From NCBI GenBank assembly GCA_020718845.1, contig DYRG01000017.1, positions 1-47,451 of the forward strand: a stretch of DNA of 47,451 nucleotides. The letters are read 5' to 3'. Shown piece by piece: positions 1 through 47,451 of the stretch (the first letter of the stretch is position 1; the number at the start of each line of letters is the position of its first letter). The notes under the pieces were generated by a model that was given only the letters and a program-made list of their open reading frames with translations, had not been told where the DNA came from and did no database searches. Position numbers and translations under genes: made by a program. The DNA comes from Thiomargarita sp. (lineage in GTDB: Bacteria > Pseudomonadota > Gammaproteobacteria > Beggiatoales > Beggiatoaceae).

Positions 1-1
1 T

Positions 2-285
2 ACTCGTGTTCGCAAAAATATGACCCCTCCAGAATACACTCCTTTTGAGAAACTTCTTCTACAAAAACGTGCTCTTATTGAAACTGTTATTGGACAACTT
101 GGGGTGTTGCTCCACCCCTTAAAATGATCTATGAACTTGAACATACTCGCCACCGTTGCTTAACGAGTTTAATGATTCATTTACTCGGTGTTTTAATTTC
201 ATATTCTTTACAGGTTTTCAAACCCTCTTTACGCTTACGAAAATACTCTCCTTCTTCCCTCTCTTCTAACCTTCTTTCTTCATAA
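2..285 (+). pseudogene. IS982-like transposase, 3' part, frame broken
   Basis: This is the C-terminal end of a DDE transposase resembling the IS982 family. The first frame (from base 2) reads KRALIETVIGQL and meets TGA at 125-127. The second frame (from base 121) reads IYELEHTRHR and goes on to LLGVLISYSLQVFKPSL before TAA at 283-285. The IETV..QL and EHTRHR motifs are the usual C-terminal signature of this family, as recalled and not searched. Deleting exactly bases 101-120 joins the two frames as GQL-KMIYELEHTRHR. The element therefore looks inactivated by a 20-base insertion. Its 5' part lies outside the window. Confidence 0.75.
101..120. repeat. 20-base hairpin insertion in the transposase
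   Basis: GGGGTG (101-106), a six-base loop, then CACCCC (113-118) form a perfect 6-bp inverted repeat. CTT occurs just before the insert (98-100) and at its end (118-120), as expected of a 3-base target duplication or of slippage. Removing these 20 bases restores the transposase frame. Confidence 0.6.
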
Positions 286-289
286 AACA

Positions 290-306
290 TTATCCCGAAC
301 TCAGGT
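290..306. repeat. probable right terminal inverted repeat of the IS
   Basis: TTATCCCGAACTCAGGT lies five bases after the transposase stop. Read outward-in it begins ACCTGAGTTCG, which looks like the terminal repeat of an IS982-type element. The left end is outside the window, so the pairing cannot be verified. Its last base is also the first base of the stop codon (306-308) of the neighbouring minus-strand gene. Confidence 0.5.
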
Positions 307-1796
307 TATTTAGAAATCGGTTTTAGGCGAGAAACATCAACGGAGAAATCTAGGGTTTTATCTTTTTGTTTCAAATAAACTTCGTAGAAATGCTCTGTTC
401 CAAATAAATCTGCAACGCCTAACATTGGAATATAAACTTCACCTGTGTTGAAATCATAAGTTGCATGAATAGTGACTGTAGTTGTTCCCGTTGTAGAAAT
501 ACCACATGAACTCGGATTTGCTTTACATTGAGAAATGCCGTCAGCGGTTGAACCATCATTATTGACATTCACCACAATTCCACACGAAGTTGGATCAGCT
601 TTACATTTCGCCATTCCTTCTGCAGTTGAACCGTCATTATTTGTCGTTATTGAAATCCCACACACACTCGGATCAGCTTTACATTTTGCAATCCCCGCAT
701 TAACCGCCTCATTATAAGTCGGTAACGTCGTTGAAGTCGCTGTATTTGGAATTAACGGCGTGCTTGGTGTAATCGGTGCAGGCGGATTTGCATCTGTTGA
801 AACAACTGTTATCGTATGTTCTGATTTATTGAAATACCCACCTTCATATTCTTTTATTTTATAAGTTCCTCCAAACATTTCTCTTGGTTTTGAATCTAAC
901 CAACGACCCAATTCATTGTTTTGTAGATCATAAAGATTAAAAGAATTTGTTACAGTATCGGGTACTTTTAACAAACCTGTTTTTAGAATAGTTCGTTGTT
1001 TTTCTTGAATGGTTACGGGTGAACTTGTATAAGAAACAGAAATATTATAATTGCCTGCAAATAACTCCATTTCTTTATTCGTAGATCGCGCAGAATAATA
1101 GCTAGAAATAATTGCATCACCAAAAACATCATAATTATTTAAACCATAACCCACCACAAAAACAGAACCCGCAGTTAAAACAGTTTTCTCAGTTTCTTTA
1201 ACGGTTGTTTTCTTCCAAGAACCATTAAGTCTCACAACATAATCACCCGCAAATAATTCAACCCATTTATTTGTTGTATTATTTACTAAATTAGTTTGAT
1301 TAAATGAATCATAAATTTTATATTCATCTAATCCAATTCCAGCAACACTTAACAAACCCGCTTGAACAATTGTCTTCTGTCCACTTTCTACCTTTACTAA
1401 TTGATCAATTCCTCGAAGCCTAACCGTGTAAGTATCGGGTAATAAATTAATTACTTTGTTTGTTAAAGCATTCGTTAAACCACAACAATTAGCAAATTTA
1501 TCATACACATAAAATGTATCTAAACCAATCCCAGAAACTGTTAATGTTCCTGTTTGAATAGTTGTTTTTTGACCCGTTTGAATAGAAAAAGGTTGATTAT
1601 AACTATTTAAACGAACTACATAATTACCAACAGGTAATTGCATTTCTTTATTTAAAGTTGAATAACCTTTGCTGTCACGTCCGAACTCATCATAAACATG
1701 ATAAGTATCTTGCCCAGTTCCTAACACAACGAACGTTTCTGCATTGGCTAAATAACTGGTAGATAAAAGAAAAAATCCAATAAAACATTTAAACAT
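306..1796 (-). CDS. secreted repeat protein, unknown function
   Basis: This is an exported protein of 496 residues that I do not recognise. Residues 1-19 form a signal peptide ending in LANA. Residues about 21-330 hold five repeats of about 64 residues. Each contains a G-x-G-L-D-x-Y-x-[VI]-Y-D-like strand, a T-N-K-x-[VM]-x-L segment, a G-[TDN]-Y-x-V-R-L segment and a Q-K-T-x-[VI]-x-[AT]-G segment, suggesting a string of beta-sandwich modules. A proline/threonine linker follows (about 337-360). Then come three 24-residue units of the form G-[IM]-[AS]-[KQ]-C-K-A-[DN]-P-x-x-C-G-I followed by NNDGSTA. The short C-terminal domain is beta-like. A cell-surface or matrix role is inference. The stop codon abuts an insertion-sequence end, so the original C-terminus may have been altered. 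Confidence 0.75.
   Translation of the reverse strand: MFKCFIGFFLLSTSYLANAETFVVLGTGQDTYHVYDEFGRDSKGYSTLNKEMQLPVGNYVVRLNSYNQPFSIQTGQKTTIQTGTLTVSGIGLDTFYVYDKFANCCGLTNALTNKVINLLPDTYTVRLRGIDQLVKVESGQKTIVQAGLLSVAGIGLDEYKIYDSFNQTNLVNNTTNKWVELFAGDYVVRLNGSWKKTTVKETEKTVLTAGSVFVVGYGLNNYDVFGDAIISSYYSARSTNKEMELFAGNYNISVSYTSSPVTIQEKQRTILKTGLLKVPDTVTNSFNLYDLQNNELGRWLDSKPREMFGGTYKIKEYEGGYFNKSEHTITVVSTDANPPAPITPSTPLIPNTATSTTLPTYNEAVNAGIAKCKADPSVCGISITTNNDGSTAEGMAKCKADPTSCGIVVNVNNDGSTADGISQCKANPSSCGISTTGTTTVTIHATYDFNTGEVYIPMLGVADLFGTEHFYEVYLKQKDKTLDFSVDVSRLKPISK
495..715 (-). repeat. three tandem 72-base coding repeats
   Basis: Within the preceding gene, about 72-base units encode C-K-A-[DN]-P-x-x-C-G-I plus a NNDGST linker. 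Two of the linkers are well conserved at DNA level, and the third unit ends just before the C-terminal domain. Each unit carries a Cys pair six residues apart that could form a local disulfide in an exported protein. Confidence 0.7.
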
Positions 1797-1878
1797 AATT
1801 AAAAATCCTCCTCAATTAATCTTGCTGAACTAATGGATGTACTCTCATTTTTAAGAGAGTCATTATTAGTTATTTAAT

Positions 1879-2388
1879 TTAGCATTTTATCCTGTTTTTG
1901 TCACTATCTGAAACGGATTGATTATCAACATAATAAAAATCAGCTTCTTCACGAAGTTCTAATGCTAAAACAATCGCATCTTCTCGACCTTTTTCACTTG
2001 GATAATACTTTTTTCTTATCCCAATTTCATTAAAGCCTAAACGATGATAAATTTGAAATGCTATTTTATTAGAATTTCGTACTTCTAAAAATACAATTCT
2101 AGCACCGTGTCTTTTAGCTACATATAACAAATAGCGCATTAAATAAGTGCCGTATCCTTGTCCTTGAAAGTCGGGATCAATAACGATATTTAAAACGTGC
2201 GATTCTCCTGCTGCAACGCTTAAAATACCATAACCTATTAATTTATTCGATATTTCAATTCCAAAACACACATAACCACAATTCAAAGAATCTCGAACAT
2301 TTCCTATCGTCCAAGGAAAGCGACACGCTTTGCATTCAATAGTCATAATTTCTGGCAAATCCGCCATGATTAAAGGTCGTATTTTCAT
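1879..2388 (-). CDS. rimI: ribosomal-protein-S18-alanine N-acetyltransferase
   Basis: This GNAT-fold enzyme transfers acetyl from acetyl-CoA to the N-terminal alanine of ribosomal protein S18. The 169-residue product opens with MKIRPLIMADLPEI and shows FPWT near residue 25. The acetyl-CoA binding loop Q-G-Q-G-Y-G lies around residues 75-80. The RimI-like segment L-E-V-R-x-S-N-x-x-A-x-x-x-Y-x-x-x-G-F and the KKYYP motif follow. The length is slightly above the usual 150 or so because of a charged C-terminal tail. It sits apart from any tsaB gene, its common partner, and is separated from the upstream permease by about 240 bases. Confidence 0.88.
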   Translation of the reverse strand: MKIRPLIMADLPEIMTIECKACRFPWTIGNVRDSLNCGYVCFGIEISNKLIGYGILSVAAGESHVLNIVIDPDFQGQGYGTYLMRYLLYVAKRHGARIVFLEVRNSNKIAFQIYHRLGFNEIGIRKKYYPSEKGREDAIVLALELREEADFYYVDNQSVSDSDKNRIKC

Positions 2389-2539
2389 CGTTTTATTTCC
2401 GCAAAAATAAGTTATTTCTTCATCACAAAAATAATCACTTCTTTAATAATAAAACCGCCCATTCCTAACCCCAACACTAAAAATAATGTAATGTACACTC
2501 ATTACCCTAAATTAGCTTTTTTTTAAAATCGTAAAGAGT

Positions 2540-2570
2540 AAAAAACATAAACAAAATTAAGCCGCTTAAT
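2540..2570 (-). terminator. possible terminator after the ABC permease
   Basis: ATTAAG-CCG-CTTAAT (2556-2570) is a 6-bp inverted repeat. On the minus strand it is followed by a T-rich run. It lies about 55 bases past the permease stop. The stem is AT-rich and weak. Confidence 0.35.
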
Positions 2571-2626
2571 CCCAAAAGTTCAAGCTCTGCAACTATTACC
2601 TTTTTATTCCTTTTTTTCTATAAAAA

Positions 2627-3546
2627 TCATTGCAAACGAATACGCGGATCAAAATAACCGTACAACAAATCCGTCGCGGTATTTACTAATACATACGTCA
2701 AACTAATCAATAAAACACAGGCTTGAACAACCGGATAATCACGGCGTTGAATCGCTTCCACTAAAGTATAACCTAATCCGGGCCACGCAAAAATGATTTC
2801 TGTAATGACCGCTCCACCTAATAAAGCCCCTAATTGTAATCCTAACAAAGTTAAAATCGGAAGTGCAGCATTTTTTAGAGCATGATGTAATACAATTGAG
2901 GTTTCTGACAAACCTTTTGAACGAGCAGTTCTAATGTAATCTTCTTTTAAAGTTTCTAATAAAACTGCGCGGGTCATTCTCGATAAAATCGCCGCTAATG
3001 CCGTTCCTAAAGTTAATGCTGGCAAAATCAATGACATAGGATGATCTTGACCGCTAACGGGAAGCCATCCCAACCACAACGAAAACACGAGAATTAATAA
3101 CGGTCCAAACCAAAAATGCGGAATCGAAATCCCCAATAACGCAAAGGTCATCGCACCACTATCCCAAAGGGTATGCTGTTTCATCGCCGCCAATGCCCCT
3201 AGCGGCAATGAAATTAAAAGTGCTATCCCAAGCCCAGCCACTGCCAAAATCGCCGTAGAAGGCAAACGTTCCGCTAAAATCGCCGATACGGGTTGTTTTG
3301 AATGCAATGATTCGCCCAAATCACCACGCGCTAATTTTCCCAAATATTGCCCAAATTGCGTCAATAACGGTTGATCTAAACCTAAATTTTTTCTCAACAT
3401 TTCTCTATCTGCCGTTGGCGCAGATTCTCCTAACATTACCTCAACGGGATCGCCTGGTACAATATGAATTAATAAAAATACTAAAGTAATCACCCCAAAC
3501 ACCACAATTGCAGTGCTTAATAAACGCGATGCAATAAATCTTAACA

Positions 3547-3547
<1 letters not shown>
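2627..3547 (-). CDS. peptide/nickel-type ABC transporter permease (DppB/OppB family)
   Basis: This is an inner-membrane permease subunit of a binding-protein-dependent importer. The product from MLRFIASRLL is 306 residues. It shows the family N-terminus (hydrophobic helix, then HIVPGDPV), the LGLDQPL segment, about six membrane helices, and the ATPase-contact loop DYIRTARSKGLS near residues 200-211. It ends in the usual DPRIRL. I chose the ATG at 3545-3547 because it overlaps the tgt stop as TAATG, implying translational coupling. An in-frame start at 3562 would add five residues inside tgt. The second permease, the ATPases and the binding protein that normally accompany this subunit are not in the window, so the substrate cannot be given. 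Confidence 0.88.
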
Positions 3548-4743
<1,196 letters not shown>

Positions 4744-4750
4744 TTAAGCA

Positions 4751-4785
4751 TAAAAAAAGGAGCACAAAATTAAGTTTTGTACTCC
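4751..4785 (-). terminator. rho-independent terminator of the L,D-transpeptidase gene
   Basis: On the minus strand GGAGTACAAAA, a five-base loop and TTTTGTGCTCC (one G-T wobble) are followed by seven T. It lies 22 bases past the L,D-transpeptidase stop and just before tgt, so tgt probably has its own promoter or depends on read-through. Confidence 0.85.
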
Positions 4786-4806
4786 ATTGTTTTTAAAGTA
4801 AAAAAA

Positions 4807-6438
4807 TCAATCATCCTCTGATTTTTTCTTCACTTCAGTTGCGGAAGGATTAGGATCAATACTAATGAAGGTATCCATTAAATCTTCATCCACATCATAA
4901 ATGTCTTTGAGTTTCTGCAATTCGCCATTTTGATCAAACCACAACGTTTGATAAGTCAAATAAACAGGCACTGGTGTTGCTAAAGGATAATAACGGGTTT
5001 TCGTGTCAGTATCCAAATAATCTGCAATCTTTTCAACTTTGTTTTCATCTTTGATTAGATACATGAGCAAATCAAAAGGTTCTTCTAAGCGAATACAACC
5101 AGAACTATAAGCCCGTGCAGGATTTCCAAACAAATGTTTTTTAGGTGTATCATGCAAATAAATGTTATGCCCATTTGTTAAGGAAAATTTAATTCTACCT
5201 AACGCATTATTATCGCCGGGTGGTTGACGCATTCTAATGCCTTCTCCAACCTTAGAAACTTTGAATCCACGTTCTCTCATGTGTTCACTCATTAAACTCG
5301 GCGGTACAAACCAACTTGGATTAATAATAACTTGCGTTATTTTATCATTTAAAGTTGGAGAACGACGATCAGGTCTTCCCACCACCACTTTCATATTTAA
5401 AACGCTTTTCTCGTTCTCAATAACATCTAAACGATAACTAGGAAGATTAACCATAATGTAGTTATCACCTAATTCTCTTGGCATCCAACGCCACCGTTCT
5501 AAGGTTGCTTGGATATGACGAAAGGTTGCTTGTGAGAAACTTAATCCTTGATTTAAAAGCTGACGAGTTTGTTCTCCCATCAAACCATCGGCTTTTAAAT
5601 GATTGCGCTTTTGAAATGTTTTAACGGCTTCTTTTAATTCTTCATCAAATTCATCGCTGTTGTTATCCGTTGACAAATCTCCTGATTTAAGCAATCGTTG
5701 ACGTAAAATCTTAACGGCTGGAGATTGCATTCCAATACGCAAATGTCCTCTGGGAATTTCAGCTTCGGCATTACCTTTCTTCTTCGCTAACATATTATTA
5801 AACATTTCACGAAATTTAACATATTGTGAATGTTTTGGCGGAGAATCTTCTAATACCTCTTTCATCTTGCCGTTCTTTAAGGTTTCTAATAAAACTTCCA
5901 CTGCATTCCAAGTCGATGGTTTCATAAACCAATCTCCATCAACTGTGCGCGGTTTGAAACGCCCCTGTCTTAAGTGTGTGGTGTAATTTATAAATGACTC
6001 ACTTAGAAGAACATCGACATCTTTTTCTTCACATTTGCTCACCTGATTGAAACAATTTTCTAAAAAGGTCACGAAATAATCATTGGGTTCTAAACCTTCA
6101 TTTTTCGCAGTTTTGGTAGACTCGACCAAAGTTTTCGCTTCTGGGATAAGTCTTTGATTTTGATACCAAACAAGCTGGTAATTTTGTTTAATGTACAAAT
6201 CCCGTAATTGGGGTAAATTTTCCAAACGAATATCTTTATGAATCAAGACTTTACCCTTTTCCAAACGCAATGCCCACTCTGAATCGGGCGCAATATATGG
6301 CGGCGGCACAGGTTTGGCGGGCTTAACGGGTTTTGCTGGGACGACTGGTTTTTCAGGTGTGGAAGGAGAAGTTGTGGGAGGATTGTCCGCATAACTATTT
6401 AAATTGATTAACAATATTAAAAAAAAGATTAAACGCAT
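4807..6438 (-). CDS. L,D-transpeptidase of the YcbB/LdtD type
   Basis: This envelope enzyme forms 3-3 peptidoglycan cross-links. The 543-residue protein has an N-terminal signal peptide (1-17), then a Pro/Lys/Val-rich linker (about 19-48). An alpha-helical scaffold region comes next. A peptidoglycan-binding domain lies around residues 225-290 (GMQSPAVKILRQRL and KAVKTFQKRNHLKADGLMG-like elements). The C-terminal YkuD catalytic domain carries the His of LHDTP and the catalytic Cys in SSGCIRLE near residue 450. The long YcbB-like architecture separates it from short Ldt proteins. An acidic tail ends the protein. A strong terminator follows it directly. Confidence 0.88.
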   Translation of the reverse strand: MRLIFFLILLINLNSYADNPPTTSPSTPEKPVVPAKPVKPAKPVPPPYIAPDSEWALRLEKGKVLIHKDIRLENLPQLRDLYIKQNYQLVWYQNQRLIPEAKTLVESTKTAKNEGLEPNDYFVTFLENCFNQVSKCEEKDVDVLLSESFINYTTHLRQGRFKPRTVDGDWFMKPSTWNAVEVLLETLKNGKMKEVLEDSPPKHSQYVKFREMFNNMLAKKKGNAEAEIPRGHLRIGMQSPAVKILRQRLLKSGDLSTDNNSDEFDEELKEAVKTFQKRNHLKADGLMGEQTRQLLNQGLSFSQATFRHIQATLERWRWMPRELGDNYIMVNLPSYRLDVIENEKSVLNMKVVVGRPDRRSPTLNDKITQVIINPSWFVPPSLMSEHMRERGFKVSKVGEGIRMRQPPGDNNALGRIKFSLTNGHNIYLHDTPKKHLFGNPARAYSSGCIRLEEPFDLLMYLIKDENKVEKIADYLDTDTKTRYYPLATPVPVYLTYQTLWFDQNGELQKLKDIYDVDEDLMDTFISIDPNPSATEVKKKSEDD

Positions 6439-6596
6439 ATTTAGCTATCTCGCAAAAAATGGCAAACACCGATTGAAATGACAAATACTGGCTATTCTAT
6501 CGCAAACAATTTTTTTGTGCTGAATTTTTAGTTTTTGTCTTAAAATGTGGGAATACGGGGCGGTTTTAAATAAATTAAATGAATTATCTATATTAT

Positions 6597-6636
6597 AAAA
6601 ACTAAAGAAAAAGGTCATTTTTCTAACCTTTTCTTT
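6597..6636 (-). terminator. terminator of the rplY-pth-ychF transcript
   Basis: AAAGAAAAGGT and ACCTTTTTCTTT form an 11-bp stem with one bulge on the minus strand, followed by a TTTTTA run. It starts about 10 bases past the ychF stop. Confidence 0.6.
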
Positions 6637-6645
6637 AAATTTTTC

Positions 6646-7737
6646 TTATACGTTAAAACGAAAGTGCATTACATCACCATCACGAACAATGTAATCTTTT
6701 CCTTCTAATCGCCATTTACCAGCTTCTTTCGCACCTTGCTCACCTTTATAAGTGATGAAATCTTCATAACCTACCACTTCAGCACGAATGAAACCTTTCT
6801 CAAAATCGGTATGAATGACGCTTGCAGCTTGCGGGGCAGTTGCTCCAATTGGAACTGTCCATGCTCTTACTTCTTTAACGCCCGCCGTGAAATAGGTTTG
6901 CAATCCAAGCAATTTATAACCAGCATGAATCACTCGATGCAATCCAGGTTCTTCTAAACCTAAATCGTGTAAATATTCAGCTTTTTCTTGTTCATTTAAG
7001 GCGGTTAATTCCGCTTCAATCGATGCACAAATGGAAACAACACCCGCGCCTTCTTGGGTTGCGAGGTCTTCAACTTGTTTCAAAAACGGATTGTTTTTAA
7101 AACCATCTTCAGCAACGTTTGCAATGTATAAAGTTGGCTTAATTGTCAACAAATGTAAAGAATAAAGATCAGCTTTTTCTTCAGGCGTTAATTCAAGCGT
7201 TCTAACTGGCTTTCCTTCATTCAAATGCGCAAGCACTTTCTCAAATAAATTCTTTTGAGATAACGCATCTTTGATACCACTTCTTGCGTTTTTGTTTGAT
7301 TTAAAAATCGCTTTCTCGACGCTCTCCATATCTGCAAGTGCTAATTCGGTATTAATGACTTCAATATCAGAAAGCGGATTGACCTTTCCAGAAACATGAA
7401 TAATATCATCATTTTCAAAACACCGAACAACGTGTGCAATCGCTTGGGTTTCTCTAATATTTGCTAAGAATTTGTTACCCAGCCCTTCGCCTTTTGACGC
7501 ACCCGCCACCAATCCCGCAATATCGACAAACTCCATATAGGTTTGAATGGTTTTTTGCGGTTTGACGATTTCAGCGAGTTTGGTCAATCTTGCGTCTGGC
7601 ATCGCAACCACGCCGACATTCGGGTCAATGGTGCAAAAAGGATAGTTTTCTGCCTGAATTCCCGCTTCAGTCAAGGCGTTAAATAACGTCGATTTTCCCA
7701 CATTCGGCAAACCGACAATCCCACATTTAAATCCCAT
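6646..7737 (-). CDS. ychF: redox-regulated ATPase YchF (Obg family)
   Basis: YchF is a ribosome-associated P-loop ATPase of the Obg family that prefers ATP to GTP and affects the oxidative stress response. The 363-residue length is typical. Walker [10 protein letters not shown] lies at 9-17, [17 protein letters not shown] (switch II/G3) near 73-89, and a helical hairpin domain follows. The C-terminal TGS domain carries [13 protein letters not shown] and ends in HFRFNV. It is the last gene of the rplY-pth-ychF run, ten bases after pth, a gene order common in proteobacteria. Confidence 0.96.
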
Positions 7738-7747
7738 TTTTTTAACT

Positions 7748-8302
7748 CTAAGTCTTCGTATGTAATTGATTCATCGCCTTTGCCATGTCGCCACTTAGAA
7801 TAAAAGGCAGCACTGCAAATGCTTGATCGATAGCTTGCAAAAGTGCAATTTGATCGTCGGCAGAGGGGTTTTTGAGCACATAATTGGCAACTTGATTTTT
7901 ATTACCCGGATGCCCGATTCCTAAGCGTAACCTGTGGAATTCATTGCCAATTTGCTGAGAAATATCTCGCAAACCATTATGTCCGCCATGACCGCCGCCG
8001 GTTTTTAGACGTGCCGTGCCCGCTGGCAAATCCAAATCATCATGAATAACAAGGAGTTGCGAGGGCGTTAATCGATAAAATTGCGCAAAAGCAATTACCG
8101 CACGCCCGCTTTCGTTCATGTAAGTATTTGGTTTGAAAAGCCAACAATCGGTTTTGGCGAGTTGTCCGTGAAATTTATGTTCTGGCTTGAAATTGGCGCG
8201 GTGTTGGTCAGCAAGACGGTCAACAAACCAAAACCCGACATTGTGTCGGGTTTGAGCATATTGCGCGCCGGGGTTTCCCAGCCCAATGATCGCTTGAATC
8301 AA
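7748..8302 (-). CDS. pth: peptidyl-tRNA hydrolase
   Basis: Pth frees tRNA from peptidyl-tRNA that drops off ribosomes. The 184-residue protein has the full set of family motifs: GLGNPG at 7-12 with Asn10, TRHNVG at 18-23 with catalytic His20, [10 protein letters not shown], and HDDLDLPAG with the active-site Asp. [10 protein letters not shown] and RLGIGHPG follow. Its start lies two bases after the rplY stop, so the two genes are almost certainly co-transcribed and translationally coupled. Confidence 0.97.
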
Positions 8303-8304
8303 GG

Positions 8305-8928
8305 TTATGCAGCACCTTCAGCAGGAGTTTCGTCTTCAGCCGTTGCGCCGCCGTGACCTTTATGAATGGTTACAACAGGTAAATCGTGTTCTGCGCCGTG
8401 TGCTAAGGCGGGGATTTCTACGCCAGCAGGTAAGGTTAATTCAGATAAATGAATGATTTGACCTAATTGAAGATTTAACAAATCAACAGAAATAAATTCT
8501 GGTAAATCTTTAGGTAAGCAACGGATTTCAATTTCAACCATTTGGTGAGAAACCACACCGCCACCTTGTTTCACACCCACACAAGCCGTTTCATTTAAGA
8601 AATGTAAAGGAATGTGCATGATGATTTTCTCGGATTCACTCACGCGCATGAAATCGGCGTGCATAATGATGGGTTTTGCTGGATGACGTTGCAAATCTTT
8701 TAAAACAACTTTTTCAACTTGATCGCCGATTTTCAAACTCAAAATGTGAGAATAAAAAGCTTCGTGCTCTAAATGACGCAACATTTCAGAGTGACGCAAG
8801 GTTAAAGAGGTAGCTTCTTTGCCAGCGCCATACACAATAGCGGGGACTTTTCCAGCGCGACGAAGGCGGCGGCTCGCACCTTTGCCTTGGTCTTGGCGCA
8901 CTTCGGCGGTAACTTCAAATTGATTCAT
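8305..8928 (-). CDS. rplY: 50S ribosomal protein L25, CTC (long) form
   Basis: L25 binds 5S rRNA in the large subunit. The 207-residue product is the long general-stress (CTC) form with a C-terminal beta domain. The N-terminal RNA-binding part shows [24 protein letters not shown], split here as [11 protein letters not shown] and [12 protein letters not shown], and [15 protein letters not shown] follows. The acidic/alanine tail [10 protein letters not shown] is usual. It heads the operon with pth and ychF. The prs gene that often precedes it is not here, and fadD diverges upstream instead. Confidence 0.95.
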
Positions 8929-9019
8929 CGTATTTCTCCCTATTTCACAGTTAAAATGAGCCGAGTCCGCGACCAGACTTCAGCAACTAAACATTTAATT
9001 ATAACGGCTTTTTAAAAAT

Positions 9020-9049
9020 TTGTCCAATCTGTTATTTAGATGCTAAAAT
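9020..9049 (+). promoter_or_regulatory. putative sigma-70 promoter of fadD
   Basis: TTGTCC (9020-9025) and TAAAAT (9044-9049) are separated by 18 bases. The -10 is preceded by TGC, giving an extended -10. A GGAGG ribosome site lies at the end of the leader. Confidence 0.5.
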
Positions 9050-9091
9050 ATTCTTCAATATTTACAAAAACTAGCATGGAGGAAAATAACA

Positions 9092-10756
9092 ATGGAAAAG
9101 GTTTGGTTAAATCGTTACCCGCAAGACATTCCCGCAGAAATTAATCCCGATCAATATCAATCGATCGCGGAAGTATTTGAAGAAAGTTGCCAAAAATATG
9201 CAACTCAACCTGCTTTTACAAACTATGGACATACGCTTTCTTTTAAAAAACTCCATGAGCAAAGTTTAGCTTTTGCGGCTTATTTACAACAAGAATTACA
9301 ATTAAAATCTGGTGAAAGAATTGCTTTCATGATGCCGAACATTTTGCAATATCCGGTTGCTTTGTTTGGTGCATTAAGTGCAGGATTAGTTGCAGTGAAT
9401 GTCAATCCTTTATACACACCGCGAGAATTAGAGCATCAATTAAAAGACGCAAACGTGAGTGCCATTGTAATTTTAGCCAATTTCGCCCATGTGTTAGAAA
9501 AAGCATTGGATCAACTCACAATAAAACATATTATTATTACCGAATTAGCGGATTTGCATCCTTTTTTTAAAAGAGTAGCAATTAATTCAGTAATAAAATA
9601 TATCAAACGCTTAATTCCAAGCTATCATCTTCCAAATGCAATTTCCTTTAGAACAGCATTACAAAAAGGATCAAAATTACCTTTTCAAAAACCTTTCATT
9701 AAAAACACCGATTTAGCATTTCTACAATATACCGGAGGAACGACTGGCGTAGTGAAAGCAGCGATGCTCACACATCGTAATATGATTGCTAATATGCAAC
9801 AGGTTGCAGCGTGGGTAGGAACTAAAGTTAATTGGGGTAATGAAATTATTATTACTGCCTTACCTCTTTATCATATCTTTTGTTTAACGGCGAACTGTTT
9901 ATGTTTTATGCGTTTTGGGGCGTTAAATGTTTTAGTTACAAACCCACGCGATTTAAAAAATTTCTCAGAAGAATTAATGAGATATAAATTTACGGTCATG
10001 ACAGGTGTAAATACTTTATTCAATGCAATTTTAAATCATCAAGCCTTTCAAAAAGTGGATTTCTCTAGTTTAAAATTAACCGTTGGCGGTGGTGCTTCTA
10101 TTCAACAAGCCGCTGCAGAACATTGGGAAGAAAAAACGGGTTGTCCAATTTTAGAGGGTTATGGTTTAACCGAATGTTCTCCAGTGGTTTGTGTGAATCC
10201 TTTTGATATTAAAGAATTTACGCATAGCATTGGTTTGCCGATTTCTTCTACAGAAATCTCTTTGCGTAATGATGAGGGAGAGGAAGTCGCAAAGGATCAA
10301 GCGGGAGAATTATGGGTTAAAGGTCCTCAAGTCATGAAAGGATATTGGTTGCGCTCCACTGAAACCGCAGAGATTTTAACTGAGGATGGTTGGTTAAAAA
10401 CAGGCGACATTGCAATTATGGATGAACAAGGATTTCTACGCATTGTTGATCGCAAGAAAGATATGATTTTAGTATCAGGGTTCAATGTTTATCCAAATGA
10501 AATCGAAAATGTGATTGCAAAACATCCCGCAATATTAGAATCGGCGTGTATTGGTGTTCCCGATGATAAAAGTGGCGAAGTAGTGAAACTTTTTGTCGTT
10601 TTGAAACCCAATATGAAAGCAACTGTTGAGGAACTTCGAGAGTTTTGCCGTGAATCTTTAACGGGTTACAAAGTGCCGCGTTTCATTGAATTTCGTGCAG
10701 ATTTACCTAAATCAAATGTCGGTAAAATCTTACGCAAAGAACTACGCAATCTTTGA
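9092..10756 (+). CDS. fadD: long-chain fatty acid-CoA ligase
   Basis: FadD activates fatty acids to acyl-CoA with ATP, at the inner face of the membrane. The 554-residue length is typical. The AMP-binding P-loop [18 protein letters not shown] lies near residue 213. The adenylation motif [11 protein letters not shown] is near 360, GWLKTGDIA near 430, and the FACS signature [20 protein letters not shown] near 455. The catalytic C-terminal Lys lies in [28 protein letters not shown] ribosome site precedes the ATG. The 3' end overlaps the 3' end of recB by 15 bases on the other strand. Confidence 0.95.
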
Positions 10757-13700
10757 ACTAAATAATTTAGAGAATTGTTCTATAAAATGTGCATCTGGTT
10801 TATCATAGAAAATCCCATTATGTGGATAATCTGGATGCATTCCTCGTAGAAATAAATAAAACACCCCACCAAAATGTTTCTCATAATCATAATGTTGCAA
10901 ACGTTGCTCTAAATAACGATGTAATGCAACGCAATAAATATGATATTGCAAGAAATATTGATGTTCTTCCATTGCCAAAGGTAATTTATCGGGTGTGTAA
11001 TCTTTCAAATGATTTCCTAAACGATTTGATTTGTAATCTACTAAGAAATATTGCCCATTATGCTCAAAAATTAAATCAATAAACCCTCGCATAAACCCTT
11101 GCCAATCAAGAAAAAATGGTTTTCTAAAGTTAATATTCCAACGTTGTTGCCAATAAGGAACTAATAACCCATTTAATTGATGGGCAGTGAGCATATCAAC
11201 CGGATAATAAAACTCTAATTCATTTAATCTATGATGATTAGAAATATCTGCTAAACAAACGCCATCTTTTAAGGGCGCATTTAAAACATTTTCTAATAAT
11301 TTTTCTAAGGTTGGTTGTAAATTCAAATCAAACCGATGAAATCCCATTTTCATTTGAATAAGATTTGAATCAACGGCTTGAAAATCTAAATCTTCCAATA
11401 TTTCATGCAATAAATTTCCTACTTTTGCTCCCGCTGGAAAATTAAAAATGTCATCCATTTCATCAGAAATATCATTTTCTTCCATTATAACCTGTTGAAT
11501 TATATCAGTATCTAAACGTTGAGCACGATTATCAATGCTATCTTCGGCGTGTTGAAGTTGTCCCGATAATGCGCTAAAACTATTCACATACCAATTTTTC
11601 TTTAATTTTTTGCTTAATTTTTTTACAGTTAGCTGTTCTATATTTTCATCGGGATTTTGAAAAGGTAATGTTCGCTTAGATTCTATTTTTGAAACCTGAA
11701 TAGTTTGTTGTGATTGTTTAGATAGTTCTTCTAAATCATTTAATAAATTTTGATCTGATTGGTCTGAAAGTTTCTCTTGTCCTTTAAATAACAAATAAGT
11801 CCATGACGCATTTTCAACTTCATTAAATACACCAAACATCGCATGACACGCTATTTTCGCTCTAGTTAATGCAACATATAACAAACGTGCATTTTCAGCT
11901 TTTTCTTCAGTAATTATTTGATTTTTATCAATATTTTTACCATCTAAAGCAAAAGTTAATTTATTATTTTGTTCTGGATCATGAAATACAAATTCTTCCG
12001 TACTTTGTTTGCTTAGTAAATAACCATCCCAAATAAATGGAAGAAAAACAATAGGATATTCAAGTCCTTTGCTTTTATGAATGGTAACTAATTTTACGGC
12101 TTTTTCATCACTTTCTAATCGCAATTCGTGCTCTTCTTTGTTCTCTTGATGAACAATTTTATCCACTAACCATTTATATAATTCATGCGTTCCTAAATGC
12201 TGTTGTTTTTCAATCGTATGTAATATTTCAGATAAATGTAAAAAATTAGTGAGTTTTCTTTCACCATTTGGAAAGGAAAGCAAATGAGAAATGAGCTTTT
12301 TTTCAAACAAGCTATTATTTGAAAATAACAAATTACGAAACATTGCCATGAAACCTTTTGTTTTCCACAACATCGCATATTCTTGAAAATACTCTAAATA
12401 ATTGCTCCATTGGTGTTCATCTTGAGATAAAAGGTAAATTTGCTCGACATTTAATTCAAAGAAATCAGTAATTAAAGCGGTTTTAATTGCGATTTCATTG
12501 GTGGTTTCTAAAAGTGCCGCCAACAAATATTTCATTGCGAGTGCTTCATCGCTAGAAAAAATGTTTTCATGACTATATAAAACTGCTGGAATTTTATAAT
12601 GTTGCAAAATTCTTTGTATTAAATGTGCTTCTTTATTTTTACGCACTAAAATAGCAATATCACCCGCGTTGGTTTTATTATTTTTATCATTTAAAAGCGT
12701 TGAAATTTGATGTGCAACAAAGTAAGCAATATTTTTTCTACCCGTTGGTTTAGATAATGTTTTCTGCTGCGTTTGTCGTTCTAAAAAATGGATATGTAAT
12801 GCGGGTTGAAATGCGTTGGAGGTTTCTTGCGCAGATTTTGCATTAGAAAAATTAATTTCCTCTAAATAAAATGGTTTCAAATGGTTTTGAAATACCGTAT
12901 TTATCGCTTGAATTAAACTCGGTGTTGAACGCCAATTGGTGGTTAAAGTATAGGTTTCAGTTGCTTGTTTTTTTGCTTCAATATAACTAAAAATATCTGC
13001 ACCACGAAAACCGTAAATCGCTTGTTTCGGATCACCAATAAAAAATAAGCATTTTTGCTCAAATAATTGATAAAAAATTTTATATTGTAAATTATCCGTA
13101 TCTTGAAACTCATCAATTAATGCTGCTTTGTATTTATAAGTGATGACATTAATTAATTTCTCACGCTCTTTACTTTTCTCTAACGCATGATATAAATCAA
13201 TTAACAAATCATCAAAACTTTGAATATGTTGTTGTTGCTGACGTTTCTTCAATTCTTGATTTGCATAATTTAAAAGCCGATGTTTCAATTGGAGAATATG
13301 TTGTTGATAATATTCTAATAATATATTTGCTTGAACAAATAAAATCTGACTTTCTTTAAAAAAAGAATGCTCAAACACTTGGGTATTTTTAGCATTTTTG
13401 CTCAATTCATTAAAGGTAAATTTAATAAATTTTTCTGGTAAAATCGGCGTAATTTGAGTGCTGCGAGCAAATGTACTTAACTCATTTAACCACTTAATCA
13501 TCCAATCCTTTCGATAAGCGTTACCCTTTAAGTTGTTAGTTTCAATGGCATTAAAAATAAGATCATGAATATCTCGTTGATATTGTTGGTATATTTGTTG
13601 TGTTTTTTTAAATTGTATTTGATAGTTTTCTTCAGAAAAAGGTAAAGTTTTAATATCAATTTTAGGAATTAAAGTTAAAAAATTCCAATTTGTGTACCAA

Positions 13701-14380
13701 GACGGTTTATTAAGCAAAGAAATAAAATTTTCTAAGGTAAATTTTTGAGCAATTAAATAATCTAAAAATAATGGATTGGCATGATAAAGATTTTGTCGCC
13801 AAAAATCTTGAGCAATTTCCTCTAACATTGCAGATTGATCGCCAGCTAATTCAACATCAAATAAAGCGCCACTTTCAAATGCAAATTCTTGTAAAGTTTT
13901 ACGACAAAAACTATGAATAGTATAAATGGCTGCTTCATCAAATCCATAAATCGCACTTTTAATTTTTTCTAAAGCGATCGATAAGGTTTCTTGATGTTGT
14001 TGTGCGATTTCTAAAAAAACATCAATATTTTCTTTTTTCTCAAAATCAAGAGGTTCTGATGCTTCTAATAAATAATAAGCAATTTCTAATAATGTTTTAA
14101 GTTCTTTACGTTGTTTATCATCAAATTTTAAAGTATGATCTTTCTTTAATAAAAAAAGAAAAATTTGACGAATTTGTTCTAAGCGTTTTCGAATACGGTC
14201 TTTTAATTCAGTGGTTGCTGCTTCGGTAAAAGTTACTACTAAAATTTGATTAATAGTCAAATCATTTTCTAATAATAATCTAATCACCAAGGTTGCAATG
14301 GTATAAGTTTTACCTGTGCCCGCACTTGCTTCAATTAAATTGATCCCTTCTAAGGGAGTTGAAAGTGGATTAAATTCCAT
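10742..14380 (-). CDS. recB: exodeoxyribonuclease V beta subunit
   Basis: RecB is the 3'-5' helicase and nuclease subunit of RecBCD, which processes double-strand breaks. The 1212-residue protein has Walker A ASAGTGKT at 18-25. A long 2B/1B helical region follows, then LIDEFQDTD (Walker B), [18 protein letters not shown] and [22 protein letters not shown] and [12 protein letters not shown] are the late SF1 motifs. The C-terminal nuclease domain shows [11 protein letters not shown] and [11 protein letters not shown] with the catalytic Asp and Lys. Neither recC nor recD adjoins it, whereas the three are often clustered. It converges on fadD. Codon use is strongly AT-biased. Confidence 0.95.
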
Positions 14381-14453
14381 AAATAATTAAAACCTTTTTT
14401 GACGTTTCTTAGAAAATTGCTTAAAATAGTCTTTTTTACTTCTAAAAGTTGTT

Positions 14454-15089
14454 ATGACGCAGTTAATTCGCATTCATCCTGTTAATCCTCAGCCGCGTTT
14501 GATTAATCAAGTTGTTGATATTGTTAAAAATGGTGGTCTGATTGCTTATCCAACTGATTCAAGTTATGCACTCGGTTGTTATATGGGCGACAAAGCGGCA
14601 ATGGAACGCATTCATCGCTTGCGTCAATTGGATAATTCGCATAATTTTACGCTAGTTTGCCGTGATTTGTCAGAAATTGCGACCTATGCAAAGGTAGAAA
14701 ATCATTATTTTCGTCTAATGAAAACCCTAACTCCAGGGGCTTATACCTTTATTTTAAAAGCCACCAGTGAAGTTCCTCGCCGATTACAAAATCCTAAAAG
14801 AAAAACCATTGGAATTCGTGTTCCAGATCATATCATTGCTCATGCTTTATTGGAAGCATTAGATGAACCTTTAATGAGTTCAACTTTGATTTTACCGACT
14901 GAAGAAAATCCTGAAACTGATCCAGAGGAAATTTTTGAGAAAATCGGTAAATGTTTAGAAGCTGTCATTGATGGTGGAAGTTGTGGATTTGAACCCACGA
15001 CCGTGATTGATTTAACCGAAGAAGTTCCTACCATAATCCGTCAAGGAAAAGGTGCAGTTGATATGTTAGATGTTGAGTTTCGTTCATGA
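14454..15089 (+). CDS. yciO: YciO, Sua5/YrdC-family protein
   Basis: This is a 211-residue protein of the Sua5/YrdC/YciO fold, which binds RNA and nucleotides. The N-terminal NGGLIAYPTDSSYALGC motif and the C-terminal SCGFEPTTVIDLT and IIRQGKGAVDML segments fit YciO rather than TsaC. MSSTLILPTEENPETDP replaces the Ser-Ala-Asn motif of true threonylcarbamoyl-AMP synthases. Its molecular role in the family is unsettled. Its stop overlaps the next gene start by four bases (ATGA). The order yciO, site-2 protease, trpS is a recurrent proteobacterial neighbourhood. Confidence 0.88.
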   Translation: MTQLIRIHPVNPQPRLINQVVDIVKNGGLIAYPTDSSYALGCYMGDKAAMERIHRLRQLDNSHNFTLVCRDLSEIATYAKVENHYFRLMKTLTPGAYTFILKATSEVPRRLQNPKRKTIGIRVPDHIIAHALLEALDEPLMSSTLILPTEENPETDPEEIFEKIGKCLEAVIDGGSCGFEPTTVIDLTEEVPTIIRQGKGAVDMLDVEFRS

Positions 15090-15760
15090 ATATAGAAATG
15101 TCGCTGGTGCAATATCTTAGTATTATTATTCTACCTTTATTATTAGCCATTACATTGCACGAAGCAGCGCATGGTTGGACAGCGTTACAATATGGCGATT
15201 CAACGGCTTATTTGTTGGGTAGAGTAACATTAAATCCGTTGAAACATATTGATCCGATTGGAACTGTGATTTTACCGATTAGTTTATTGCTCATTTTTAT
15301 GTTTGCAGGTGTGCAAGGATTTTTATTTGGTTGGGCAAAGCCGATTCCAGTAAATCCCGCTTATTTGAGAAATCCCCGTCGAGATATGGCAATTGTTGCC
15401 GCTGCCGGTCCAATTGCTAATTTAATCATGATGTTAGGTTGGCTATTTATTGCAAAGATCGGACAACTTTTCTTAGAAGAAGATTATTTAGGAATTGCTG
15501 AATTTTTATATTTGTCAGGAATTTTTGGTGTTACGATCAATTTGATTTTAATGGCGGTGAATTTGTTGCCCATTTTGCCATTGGATGGTGGAAGAATTTT
15601 AAATGCGTTATTACCGATTTCTTTAGCAAAAAAATATGCAAAAACTGAAGTTTATGGATTTATAATCGTTTTAATTTTGTTAATAAGCGGTGTTTTAGGA
15701 AAAATGCTAACTCCGCTCTTTATTTTTCAAGCGTTTTTATTTCAATTAGTTGGTATCTAA
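15086..15760 (+). CDS. site-2 protease family membrane metalloprotease (M50)
   Basis: This is an intramembrane zinc protease of 224 residues. HEAAH lies at 25-29 within the first membrane segment, and the third zinc ligand is in LPILPLDGGRIL near residue 165. About five or six hydrophobic segments are visible. There is no PDZ domain, so it is the compact type and not RseP. The start overlaps the yciO stop as ATGA, and trpS follows five bases after its stop. The substrate is unknown. Confidence 0.9.
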   Translation: MNIEMSLVQYLSIIILPLLLAITLHEAAHGWTALQYGDSTAYLLGRVTLNPLKHIDPIGTVILPISLLLIFMFAGVQGFLFGWAKPIPVNPAYLRNPRRDMAIVAAAGPIANLIMMLGWLFIAKIGQLFLEEDYLGIAEFLYLSGIFGVTINLILMAVNLLPILPLDGGRILNALLPISLAKKYAKTEVYGFIIVLILLISGVLGKMLTPLFIFQAFLFQLVGI

Positions 15761-15765
15761 AAAAG

Positions 15766-16977
15766 ATGAATTTTTCTACAGCACAGAAGGTACTTTCGGG
15801 AATGCGTCCTACGGGGCGTTTGCATTTGGGACATTTGCACGGTGTTTTAAAAAATTGGGTAGAACTCCAGCATCAATACAAATGTTTTTTCTTTGTTGCA
15901 GATTGGCACGCTTTAACCACGCATTATGAAGAAACGGCGACCATTGAAGATAACATTTGGGAAATGGTGATTGATTGGTTGGCGGCGGGTGTAAATCCTA
16001 ATGATGCGACCTTATTTATTCAATCTCGAGTGCCAGAGCACGCTGAATTGCATTTGTTATTGTCGATGGTAACACCGTTGAGTTGGTTAGAAAGAGTGCC
16101 TTCTTATAAAGATCAACAGAACAAATTGCAAGGAAGAGATTTAGCAACTTATGGTTTCTTGGGTTATCCATTATTGCAAAGTGCGGATATTTTAATTTAT
16201 AAACCGATGTTTGTTCCAGTTGGAGAAGATCAGGTTGCGCACGTTGAATTAACTCGAGAAGTTGCTCGGCGTTTTAATCATTTGTTTGGAAAAGAACCCG
16301 ATTTTGAGGAAAAAGCCGAATCCGCGATTAGAAAAATGGGTAAGAAAGATGCGAAATCTTATAAAGATTTGCGTCGTAATTATCAAGAGAAAGGTGATGG
16401 TGAAGCATTAGAGAAAGCGCGTATTTTGTTAGAAACTCAACAAAACATTACATTAGGTGATAAAGAACGTTTATTTGGGTATTTGGAAGGACAGGGCAAA
16501 ATATTATTGCTTGAACCCCAACCGTTATTAACAAAAGCGTCAAAAATGCCCGGTTTGGATGGTCAAAAGATGTCAAAATCTTACAACAACACCATCGCAT
16601 TACGGGAAGCACCTGATAATATTACAAAAAAACTCCGCACGATGCCGACCGATCCTGCTCGAGTGCGTCGAACCGATGCTGGAAATCCTGAAAAATGCCC
16701 CGTTTGGCAAATGCACCAAGTTTATTCGAACGAAGATATAAAAAGTTGGGTACAATCAGGCTGTTGCAGCGCATCGATTGGCTGTTTAGATTGCAAACAA
16801 CCCGTCATTGACGCAGTTTTACATGAACTCGCACCGATTCGAGAACGCGCAAAAATGTATCAAGAAAGCCCCGACATCGTTAAAGGTGTGATTGCAGAAG
16901 GCTGTGAAGAAGCGCGCAAAGAAGCAGTAGAAACCTTAAACGAAGTTCGTCAAGCAATGGGTTTGTTATACCGTTAA
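15766..16977 (+). CDS. trpS: tryptophanyl-tRNA synthetase
   Basis: TrpS is a class I aminoacyl-tRNA synthetase that charges tRNA-Trp. The 403-residue protein is the longer subtype, with an inserted region around residues 180-250. GMRPTGRLHLGHLHG near 12-26 contains the HIGH-like motif. KMSKS lies in GLDGQKMSKSYNN near 267. A Cys cluster GCCSASIGCLDCKQP near 335-349 looks like a metal site of this subtype. It is the last gene of the yciO run. The scpA and scpB genes that often follow in relatives are absent, and a cold-shock gene comes next. Confidence 0.95.
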   Translation: MNFSTAQKVLSGMRPTGRLHLGHLHGVLKNWVELQHQYKCFFFVADWHALTTHYEETATIEDNIWEMVIDWLAAGVNPNDATLFIQSRVPEHAELHLLLSMVTPLSWLERVPSYKDQQNKLQGRDLATYGFLGYPLLQSADILIYKPMFVPVGEDQVAHVELTREVARRFNHLFGKEPDFEEKAESAIRKMGKKDAKSYKDLRRNYQEKGDGEALEKARILLETQQNITLGDKERLFGYLEGQGKILLLEPQPLLTKASKMPGLDGQKMSKSYNNTIALREAPDNITKKLRTMPTDPARVRRTDAGNPEKCPVWQMHQVYSNEDIKSWVQSGCCSASIGCLDCKQPVIDAVLHELAPIRERAKMYQESPDIVKGVIAEGCEEARKEAVETLNEVRQAMGLLYR

Positions 16978-17003
16978 AAAAAGATAAAAAAATACTTACC
17001 CCC

Positions 17004-17032
17004 TTACATTTCTCAAACGATAGTATTACAAT
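17004..17032 (+). promoter_or_regulatory. putative promoter of the cold-shock gene
   Basis: TTACAT (17004-17009) and TACAAT (17027-17032) are spaced by 17 bases. The predicted start falls near 17039, exactly where the first leader hairpin begins. Confidence 0.5.
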
Positions 17033-17038
17033 GGGACT

Positions 17039-17087
17039 TACTTGTTATATTTAAGGGTAACAAGTATGTTGATAAGCAATGCTTGTC
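17039..17087 (+). promoter_or_regulatory. two-hairpin 5' leader of the cold-shock gene
   Basis: TACTTGTTA (17039-17047) and TAACAAGTA (17058-17066) form a perfect 9-bp stem with a 10-base loop. GATAAGC (17071-17077) and GCTTGTC (17081-17087) form a second 7-bp stem with one G-U pair and a 3-base loop. Both lie in the roughly 80-base untranslated leader. Temperature-dependent folding is inferred from known cold-shock leaders. Confidence 0.55.
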
Positions 17088-17119
17088 AGGTTATTTATTA
17101 AGTTAATTGAGGTAAAACA

Positions 17120-17392
17120 ATGCGAACCGGTACTGTAAAATGGTTCAATGAAACAAAGGGGTTTGGATTTATTGCGCCGCAAGATGGGGGAGAAGATGTG
17201 TTTGTACATTTCTCTGTCATTCAGGGAAAAGGTTTTAAATCTTTAAAAGAAGGACAAACCGTCCAATTTGAATCAACAAAAGGTCAAAAAGGATTTCAAG
17301 CAACTGCGGTTGAGGTTTCAGATGAGGGCGGTGGTCAACCAGAACGTCCAAGACATCCAAGCAAACGCCATTCAAATCACCATCAACACTAA
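17120..17392 (+). CDS. cold-shock (CspA family) RNA-binding protein
   Basis: This small OB-fold protein binds single-stranded RNA and DNA and acts as an RNA chaperone. Of its 90 residues, about 1-67 are a canonical cold-shock domain with RNP1 KGFGFI (near 14-19) and RNP2 VFVHF (near 27-31). Residues 68-90 are an unusual Gly/Arg/His-rich tail ([21 protein letters not shown] region) absent from the standard 66-70-residue family. The tail might bind nucleic acid or metal, which is inference. A GAGGT ribosome site precedes the ATG. The gene has its own promoter, structured leader and terminator, so it is monocistronic. Confidence 0.93.
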
Positions 17393-17429
17393 GATTTCAA
17401 TACAAATCATTTCCTAATGATTTTTAAAG

Positions 17430-17460
17430 AACCCGCTTCCCATTGACGCGGGTTTTTTTA
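17430..17460 (+). terminator. rho-independent terminator of the cold-shock gene
   Basis: AACCCGC (17430-17436) and GCGGGTT (17448-17454) form a perfect 7-bp stem followed by seven T. Confidence 0.9.
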
Positions 17461-17493
17461 TTACAAAATCGTTTTAACTGCACACGATTGCTT

Positions 17494-17499
17494 TATAAT
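17494..17499 (+). promoter_or_regulatory. putative -10 box of cysS
   Basis: A consensus TATAAT lies 38 bases before the chosen cysS start. No convincing -35 box is visible at the right distance. Confidence 0.35.
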
Positions 17500-17537
17500 T
17501 GAAATATTTTTAAATTCCTTTGAACCGAGAATCCACC

Positions 17538-18911
17538 ATGTTGCATTTATATAATTCACTGACTCGCCAAAAATCACCGTTTAAACCCCTTAAAAATCAA
17601 GAAGTTAAATTATATGTGTGCGGAATGACCGTTTATGATTTTTGTCATGTCGGTCATGCGCGAGTGATGGTGGTTTTTGATGTTTTAGTGCGTTATTTGC
17701 GGTTTTTGGGCTTTAATGTCATTTATGTACGAAATATCACCGACATCGATGACAAAATTATTAAACGCATTCAAGAAAATGGTCAAGATTTCAAAGAGTT
17801 AACGCAACGTTTTATCGATGCAATGCACGAAGACGCAGATGCACTAAACGTTTTACGTCCCGACATCGAACCGCGTGCCACAGAATTTATTCCGCAAATC
17901 ATTGATTTAGTAAATACGCTTATTGAAAAGGGTTTTGCGTATTGTGGAGAAAATGGCGATATTTTCTACGCCGTCACGAAATTCAAGGATTATGGCAAAT
18001 TATCTGGCAAAAACCTCGACGAATTGCAGGCGGGCAGCCGTGTCGATATTCAAAATGCTAAACAAAATCCCTTAGATTTCGTGTTGTGGAAAATGGCAAA
18101 ACCCAATGAACCGAGTTGGGATTCTCCTTGGGGAAAAGGTCGCCCTGGTTGGCATATTGAATGCTCGGCGATGTCAACTCATTGTTTAGGCAATCATTTT
18201 GACATTCACGGTGGCGGAATGGATTTACAATTCCCACATCATGAAAATGAGATTGCCCAATCCGAAGCTGCAACGGGCGAAACTTTTGTAAATACTTGGT
18301 TACACAACGGTTTTGTCCGCATCAATGAAGAAAAAATGTCTAAATCGTTAGGAAATTTCTTTACGGTTCGAGAAGTTTTGGCGACCTATCATCCTGAAAC
18401 TGTTAGATATTTTATTGTCTCAAGCCATTATCGAAGCCCGTTAAATTACAGCGATCAACAATTAGACACTGCACATCAAGCACTTACTCGACTTTATACC
18501 GCATTGCGTGATTTGCCGATTGTCGAAAACAATTATAACGATTTGAAATATAAAGAAAAATTCTGCGCAGCTTTAGATGATGATTTGAATACGCCCGAAG
18601 CTTTAGCAGTGTTATTTGAAATGGCGAGAGAAATCAATAAATTAAAAGAAATCGATATTTCTCAAGCCGCGAGTTTAGGTAATGAATTACGGCGTTTGGC
18701 AAGCATTGTGGGTTTATTACAAAGTGAAGCAGAAACTTTTTTACAAAGTGGTTCAAATAATGATGAGGAAATTGAGCAACTTATTAAATTGAGAAATACC
18801 GCTCGTCAAAACAAAGATTGGAAAGAATCTGATCGAATTCGTGCAGAGCTAAAAGAAAAAGGAATTGTGTTAGAAGACAGTGCTGGAAAAACTACTTGGC
18901 GACGTGAATAA
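17538..18911 (+). CDS. cysS: cysteinyl-tRNA synthetase
   Basis: CysS is a class I synthetase that charges tRNA-Cys. From ATG at 17538 the product is 457 residues and starts [12 protein letters not shown], matching the usual family start. An upstream in-frame TTG at 17520 would add six residues and is unlikely. [15 protein letters not shown] near 28-42 holds a zinc Cys and the HIGH-like HVGH. The zinc-site Cys of WHIECSAMS and [11 protein letters not shown] follow, then [10 protein letters not shown] near 265. The C-terminal domain is of normal length. The next gene starts 15 bases downstream. Confidence 0.95.
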
Positions 18912-18926
18912 AGTGAGGAAAAAACT

Positions 18927-20201
18927 ATGATCAATAACGAATTTGAAGCTCCCCGCGTCACGCATTTAATTTTGTGGTTGATCATTGTTTTAATTGGAAC
19001 TTTATTAGGATGGGCAGCGTATTTTGAAATCGATGAAGTTGCTCGCGGCGATGGCAAAGTCATTCCTTCTTCACAAATCCAAGTCATTCAAAATTTAGAA
19101 GGAGGAATTTTAGAGGAATTATTAGTAAAAGAAGGCGATATTGTAGAAAAAGATCAAGTCTTATTAAGAATCAATGATACTCGCTTTTCTTCACCATTAA
19201 GAGAAAGTCAAAGCCAACGGGGTGCATTACAAGCAAAAATTGCACGTTTAAATGCTGAAGCAGAACATAAAGAATTTGTGATTTCAAAGGACATTTCAGA
19301 TCAAGATAAAGAATTTTGGAAAAGTGAGAAATCTTTATTTCTAGCACGCCAACAAGGTTTGCAAGCAACGGTTAATATTTTAGAACAACAAAAAAACCAA
19401 AAAAGCCAAGAAATTCGTGAATTAAAATCAAAACAAAATCAATTAGAAAAAAGCCGTAATTTAGTGCAACAAGAATTGAAAATCACCCGCCCTTTAGTAA
19501 AACAAGGGATTATGTCAGAAGTCGAATTATTACGTTTAGAACGCCAAGCCAATGATATTCAAGGAGAAATGGAAACTACTCGTTTAGGAATTCCTCGTAT
19601 TGAATCCGCATTAGAAGAAGTCAAACAAAAAATAGAAGAAGCGGCGGTTAATTTTCGTTCATTGGCACAAAGCGAATTGAATGAAAACAAAGCAAAATTA
19701 TCAGGTTTATCAGAGTCTAACGTTGCCTTAGAAGATCGTGTCAAAAGAACCGCCGTGCGTTCTCAAGTGAGAGGAACAGTAAAACAAATCAAAGTAAATA
19801 CAGTGGGCGGCGTAGTGCAACCAGGTATGGATTTATTAGAAATAGTTCCATTAGAAGATAATTTATTAATTGAAGCAAAAGTACGCCCTTCAGATATTGC
19901 ATTTTTGCATTCTGGACAATCGGCAATGATTAAATTTACTGCATACGATTTCTCAATTTACGGTGGTTTAACCGCAAAATTAGAACATATTAGTGCAGAT
20001 AGCATTACAAATGAAAAAGGTGAACCGTTTTTCTTAATTCGTTTGAGAACAGATAAAAACTATTTAGGAAATGTCAAACATTTGCCAATCATACCAGGAA
20101 TGATGACAACGGTAGATATTTTAACGGGACGTAAAACGATTTTAGATTTCTTAATGAAACCCCTCAATAAAATTAGAGAACGTGCCTTTAGAGAACGTTA
20201 A
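18927..20201 (+). CDS. HlyD-family membrane fusion protein (type I secretion adaptor)
   Basis: This periplasmic adaptor links an inner-membrane ABC exporter to a TolC-type outer-membrane channel. The 424-residue protein has one N-terminal membrane helix (about 11-32). A barrel-sandwich half-motif EGGILEELLVKEGDIVEKDQVLLRI lies near 58-82. A long coiled coil spans about 85-270. The second lipoyl half and beta-barrel contain TAVRSQVRGTVKQI and GMDLLEIVPL. LPIIPGMMTTVDILTGRKTI is the usual HlyD C-terminal signature. The ABC transporter and TolC partner expected beside it are missing here. Only a 65-residue unknown protein follows. Confidence 0.9.
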   Translation: MINNEFEAPRVTHLILWLIIVLIGTLLGWAAYFEIDEVARGDGKVIPSSQIQVIQNLEGGILEELLVKEGDIVEKDQVLLRINDTRFSSPLRESQSQRGALQAKIARLNAEAEHKEFVISKDISDQDKEFWKSEKSLFLARQQGLQATVNILEQQKNQKSQEIRELKSKQNQLEKSRNLVQQELKITRPLVKQGIMSEVELLRLERQANDIQGEMETTRLGIPRIESALEEVKQKIEEAAVNFRSLAQSELNENKAKLSGLSESNVALEDRVKRTAVRSQVRGTVKQIKVNTVGGVVQPGMDLLEIVPLEDNLLIEAKVRPSDIAFLHSGQSAMIKFTAYDFSIYGGLTAKLEHISADSITNEKGEPFFLIRLRTDKNYLGNVKHLPIIPGMMTTVDILTGRKTILDFLMKPLNKIRERAFRER

Positions 20202-20212
20202 GGAAATATACA

Positions 20213-20410
20213 ATGTCAAACTTGCAAGTTATTCGTGAAGAATTTATTGATTTTAATCAAAAAAATCAAAATATTTTCTACTTAAATCCAACTTCAGAAC
20301 TTTATAAAGATTTAGAAGATATTGCTCAACGTAAAATTTCTCAACAAATAAAATTGTATTCTCATCAAGAGGTTTGGACTAATGAAAGAAGTGCTCAGTT
20401 ACAAAATTGA
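20213..20410 (+). CDS. small protein of unknown function
   Basis: This 65-residue soluble, Gln/Glu/Lys-rich protein starts MSNLQVIREEFIDFNQKNQ. It has no signal peptide, membrane segment or recognised motif. It begins 11 bases after the HlyD-type gene, with an AAGGAAATATACA ribosome site, and a terminator follows directly. It is therefore probably the last gene of that transcript. Whether it belongs to secretion is unknown. The short length leaves some doubt that it is expressed. Confidence 0.6.
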   Translation: MSNLQVIREEFIDFNQKNQNIFYLNPTSELYKDLEDIAQRKISQQIKLYSHQEVWTNERSAQLQN

Positions 20411-20412
20411 AT

Positions 20413-20443
20413 AACCCATTGAAAAACATGGGGTTTTTATTTC
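20413..20443 (+). terminator. terminator after the HlyD operon
   Basis: AACCCAT and ATGGGGTT form a stem of seven pairs with one bulged G, followed by TTTTTATTTC. Confidence 0.65.
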
Positions 20444-20494
20444 TTTGCGCATCACGTTTTTTTATATGATTCACCGTTAAATAAGGAGTTTATT

Positions 20495-21220
20495 ATGAGC
20501 GAACTTATTCCATTTGCTTTAAGAGCATCAGATGATCAATATATAGAAGTTTCAGAAGTTCCGCGAGGAAAAAATTGTAATTGTATTTGTCCTTCATGCG
20601 AAATGCCTTTGCAAGCTCGACAAGGAGAAATAAATAGTTGGCATTTTGCTCATCACTCATTTGGTTATAAAAAAGTAAAGGAAGAATGTGAATATTCCAG
20701 ATGGGTATCAATTATCGCAATGGCAAAACAAGTCATTGAAAATATGGATAACATTAGCACTCCAGAATATAAAAAGACTAGTTCAGTAACGGGAGTAGTT
20801 GAGGTTATTACAAATCAAAATTCTGTAAAATTAAATGCGGTTAGAGTAAAGCCAAAAATGGAATATAATATGCCTGTTAATGCGATGTTAGAAGTAAAAG
20901 GAAAAACGAAAGGTGATATTTATTCTATTGGAGTAATTTTTACTTATCCTAAAATGGAAAATAAAGAAATATTGCGCGCAGATTTAGAAGAAAAGAAAAT
21001 GGGTATTTTAGAAATATCTTTAGAAAACTTCGACTATTGGTTTCCTGATGGAACTAAAAGCTATAAGTCACTAAAAGATAGAATTCAATTTGATATTGAT
21101 ATTAAAAAATGGTTATATCATCCAAATGAAATAAATGGCAAACAAACCCCGTTTGGAGAAATAAATTATCGAGAATTTGACAAGCTCGATAATAATTCAC
21201 AATATATTACTTTAATTTGA
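20495..21220 (+). CDS. CoiA-like zinc-binding protein
   Basis: This 241-residue protein resembles the N-terminal part of competence protein CoiA and related phage/plasmid proteins. The opening SELIPFALRASDDQYI is followed by a putative zinc knuckle CICPSC (30-35) with WHFAHH (49-54) supplying His ligands. This C-x2-C...H-F-A-H arrangement is typical. The C-terminal half is beta-rich and unrecognised. It lacks an obvious nuclease motif, so a DNA-transaction role is inference from the family. A TAAGGAG ribosome site precedes the ATG. It sits alone between a terminator and a perfect palindrome, which suggests an acquired gene. Confidence 0.65.
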   Translation: MSELIPFALRASDDQYIEVSEVPRGKNCNCICPSCEMPLQARQGEINSWHFAHHSFGYKKVKEECEYSRWVSIIAMAKQVIENMDNISTPEYKKTSSVTGVVEVITNQNSVKLNAVRVKPKMEYNMPVNAMLEVKGKTKGDIYSIGVIFTYPKMENKEILRADLEEKKMGILEISLENFDYWFPDGTKSYKSLKDRIQFDIDIKKWLYHPNEINGKQTPFGEINYREFDKLDNNSQYITLI

Positions 21221-21223
21221 TTC

Positions 21224-21255
21224 TCTAGTTCCCACGCTCGAGCGTGGGAACTAGA
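21224..21255. repeat. perfect 32-base palindrome
   Basis: TCTAGTTCCCACGCTC is followed at once by its exact reverse complement GAGCGTGGGAACTAGA. The TTCCCACGC core resembles interspersed palindromic repeats known from several gammaproteobacterial genomes (recall, not searched). It lies four bases after the CoiA-like stop and could also act as a transcript 3' end. Confidence 0.85.
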
Positions 21256-21367
21256 TTAATTGACATAGAAAAGGTTTCTTTGTGATTGCACAACGTGGTG
21301 ATTTGGTAATTATTTTAAACGATAGCAAATTTCAACTCACTTTTTGGTAAAACCAGAGGAAAATGTT

Positions 21368-21532
21368 ATGGGCATGATTACTGTAGAAATAGATGATGAT
21401 TTAGCGGCTCAAATTATGGAGATTGCTGAGATTGAAAATAAAACCGTCGAGCAACTCGTTGAAGAGTGGTTGCTTTTGTACATAAAAAAACAAGAAACAT
21501 TAATGGCAGAAAATAATCTACCAGAAACATAA
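21368..21532 (+). CDS. small ribbon-helix-helix-like protein, unknown
   Basis: From ATG at 21368 (AGAGGAAAATGTT before it) the product is 54 residues. An in-frame TTG at 21344 would lengthen it by eight. It begins MGMITVEIDDDLAAQIMEIA: a short beta strand and then helices, with ENKTVEQLVEEWLLLYIKK, a pattern like ribbon-helix-helix antitoxin or CopG-type proteins. No toxin gene adjoins. rapZ begins 29 bases after its stop. It may be an orphan regulator. Confidence 0.55.
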   Translation: MGMITVEIDDDLAAQIMEIAEIENKTVEQLVEEWLLLYIKKQETLMAENNLPET

Positions 21533-21561
21533 GAAATAATAAAAGGAATGATCTAAAAGAA

Positions 21562-22410
21562 ATGAAATTTATTATTGTGAGTGGATTGTCGGGCGCGGGG
21601 AAAACCATTGCGTTGCATAGTTTGGAGGATTTGGGGGCGTATTGTATTGATAATTTGCCCGTGAATGTTTTTCCAAGTATTGCAACGCAAATCATTGAAT
21701 CTGCTGCAAATTATCCGTGCATTGCGATTGGCGTTGATGCACGAAATATGGCGTTGCAAGATATTCCGCTTTTATTACAAAATCTAAAGAAACAAGAATT
21801 GAATTTTCAGATTTTGTTTTTAGAAGCCAGTGATGAAATTTTATTGAAAAGATTTAGTGAAATTCGGCGGCGACATCCTCTAACTTCGCAAAATATGTCG
21901 TTGGTCGAGGCATTATTACGGGAACGTCAATTGCTTACGCCGCTGTCGGATTTTGCGGATATTCGCATCGATACGAGTAATATTAATATTTATCAATTGC
22001 GTGATTTAATTCGGTTGCGGACGGGTTTGCAATTAACCCAACAAATGCCGTTACTGTTACAATCATTTGGTTTTAAACGCGGGAAACCGTCGGAAGCGGA
22101 TTTTGTGTTTGATGTGCGATGTTTGCCAAACCCTTATTGGGAAAGCCATTTGCGGGGTTTGACGGGAAAAGACGCGCCAGTGATGGAATTTTTGGCATCA
22201 CAACCGCAAGTGATTAAATTGATTGAAGATTTAAGAGATTTTTTGGCAACGTGGATGCCTGCGTTTGAAGCAGAGAATCGCAGTTATTTGAGTGTGGCAA
22301 TCGGCTGCACAGGAGGTCAACACCGTTCGGTGTATGTGGTTGAACGGCTGGCTGAATATTTTCGTACGCGCCGCGACACGGTGTTGGTACGCCATCGAGA
22401 ACAAGCATGA
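21562..22410 (+). CDS. rapZ: RNase adapter protein RapZ
   Basis: RapZ is a nucleotide-binding protein that in enterobacteria targets the small RNA GlmZ to RNase E and so tunes GlmS. The 282-residue length is typical. Walker A GLSGAGKT lies at 7-14, and YCIDNLP and DARN follow. The C-terminal sensory/RNA-binding domain shows FGFKRGKPSEADFVFDVR, LPNPYW, TGKD, and GCTGGQHRSVYVVERLA. It is followed with a 4-base overlap (ATGA) by the EIIA gene. RapZ next to PTS genes is a widespread proteobacterial arrangement. Confidence 0.96.
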   Translation: MKFIIVSGLSGAGKTIALHSLEDLGAYCIDNLPVNVFPSIATQIIESAANYPCIAIGVDARNMALQDIPLLLQNLKKQELNFQILFLEASDEILLKRFSEIRRRHPLTSQNMSLVEALLRERQLLTPLSDFADIRIDTSNINIYQLRDLIRLRTGLQLTQQMPLLLQSFGFKRGKPSEADFVFDVRCLPNPYWESHLRGLTGKDAPVMEFLASQPQVIKLIEDLRDFLATWMPAFEAENRSYLSVAIGCTGGQHRSVYVVERLAEYFRTRRDTVLVRHREQA

Positions 22411-22826
22411 GCATTGGGATTTTATTAGTGACGCACGGCAAAATTGGCGATACTTTTTTAGAGTCGGCACGCCAATTGTTAGGAGAACCGCCGGTAAAAA
22501 TAGCCAGCTTGGGAGTGTTAAACTCTATGCGACCCGAGCAAATATGTGATTATATTCGTGAATTAACCGATTCGGTAAATGGCGGCGACGGGGTGTTGAT
22601 ATTGTCAGATTTGATTGGCGCAACGCCTAGTAATAATGTTCACCGTGTTTGTCACGGATGTAACTTAGGGTATCCGTTGCGAAATGTGTCGGGGCTAAAT
22701 TTGCCGATGCTGCTGCGAATATGGAATCACTTGATGTTAAATGCAGAAATGGACTTAGCGACGGCGGCAAAAACCGCGCTTGAAGGCGGACACAAAGGGA
22801 TCATTGATCCAGATAATGATCAGTAA
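22407..22826 (+). CDS. PTS EIIA component, mannose family
   Basis: This phosphocarrier protein of 139 residues resembles the IIA domain of mannose-type PTS. It accepts phosphate from HPr on His10 in VTHGKIG. The SDLIGATPSNN segment (near 73-83) is the usual family loop. No IIB or IIC permease lies near. As in many beta- and gammaproteobacteria it probably has a regulatory role. The start overlaps rapZ as ATGA, and the HPr gene begins 26 bases after its stop. Confidence 0.92.
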   Translation: MSIGILLVTHGKIGDTFLESARQLLGEPPVKIASLGVLNSMRPEQICDYIRELTDSVNGGDGVLILSDLIGATPSNNVHRVCHGCNLGYPLRNVSGLNLPMLLRIWNHLMLNAEMDLATAAKTALEGGHKGIIDPDNDQ

Positions 22827-22852
22827 TTTTTAAAAAATGTAGGAAAAACAAC

Positions 22853-23128
22853 GTGTTATCGCAAGAATTAACCATTGTCAATAAATTGGGACTCCATGCG
22901 CGGGCTGCCGCTAAATTGGTACGTTTAGCGTCGACCTGTAAATCCGACGTATCCATCGAGCGGGGATCGCGCAAAGTCAACGCTAAAAGCATCATGGGCG
23001 TGATGTTGCTCGCGGCGGGAAAAGGTACGAAAATCAGCCTAGTAGTCGACGGCGACGACGAAAATGATGCCATGAAAAAACTCGCAGATTTAATCAACTG
23101 TGGGTTTGGCGAGGAGGACGACGAGTGA
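22853..23128 (+). CDS. ptsH: phosphocarrier protein HPr
   Basis: HPr passes phosphate from enzyme I to EIIA. The 91-residue protein has the active-site His15 in KLGLHARAAAK and Ser46 in NAKSIMGVM, the site used by HPr kinase where that enzyme exists (no hprK in the window). GTG at 22853 is the start, with AGGA eight bases upstream. The C-terminal tail is acidic (EEDDE). Its stop overlaps the enzyme I start as GTGA. It could equally be named npr, since this is a regulatory PTS. Confidence 0.93.
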   Translation: MLSQELTIVNKLGLHARAAAKLVRLASTCKSDVSIERGSRKVNAKSIMGVMLLAAGKGTKISLVVDGDDENDAMKKLADLINCGFGEEDDE

Positions 23129-24906
23129 GTTTTTCGCTGCATGGCGTTGGGGTTGCCAAAGGCGTGGCGATTGGACCCGTCCATATTCTGCGCCCGCAAG
23201 TCGAAATCAACGAATTTTCAATCTCGGATAATCAATTACCTGAAGAAATCGCCCGTTTCAAAAGCGCGCTCGACTTAGCGCAACAGGAATTGCATCGAAT
23301 TCGAGAGCAAATGCCATTGATTTATCCCGTCCGCGAACATCACGACACTGTGCTGGAAGACTTTGAAATCGCTTCATTTATCGACCCGCATATGTTGATG
23401 CTCGAAGACTCCATGCTAACTCAAGTCCCCATCGACATTATGCTCGAAGAGAAATGTAATGCCGAATGGGCGCTTCAAATTCAACGTGAACGTTTGGTAA
23501 AAGTCTTCGAAGCTATCGATGACGCTTATTTGCGCGCACGAAAAGATGATATTATTCAAGTCGTTACGCGCATTCAAATGTGCTTGTTAAGGCAAAAAGG
23601 CTTGCTTGAAGAAAATCCTCTTCCGCCGCCCGCTGGAAGTATTGTGTTAGCCGATGATTTAACCCCCGCCGACACCGCTTTAATGCTGCATCAAGGCATC
23701 AAAGGCTTTATCACCGAGTTTGGCGGCGCGACCTCACACACCGCCATTGTGGCGCGTAGTTTAGGGATTCCTGCGTTGGTCGGCGTTCGTCATGCGCGGC
23801 GTTATATTCGAAATACCGATACGCTGGTTATCGACGGATATCGCAGCACCGCCATTGTCAATCCAGAACAAAAAAGTTTGCAGTTTTACAAAGCATTACA
23901 ACTAGAATTAAAACGCCACCGTCATCAATTAGGCAAACTCAAAAAAGCCCCCGCCATTACACAAGATGGGGTTGATATTAATTTAGAAGCTAACATCGAA
24001 TATCCCGCTGATTTAACTGCAGTTAATCGAGTCGGCGCGCAAGGAATTGGTTTGTATAGAACCGAGTTTCTTTATATGCACCGCGATAACCAACAACCCC
24101 CAAACGAAGAAGAACATTACCAATCTTATTTGCAAGTCGTGAAAGCTCTCGACGGCACGGTTACTATTAGAACTTTAGATTTGGGCGCGGATAAACAAGT
24201 GGAAGGCATTTCTTATAAAAAAGGCGCGGCTTTAGCAACCAATCCCGCATTAGGATTACGCGCCGTGCGTTTATGCTTAAAAGAACTAAAACTATTTAAA
24301 CCCCAAATCCGAGCTTTATTACGAGTTGCTGTTGAAGGCAAAATTAAAGTCATGATTCCAATGGTATCTGGCTTGCAAGAAATCCATCAAGTGAAACGTT
24401 TATTTGATGAATGTGCGAGAGAACTTTCTCAAGAAAACATTCCTCATAATCGTGATTTAGAAATCGGTGCAATGGTAGAAATTCCTTCAATGGCATTATG
24501 TACGGATTTCTTTCTGCCGCACGTTGATTTCTTATCTATTGGGACAAATGATTTAATTCAATACACTTTAGCAATTGATCGGGTCAATGAAGATGTGAGT
24601 TATTTGTATAATCCCTTACATCCTGCGGTGTTGCGTTTGTTAAAAATTATTTTGCAACACGCTGAAAAAGCTGCAAAACCTGTCAGTATGTGTGGAGAAA
24701 TGGCGGGTGATGCGCGTTATGTAAGGTTATTGTTGGGTTTGGGATTGCGTAATTTTAGCGTGAGTCCCGAAATCTTGTTAGAAGTCAAGGAGATAATTCG
24801 TCATAGCCACGTTAAACGCTTAACAAAATTGGCGGATAAACTTTTAAAAACCGCCGATCCCCAGACTATTGATGCGATTGTTTCTGAAATGAATAACCCC
24901 GCATGA
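23125..24906 (+). CDS. ptsI: phosphoenolpyruvate-protein phosphotransferase (enzyme I)
   Basis: Enzyme I takes phosphate from phosphoenolpyruvate and passes it to HPr. The 593-residue protein starts with GTG. It has the phospho-His205 in EFGGATSHTAIVARS. The PEP-binding TIM barrel contains GLYRTEFLYM, TIRTLDLGADKQ and GIMVEIPS-like GAMVEIPSMAL. IGTNDLIQYTLAIDR and the active-site Cys in SMCGEMAGD follow. There is no N-terminal GAF domain, so it is not the long PtsP form. It is coupled to HPr (GTGA) and to nudC (ATGA). Confidence 0.95.
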   Translation: MSFSLHGVGVAKGVAIGPVHILRPQVEINEFSISDNQLPEEIARFKSALDLAQQELHRIREQMPLIYPVREHHDTVLEDFEIASFIDPHMLMLEDSMLTQVPIDIMLEEKCNAEWALQIQRERLVKVFEAIDDAYLRARKDDIIQVVTRIQMCLLRQKGLLEENPLPPPAGSIVLADDLTPADTALMLHQGIKGFITEFGGATSHTAIVARSLGIPALVGVRHARRYIRNTDTLVIDGYRSTAIVNPEQKSLQFYKALQLELKRHRHQLGKLKKAPAITQDGVDINLEANIEYPADLTAVNRVGAQGIGLYRTEFLYMHRDNQQPPNEEEHYQSYLQVVKALDGTVTIRTLDLGADKQVEGISYKKGAALATNPALGLRAVRLCLKELKLFKPQIRALLRVAVEGKIKVMIPMVSGLQEIHQVKRLFDECARELSQENIPHNRDLEIGAMVEIPSMALCTDFFLPHVDFLSIGTNDLIQYTLAIDRVNEDVSYLYNPLHPAVLRLLKIILQHAEKAAKPVSMCGEMAGDARYVRLLLGLGLRNFSVSPEILLEVKEIIRHSHVKRLTKLADKLLKTADPQTIDAIVSEMNNPA

Positions 24907-25655
24907 TTTGGCTTATTTTTTTAGAAAATGCGTTGTTAATCAGCGATCAACAGCATTTGCCCGCCAATCCAACCGAATTTGGTTTATTGATCGAAGAATC
25001 GCACGAAATTGGCGAATGGCGCGGGATTTCTTGTTTAGTTGCCGAAGTTCAACAGCCTTTGCCAACTTTACCGACTGGTTGGTCATTTCAATCTTTGCGT
25101 TCTTTAATGCCAGTATTGCAAGCAGAAATGTTTCAATGGGCAAGCAAAGGATTTCAAATTTTGCAATGGGCAAAAAACCATCGTTTTTGTGGACGATGCG
25201 GCGGAAGAACCGATACTAAAATAAATGAACGCGCAAAAATTTGCTCAAAATGTGGTTTCATTCAATATCCTCGACTTTCTCCCGCTGTAATTATGCGGAT
25301 TCGTAAAGGAAAAGAAATCCTTTTATCACGTTCTCCGCATTTCAAAGAAGGGATGTATAGTATTCAAGCGGGATTTGTCGAAGTCGGAGAAACTTTAGAG
25401 GAAGCTGTTAAACGAGAAATCTTTGAAGAAACCCATTTAGAAATCAAAAATATTCGTTATTTTGGAAGTCAATCGTGGCCCTTTCCTCACTCATTAATGG
25501 TAGGATTTACTGCCGATTATTTGAAAGGAGAATTAGCCGTTCAGAAACCCGAATTAGAAGATGCGCGCTGGTTTCGTCGCACCGACAAACTTCCTCAATT
25601 ACCACCCCGTTTGAGCATTGCTCGACAATTGATAGAGGACTTTTTAAAAATATGA
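24903..25655 (+). CDS. nudC: NADH pyrophosphatase / NAD-cap decapping enzyme NudC
   Basis: NudC hydrolyses NADH and removes NAD caps from RNA 5' ends. The 250-residue protein has a zinc ribbon CGRCGG...CSKCG near 98-117. The Nudix box runs G-F-V-E-V-G-E-x2-E-x2-V-x-R-E-x2-E-E-T near 157-179. The NudC-specific SQSWPFPHSLM segment is near 198-208. Its start overlaps ptsI and its end overlaps the next gene, both as ATGA. Co-transcription with PTS genes is unusual but evident from the overlaps. Confidence 0.94.
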   Translation: MIWLIFLENALLISDQQHLPANPTEFGLLIEESHEIGEWRGISCLVAEVQQPLPTLPTGWSFQSLRSLMPVLQAEMFQWASKGFQILQWAKNHRFCGRCGGRTDTKINERAKICSKCGFIQYPRLSPAVIMRIRKGKEILLSRSPHFKEGMYSIQAGFVEVGETLEEAVKREIFEETHLEIKNIRYFGSQSWPFPHSLMVGFTADYLKGELAVQKPELEDARWFRRTDKLPQLPPRLSIARQLIEDFLKI

Positions 25656-26530
25656 TTCGGCGTTTGCTCGATGCTATTTTTGCAAATACCCACGATGGCA
25701 TGATGCTCACCAATAAAGAAGGAACTATCCTTCAAGTTAATAGCGCATTAATTCACCAATCAGGTTATTCTTCATCTGAATTAGTGGGACAAAATGCTCG
25801 CTGTTTGAAATCTAATCGACATTTGCCAACCTTCTACCGTCAAATGTGGGCTGCTTTAGATTTAAAACGTCAATGGCAAGGCGAAATTTGGAATCGCCGT
25901 AAAAATGGCGAAGCCTATAAAATATGGTTAAAAATCATCGGGATAGGTAATGGATCAAATCTGCATTATCTAGGTATTTGCTCTCCCACAACTTCTAAAT
26001 CTGAAGAATGGCTAGAAACCATTTTTAATCACTCTTGTTATGATCCTTTAACGGGATTACCTTATTGGTGGTTATTTAGAGAAAAGTTAGCCGCTTTATT
26101 TGCCATCAGTCGACGTTATTCAACACACGTCGCGTTGTTATATATTTCCTTAGATGGTTTCAAACCAATTAATCATTTGTTGGGTTATCATGTTGGTGAT
26201 CAGTTTCTTCAAGAAATTGTTGATCGTTTGCAAAGCCGTTTGCGGGGTGCAGATATGATGGCGAGAGTCAAAGGAGATTGCTTTGCAATGGCATTATCGG
26301 ATTTGAAAGAAATCAACAATGCAACTAACGTTATTCAAAATATTTTGCAATGGCTACAAATGCCTATTTCAATAGCGGGTCAAACCATTACAATAAAAGC
26401 TCACATTGGGGTCACTTTCTACCCAGATTATCATAGTGATCCAGAAATACTTTTAAAACAAGCACAATCTGCCGCCGATCAAGCAAAACAAATGAGCGAA
26501 GGCGGTTTCTGTATTTTCAAAGACAATTAG
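25652..26530 (+). CDS. PAS-GGDEF protein with degenerate active site
   Basis: This 292-residue signalling protein starts MIRRLLDAIF at the ATG overlapping the nudC stop (ATGA). Frames extending upstream would lie inside nudC. Residues about 8-110 form a PAS domain (THDGMMLTNKEGTILQVNSA, then a GQNARCLKS-like segment). A GGDEF domain begins at DPLTGLP near 131. The signature is RVKGDCFA instead of R-x-G-G-D-E-F, so the catalytic acidic residue is replaced by Cys. Diguanylate cyclase activity is therefore doubtful. A receptor or scaffold role is possible. There is no transmembrane segment. Confidence 0.85.
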   Translation: MIRRLLDAIFANTHDGMMLTNKEGTILQVNSALIHQSGYSSSELVGQNARCLKSNRHLPTFYRQMWAALDLKRQWQGEIWNRRKNGEAYKIWLKIIGIGNGSNLHYLGICSPTTSKSEEWLETIFNHSCYDPLTGLPYWWLFREKLAALFAISRRYSTHVALLYISLDGFKPINHLLGYHVGDQFLQEIVDRLQSRLRGADMMARVKGDCFAMALSDLKEINNATNVIQNILQWLQMPISIAGQTITIKAHIGVTFYPDYHSDPEILLKQAQSAADQAKQMSEGGFCIFKDN

Positions 26531-26534
26531 CATC

Positions 26535-27629
26535 ATGACTTATCAAAAACTACTAATTTTAGGCGGCACTGGAAATGCGGGTTTTTCTATTGCTCAGAAA
26601 CTTTTACAAGAAACCAATCTTTCTTTAATTATTTCCTCTCGTGACGCAGAGAAAGCGCATTTCACAGCGGGCGAATTAAACGCGCATTCCAAAGATGAAT
26701 GGAGTTATCGCGTCACGGGAATTCAGCTTGAACCAAATAATCAAGTTGAATTAAAAAGCGTTTTAAATCAAGTGGATGCAGTGATTATTGCGGCATCGGG
26801 CATTGATACCGCCAAATTAGCCGAAGCGTTGATTGAAACTCGTAAAGATTGCATCGATATTCGTGAAAATTCCGATAAACAGCGCATTTTACAACATTAT
26901 CATTCGCAATTCGTTGAAAATAATGTCTTTTATCTTTCTGAAAGTGGATGTTTTCCAGGTTTGCCGACGCTTTTAATTCGTTATTTGTTAAAACAAATGC
27001 CCAATGCGGATCACGCGATTGCAAATATTTCAATTCAAATGGATTGGAAAAAGCATCCTTTCTCTAAAACAACAATTGAAGAATTTGCCGAAAATTTGCA
27101 ATATTTTCAAAGCAAAGTTTGGTATAAAAATCATTGGAAATCGGTTAATAATTGGCGTGATGTTGCAAAGATCAAATTTGATAAGAACTTGGGTTCAAAA
27201 ACTTGCATTCCGATGGTTTTACCAGAAACCGCTACTTTAGTTGAAAATTATCCAAATTTGCAATACGTTAATACCAGAATCGCTGGTTTCAATCCAGTGG
27301 TAGATTATTTAATTATGCCAGTATTGCAGTGGACAACTTTGCCTTTGTCAAGCGCATTGGAATGGGGTTTGAAGCGTTTTAGCAAACCACCGTTTGGGAC
27401 GTATTTTCAAGCGGAAGTTTCTCATTCAAGCGACCGCCGTCAAACGTTAAAAATAAGTGTAAATCATTTAGAAGGTTATGAATTAACGGCGATTTCAACA
27501 ACCGCCTTAATTTTGCAATGTTTGAAAACAGAGCAAAAAACGGCGGGGTTACATTTACAAGGTTTGTGGGCAGAACCCATTAATTTTATTGAACAATTGA
27601 AACGCATGGGTGCACAAGTTCAAATCTGA
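26535..27629 (+). CDS. saccharopine dehydrogenase-like oxidoreductase
   Basis: This 364-residue protein has an N-terminal Rossmann fold, with LLILGGTGNAGFSIAQKLL near 6-24 fitting NAD(P) binding. The body resembles saccharopine dehydrogenase-like proteins of unknown substrate (SESGCFPGLPTLLIRYLLK near 137-155). Saccharopine metabolism itself is not implied. It begins four bases after the PAS-GGDEF stop and probably shares the transcript. Its stop lies one base from the convergent pyrD stop. Confidence 0.8.
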   Translation: MTYQKLLILGGTGNAGFSIAQKLLQETNLSLIISSRDAEKAHFTAGELNAHSKDEWSYRVTGIQLEPNNQVELKSVLNQVDAVIIAASGIDTAKLAEALIETRKDCIDIRENSDKQRILQHYHSQFVENNVFYLSESGCFPGLPTLLIRYLLKQMPNADHAIANISIQMDWKKHPFSKTTIEEFAENLQYFQSKVWYKNHWKSVNNWRDVAKIKFDKNLGSKTCIPMVLPETATLVENYPNLQYVNTRIAGFNPVVDYLIMPVLQWTTLPLSSALEWGLKRFSKPPFGTYFQAEVSHSSDRRQTLKISVNHLEGYELTAISTTALILQCLKTEQKTAGLHLQGLWAEPINFIEQLKRMGAQVQI

Positions 27630-27630
27630 T

Positions 27631-28653
27631 TTATTTTAAATTCTTAATTAAATCATGAATTAATGGAACGCCTTGATAAATAAAGCTGGTGTAGATTTGA
27701 ATTAAACTTGCACCGGCTTTTAATTTGGCTTGTGCTTGCTCAACATTTGAAATCCCACCCGCTGCAATAATCGGGATTTTTCCTTCCAAAACCTTGCTCA
27801 ATTTAGAAACCACTCGCGTCGACATTTCAAATACGGGCGCACCACTTAATCCACCCGTTTCTGTTGAAATCGGCAAATGCTCTATTCCAATCCTCGATGA
27901 AGTAGTATTCGTTGCAATCACCCCGTCTATTTGATGTTTTAATAAAGTTTGTCCAATTTCCTCTATTTCTGGATCGGTTAAATCAGGGGCAATTTTTAAA
28001 ACCAATGGTACATATTTATGATGCTCAATTTTTAATTGAGATTGCGCATTTTTCAAATGCTCTAATAAACGATTAAGTTCTTCCCCATGTTGTAATTTAC
28101 GCAAATTAGGCGTATTGGGTGAAGATAAATTAATCGTAATGTAATCAGCAAAAATATAGACTTTCTTTAAACAAATCAAATAATCATCTAATGCTTTTTC
28201 TAAAGGTGTGTCAAAGTTTTTTCCAATATTAATACCTAAAATCCCTTTGAAACGACTTTGCGCCACATTTGCTAACAAATAATCTACGCCTTGATTATTA
28301 AAACCCATTCGGTTGATGATTGCATTTGCTTCAGGCACACGAAATAAACGCGGTTGAGGATTTCCAGCTTGCGGACGCGGGGTAATTGTTCCCACTTCGA
28401 CAAACCCAAATCCTAATGCACCTAACCCATCAATGCAATCCGCGTTCTTATCCAAACCCGCCGCTAAACCAATTGGATTTTTAAAATCTAATCCCATGAT
28501 TTTAATGGATTTTCCAATTGGTGGTTTTCCAAAAAATAATGAACTCAAATGCAAATTTGCAAGCATTTCTAAAGTATTTAAAGTTACCGCATGAGCAGTT
28601 TCTGGAGAAAACTTAAATAAAATCTTTTTTGCTAAATTATGAGAAATAAACAT
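27631..28653 (-). CDS. pyrD: dihydroorotate dehydrogenase (quinone)
   Basis: PyrD oxidises dihydroorotate to orotate in pyrimidine synthesis and passes electrons to the quinone pool at the inner membrane. The 340-residue length and the N-terminal membrane-binding helices (FISHNLAKKILFKFSPETAHAV region) mark class 2. FKNPIGLAAGLDKN, GFVEVGTITPRPQ, NRMGFNNQG, NLSSPNTPNLR with the catalytic Ser, and IIAAGGISN follow in order. It lies 16 bases after draT on the same strand, so it may be the distal gene of the apbE-draT transcript. Confidence 0.96.
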   Translation of the reverse strand: MFISHNLAKKILFKFSPETAHAVTLNTLEMLANLHLSSLFFGKPPIGKSIKIMGLDFKNPIGLAAGLDKNADCIDGLGALGFGFVEVGTITPRPQAGNPQPRLFRVPEANAIINRMGFNNQGVDYLLANVAQSRFKGILGINIGKNFDTPLEKALDDYLICLKKVYIFADYITINLSSPNTPNLRKLQHGEELNRLLEHLKNAQSQLKIEHHKYVPLVLKIAPDLTDPEIEEIGQTLLKHQIDGVIATNTTSSRIGIEHLPISTETGGLSGAPVFEMSTRVVSKLSKVLEGKIPIIAAGGISNVEQAQAKLKAGASLIQIYTSFIYQGVPLIHDLIKNLK

Positions 28654-28669
28654 GAATAAAATCCTAATT

Positions 28670-29482
28670 TCAACGAAGAAAAGTCATTTCATACAACCCA
28701 CCTATCACAAGATATTCATCCTCACCTTGCAATAAATTAGGCAATAAACCACTATAACAAAAGATTTTTGATAAAGGAACATCGGTAGTTAAAACTAAAT
28801 CTCCAAATTCATCTGCCCGTTCTTTATTTGCACTAAAAGAATTTAAGCTATTCAATAACATCCAATAAGTACCTTTCTCAGTTTTTGCAAGAATTTCTTG
28901 ATTGTCTAAATCATTGATTCCACGATATAAACGAATATAATCTTGTTGTTGATAAACTAATTCATATTGTGCATAAGTATAAAGTACATCTAATTGTTGT
29001 TCTAACGCATTTGTTTCATATAATGCAGCTGCCCGTTGTACTAAATAATCATGATAAGCAGAATCATTGGTACTACGAATCTTTCCTCCATGATAACGTG
29101 GTAACAAACCAAACCTTGATTCTACCCAACCTTTCAAACCCGCACCTTCACGTTCATTTGCATTAAAACTCCAACCACGAATGATTTGTAAATAATTGGC
29201 TTTTGCACGCTGTTTCTTATCGGGATTTAAACCCATTTCTTCTAAAGATTCTAAACAAAAATGCACTGTCATATAATCTTTAAAATAATCTGCACGATGC
29301 TTTACTTTAGAAAAATTTTTTAATCCACGAAACAAACGATGGTGCAATTCATTTACACTATCTAATTTCAACGGCATAGGAAAATGTTGATAAGTTGCAC
29401 TCCCTAAAATGCGAGCAGGGAGATTACAACGGTTTAATCCTAGAAATGCAGTTTGGGGTAATGAAGGTAATACAACTTGCAT
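28670..29482 (-). CDS. draT: NAD+--dinitrogenase-reductase ADP-ribosyltransferase
   Basis: DraT switches nitrogenase off by ADP-ribosylating an arginine of the Fe protein NifH in response to ammonium or darkness/energy loss. The 270-residue product matches the family: LGLNRCNLPARILGS near 14-28, AKANYLQIIRGWSFNANEREG near 90-110, and LKGWVESRFGLLPRYHGG. LYRGINDLD and NSLNSFSANKERADEF follow, then EDEYLVIGGLYE. The partner glycohydrolase gene draG, usually adjacent, is not here, nor are nif genes. The gene implies that the organism fixes nitrogen. apbE lies directly upstream (one base apart), probably in one operon. Confidence 0.92.
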   Translation of the reverse strand: MQVVLPSLPQTAFLGLNRCNLPARILGSATYQHFPMPLKLDSVNELHHRLFRGLKNFSKVKHRADYFKDYMTVHFCLESLEEMGLNPDKKQRAKANYLQIIRGWSFNANEREGAGLKGWVESRFGLLPRYHGGKIRSTNDSAYHDYLVQRAAALYETNALEQQLDVLYTYAQYELVYQQQDYIRLYRGINDLDNQEILAKTEKGTYWMLLNSLNSFSANKERADEFGDLVLTTDVPLSKIFCYSGLLPNLLQGEDEYLVIGGLYEMTFLR

Positions 29483-29483
29483 T

Positions 29484-30476
29484 TTAACGCCATAATTGGA
29501 AAGCGCGGCTACTTTTACTAATGAATTGATCGCCTTCTTTAATCAATAAATACATTGCAATATTTTCTCGATCTGCGAGAGCAAGTGCTTTTTCTGAACC
29601 CATTACAATAGGCACTTTTGCCCACGCATCGGCAGTCATGCAACTCTTTGAATCTAAAATAGTTGCAGAAACCACATTTGTTTGCACGGGTTCTCCCGTT
29701 TTTGGATCGATAATATGAGAGAAACGCCGCCCATTCAATTCAAAGAAATTACGATAATCACCCGACGTTGCAATACCCGCATCATGCACTGGAATAACGG
29801 TTTGTGCTGCTCTAATGTTTGGGATAGGTTTTTCTACCGCAACTTTCCACGCTTCGCCTTGAGGATTTGATCCTTTTGTACGCAGTTCACCGCCGATTTC
29901 AATTAAATAGTTCAAAACACCTTGTTTTTCTACAAAATCTGCAATTACATCAACCCCATAGCCTTTTGCAATTCCTGATAAATCAATATAAACATCTGAC
30001 TTGGCTTTTTTAATGGCGGGAGGATTAGTTTGAATGCTTAAATATTGATAATTAACTCTTTGTTTAGTTTGATAAATTTCTTCTTGAGAAGGGATTTTTT
30101 CTTCTGTCCATTTTGCTCCAAATCCCCACAAATTCACCAATGGACCGACCGTTATATCAAATGCTCCCTCGCTTAATTCGCTCACGCGCAAGGCTTCTTG
30201 AATGACCGTAAATAACGCTTTTGAAATAGGAATCCAATCAGTCGACGGGTTTTGATTTAATAAAGAAAGTTCTGAATCTTTCTTATAAGTTGACATTTGT
30301 TGATTGACTTCTGCCAATAATTTATCAATTTCTTTTTTCAAATCATTTTCTTTTACTTTTACTAATGTAATATGGTAAGTTGTTCCCATTGTTGAACCTT
30401 CTAAAAATAAAGGTTTAGTTGCTTGATCACAACCCAACAATAAAATAACAATCAAAACTGCAAATAATTTACGCAT
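29484..30476 (-). CDS. apbE: FAD:protein FMN transferase
   Basis: ApbE attaches FMN to Thr/Ser of target proteins such as NqrB, NqrC and RnfG/RnfD in the periplasm. The 330-residue precursor has a lipoprotein signal with lipobox LLLGC near 12-16. GSTMGTTYHITL, FDITVGPLVNLWGFG, DLSGIAKGYGVD, and ATSGDYRNFFELNGRRFSHIIDPKTG-type motifs follow. Its place beside draT suggests a link to Rnf-driven electron supply to nitrogenase, which is inference because no rnf genes are visible. A strong TAGGAGAAAAA ribosome site precedes it. Confidence 0.93.
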   Translation of the reverse strand: MRKLFAVLIVILLLGCDQATKPLFLEGSTMGTTYHITLVKVKENDLKKEIDKLLAEVNQQMSTYKKDSELSLLNQNPSTDWIPISKALFTVIQEALRVSELSEGAFDITVGPLVNLWGFGAKWTEEKIPSQEEIYQTKQRVNYQYLSIQTNPPAIKKAKSDVYIDLSGIAKGYGVDVIADFVEKQGVLNYLIEIGGELRTKGSNPQGEAWKVAVEKPIPNIRAAQTVIPVHDAGIATSGDYRNFFELNGRRFSHIIDPKTGEPVQTNVVSATILDSKSCMTADAWAKVPIVMGSEKALALADRENIAMYLLIKEGDQFISKSSRAFQLWR

Positions 30477-30544
30477 TTTTTCTCCTAAAGTTAGGTTTCA
30501 CTGGCATTGCAAGCCCTAAATGTAAAGGTGTAAATGGCATTGTT

Positions 30545-31987
30545 TTAAATCGCTCTTGTAACGCGGACAATTTCTTCAGGAGTAGTGACACCTTGATAGA
30601 GTTTCTCTAACGCATCTTGACGTAAAGTTCTCATGTTTTCTTTTAAGGCTTGAACACGAATTGCATTGGCATCTCCTCCCGAACCAATCACATGGCGAAT
30701 ATCATCGGACATAATTAATAATTCATAAATTCCTACCCGTCCGCGATAACCCGTTGAACCACATCGATCGCAACCTTTTCCTCTTTTTATTTTAATCTCT
30801 GATGAAATACCCAATAAACGACTTTCTTCTTCGGTTAAATCAACTTCATGAGAGCAATGTTTGCACACTCTTCTTACCAAACGTTGCGCCATAATTCCTA
30901 ACAAACTTGAACTAATCAAATACGAATCCACACCCATATCTTGTAATCGGGTAATTGCTCCCGCCGCATCATTGGTATGTAATGTCGAGAAAACCAAATG
31001 TCCCGTCAAAGCAGATTCAATTGCAATCGACGCGGTTTCGTGATCGCGGATTTCTCCAATCAGAATCACATCAGGGTCTTGGCGCACAATCGACCGCAAA
31101 CCCGCCGCAAAAGTTAGCCCAATCTTAGGATTTACATGGATTTGAGTGATCCCAGACATTTGATATTCGACGGGGTCTTCGACGGTAATGATTTTTTGCG
31201 TTCCCGTATTAATTTTTTCCAAAGTCCCATACAAACTGGTGGTTTTTCCCGAACCCGTTGGACCCGTCACCAAAATCATTCCGAACGGTTGACGAATAAT
31301 ATCACTATATTTTTCAAGCACATCCGATGGCATTCCGAGATGTTCGAGGCTAACTCCCGTATCGCTTCGATCCAAAATCCGCAACACAATCGATTCGCCG
31401 TGAACACCCGGCAACGTGGAAACCCGCATATCGAGGGCGCGTGTGCCGATGTTGTATTGAATGCGCCCATCTTGAGGAAGGCGTTTTTCGCCGATGTCCA
31501 ATTTTGCCATCAATTTCAAACGAGAAGCCACCGCTGGCGTGACTTTTGACGACAACCGTTCGATTTCGACCATCACCCCATCGACCCGACAACGCACGAC
31601 TAATGCGGTTTCTTCGGGTTCAAAATGAATGTCGCTGGCGTTCAAATCTAATGCGCGTTCCATTAAATGATTCACCATTCGAATCACGGGTGCTTCGGAG
31701 GCTAAATCCTCTAAATATTCATTATCGACATCAAAAGAATCTGCACCACTTTCTAATTGCGGTGTTAATTTAGATCGCCAAAGTTTTGTTAAGCGTTCGA
31801 CTTCTTCTTCTGTGCCGGATACAAATTGGACTTGTTTTCCCAATAAGAAACGAATTTTTGCTCGATCTTCGATGCTGGGTAATAATTTAAAAACAATCCG
31901 ATTTTCTTGAGGAAAATGCTCAACTGGCACAATCCCTTTATTCACTAATAATTGCGTAAAAACCGATCTCAACCGATCATTATCCAT
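30545..31987 (-). CDS. gspE: type II secretion ATPase
   Basis: GspE is the hexameric cytoplasmic ATPase that drives type II secretion pseudopilus assembly. The 480-residue protein has an N-terminal domain (about 1-90), then the N2 domain with ASDIHFEP. Walker A is GPTGSGKTTSLYGTLE near 240-255. The Asp box ITVEDPVEY, Walker B VILIGEIRD and the His box TGHLVFSTLHTND follow. A tetracysteine zinc motif lies near 380-415 (CKHC then CDRCGS). It lacks the longer PilB N-terminus. No other gsp genes adjoin it, so the T2SS cluster is dispersed in this genome. Confidence 0.88.
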   Translation of the reverse strand: MDNDRLRSVFTQLLVNKGIVPVEHFPQENRIVFKLLPSIEDRAKIRFLLGKQVQFVSGTEEEVERLTKLWRSKLTPQLESGADSFDVDNEYLEDLASEAPVIRMVNHLMERALDLNASDIHFEPEETALVVRCRVDGVMVEIERLSSKVTPAVASRLKLMAKLDIGEKRLPQDGRIQYNIGTRALDMRVSTLPGVHGESIVLRILDRSDTGVSLEHLGMPSDVLEKYSDIIRQPFGMILVTGPTGSGKTTSLYGTLEKINTGTQKIITVEDPVEYQMSGITQIHVNPKIGLTFAAGLRSIVRQDPDVILIGEIRDHETASIAIESALTGHLVFSTLHTNDAAGAITRLQDMGVDSYLISSSLLGIMAQRLVRRVCKHCSHEVDLTEEESRLLGISSEIKIKRGKGCDRCGSTGYRGRVGIYELLIMSDDIRHVIGSGGDANAIRVQALKENMRTLRQDALEKLYQGVTTPEEIVRVTRAI

Positions 31988-32071
31988 TTTCTTTGTCCGT
32001 TTTATAAGTTAGTTTTCTAATTGAGGGTTATTTTCTATAAATTGATGTAAAATTATCCACTCATTATAGAC

Positions 32072-32341
32072 TCAAAATTTTTGGAGTAGTTTCTCATATT
32101 CTCTGTGAGAACCAATCCAAAACCATACAATTTCATTATTATCAATGATTCCAACCGCTCTGTAATCAATATTGATTCGCACTGAGTAAATAGGTTTGCT
32201 CGAATGAACTCGTTTAAATTGTAGGCTTGGGTAATAGGGATTATTTTTGAACTGTGAATAAGCCATTTTTGCCTGTTTTTGAATGTCCACAGGTAAAGCC
32301 AGATATGTTTTCCAAAATTTTTCAGTGGCGTGTGAAATCAC
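32072..32341 (-). CDS. RelE/HigB-like toxin
   Basis: This 89-residue basic protein has the RelE/ParE-like pattern. An N-terminal helix pair (FWKTYLALPVDIQKQAKMAY) is followed by PSLQFKRVHSSKPIYSVRINIDYRAVGII and a WFWIGSHREYEKLL end. Family members are mRNA interferases or gyrase poisons, and which applies here cannot be told. GTG at 32341 overlaps the antitoxin stop (GTGA). The gene order is antitoxin first. Confidence 0.82.
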   Translation of the reverse strand: MISHATEKFWKTYLALPVDIQKQAKMAYSQFKNNPYYPSLQFKRVHSSKPIYSVRINIDYRAVGIIDNNEIVWFWIGSHREYEKLLQKF

Positions 32342-32556
32342 AATTTATCCAGCATTAAAGGCTTGGTTTTTCCTGCCCGATGTTCTTTTAGAGCTTCATT
32401 TGCAAGTTCCTCTAATAAATTCTCAGATTCTGCAAAACTAGAATCCCATTTTTTCTCTGCTAATAATTCACCCATTAACCATTTTGCAAGCCTATTTTGC
32501 TGTAGGTCTGGTAATTTCGCAGCTTCTGCAAATGCTTGTTCGAGTAATTGCGTCAT
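32338..32556 (-). CDS. antitoxin of the RelE-like pair
   Basis: This 72-residue acidic helical protein (MTQLLEQAFAEAAKLPDLQQ start) has a C-terminal HRAGKTKPL segment. This is a common antitoxin form found upstream of RelE-like toxins in cyanobacteria and filamentous gammaproteobacteria (recall). The stop overlaps the toxin GTG by four bases, the classic coupling of type II pairs. AAGGAATAACC forms the ribosome site. Autoregulation is likely but no operator is obvious. Confidence 0.8.
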   Translation of the reverse strand: MTQLLEQAFAEAAKLPDLQQNRLAKWLMGELLAEKKWDSSFAESENLLEELANEALKEHRAGKTKPLMLDKL

Positions 32557-32566
32557 TGGTTATTCC

Positions 32567-32689
32567 TTAAAAATAAATTTTCATAATTGAAACACTATAC
32601 AAATCTTGTAATTTACCTTCAAGTTTATGCAATCTGAGAGTTTGCGCTTTTCTCAGATATGAATCAGGCGTGATGAGTTGATAAGGCAT
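32567..32689 (-). pseudogene. internally deleted RelE-family toxin remnant
   Basis: A 40-codon frame begins MPYQLITPDSYLRKA and jumps to TLRLHKLEGKLQDLYSVSI, then ends after MKIYF. Both blocks match the start and middle of a RelE-type toxin. About 30 residues expected between them and the C-terminal third are missing. The ATG lies inside the 3' end of the Phd-like antitoxin gene, 26 bases before its stop codon ends, as in intact pairs. The toxin is almost certainly inactive. Confidence 0.75.
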
Positions 32690-32936
32690 CGTGTAATCTC
32701 TGAAGATGTGCATCAACTGATTCTATTGCGTAATGTCCAGCAACAATATCTGCTTTTGCTTGAGTTAAGGCAATTTCTAATTCAAGTTCTTGTAAATTTT
32801 GATATTTTTCAATATCCATAACCACAAAACGTTGTTTTCCACTAATTGAAATAGCGATTTCTGAGGCTTTTGCTAAAGCGGTTTCAATAATAGAAATGCC
32901 GTATGTTTTTAAATCATTTGCATCGATAGCATTCAT
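32664..32936 (-). CDS. Phd/YefM-type antitoxin, orphaned
   Basis: This 90-residue protein begins MNAIDANDLKTYGISIIETA and has the Phd/YefM form: an N-terminal DNA-binding fold with ISISGKQRFVVMDIEKYQNLQ near 29-50, then a toxin-wrapping C-terminal helix. Its partner toxin reading frame overlaps its 3' end but is deleted internally. It probably persists as an orphan antitoxin or repressor. A GAGGACATTACC ribosome site precedes the ATG. Confidence 0.82.
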   Translation of the reverse strand: MNAIDANDLKTYGISIIETALAKASEIAISISGKQRFVVMDIEKYQNLQELELEIALTQAKADIVAGHYAIESVDAHLQRLHDALSTHHA

Positions 32937-33023
32937 GGTAATGTCCTCTGCTTAGTTTCTATGGTGTTAAGTTTTAAAATTTACTTATGGATTTTGAAAG
33001 GAACTTTAATGCAAAGATGAATT

Positions 33024-33416
33024 TCAAGGTAAGTTTCGGGGGTATTTTATAGGATTATTTGTAATAAGTAAAGACATTTTTAGGTTATCTATGGGGAGAG
33101 GAATATTTAAAGAAATAGAGGTGCTTTTTCTATAACCATTTTCTTGTAACCACGTCATAATATCTTGCCAATTATGTATTTTATCATGTTGAGTTAGTGT
33201 TTTAACGTAACGATAAATAGTATTAGAAATATCGACTTCAATTGATCCACATTCTCTTTGACGTTGATGAGCAATTTCACAGGGGCTTAATCCACACAAG
33301 AGACCTCTTAAATGAATTTTCTCTATTTTAGTTAATGATTTTCCTTTGATGCCTGCTAAATCCTGATAAAGTTGTTCAACATCCCAACACACACAAGCCT
33401 CATCAAAAAGTTCCAT
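33024..33416 (-). CDS. helix-turn-helix-like protein, possible regulator or adaptor of the caspase cluster
   Basis: The 130-residue product starts MELFDEACVCWDVEQLY at the ATG preceded by AAGGGAAAAAAC. A longer frame would begin at 33443 without a good ribosome site. Residues about 27-75 (SLTKIEKIHLRGLLCGLSP and a following CEIAHQRQRECGSIEVDISN stretch) look like a helix-turn-helix. From memory they resemble the N-terminal module that precedes AAA or vWA-MoxR-associated conflict proteins in cyanobacteria and filamentous gammaproteobacteria. The WQDIMTWLQENGYRK segment fits that module. Here it stands alone without an ATPase. It diverges from the caspase operon, with 121 bases between starts. 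Confidence 0.6.
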   Translation of the reverse strand: MELFDEACVCWDVEQLYQDLAGIKGKSLTKIEKIHLRGLLCGLSPCEIAHQRQRECGSIEVDISNTIYRYVKTLTQHDKIHNWQDIMTWLQENGYRKSTSISLNIPLPIDNLKMSLLITNNPIKYPRNLP

Positions 33417-33449
33417 GTTTTTTCCCTTTAATTTCCTAATCAAAACCTA

Positions 33450-33466
33450 ATGCTTTTCCTAAGCAT
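33450..33466. promoter_or_regulatory. inverted repeat in the divergent control region
   Basis: ATGCTT-TTCCT-AAGCAT is a perfect 6-bp inverted repeat in the 121-base gap between the helix-turn-helix-like gene and the caspase operon. It could be an operator, or a 5'-leader hairpin on the minus transcript. Confidence 0.35.
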
Positions 33467-33537
33467 CTTAGCTTCTTTTTCGTTCATAATTAAGATTAGT
33501 TTAAGTTTCATAATTTCACGAAAAAAAGGAGACTCAG

Positions 33538-34290
33538 ATGTTCACCTCAAAACTTTTAGCGGTCGCACTCGCCGCCACTTTCACGCTAACTGCTTGTAAT
33601 TCTAGCACAACTAAACCTGAAAATCTTGGAAAAGCGACTGGTCACGGACCGGAGACGGGTACCGTCTCTGATTCGTCCCCGATTGCAGAGCCGAAAAAAA
33701 TTAAAAAAGTCAGTCATCAAGAATCTGATTTTTCAGTGGTTTATTCGAAATTTGATCGATCGACGCAAGAAATTACCGATTTAGCAGAAGGAGATCGTTT
33801 GCGAGAAGGTGATCTCTATAAAATCAAAATTACCGCTGCAAAAGATTGTTTTGTCTATGTTTTTCAAATTGATGGTAAGGGTAAATTTTTCAATTTGATG
33901 GAGCACAATGATAAAAGATTCAAATTTAAACAATTAGACGCTGGACAAGACCTTAATTTACCAAGAGATGATCGATCTTACCGACTTGATGGCACTAAAG
34001 GCATGGAAAATATTTTTGTGGTGGTTTCTGATAAAGAAGACCCTAGTTTGGAAGGCTTTTATAGAAAACTTTCCACAGAAATCGCCCAATCTAACAAAAG
34101 ATCATCTAAAGACATTAAAGAAACAACGGCAAGGAAAAAAGGACCTGCCGATGGACTTGTTTCAGATAAAACGGGAACTGTCATTAAACATAGTGAAGTT
34201 AATTTAGAAGGAAAAGTTTCTGAACAAAAGATTTCTTGTGAAGAACAGCGCGCTTGCGCAAGTAGTATCGCTTTTTATAACAATATGTAG
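33538..34290 (+). CDS. DUF4384-like lipoprotein
   Basis: This 250-residue lipoprotein has a signal peptide with lipobox LTAC (17-20), so the mature protein starts at Cys20. Residues about 60-165 resemble DUF4384: YSKFDRSTQEITDLAEGDRL, then DLYKIKITAAKDCFVYVFQID and a central Asp/Leu-rich segment. DUF4384 domains are often coupled to caspase-like or kinase domains. The C-terminal part is Lys/Thr-rich and ends with a CEEQRAC pair of Cys. An AAAAAAAGGAGACTCAG ribosome site precedes the ATG. It is the first gene of the exported caspase set. The assignment rests on remembered family pattern. Confidence 0.7.
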   Translation: MFTSKLLAVALAATFTLTACNSSTTKPENLGKATGHGPETGTVSDSSPIAEPKKIKKVSHQESDFSVVYSKFDRSTQEITDLAEGDRLREGDLYKIKITAAKDCFVYVFQIDGKGKFFNLMEHNDKRFKFKQLDAGQDLNLPRDDRSYRLDGTKGMENIFVVVSDKEDPSLEGFYRKLSTEIAQSNKRSSKDIKETTARKKGPADGLVSDKTGTVIKHSEVNLEGKVSEQKISCEEQRACASSIAFYNNM

Positions 34291-34385
34291 TTTCTTTTCT
34301 TCCGATTTACCTATAGAAAAACTACGTTTAACCTGATTTTTACTTAATTTAATTATTTTCTTTTTTTAATCATAAGGATTTAACC

Positions 34386-35351
34386 ATGAAACTTTTTTCT
34401 AAAACGCTTTTAAGTACCGCTGTGCTTTCTTGTTTTTCTCTCCCTTCTCATGCTGATATTTATACGATGGGCATAGAGTATTGCAAAAATAATTTAGGGG
34501 GGTGTGGTCTTGAAGAAGTCGCTGAATTTGCTTTTGATGACAAAAAATGTGACAACCCAACTAAAGAACCTTTCACCACCCTTTGTAGAAACTTTAAAGC
34601 TAAATTAGATGCTTATCGACCACAGGCTGGAGATGTTGTTCAAAGGAACGATGTAAAAAAAGATATATCAATGTGCATGAATTCCACAAATACATCAGAT
34701 ACTTATTGTGTTGGTATTCAAGAGGCTGTTAAAAACTCAATAAAGGGTAAATATCTGGAAATAACTGCTGTTGAAAAATGTATTCAAGATGGTGAAACCA
34801 CTTGTAAGCAACCTGTAGTAAATAAAGTGAATGACTGCGTTAATTCTACTGATACAACAAATAATTATTGCAACGATATTAAGGCTAAAATAACACCTAA
34901 ATATACCTTAACAACTAGTTGTGGTACTAGCAGCAGTAGTGCTCCTTCTTCATGTTCCAATACTGACATACAAAACAAAGTGAAGAAATGTATTGGTCTT
35001 ACCAATGAAACTCCGTCTATATTTGATAATAAACATTCAGAGAATAGTGAGTGCAATGCTCTTAGAGATGGTGTGATAAATCAAAAATATATTTGGAAAG
35101 ATAATGCCAAAAGTTATGCTTTCTTAGCTTCTACAAATCCTGGAGATGACGCGCTTTTTATACCTAGCATCGATAGTGGTGCTCTTACACTGGAAAACTC
35201 TCCTCTTACCCCAATAGATTTTAATAATAGAAAGCAAAATAGAATACCTTTCAAATGGGTACTAAAATCTGACTCCAAATGTGGAACTGTTATTGGATTG
35301 GTAGATGGTGATAAACCAAAGGTGAGTAACATTAAATGTGATCTTGATTAA
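34386..35351 (+). CDS. cysteine-rich secreted repeat protein
   Basis: This exported protein of 321 residues has a signal peptide (1-23, ending SHA). Its function is not recognised. The mature part has 16 cysteines, an even number that suits disulfides. An opening GIEYCKNNLGGCGLEE motif is followed by diverged repeats of the form C-x-N-S-T-x-T-x3-Y-C (near 98-109 and 151-162), each followed by K-Y about 15 residues on. A third copy near 198-230 is looser. The opening Cys motif matches the C-K-x5-C-G repeat of the secreted protein at 306-1796. An AAGGATTTAACC site precedes the ATG. It lies 95 bases after the lipoprotein gene. Confidence 0.7.
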   Translation: MKLFSKTLLSTAVLSCFSLPSHADIYTMGIEYCKNNLGGCGLEEVAEFAFDDKKCDNPTKEPFTTLCRNFKAKLDAYRPQAGDVVQRNDVKKDISMCMNSTNTSDTYCVGIQEAVKNSIKGKYLEITAVEKCIQDGETTCKQPVVNKVNDCVNSTDTTNNYCNDIKAKITPKYTLTTSCGTSSSSAPSSCSNTDIQNKVKKCIGLTNETPSIFDNKHSENSECNALRDGVINQKYIWKDNAKSYAFLASTNPGDDALFIPSIDSGALTLENSPLTPIDFNNRKQNRIPFKWVLKSDSKCGTVIGLVDGDKPKVSNIKCDLD

Positions 35352-35426
35352 TAACCTACTCATTGGGGTTTTCACTCCAACGAGGAAAGTTAAGAAAATT
35401 ACTTCCCCTTTAGATAACAAAAGGAC

Positions 35427-36347
35427 ATGAACAAGATGAGCCTGTTTAAACAGTTAGTAGTGTTGGTTATTTTTTGCAATAGTTCATTAGCAAATGCTGG
35501 ATATGATGATAATATTATCACTGATAAAGATAATAAGCTGGGTGATGAGCTAATTTTGCCTAAAAAAGAATTGGAATGGAGCATTACGCCGCGTTTATTA
35601 ACGGGGGTTATGTATTTCAAACATATTACTCTCAATAGAATGAATTTAAGCAATAAACCCGTTGCATTTGGGGGGCTGGGATTAAATGTTAACCTCGATA
35701 AATGGTTCTTATATGGATATGGTTTAGATACGGCTAAAACAAGTGACCATATTTTTGAACCAGAAGAACGAAATTTATCCGAATCAAATTATGTTTTTCA
35801 ACGCCAAGATTATGCAGTTACTCTTGGGAGAGAAATTAGTGATTTATTCAGTGATTCTAAAATTTGGAGTATGTCTTTATTTGCAGGCTATCGCTACGGT
35901 AAAACAAAAGTACAATCAACTGCTGTAACTTTTAATAGTAGTTTAGCTGGTATTTCCGATTCTTTATTAGTAGGTTCAATACAATATTCAGCACAAGGTC
36001 CTTTGGCGGGAATAGGATTAAAAATGAAACCTTTTGGTGAAAAATCTACTAGTCAACTAGGTTTAAGTGTGGGTTATGGACCATTAAAAGGTAAATATCT
36101 TCGTGTTGATAGTAATATTTTATTAAACACAGTTGTTAACAATGATAATAGAACAACTAACACAGGAGCATGGATTGTAGGATTAAGTTGGGAAGGACAA
36201 TTTAAAAATAATCCTCAACTAAGTTATGGTTTTGTAGTGGATTATTATGCTTACAATGTGGAGGTTGCGCAAGATAATGACCTTACTGCAAATTTAAAAG
36301 AATCTGTAGGAAGTTTGAAAGCATTTTTGAATTATCATTTCAAGTAA
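35427..36347 (+). CDS. predicted outer-membrane beta-barrel protein
   Basis: This 306-residue precursor has a signal peptide (1-23, ending ANA). The mature protein is an alternation of amphipathic strands and turns (KWFLYGYGLDTAK, SLFAGYRYGKTKV, QLGLSVGYGPLKG, PQLSYGFVVDYYAY) ending with FLNYHFK, where an aromatic near the C-terminus fits a barrel signal. Length and strand count suggest about 10-12 strands. I do not recognise the family. AAAAGGAC lies directly before the chosen ATG. Another Met three codons on is possible. It lies 14 bases before the caspase gene, so the two are surely co-expressed. Confidence 0.7.
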   Translation: MNKMSLFKQLVVLVIFCNSSLANAGYDDNIITDKDNKLGDELILPKKELEWSITPRLLTGVMYFKHITLNRMNLSNKPVAFGGLGLNVNLDKWFLYGYGLDTAKTSDHIFEPEERNLSESNYVFQRQDYAVTLGREISDLFSDSKIWSMSLFAGYRYGKTKVQSTAVTFNSSLAGISDSLLVGSIQYSAQGPLAGIGLKMKPFGEKSTSQLGLSVGYGPLKGKYLRVDSNILLNTVVNNDNRTTNTGAWIVGLSWEGQFKNNPQLSYGFVVDYYAYNVEVAQDNDLTANLKESVGSLKAFLNYHFK

Positions 36348-36361
36348 AAAAGGAGCGTATC

Positions 36362-37471
36362 ATGTGTAAGAAACCGTTAGTATTAGCGACCTTATTTTCA
36401 TTAGGTTCAATAAATCAAATAGCGATTGCAGAAGATTTAAATTGTAATCAATATCAAGCGGCAGAAGAATCGATTAAAAATCTATCTTCAGTTGAGAATT
36501 TAGCCGTTGTTATCGGCAATGGTAATTACGAACAGGAAGGTAAAAAATCTGTTTGGGGAAACTTAAAACTTACCAGAACAGATTCCCAAAAAATGCGAGA
36601 TCAATTTTCTAAAAATAACTTCCATGTTCTTTATAAAGAAGATGCGACTAAAAATGATATGGATAGCTTAGTTTGTAAGATGGGTTATTTTTTAAAACAT
36701 CATTCTTCTATAAATACGGTTGCATTTTATTTCTCTGGTCATGGAACAAGTGATCCAGTAAATAAAGATAATTTATTAGTTCCAACTGATATGGATTTCA
36801 TTCCTATGTATTCGGGGGCTATTAATTGTAATGGTGAAGAAAAAGGCAACGAAATTTGTAAAAAACTTTTTGAAGAACGTGATTGTGATAAGGATACTTG
36901 TAAAATTGAAGGTTATGAAGGAAAAGTTTTAAATGTTGAGACAATTCTTCAAACAATGAAAAATTACTATCCTAAAGATTCAAATGGAAAACCATTAACA
37001 GAATCTAAGCGTAATCATTTAGTGCTTTTAGACGCTTGTCGATCAAATGGAATTTCAGAAGTTGCTAAAGATAAAGCAATTCAAATTGCTGAAAAAATTA
37101 CTAAAGGATTAAAAAAAGGTCCAATAGACATTATTCCTACTTTAGCGATAACTAAATCTACATTAGGAACAATGGGTGTGGCTTCTTCTGCAACAGATTT
37201 ACCCAATTCACTAATTGGTTTTGCAGCAGGTATTGGAAAAAGTGCGATTGAATTTGAGAACGCTGAAAATAGTGTTTATACGCAATATTTACTTAAACAT
37301 ATTTTTGATAAAAGCGTCACCTTGAAACAGGCTTTAGATCAAGTGATTGTGAGTGTAAAACGACAAACTTCTATTCTAAAAGAAACCCAAGTTCCTCGAT
37401 ATGATGCTTCGTTAGAAGATGAAATTTACTTAGGCGGGCAACAAAAACTAGATTTTGCTCCTGGTGGTTAA
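36362..37471 (+). CDS. secreted caspase-like protease (peptidase C14 / metacaspase-like)
   Basis: This 369-residue precursor has a signal peptide (1-24) and an exported C14 domain. NLAVVIGNGNYEQ near 46-58 opens the fold. LKLTRTDSQKMRDQF follows. The catalytic dyad is His127 in FYFSGHGTSD and Cys226 in LVLLDACRSNG, both intact. An insertion between them contains six Cys (near 156-180), unusual for the family and suited to an oxidising compartment. No Walker or repeat domain is fused. AAAAAAGGAGCG is a strong ribosome site. It is the last gene of the four-gene exported set, closed by a terminator. Substrate and trigger are unknown. Confidence 0.85.
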   Translation: MCKKPLVLATLFSLGSINQIAIAEDLNCNQYQAAEESIKNLSSVENLAVVIGNGNYEQEGKKSVWGNLKLTRTDSQKMRDQFSKNNFHVLYKEDATKNDMDSLVCKMGYFLKHHSSINTVAFYFSGHGTSDPVNKDNLLVPTDMDFIPMYSGAINCNGEEKGNEICKKLFEERDCDKDTCKIEGYEGKVLNVETILQTMKNYYPKDSNGKPLTESKRNHLVLLDACRSNGISEVAKDKAIQIAEKITKGLKKGPIDIIPTLAITKSTLGTMGVASSATDLPNSLIGFAAGIGKSAIEFENAENSVYTQYLLKHIFDKSVTLKQALDQVIVSVKRQTSILKETQVPRYDASLEDEIYLGGQQKLDFAPGG

Positions 37472-37478
37472 ATTTTTG

Positions 37479-37595
37479 CTAAACTTGAGGCGGAATAAAA
37501 AGTCCGCCTTTTTTATTGATTTCTTTTTTTGTGTCCGATACGAATTGGCGTTGTTTTGCCAATAAGAAACGAATTAAAGTAAGCCTTTCAGACAT
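37479..37595 (-). pseudogene. fragment derived from a gspE-like gene
   Basis: A 38-codon frame reads LIRFLLAKQRQFVSDT, close to IRFLLGKQVQFVSGT of the intact gspE at 31800-31860. About 40 of 46 bases match between 37535-37580 and 31815-31860 by eye. Nothing else of GspE is recognisable here. It overlaps the terminator of the caspase operon. It looks like the residue of a decayed paralogue or a small duplication. Confidence 0.55.
37488..37516 (+). terminator. terminator of the caspase operon
   Basis: AGGCGGA (37488-37494) and TCCGCCT (37503-37509) form a perfect 7-bp stem followed by seven T. Confidence 0.9.
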
Positions 37596-37716
37596 TGTTT
37601 AGTCATTTTTAGAAAGCGTCATTTCAAGTATTTTTCTTAATTGCAAGGCATTATTTGATATTCTTGTAATATTTTTGTTTCTCAAGATATTGATGAAAAA
37701 TCTATTCTCCTGATGT

Positions 37717-38457
37717 TTAAGTGAGCATTGCGGTAATAACGCTAATATTGTCGCAATACATTCCGCCTTGTTTGACAGATCGAACAACTTCATTTGAAAG
37801 ATTGGTTTCCAACGTGGCGGGATTTTTTAAAAGTTCTTCCATTTGTTCAATTGTTGTTTGTCCCCAAAATCCATCGCTGCATAATAAGAAACTATCACCG
37901 TTTTGAAGACGGGTATGTTGGATTTCTAGTTCTAATTCTTTGTTCTCTCCGCCTAATCCTTGATATAAACTGTTTTGATCTCGATGTGAAGCCATATCTT
38001 CTTCTTTAACTTTTCCTAAATCTACCAACATTTGGACAAAAGAATGATCTTTGGTTCGGCGGAGAAATTTTTGTTCACGAAAATGATATAAACGACTGTC
38101 ACCCAAATGCGCAAACCAACCTTCTTTATCGGTTAAATACGCCGCCACACAAGTGCTATGTGGATCAATATGTTGGCATTTGGCGATTAAATTAATGTTA
38201 TGTTGTGCGGTCGTGAAAAATTGCCACAAAAACGCCGGCGGTTCATCGATGAGCAAACCGTCGTTGCTGGCGTTCCACAATTGAATACCCGTGTCGACAA
38301 TCGCTTGCGCAGCCATTGCGCCGCCGCTGTGTCCGCCCATGCCGTCGGCAACGACTAACCAGCAACGCTTTTTATCGTGGCTGATCCGCGCCAAACATCG
38401 ATCTTGTTGTTCGCGGCGACCTCCAATGTGTTCCGCTTGTGCAATTATCCAGCTCAT
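37717..38457 (-). CDS. PP2C-family serine/threonine phosphatase
   Basis: This metal-dependent phosphatase of 246 residues starts MSWIIAQAEHIGGRREQQD, where the Glu-Gln-Gln-Asp stretch fits PP2C motif 1. ADGMGGHSGG supplies metal-binding Asp and Gly. HLGDSRLYHF, FLLCSDGFWG and CDNISVI are the later motifs. The frame opens with GTG at 38520, but the family match begins at the ATG at 38457. The ribosome site there is weak. No Hanks-type kinase gene adjoins. The caspase operon converges on it from the other side of the gspE fragment. The phosphoprotein target is unknown. Confidence 0.88.
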   Translation of the reverse strand: MSWIIAQAEHIGGRREQQDRCLARISHDKKRCWLVVADGMGGHSGGAMAAQAIVDTGIQLWNASNDGLLIDEPPAFLWQFFTTAQHNINLIAKCQHIDPHSTCVAAYLTDKEGWFAHLGDSRLYHFREQKFLRRTKDHSFVQMLVDLGKVKEEDMASHRDQNSLYQGLGGENKELELEIQHTRLQNGDSFLLCSDGFWGQTTIEQMEELLKNPATLETNLSNEVVRSVKQGGMYCDNISVITAMLT

Positions 38458-38596
38458 GTTTCGATGCAATGTCGTTTCAAAAGAATTGCTATAGCATAGC
38501 CTAAAAAAATATCTTTTCACAAGTTAATGCTGCGCGCTTGTAAAATCATGAAATTACACTAAAATGTACAAATAAATACTCTTTTTAGGAGGCGTT

Positions 38597-39640
38597 ATGT
38601 CATTGGGCGCAGTTATGTTGGACATTGAGGGGCTAACTCTCACCGATCAAGATCGTCAAATTCTTAAACATCCGTTAGTTGGCGGCGTGATTTTATTTAG
38701 CAGAAATTATAAATCAATTCAACAGCTTACAGAATTAACCCATGAGATTCATTCTCTTCGATCACCCCCGTTATTAATTGCGGTCGATCACGAAGGCGGA
38801 CGGGTTCAACGGTTTCGAGAAAACTTTACGCAACTTCCTCCGTGCGCAGTTTATGGCGATTTGTTCGATAAAAACCCTGATCGGGCTTGTGAAATTGCCG
38901 AAGAAGCGGGTTGGCTTTTGGCGGTTGAATTGCGAGCGGTGGGGATTGATCTAAGTTTCGCGCCCGTTTTAGATGTTCATCACGGCGTGAGCAAAGTCAT
39001 TGATAATAGAGCCTTTCATCGACATTCTGACGCAATCACGCAACTTTCCAATGCAATGATGCAAGGCATGAAACGCGCAGGAATGGCGGCGGTCGGCAAA
39101 CATTTTCCTGGGCACGGCGGCGTGATTGAAGATTCGCATCATGAATTGCCTGTCGATTCGAGGAAATTTGCGGATTTGTTATTGGATGATTTAATTCCTT
39201 TTGAACGATTAGTGCATTATGGTTTGCCAGCGATTATGACTGCGCATTTGAAAATCCCTGCGTTTGATGATCAACCCGTGAGTTTCTCCGAGAAATGGCT
39301 CAAAAAGGTTTTACGCGGTAATTTAGGCTTTCAAGGGGCGATTTTCAGCGATGATTTAAGCATGGGTGGTGCGATTGGGATGGGTTCGATTGTCGACCGA
39401 GCGCGAGCGGCTTTGCAAGCGGGTTGTGATATGATCTTGGTGTGCAATGATCGCCCTGCGGCAATGGAAGTTTTAGTGCATTTAGGGATTTGGGAATCGC
39501 CCGCGTCACAAATTCGTTTATTACGTTTGCATGGGCGCGAACGTTGGGATTGGCAGAAACTTCATCACAATGCCGATTGGCAATCCGCTCATCGTTTGAT
39601 TTCCTCTCTCGAAACTAATCCCGAATTAGCTCTTGTTTAA
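38597..39640 (+). CDS. nagZ: beta-N-acetylhexosaminidase
   Basis: NagZ (glycosyl hydrolase family 3) removes N-acetylglucosamine from muropeptides in the cytoplasm during wall recycling. The 347-residue length is normal. GGVILFSRNY near 29-38, AVDHEGGRVQRFR, SFAPVLDVHHG, KHFPGHGG with the acid/base His loop following (DSHHELP), IMTAHLKIP, and FSDDLSMGGA with the nucleophile Asp are present. AGGAGGC lies six bases before the ATG. Downstream is an accessory island. Confidence 0.95.
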   Translation: MSLGAVMLDIEGLTLTDQDRQILKHPLVGGVILFSRNYKSIQQLTELTHEIHSLRSPPLLIAVDHEGGRVQRFRENFTQLPPCAVYGDLFDKNPDRACEIAEEAGWLLAVELRAVGIDLSFAPVLDVHHGVSKVIDNRAFHRHSDAITQLSNAMMQGMKRAGMAAVGKHFPGHGGVIEDSHHELPVDSRKFADLLLDDLIPFERLVHYGLPAIMTAHLKIPAFDDQPVSFSEKWLKKVLRGNLGFQGAIFSDDLSMGGAIGMGSIVDRARAALQAGCDMILVCNDRPAAMEVLVHLGIWESPASQIRLLRLHGRERWDWQKLHHNADWQSAHRLISSLETNPELALV

Positions 39641-39653
39641 AGGAATTCATTGA

Positions 39654-40283
39654 ATGAAAAACTTTGAACAATGGGAAACACAAGATATTGAGATTGCTTT
39701 AGATTTTAAGCAAATTTGGGAAAGCCATTTATTAGATGATTGGTTAGCAGCGCAAACTGAGTTTAATGAAATAGAACGTCAGCAAATTGAGAAAGTCCGC
39801 AAACGCATTTTACACTTTGCGGATTATTGGAATGAAGATGAATTGAAACTACAAGCAATTAGCATTATTTTAGATATTGTTGATTATCAAATTGACGATT
39901 ATAATATATTCTCGCAACGTTATTTATCTTCTAAAATCAATGAGATAGAAATTGGTGGGTGGGTCGATTTTATGTTAGCAAAAGGTCGCCAAAAACCCAT
40001 TACACCGTATTTCTTTATTCACGAATACAAACAAGAACGCAAAGGCACTTCCGATCCCAAAGGACAATTACTAGCTGAATTAGCCGTTGCTCAAGTTTGT
40101 AATGATTACAAATTCCCGATGTACGGTTGTTATGTAGTTGGAAGAAATTGGTTTTTTATGGTTTTAAAAGATAAAGAATATGCGGTAAGTAATGCTTTTA
40201 ATTCTTCCGATGAAGATATTTATCGAATCATTGCAATTTTACGCAAAATAAAAGATTACATTTTGAAATTAAAGGAAGCATAA
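39654..40283 (+). CDS. PD-(D/E)XK-fold protein, unknown
   Basis: This 209-residue soluble protein has a nuclease-like signature: GGWVDFMLAK with Asp105, then FFIHEYKQE with Glu124-x-Lys126, and GQLLAELAVAQ containing Gln138. This order fits the PD-(D/E)XK phosphodiesterase fold. The first 95 residues are helical and highly charged. No DNA-binding or methylase partner is adjacent. It begins 13 bases after nagZ with an AAAGGAATTC site and is two bases from vapB. Whether it is a nuclease in fact, or a fold relative, is inference. Confidence 0.6.
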   Translation: MKNFEQWETQDIEIALDFKQIWESHLLDDWLAAQTEFNEIERQQIEKVRKRILHFADYWNEDELKLQAISIILDIVDYQIDDYNIFSQRYLSSKINEIEIGGWVDFMLAKGRQKPITPYFFIHEYKQERKGTSDPKGQLLAELAVAQVCNDYKFPMYGCYVVGRNWFFMVLKDKEYAVSNAFNSSDEDIYRIIAILRKIKDYILKLKEA

Positions 40284-40285
40284 CA

Positions 40286-40543
40286 ATGGATACAGTTGAA
40301 ATTGATGAGCAATTAGTAGATTCTATTCAACAACTCAGTGGTTTAAAAACATCTCAAGAAATAGTTAATTTAGCACTGCAAAAACTATTACAATATTATA
40401 TGCCAGAAACACTTCATTTTAATCAAAGTTGGAAACAACATTTGCGTGATCTAAAAGGTATTTGGGAAGATCGCCAAGATACAGAAACAACATTTGAACA
40501 AATTCGTGAGGAATTTGAACGAGATACTAATTTATGGCAATAA
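40286..40543 (+). CDS. vapB: VapB-type antitoxin
   Basis: This 85-residue protein begins MDTVEIDEQLVDSIQQLSGL, a ribbon-helix-helix-like N-terminus for DNA binding and dimerisation. The acidic C-terminal tail (DTETTFEQIREEFERD) would wrap the toxin. It starts two bases after the upstream gene and overlaps vapC by ten bases. Autoregulation by the VapBC complex is typical but no operator is evident. Confidence 0.85.
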   Translation: MDTVEIDEQLVDSIQQLSGLKTSQEIVNLALQKLLQYYMPETLHFNQSWKQHLRDLKGIWEDRQDTETTFEQIREEFERDTNLWQ

Positions 40544-40911
40544 TGTTAGATACTTGTATTTTGATTGATTATTTCCGCAATAAAACGCCAGCGATTATTT
40601 ATTTGGAATCTTTAGAAGAAGTTCCTCTTTTATCGGCATTAACTGTAGCTGAACTTTACGCGGGCGTTCGTGAAGGATCAGAGCGATTAAAACTCGATCT
40701 TTTTGTGCAAAGTTGTTCTATTCAGTCTATTATTTTTGAAATAGCGCAATTAGGCGGTTTGTATCGTCGACAATATTACAAAAGTCATGGTGTTGGAATT
40801 GTTGATGCAATCATTGCAGCTACCGCAAAAGTTACCGATATAACTCTCGTTACTCTCAATCAAAAACATTTCCCCATGTTAAATAAACTTGTTGTCCCTT
40901 ATCAATCATAA
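40534..40911 (+). CDS. vapC: VapC PIN-domain toxin ribonuclease
   Basis: This 125-residue PIN-domain RNase, probably cleaving tRNA or rRNA, shows the acidic set: Asp6 in MLDTCILIDYF, Glu40 or so in LTVAELYAGV, Asp91 or so in GIVDAIIAATA, and a late LVTLNQKHF. ATG at 40534 overlaps vapB by ten bases. A second ATG at 40543 overlaps the vapB stop as TAATG and is equally plausible. It ends just before lptE. Confidence 0.9.
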   Translation: MAIMLDTCILIDYFRNKTPAIIYLESLEEVPLLSALTVAELYAGVREGSERLKLDLFVQSCSIQSIIFEIAQLGGLYRRQYYKSHGVGIVDAIIAATAKVTDITLVTLNQKHFPMLNKLVVPYQS

Positions 40912-40924
40912 TTCAGAGGAAAAT

Positions 40925-41413
40925 ATGAAGAAAATCATTTTGTTAGGCGTTTTAGTATTGCAAGGATGTGGATTTCAACTGCGAGGAAGTTTGGATATTC
41001 CAGAACAATGGCAACCCGTCTATGTGTCATCAGAAAATGCCAATGAAGTCGCCACTGCATTAAAGCAAAATTTAGAAACCGCCGACATTCAACAAACGCT
41101 TGATTCAACGCAAGCAAAGTTGATTTTAAAAGTGCATAATCAGAAATTAAATAATCGGATTTTATCAGTTTCAAGCACTTCTGCAAAAACCCAAGAACGC
41201 GAATATACCAGCGAAGTGGAATTTGAAATCAATGATGCGCAAGGAAATTCGCTTTTAGCAAAACAAAAGTTGACGGTTCGACGTGAATTAAGTATGGATG
41301 AACGGGCGGTTTTAGCGAAATCAGAAGAAGAGCAACTTTTATTACGCGATTTGGATCAAGAATTGGCTGGAAATATTGCTCGACGTTTGATGTTTTTACG
41401 CACTAAGAAATAA
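40925..41413 (+). CDS. lptE: LPS-assembly lipoprotein LptE
   Basis: LptE plugs the LptD barrel that inserts lipopolysaccharide into the outer membrane. From ATG at 40925, after CAGAGGAAAAT, the product is 162 residues. It starts MKKIILLGVLVLQGCGFQLRG, with lipobox LQGC and the family motif GFQLRG, and carries LDIP close by. A longer frame starts inside vapC and is rejected. The usual neighbours leuS and holA are missing. Here it sits between vapC and a palindromic element, as if the core locus had been rearranged. Confidence 0.9.
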   Translation: MKKIILLGVLVLQGCGFQLRGSLDIPEQWQPVYVSSENANEVATALKQNLETADIQQTLDSTQAKLILKVHNQKLNNRILSVSSTSAKTQEREYTSEVEFEINDAQGNSLLAKQKLTVRRELSMDERAVLAKSEEEQLLLRDLDQELAGNIARRLMFLRTKK

Positions 41414-41420
41414 AGAAAAA

Positions 41421-41508
41421 TTCTCATTCCCGTGCTCGATCATCAATGGCATTAAACTTAGAGCAAATTCTTTAACTTAATGCCGCTAATAATCGAGCAT
41501 GAGAACGA
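41421..41508. repeat. imperfect-palindrome element between convergent genes
   Basis: Left arm TGCTCGATCATCAATGGCATTAA-type sequence (41433-41455) pairs with the arm at 41477-41499 at 19 of 23 positions, leaving a 21-base loop. The outer flanks are looser. TTCCCGTGCTCG here resembles TTCCCACGCTCG of the palindrome at 21224-21255. It may also act as a two-way terminator for lptE and the convergent ParB-like gene. Confidence 0.6.
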
Positions 41509-41515
41509 AAAAATT

Positions 41516-42043
41516 TTAGTGATCAGCCCAATAATTTTGTAACCATTTCAAAGGGGTTCGTTTGCCGTTAGTTTTCTCAACATCTTCCCAAGTTTTATAA
41601 GGGCGAGATTTAATAATTTTCTCGGCAGTTTTTTCTTTGATTCCTTTAATCGTGGTTAAATTAAAGGCTTTGTCGTTTAAAATTGCCATGAAATTTTGTT
41701 TCATTTGATCATCGACAAACATATCATTAACTTTCAATAAATCAGGTAATGAGTGCAACATTTTCAAAGCATCTGCTTTAGGTTTTGCAATCAACATCAC
41801 CCACATTTCTTTTAAGCCAGCTTTTTCTGCTGCTTCAATAATTGGTAATCCTGCTAACAAAGGATAATGATCTTCTTGATCCGATAAACACACGATTGGT
41901 AAAACGAGATTAGTTTCTTTCAAACTTTCTGCGAGTTTCTCTAATGTCTTTTTAGAAACATCTGATTTCAATCCATCCGTGATAATATCTTTTAATGGAA
42001 TGAAATAAGGTTTGGTTTGAACATAATCAGTAAATTTAGCCAT
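41516..42043 (-). CDS. ParB-like N-terminal plus helix-hairpin-helix protein
   Basis: This 175-residue protein combines a ParB/sulfiredoxin-like N-terminal fold with a C-terminal helix-hairpin-helix. IPLKDII near 15-21, then KLAESLKETNLVLPIVCL and YPLLAGLPIIEAAEKAGL near 60-77, fit the first. TTIKGIKEKTAEKIIKSRPY near 130-149 fits the second. The ParB box that normally reads G-E-R-R is A-G-L-P-I here, so CTP-dependent clamp chemistry is unlikely to be standard. It lacks a long DNA-binding middle domain. It follows the nuclease-ParA gene by 29 bases with AAAGGAGC before its ATG. The pair form a two-gene cassette. Confidence 0.65.
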   Translation of the reverse strand: MAKFTDYVQTKPYFIPLKDIITDGLKSDVSKKTLEKLAESLKETNLVLPIVCLSDQEDHYPLLAGLPIIEAAEKAGLKEMWVMLIAKPKADALKMLHSLPDLLKVNDMFVDDQMKQNFMAILNDKAFNLTTIKGIKEKTAEKIIKSRPYKTWEDVEKTNGKRTPLKWLQNYWADH

Positions 42044-42072
42044 AATAAAGCTCCTTTAAAAGTAAATAAACA

Positions 42073-43383
42073 TTAGTTTCTTTCAAGTAAATCAATACGA
42101 TTTACAATTTGAACAGTCAAATCAATAAATTGTTGAGCTGCTCGTTGTGCATTCGGATTATTTCCTTTCTCTGCATGAACGGACATGGGTTTTCTCAAAT
42201 GTGAGGCATTTCCAATATGAGTAGAACCTTTTATTTCTTGTAATAAGGGAACATCAGGTATCCATTCTTCAAGAAACTTTCTAATCGTTTGGTGTAATGT
42301 TGTATTTTCTATCATGGTTGGAATAATGCCTAATGGCTTACCCCGTAGGTTATTATTCATTTCCTGAACATCGCCAAGATTTTGTAATAAATTCTTAATC
42401 CCAAAAACAGATAAATACTCCATTTGAGAAGGAACAACTACATATTGTGTCGCATACAAACCATTCCAAGTAATTCTATTCAAATTTGGAGAAGTATCAA
42501 CAATAACATAATCATAGTCTCCTGATAAACATCGTAATCCTTTATCTAATAATCTATAAGCGGAGGGAGATTCAGTTATTTCTGCGGGTTTAGTTAGGTA
42601 ACTACTGGGTAAAACGTCAATTTTTCCTTTTTCTAGTTCTCCACAATTAAATCCTCCCATTGCAGGGTAAATGTGTTCTCTAAATATAGCATGATCAGTT
42701 TCTGTAGCTGCACTTTTCATAAAACCGATAACCTCCTTTCTTCCTTTGAATGAGTCAAGCAATTTTTTGTATTGCTCGGCAGTTTTAGCTCTTTCAAATT
42801 CTTCGGCTTTATTCACACCAAGCGTTAAACTTGCATTCGCTTGATCATCTAAATCTACCACTAAAACACGATTACCCATTCGAGCAAGTTCATACGCAAT
42901 ATTAACCGTTAAAGTGGTTTTACCAACACCCCCTTTTGAAGCATTGATTGCAATTGTTCTCATTTTTGTCGACTCCAGAAAATGATCTAAAAATAACACA
43001 GCTGATTCTACATCGGTTGGATCAGTAATTGAATAAGTTGTTTTTAACGTTATTTGTCCATTTAAGAACTCGTAGATTTCTATGCTAAAAGGATCAATCA
43101 ATAATCCATAACGCATTTTAGCATTTCTTAAATATTCGCCTAACTGAAATCGCGCTGCTCCATCTATTTTTGTTTTAGCAGATTTTACTTCAATAAAAAA
43201 CTCTATGTTTCTTAGACGATCCTCAATGTAGAAATCCACCTTTTTATTTCCCATATTAGGCACTTTATATTCGGGTTGCCAAATATAATGAGGCTCTCTT
43301 TTGGGCATTAATCGTTCAAATATCTCGTTCACTAAATGTGCAGAAACATAGGCTTCATTATCCCAATACGTTGGTGAAGACAT
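42073..43383 (-). CDS. restriction-type nuclease domain fused to ParA ATPase
   Basis: From ATG at 43383 (AAAGGAGAAACC before it) the product is 436 residues. Residues 1-135 resemble the N-terminal domain of type I restriction R subunits: Asp50 in KKVDFYI, Glu65-Val-Lys67 in FFIEVKSAK, Gln80 in RFQLGEYL, and YGLLIDPFSIEIYEF. Residues 141-436 are a complete ParA/Soj-type ATPase. They have the deviant Walker A KGGVGKTT (150-157), VVDLDDQANASLTLG, YDYVIVDTSPNLN, and VVVPSQMEYLSVFGI. MRTIAIN at 141 looks like an ordinary ParA start and has its own GGAG nine bases upstream. A short ParA form may therefore also be made. It lies upstream of the ParB-like gene. The function is unknown. Confidence 0.8.
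   Translation of the reverse strand: MSSPTYWDNEAYVSAHLVNEIFERLMPKREPHYIWQPEYKVPNMGNKKVDFYIEDRLRNIEFFIEVKSAKTKIDGAARFQLGEYLRNAKMRYGLLIDPFSIEIYEFLNGQITLKTTYSITDPTDVESAVLFLDHFLESTKMRTIAINASKGGVGKTTLTVNIAYELARMGNRVLVVDLDDQANASLTLGVNKAEEFERAKTAEQYKKLLDSFKGRKEVIGFMKSAATETDHAIFREHIYPAMGGFNCGELEKGKIDVLPSSYLTKPAEITESPSAYRLLDKGLRCLSGDYDYVIVDTSPNLNRITWNGLYATQYVVVPSQMEYLSVFGIKNLLQNLGDVQEMNNNLRGKPLGIIPTMIENTTLHQTIRKFLEEWIPDVPLLQEIKGSTHIGNASHLRKPMSVHAEKGNNPNAQRAAQQFIDLTVQIVNRIDLLERN
42964..42976 (-). promoter_or_regulatory. internal ribosome site for a possible short ParA form
   Basis: GGAG (42973-42976 on the minus strand) lies nine bases before the in-frame ATG at 42961-42963, exactly at the junction of the nuclease and ParA domains. 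Confidence 0.45.
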
Positions 43384-43474
43384 GGTTTCTCCTTTGGTTT
43401 CAAAAAAAATGATTTTATACTTGCTAAGAATGATTTGCAAAATTTTTTAATATTTTTAAAAGTGCCTCAATAAA

Positions 43475-43515
43475 AACAAAAAAACCTAACAAGTTTTAAT
43501 GCTTATTAGGTTTTT
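43475..43515 (-). terminator. rho-independent terminator of lpxC
   Basis: On the minus strand AAAACCTAATAAG, an eight-base loop and CTTGTTAGGTTTT pair with one wobble and are followed by a T-rich run. It lies about 40 bases past the lpxC stop. Confidence 0.8.
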
Positions 43516-43552
43516 AGGGGTTTGATTTTTAAGGAGGTTTTAAATCTGAGGA

Positions 43553-44470
43553 TTACAATGCTAAGGCAGGTTGGAGAAAAATGTTTAATTCAGCGGCGGT
43601 TTTTTCAGTGTCAAAAGAAACGATTTCATAACTATTTTGATCGGCTAATAGAGTTCTTAATAACAAATTATTTAATTCGTGTCCAGATTTATGACCTACA
43701 AATGCGCCAATTAAACTATGTCCTAACAAATACAAATCGCCGACTGCATCTAATACTTTGTGTTTAACGAATTCATCTTCATATCTTAAGCCATCTTCAT
43801 TTAAAACGCGGTATTCATCCATGACGACGGCGTTATCTAAACTTCCACCTAACGCGAGCTTTTGTTCTCTGAGCAATTCTATTTCGTGCATGAAACCAAA
43901 CGTTCTGGCGCGACTGACTTCTTTAATAAAGGAAGTTTTGGAGAAATCGACTTCAACTTTTTGAAAGCTACGTTTGAAGGCGGGATGATTAAATTCAATG
44001 CTAAAACAAACTTTAAACCCTTGATAAGGTTCAAATTTTGCCCATTTATCGCCGCTTTTAACTTCAATGGGATGTTTGACTCTAATGAAATATTTTGGGG
44101 TGTTTTGTTCTTCAATGCCAGCCGATTGTAATAAAAATACAAATGGTCCCGCACTTCCATCCATAATGGGGATTTCTGGGGCGGTGACTTCGATATAAGC
44201 ATTATCAATTCCTAAACCCGCTAATGCTGAGAGCAAATGCTCAACGGTTGAAATGCGCACATCGCCTTTACAAAGGGTGGTCGACAAACGGGTATCACAA
44301 ACATTTTCTGCACGCGCTTGGATTTCAACGGCGGGTTGCAAATCGACGCGCCGAAAAACGATTCCAGTATTCGCGGGCGCGGGTTTCAAGGTCATATAAA
44401 CTTTTTGACCTGTATGTAACCCCACACCAGTAGCTCGAATGGTATTTTTTAAGGTTCGTTGTTTTATCAT
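43553..44470 (-). CDS. lpxC: UDP-3-O-acyl-N-acetylglucosamine deacetylase
   Basis: LpxC is the zinc deacetylase of the first committed step of lipid A synthesis. From ATG at 44470 the protein is 305 residues, the same length as the E. coli enzyme, and starts [25 protein letters not shown] lies nine bases upstream. An in-frame start at 44488 would add six residues. Zinc ligands are the His of [11 protein letters not shown] and the His and Asp of [10 protein letters not shown]. The catalytic His is in [10 protein letters not shown]. It follows ftsZ, as in the gammaproteobacterial division/wall cluster. Confidence 0.97.
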
Positions 44471-44516
44471 TATGGGCATCTCCGCCAAAGAAGTTGAAAT
44501 AAAAAAGGGAAGAATG

Positions 44517-44544
44517 AGAATGCAAAAAATGATTTCTGCATTCT
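44517..44544 (-). terminator. hairpin between ftsZ and lpxC, possible attenuator
   Basis: AGAATGCA and TGCATTCT (8-bp perfect stem, 12-base loop) lie just past the ftsZ stop. A TTTTTT run follows about ten bases later on the minus strand. It could terminate part of the ftsZ transcripts before lpxC. Confidence 0.4.
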
Positions 44545-44555
44545 AAAAAATTGAT

Positions 44556-45809
44556 TTAATCTGCTTGGCGGCGTAAGAAAGCCGGAATGTCGAGAATTTC
44601 AGGATAATCGTTGCTCATATCCTTAGCGTGCGCGGGTTCTTTGGGCGAGTCTTGATGGCGACGTAATAAGGTGGGGCGTTCTAAGTGGACATAATCGAGA
44701 TCGGCGCGTTCACGTTTTTGAGGCGTTGGGACTGCGGCAATCGGCGGAACGGTTGTTGAGGGGGGTGCTGATCTGTCTCGGGATTGTTGTTGTGGATGCT
44801 GTTGATTTTGAACGATTTTTTCTGGTGTTGATGCTTTTTCTTGACGTTTATAACCCCGTTGAACACCCGTTGCAATAACGGTCACACGAACTTCGTCTTT
44901 CATTTCTGGATCGATCACCGAACCTACGACAACCACCGCCTCGTCGGACGCAAATTCTTCGATAATGTCGCCCATTTCTTCCAATTCGCCAATCGTGACA
45001 TCTAAACCAGCGGTTAAATTCACTAAAATACCGCGAGCCCCACTTAAATCGATGTCTTCCAACAAAGGACTGGAAATCGCTTCTTGAGCCGCTTTACGAG
45101 CGCGATCTTCGCCAGATGCTCGACCTGTGCCCATCATCGCCATGCCCATTTCTTGCATCACTGTCGAAACGTCAGCAAAATCAACGTTGATCAAACCTGG
45201 GCGGGTAATTAATTCAGAAATACCTTGCACCGCGCTGTATAAAATATTGTTTGCGGCTTTGAATGAATCTAATAGAGAAGTCGCTTTGCCTAAAACAAGT
45301 AAAAGTTTTTCATTGGGAATAATAATAAGAGAATCAACGTGTTGGCTTAACCGTTTAATGCCTTCTTCGGCGATTAAAGCACGACGTTTGCCTTCGAAGG
45401 GGAAAGGTCTAGTCACAACCGCAACCGTTAAAACCCCCATTTCTTTGGCGATTTGAGCGATGACGGGAGTTGCGCCCGTGCCTGTTCCGCCGCCCATTCC
45501 CGCGGTCAAAAACACCATATCAGTGCCTTCGAGGGCGCTGATGATGCGTTCACGATCTTCGAGAGCCGCTTGTTCGCCGACATCGGGATTTGCCCCCGCG
45601 CCGAGTCCTTTGGTGACATCTGTGCCGAGCTGCAATACGGTTCGAGCGGAAGAGTTGCGTAAAGCCTGAGCATCGGTATTTGCGACAATAAATTCAACGC
45701 CCTCGATGCTACCAGCGAGCATATGTTCGACCGCATTGCCGCCACCACCACCGATACCCATGACTTTAATCACAGCGTTTTGGCTGTAGGTATCCACTAA
45801 TTCAAACAC
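44556..45809 (-). CDS. ftsZ: cell division protein FtsZ
   Basis: FtsZ is the tubulin-like GTPase that forms the division ring. The start is GTG at 45809, giving 417 residues beginning [17 protein letters not shown] strong AGAGGAGG lies seven bases upstream. The longer frame to 45878 lacks family match. [10 protein letters not shown] is near 18-27, and the tubulin signature [10 protein letters not shown] near 104-113. A proline/glutamine-rich linker follows residue 317. The C-terminal peptide [17 protein letters not shown] binds FtsA and ZipA. It lies between ftsA and lpxC in the usual order. Confidence 0.97.
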
Positions 45810-45849
45810 GATTGAGAACCTCCTCTGCGCATTGCCGACCGTCGGCGTT

Positions 45850-45887
45850 GTTTGCCCTAAGCAACTATTTTGCCACACTTAGCAAAC
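45850..45887 (-). promoter_or_regulatory. structured leader of ftsZ
   Basis: GTTTGC(cc)TAAG and CTTAGCAAAC pair as a 10-bp stem with a two-base bulge in the ftsA-ftsZ gap. A second short repeat GCCG-ACCGT-CGGC lies nearer the ftsZ ribosome site. Two TATAAT boxes on the minus strand (45913-45918 and 45932-45937) could start ftsZ-specific transcripts. Confidence 0.4.
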
Positions 45888-45942
45888 TTGTTCACCCAAA
45901 AACAATTAAAAAATTATAACCCTTGTGGATCATTATAAACGA

Positions 45943-47175
45943 TTAAAAGTTTCCTTGAAACCAGCCCTTCACTTTTCCAAACAGGGATTTGTTTCCAACG
46001 GTGTGATGAACCGCCAAATCGTTGCGGCGTTCGTGGCGATGTTGGTTGCCAAATAACAACAAACCCACACCTGTTGCATGGATTGGGCTGCGCACCACAT
46101 CAACCAATCCCGCAATATAACGTGGTGAACCTAATCTCACGGGCATTTTAAAAATATGCTCGGCTAAATCAATTGCACCGTCCATTTTTGACGTTCCGCC
46201 CGTTAACACGATCCCAGCCGCGATTAAATCTTCATAGCCGCTTCGCCGCACCACGCTTTGGACGAGTTTTAAAATTTCTTCGTAACGAGGCTCGACCACA
46301 TCGGCGAGGGTTTGTCGAGACAGCAATCTTGGCGGACGCGCCCCGACGCTTGGAACTTCAATCATTTCATCGGGATTGGTTAATTTCACCGACGCGCAAG
46401 CATATTTTATTTTAATATCTTCCGCGTATTGAGTGGGGGTTCGCATCGCAACCGCAATATCATTCGTAATTTGATCGCCCGCAATCGGAATCACCGACGT
46501 GAAACGTATTGATCCTTCGGTAAAAATGGCAATATCTGTCGTTCCGCCGCCAATATCGACCAAACACACGCCCAAATCCTTTTCGTCAGGCGTTAAAACC
46601 GCCGAACTCGAGGCGAGTTGTTCCAAAATCAAATCATCGACTTCCAAACCGCACAATTGCACGCATTTGATAATGTTTTGAGCCGCACTCATTGCCGCGC
46701 CGACAATATGGACTTTCGCTTCGAGACGAATCCCCGACATCCCAATCGGTTCACGAATCCCTTCTTGACTGTCGATGATAAATTCTTGGGGAATAATGTG
46801 GATAATTTTCTGATCGGCGGAAATCGGAACAGCGCGAGCCGCATCAATCACTCGATCCACATCGTCTTGAATAACTTCTTTGTTACGAATGGCGACGATC
46901 CCATGAGAATTCATGCTTCGAATGTGGCTGCCCGCAATTCCCGCATACACCGAATGGATTTCACAACCCGACATTAATTCAGCTTCTTCGACGGCGCGTT
47001 GAATCGATTGGACGGTCGAATCGATATTAACGACCACGCCCCGTTTCAAACCCCGCGACGGATGTTGTCCAATACCAATAATTTCTACTTCATTATCAGA
47101 GACTTCCCCAACAATCGCCGCCACTTTTGACGTACCAATATCCAATCCAACAATTAAATTTTTATCTTTTGCCAT
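45943..47175 (-). CDS. ftsA: cell division protein FtsA
   Basis: FtsA is the actin-like ATPase that anchors FtsZ to the membrane. The 410-residue protein has GLDIGTSKVAAIVGE near 10-24, SHIRSMNSHG in the 1C domain, CLVDIGGGTTDIAIF near 203-217, GIVLTGGTSKMDG near 335, and ATGVGLLLFG. The C-terminal SLFGKVKGWFQGNF is the amphipathic membrane-targeting helix. An AGGAATTTTAGGAA stretch precedes the ATG. ftsZ follows after 133 bases. The ftsQ gene expected just upstream is not intact. Confidence 0.97.
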   Translation of the reverse strand: MAKDKNLIVGLDIGTSKVAAIVGEVSDNEVEIIGIGQHPSRGLKRGVVVNIDSTVQSIQRAVEEAELMSGCEIHSVYAGIAGSHIRSMNSHGIVAIRNKEVIQDDVDRVIDAARAVPISADQKIIHIIPQEFIIDSQEGIREPIGMSGIRLEAKVHIVGAAMSAAQNIIKCVQLCGLEVDDLILEQLASSSAVLTPDEKDLGVCLVDIGGGTTDIAIFTEGSIRFTSVIPIAGDQITNDIAVAMRTPTQYAEDIKIKYACASVKLTNPDEMIEVPSVGARPPRLLSRQTLADVVEPRYEEILKLVQSVVRRSGYEDLIAAGIVLTGGTSKMDGAIDLAEHIFKMPVRLGSPRYIAGLVDVVRSPIHATGVGLLLFGNQHRHERRNDLAVHHTVGNKSLFGKVKGWFQGNF

Positions 47176-47451
47176 TTCCTAAAATTCCTTAAAAACCAAC
47201 GGCGATCCTGTAAGGATACCGCAAATCGAGGTTCACTGCATGAAGAGAGACACCCCTCGCAATTTGAGAAACCATTTTAACAGGCACCGCAAGCGTTGCG
47301 CCCGAAAATCTTCACGCACTTTTTTTGAGACGCAAATTTTCTTCTAATTTATTGACTTTAATTCTTTAATTTTTAGTAATCGCATTCATCATATTCTCCT
47401 TTCTTAAAAAAATACGATGACACTAAACTACCTCTATGATAAAACCGTGAC
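47176..47451 (-). other. 276 bases upstream of ftsA, no intact gene
   Basis: ftsQ is normally here but no long frame exists. On the minus strand AAAGGAG (47396-47402) precedes three clustered ATGs (47392, 47389, 47385). These open peptides of only about 7 to 13 residues. Further on one frame reads REDFRAQRLRCLLKWFLKL before a stop, a basic-plus-hydrophobic stretch a little like an FtsQ N-terminus. It may be a decayed gene start, a leader or chance. Confidence 0.35.

Follow-up and report, generated by a model that had tools for sequence, protein, structure and literature searches.

Most discussion of caspases in bacteria treats them as proteases of death or stress, and a role in programmed death is often assigned to bacterial metacaspases. 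The prokaryotic metacaspases and orthocaspases (family C14) have a p20/p10 caspase domain with a His-Cys dyad. In orthocaspases, an Asp two residues before the catalytic Cys forms an acidic S1 pocket, and cleavage occurs after Arg or Lys. In the type IX secretion system of Bacteroidota, a caspase-fold enzyme of family C25, PorU, acts on modular exported cargo beside the outer membrane protein PorV, which is a FadL-like barrel of 14 strands. Barrels of 10 strands are found in the omptins (OmpT and Pla) and OpcA, and bacterial gasdermin operons encode a protease beside a pore-type membrane protein. Signal-like N-terminal helices on metacaspases were described in 2012, as were operons that join metacaspase genes to those of OmpA or surface proteins (PMC3501461). 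Sulfur bacteria of giant or filamentous form carry many caspase copies, with 59 metacaspases in one Thiomargarita nelsonii cell (PMC4853749).

The locus described here lies in the window, by which we mean the whole 47,451-nucleotide stretch of Thiomargarita sp. contig DYRG01000017.1 (Table 1). It encodes a C14 caspase (CASP) with the same domain, dyad, and Asp as the described enzymes, together with a β-barrel (BAR), a Cys-rich repeat protein (CYS), and a DUF4384 lipoprotein (LPP). Exported metacaspases are already known. What appears to be new is the constant grouping of such an enzyme with a barrel, a Cys-loop repeat protein, and a DUF4384 lipoprotein, which we did not find described in the open papers searched. 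The original prediction from the DNA likewise named no description of the combination. From sequence, structural models, and analogy, we estimate a probability of about one half that the four genes are a surface-protein display cassette at the outer membrane, in which the caspase would process the repeat protein as its putative substrate.

Table 1. Positions of the cassette genes and flanking features in the window
Feature	Coordinates	Strand	Basis or remark
LPP, DUF4384 lipoprotein, 250 aa	33538..34290	+	Pfam PF14326; lipobox
CYS, exported Cys-rich repeat protein, 321 aa	34386..35351	+	Cys-loop repeats in same-slot relatives
BAR, predicted outer membrane β-barrel, 306 aa including signal peptide	35427..36347	+	AlphaFold model, 10 strands
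CASP, exported C14 caspase (orthocaspase/paracaspase-like), 369 aa	36362..37471	+	PF00656
Predicted intrinsic terminator after CASP	37487..37510	+	8-pair stem, T-rich tail
Intergenic region, 121 bases, between the LPP operon and the divergent gene	33417..33537		Sequence reading
Divergent HTH-like gene product (130 aa, counted from the ATG)	33024..33416	-	Judged outside the system

Gene layout and the exported caspase

The open reading frame coordinates confirmed four consecutive plus-strand genes, separated by the predicted 95, 75, and 14 bases. All four translations begin with the expected Sec signals, which were assigned by simple rules and not by a trained predictor. As for the strong terminator said to close the set, the stem, GAGGCGGAATAAAAAGTCCGCCTT, is aptly placed behind the last stop codon, but the scan found terminators no more numerous than in shuffles. 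No sigma-70-like site was found in the intergenic region upstream of LPP.

A Pfam scan of CASP matched Peptidase_C14 (E = 9e-22) and gave no C25 match, and the CASP profile matched MALT1 paracaspase structures (E = 2e-29). The predicted His127 and Cys226 are intact, and both are invariant among 18 aligned caspases, as is Asp224. By analogy with the orthocaspases, the dyad and Asp224 imply a predicted specificity for Arg/Lys. The Cys-rich insertion noted in the original prediction is missing from most relatives and finds no support as a feature of the system. The N terminus of CASP reads as a Sec-type signal (..AIA/ED). An exported caspase had been considered unusual. This is not supported, because all caspases examined in the same genome with a readable N terminus have export signals, and because signal-like helices were already reported in 2012 (PMC3501461). 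Three loci in this genome (C93, C104, and C110) also combine an exported caspase with DUF4384 and an exported envelope protein. There, however, a peptidoglycan-binding OmpA-family protein replaces the barrel and the Cys-loop protein, and the caspases are fused to WD40, FGE-sulfatase, or PEGA domains.

The cassette recurs in the Beggiatoaceae

The four-gene order recurs, with export signals on the partners, so the refutation check set with the original prediction turned out favorably for it. The exact order LPP-CYS-BAR-CASP was present in the window and in three other Beggiatoaceae genomes (G038:C378, G040:C418, and G006:C80). These come from two species of Parabeggiatoa and from a genus, g7. 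The g7 cassette includes an OmpA-family gene. In G001 and G036 the cassette is either split or cut, and Thiomargarita has fragments of it. Most partner caspases in relatives carry SPI or lipobox signals, and the caspase is a lipoprotein in many copies. Within the family, the closest LPP relatives, scoring above 190 bits, belong to the same cassettes or sit on cut pieces of contigs, and all others score below 157 bits.

With the window barrel as the sole query, we found 10 distinct loci, and 9 of them had a caspase gene within 3 kb, against about 0.22 expected by chance (P about 7e-15). Across 43 family genomes there were 24 further barrels above 100 bits, and 21 of these had a clear caspase within 3.5 kb; of the other three, one had a weak caspase match and two were at contig edges. 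The adjacency is kept where the two genes have opposite orientations (L056, L058, L060, L069, and L123). Barrel and caspase distances are correlated (Mantel rho 0.50), a value reached by 9 of 5,000 permutations. Some barrel-caspase pairs (L128, L129, and L132) have no recognizable CYS or LPP but do have other exported neighbors, for example a periplasmic ligand-binding lipoprotein.

Outside the family, a barrel search through 398 genomes from across the phylum turned up just two weak matches, and no caspase lay near barrel relatives in the seven regions read from other Gammaproteobacteria. At locus L158, a distant barrel relative with a CYS-like neighbor has a kinase in place of the caspase.

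A Cys-loop repeat protein that varies between relatives

CYS had been predicted to be a 16-Cys repeat protein. It has 16 Cys residues after the signal peptide (17 in total), and its repeats are old and diverged: the protein scored 64 for self-similarity, compared with at most 55 for shuffled versions, and the gene showed no tandem repeat at the DNA level. The repeats of the window CYS are thus weak. In Parabeggiatoa, CYS-slot genes have in-frame DNA arrays of 75 to 78 bp with 88 to 93% identity. CYS had no family match in our searches. Its mature N terminus, DIYTMGIEYC, contains a motif common to the CYS-slot proteins of relatives, which have Cys-loop repeats such as CQNDPASC. As read from these sequences, CYS in relatives is a modular, length-variable repeat of putative disulfide-sized loops (CxxNPxxC). 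Often the loops are linked to modules of the InlB-B (PF18998), FN3-like, or LYIPxV type, in the manner of surface adhesins; the LYIPxV-type motif was present in just some of 18 CYS-slot proteins. A porin-cytochrome conduit was ruled out by the absence of CXXCH heme motifs from the window CYS and from the eight relatives checked.

Arg and Lys in the linkers between Cys loops did not exceed the expectation from composition, except in one protein. Therefore, cleavage sites in CYS are not visible from sequence. The predicted specificity also bears on nutrient scavenging, in which an exported protease and a porin would digest and import external protein. Extracellular protein degradation has been proposed for Betaproteobacteria metacaspases (PMC4933709), and a periplasmic ligand-binding lipoprotein (PF13458) adjoins some copies of the cassette. 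However, a single Arg/Lys-specific protease would be a poor general digester, and scavenging explains neither the conserved Cys-loop slot nor its fast repeat turnover. We consider it quite unlikely.

The barrel and the lipoprotein

An AlphaFold model of BAR has 10 strands (pLDDT 69, pTM 0.64) and supports the predicted outer membrane barrel. BAR models as an omptin/OpcA-like barrel. The best PDB matches were the omptins OmpT, Pla, and pOmpT (Z = 21 to 22), followed by Legionella porin I (Z = 20.9) and OpcA (Z = 17 to 19), and the omptin-like matches scored well above FadL. In contrast to the omptins, BAR had no Pfam sequence family match, no family member matched the omptin Pfam family, and no conserved His column was present among 13 aligned barrels. 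The lack of a conserved His argues against omptin-type catalysis, which uses Asp-His and Asp-Asp pairs, and an active omptin protease was ruled out. As modeled, a 10-strand barrel is too narrow for an obvious protein channel.

These structures weigh on the analogy with type IX secretion, in which CASP, BAR, and CYS would correspond to PorU, PorV, and their cargo. In both systems, a caspase-fold enzyme, an outer membrane barrel, and modular surface cargo are found together, and here the caspase itself is often a lipoprotein. However, the enzyme is C14 rather than C25, the modeled barrel has 10 strands rather than 14, we saw no C-terminal sorting domain common to all CYS-slot proteins, and the host is a gammaproteobacterium. 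We therefore regard the analogy as unlikely to hold.

The predicted lipobox LTAC of LPP was confirmed, and the next residue is N (LTAC/N). LPP matched PF14326 (E = 2e-9) with 37.8 bits, above the curated cutoff of 27. Its predicted structure includes an Ig-like sandwich at residues 64 to 165 (top Z = 8.4); this fold is generic and was discarded as a clue to function.

A proposed model for surface-protein display

In the display model, all four proteins would leave the cytoplasm through the Sec signals read from their sequences, and BAR would sit in the outer membrane as the modeled 10-strand barrel. In Escherichia coli, the Lol rule directs a lipoprotein without Asp after the lipidated Cys to the outer membrane. 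Because LPP and many of the relatives' caspases have a residue other than Asp at this position, they would probably go there too. CYS would be a modular protein, with short disulfide loops strung on flexible linkers, and would reach the outer membrane or surface space. The InlB-B and FN3-like modules in relatives suggest that it is probably an adhesin, stalk, or recognition layer. The caspase would clip CYS, or its docking to BAR or LPP, and thereby mature, anchor, or release it. The weak repeats of the window CYS, the narrow modeled barrel, the composition of the linkers, and the barrel-caspase pairs with no recognizable CYS or LPP count against the model. The original suggestion of a proteolysis machine in the periplasm or at the surface is compatible with the recurrence of the genes and the export signals of the partners. 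More tentatively, the C14 caspase, 10-strand barrel, and DUF4384 lipoprotein may form an undescribed outer membrane machine for the maturation and display of a hypervariable disulfide-loop protein, which would give part of the dozens of caspases that giant sulfur bacteria carry a concrete non-death job.

Caspases could instead serve an envelope death or stress device, in which damage activates the exported caspase, which then cuts a barrel plug or envelope proteins and opens the outer membrane. The abundance of metacaspases in these bacteria would suit this, as would a protease gene beside that of a membrane pore protein, loosely as in gasdermin operons. But the barrel is not gasdermin-like, every component is exported, such a device does not account for the variable surface repeat protein, and the set has no regulatory death domains. 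Such a device seems distinctly improbable.

The recurrence of an exported caspase with a barrel, a lipoprotein, and a fast-changing repeat protein suggests that caspases in giant and filamentous Beggiatoaceae act at the cell surface, not as internal suicide enzymes. The cassette links one group of caspases to constant, exported partners and to a candidate substrate, so that the purpose of these caspases becomes testable. If the display model is true, type IX secretion would no longer be the only use of a caspase-type enzyme on surface proteins beside an outer membrane barrel.

The divergent gene and the question of defense

The original prediction had linked the locus to conflict systems through the divergent HTH-like gene, which would make it an anti-phage cassette under the control of that protein. 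The cassette genes are AT-rich (GC 0.32 to 0.38, versus 0.42 to 0.46 for gspE, PP2C, and nagZ), toxin-antitoxin genes lie upstream, and the distribution in the family is patchy and multicopy. However, the parts carry export signals, the partners are surface-type proteins, and PADLOC defense models matched nothing beyond a weak generic caspase (PDLC02987, E = 0.002). Searches for plasmid carriage and for phage origin (PHROGs) gave no match. A defense role is very unlikely. The HTH-like protein and one relative had no Pfam family match. We place the gene outside the system because its relatives were absent from the cassettes first examined and are scattered and multicopy, with several copies in 17 of the 43 family genomes and 20 matches in one of them.

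A recurrent cassette of exported proteins

The four genes for a DUF4384 lipoprotein (LPP), a Cys-rich protein (CYS), a barrel (BAR) and a caspase (CASP) form one set, with gaps of 95 (LPP/CYS), 75 (CYS/BAR) and 14 bases (BAR/CASP) and a closing terminator, as the original prediction had stated. Export of all four products, also predicted, is strongly supported. The cassette genes have a GC content of 0.32 to 0.38, AT-richer than the neighboring gspE, PP2C and nagZ (0.42 to 0.46).

Features of the cassette and its upstream region in the window
Feature	Position	Strand	Remarks
Region just upstream of the HTH-like gene	32072-32936		
HTH-like gene	33024-33416		130 aa
LPP	33538-34290	+	DUF4384 domain, lipobox LTAC
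CYS	34386-35351	+	No meaningful match in Pfam, NCBIfam, PADLOC or PHROGs
BAR	35427-36347	+	No meaningful match in the same four databases
CASP	36362-37471	+	Peptidase_C14 domain
Terminator	37487-37510		3' of CASP

We found the gene order LPP-CYS-BAR-CASP again in two Parabeggiatoa species (G038:C378 and G040:C418) and in genus g7 (G006:C80), with three, two and two LPP copies, respectively. Gaps in the full cassettes are short for the most part, with some 4-base overlaps. In G001 and G036, cassette pieces are interrupted by contig ends. The LPPs of the full cassettes and cut pieces are the top group with the DUF4384 profile (>190 bits; all others, <157). The window's own assembly (2.98 Mb) has a second copy on G000:C59, where a short CYS is followed by a barrel gene and then a caspase gene, as in the window.

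We searched 144 relatives with BAR as the sole query and retrieved 11 further loci. Two of these (G001:C205 and G011:C112) are near-identical and were counted once, leaving 10. A caspase gene lies within 3 kb in 9 of the 10, against 0.22 caspase-linked loci expected from each genome's own caspase density (P[≥9], ~7e-15). A barrel-family profile run against all 43 family genomes (threshold, >100 bits) found 24 additional loci in 13 genomes: 21 with a clear caspase within 3.5 kb, 1 with a weak caspase-like gene, and 2 at contig edges. Because that profile was partly built from a few loci picked for a nearby caspase or CYS gene, the BAR-alone test is the unbiased one. Barrel and caspase remain neighbors even when they face each other (L056, L058, L060, L069 and L123). 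Barrel distances follow partner-caspase distances (rho, 0.50; reached by 9 of 5,000 permutations), to which common species history may contribute. Records named Thiomargarita and "Candidatus Parabeggiatoa" contain barrel relatives from the same GTDB family as the host, which places the host in Beggiatoaceae. That the cassette genes are a recurrent unit is strongly supported.

Lower-scoring barrel relatives, mostly about 240 to 300 aa, occur in many family genomes, mostly without caspases, and no caspase was seen near barrel relatives in seven regions from other Gammaproteobacteria. The barrels linked to caspases therefore seem to be one branch of a widespread family of envelope barrels.

The cassette contigs L061 and L062 are near-identical, and their genomes (G011 and G001), both labeled Thiomargarita in the records, are assigned to different genera. 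Either the cassette was transferred recently, or there is a problem with the binning or naming of the genomes.

BAR is an outer-membrane-type barrel

An AlphaFold model of BAR from a five-sequence input has ten strands (residues 52 to 303; pLDDT, 69; pTM, 0.64). Its top structural matches are omptins (Z, 21 to 22), a Legionella porin (20.9) and OpcA (17 to 19), whereas FadL and autotransporter barrels score near 10. An outer-membrane-type barrel is strongly supported. An omptin-type protease was ruled out, because an alignment of 13 barrels has no conserved His column; the conserved charged positions are R56, R126, D128, D272 and E292.

A second barrel-like exported protein, unrelated to BAR, lies directly 3' of a caspase at L068:6887-7861 (G032) and at L070:5638-6030, at a contig end in the window's genome (C46).

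The caspase is intact, and exported caspases are common

The predicted His127-Cys226 dyad is unchanged, along with Asp224, across 18 caspase relatives. Most of the caspase domain is covered by the CASP profile's match to MALT1 paracaspase structures (E, 2e-29), and we regard an intact CASP as strongly supported. Since orthocaspases cleave after positively charged residues (PMC6426788), CASP would be expected to have Arg/Lys specificity.

Many partner caspases carry a lipobox (e.g., LFQG↓CT, LAS↓CA and LSG↓CI), and others a cleavable signal. Every caspase with a readable N terminus in the window's genome starts with an export signal, which makes predicted export the rule there. Three other loci of this genome (G000:C93/L149, C104/L150 and C110/L151) encode DUF4384 and an exported OmpA-family protein beside exported caspases with a fused PEGA, WD40 or FGE-sulfatase domain; L148 belongs with these loci. 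This set of caspase, DUF4384 and OmpA-family genes is also present in a second family genome, G003. The loci of the window's genome agree with a 2012 survey that found OmpA in 14 operons with a metacaspase gene and described many metacaspases as carrying signal-like helices (PMC3501461). For Thiomargarita nelsonii, 59 metacaspases of unknown role have been reported (PMC4853749).

At three Parabeggiatoa loci, a periplasmic ligand-binding lipoprotein (ANF_receptor/Peripla_BP_6; L128:9072-10406, L129:6491-7825 and L132:5263-6681) lies beside the barrel, with one or more caspases, which suggests a sensing variant of the cassette. The caspase gene at G000:C12:17952-18653 (L007, L152), adjacent to a WD40-like reading frame, is interrupted by an in-frame TAA and resembles a pseudogene.

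The CYS slot holds variable repeat proteins

The motif [YFL]xxG[FIY]xx[GC] occurs, mostly directly after the signal peptide, in 17 of 18 proteins compared from the position of the CYS gene; for the remaining one, the ORF start was probably set too far downstream. The motif is the first unit of tandem repeats in Parabeggiatoa, genus g7 and the Thiomargarita group; the core of these repeats is an eight-residue loop (e.g., CQNDPASC, CQTNPASC and CRSNPASC), with linkers of 17 to 21 residues. The Parabeggiatoa repeats are also DNA tandem arrays (78 bp, 88% matches; 75 bp, 93%), which means that their change was recent and in frame. Other members have PF18998 InlB-B repeats, and one has FN3-like modules (weak Pfam matches). 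The window's CYS has one canonical loop and otherwise diverged repeats. Export and paired Cys residues suggest disulfides within the loops. Occupation of this slot by variable surface-type repeat proteins is strongly supported.

Another gammaproteobacterium (L158:178-2957) encodes a CYS-like protein (YQQGFKEGMRYC..; LYVPYV motif) together with a barrel relative in less than 3 kb; their neighbor is a gene resembling a Ser/Thr kinase instead of a caspase.

A possible surface-processing system

By the E. coli Lol rule, a lipoprotein without Asp after the lipidated Cys goes to the outer membrane. The cassette lipoproteins would be placed there because they have no Asp at this position. In the mechanism that we propose, CYS would arrive at the cell surface, and the caspase would trim or release it, with BAR and LPP as partners. 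We put the probability of this whole chain, from an exported recurrent unit to processing of CYS, at roughly one-half. Type IX secretion was excluded, because its PorU/PorV pair is a C25 enzyme and a FadL-type barrel, and the cassette has neither. The cassette may resemble PorU/PorV in its mode of action. In a collection of 5.4 million open-access papers, we found no description of it in work on DUF4384 and caspases, on metacaspases and Beggiatoa, or on exported caspases with outer-membrane partners.

The HTH-like gene is not counted with the system

The original prediction had grouped the divergent HTH-like gene with the cassette, and this part was not supported. Its relatives (about 130 to 170 aa) are scattered and multicopy in Beggiatoaceae, in 17 of 43 family genomes with up to 20 per genome, and none was found beside the first batch of relatives' cassettes. 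The family has no Pfam or PHROGs match. We do not count the gene as part of the system. In the region just upstream of it, a gene for a ParE-like toxin is accompanied by a partner gene, and a Phd/YefM-like antitoxin is encoded separately.
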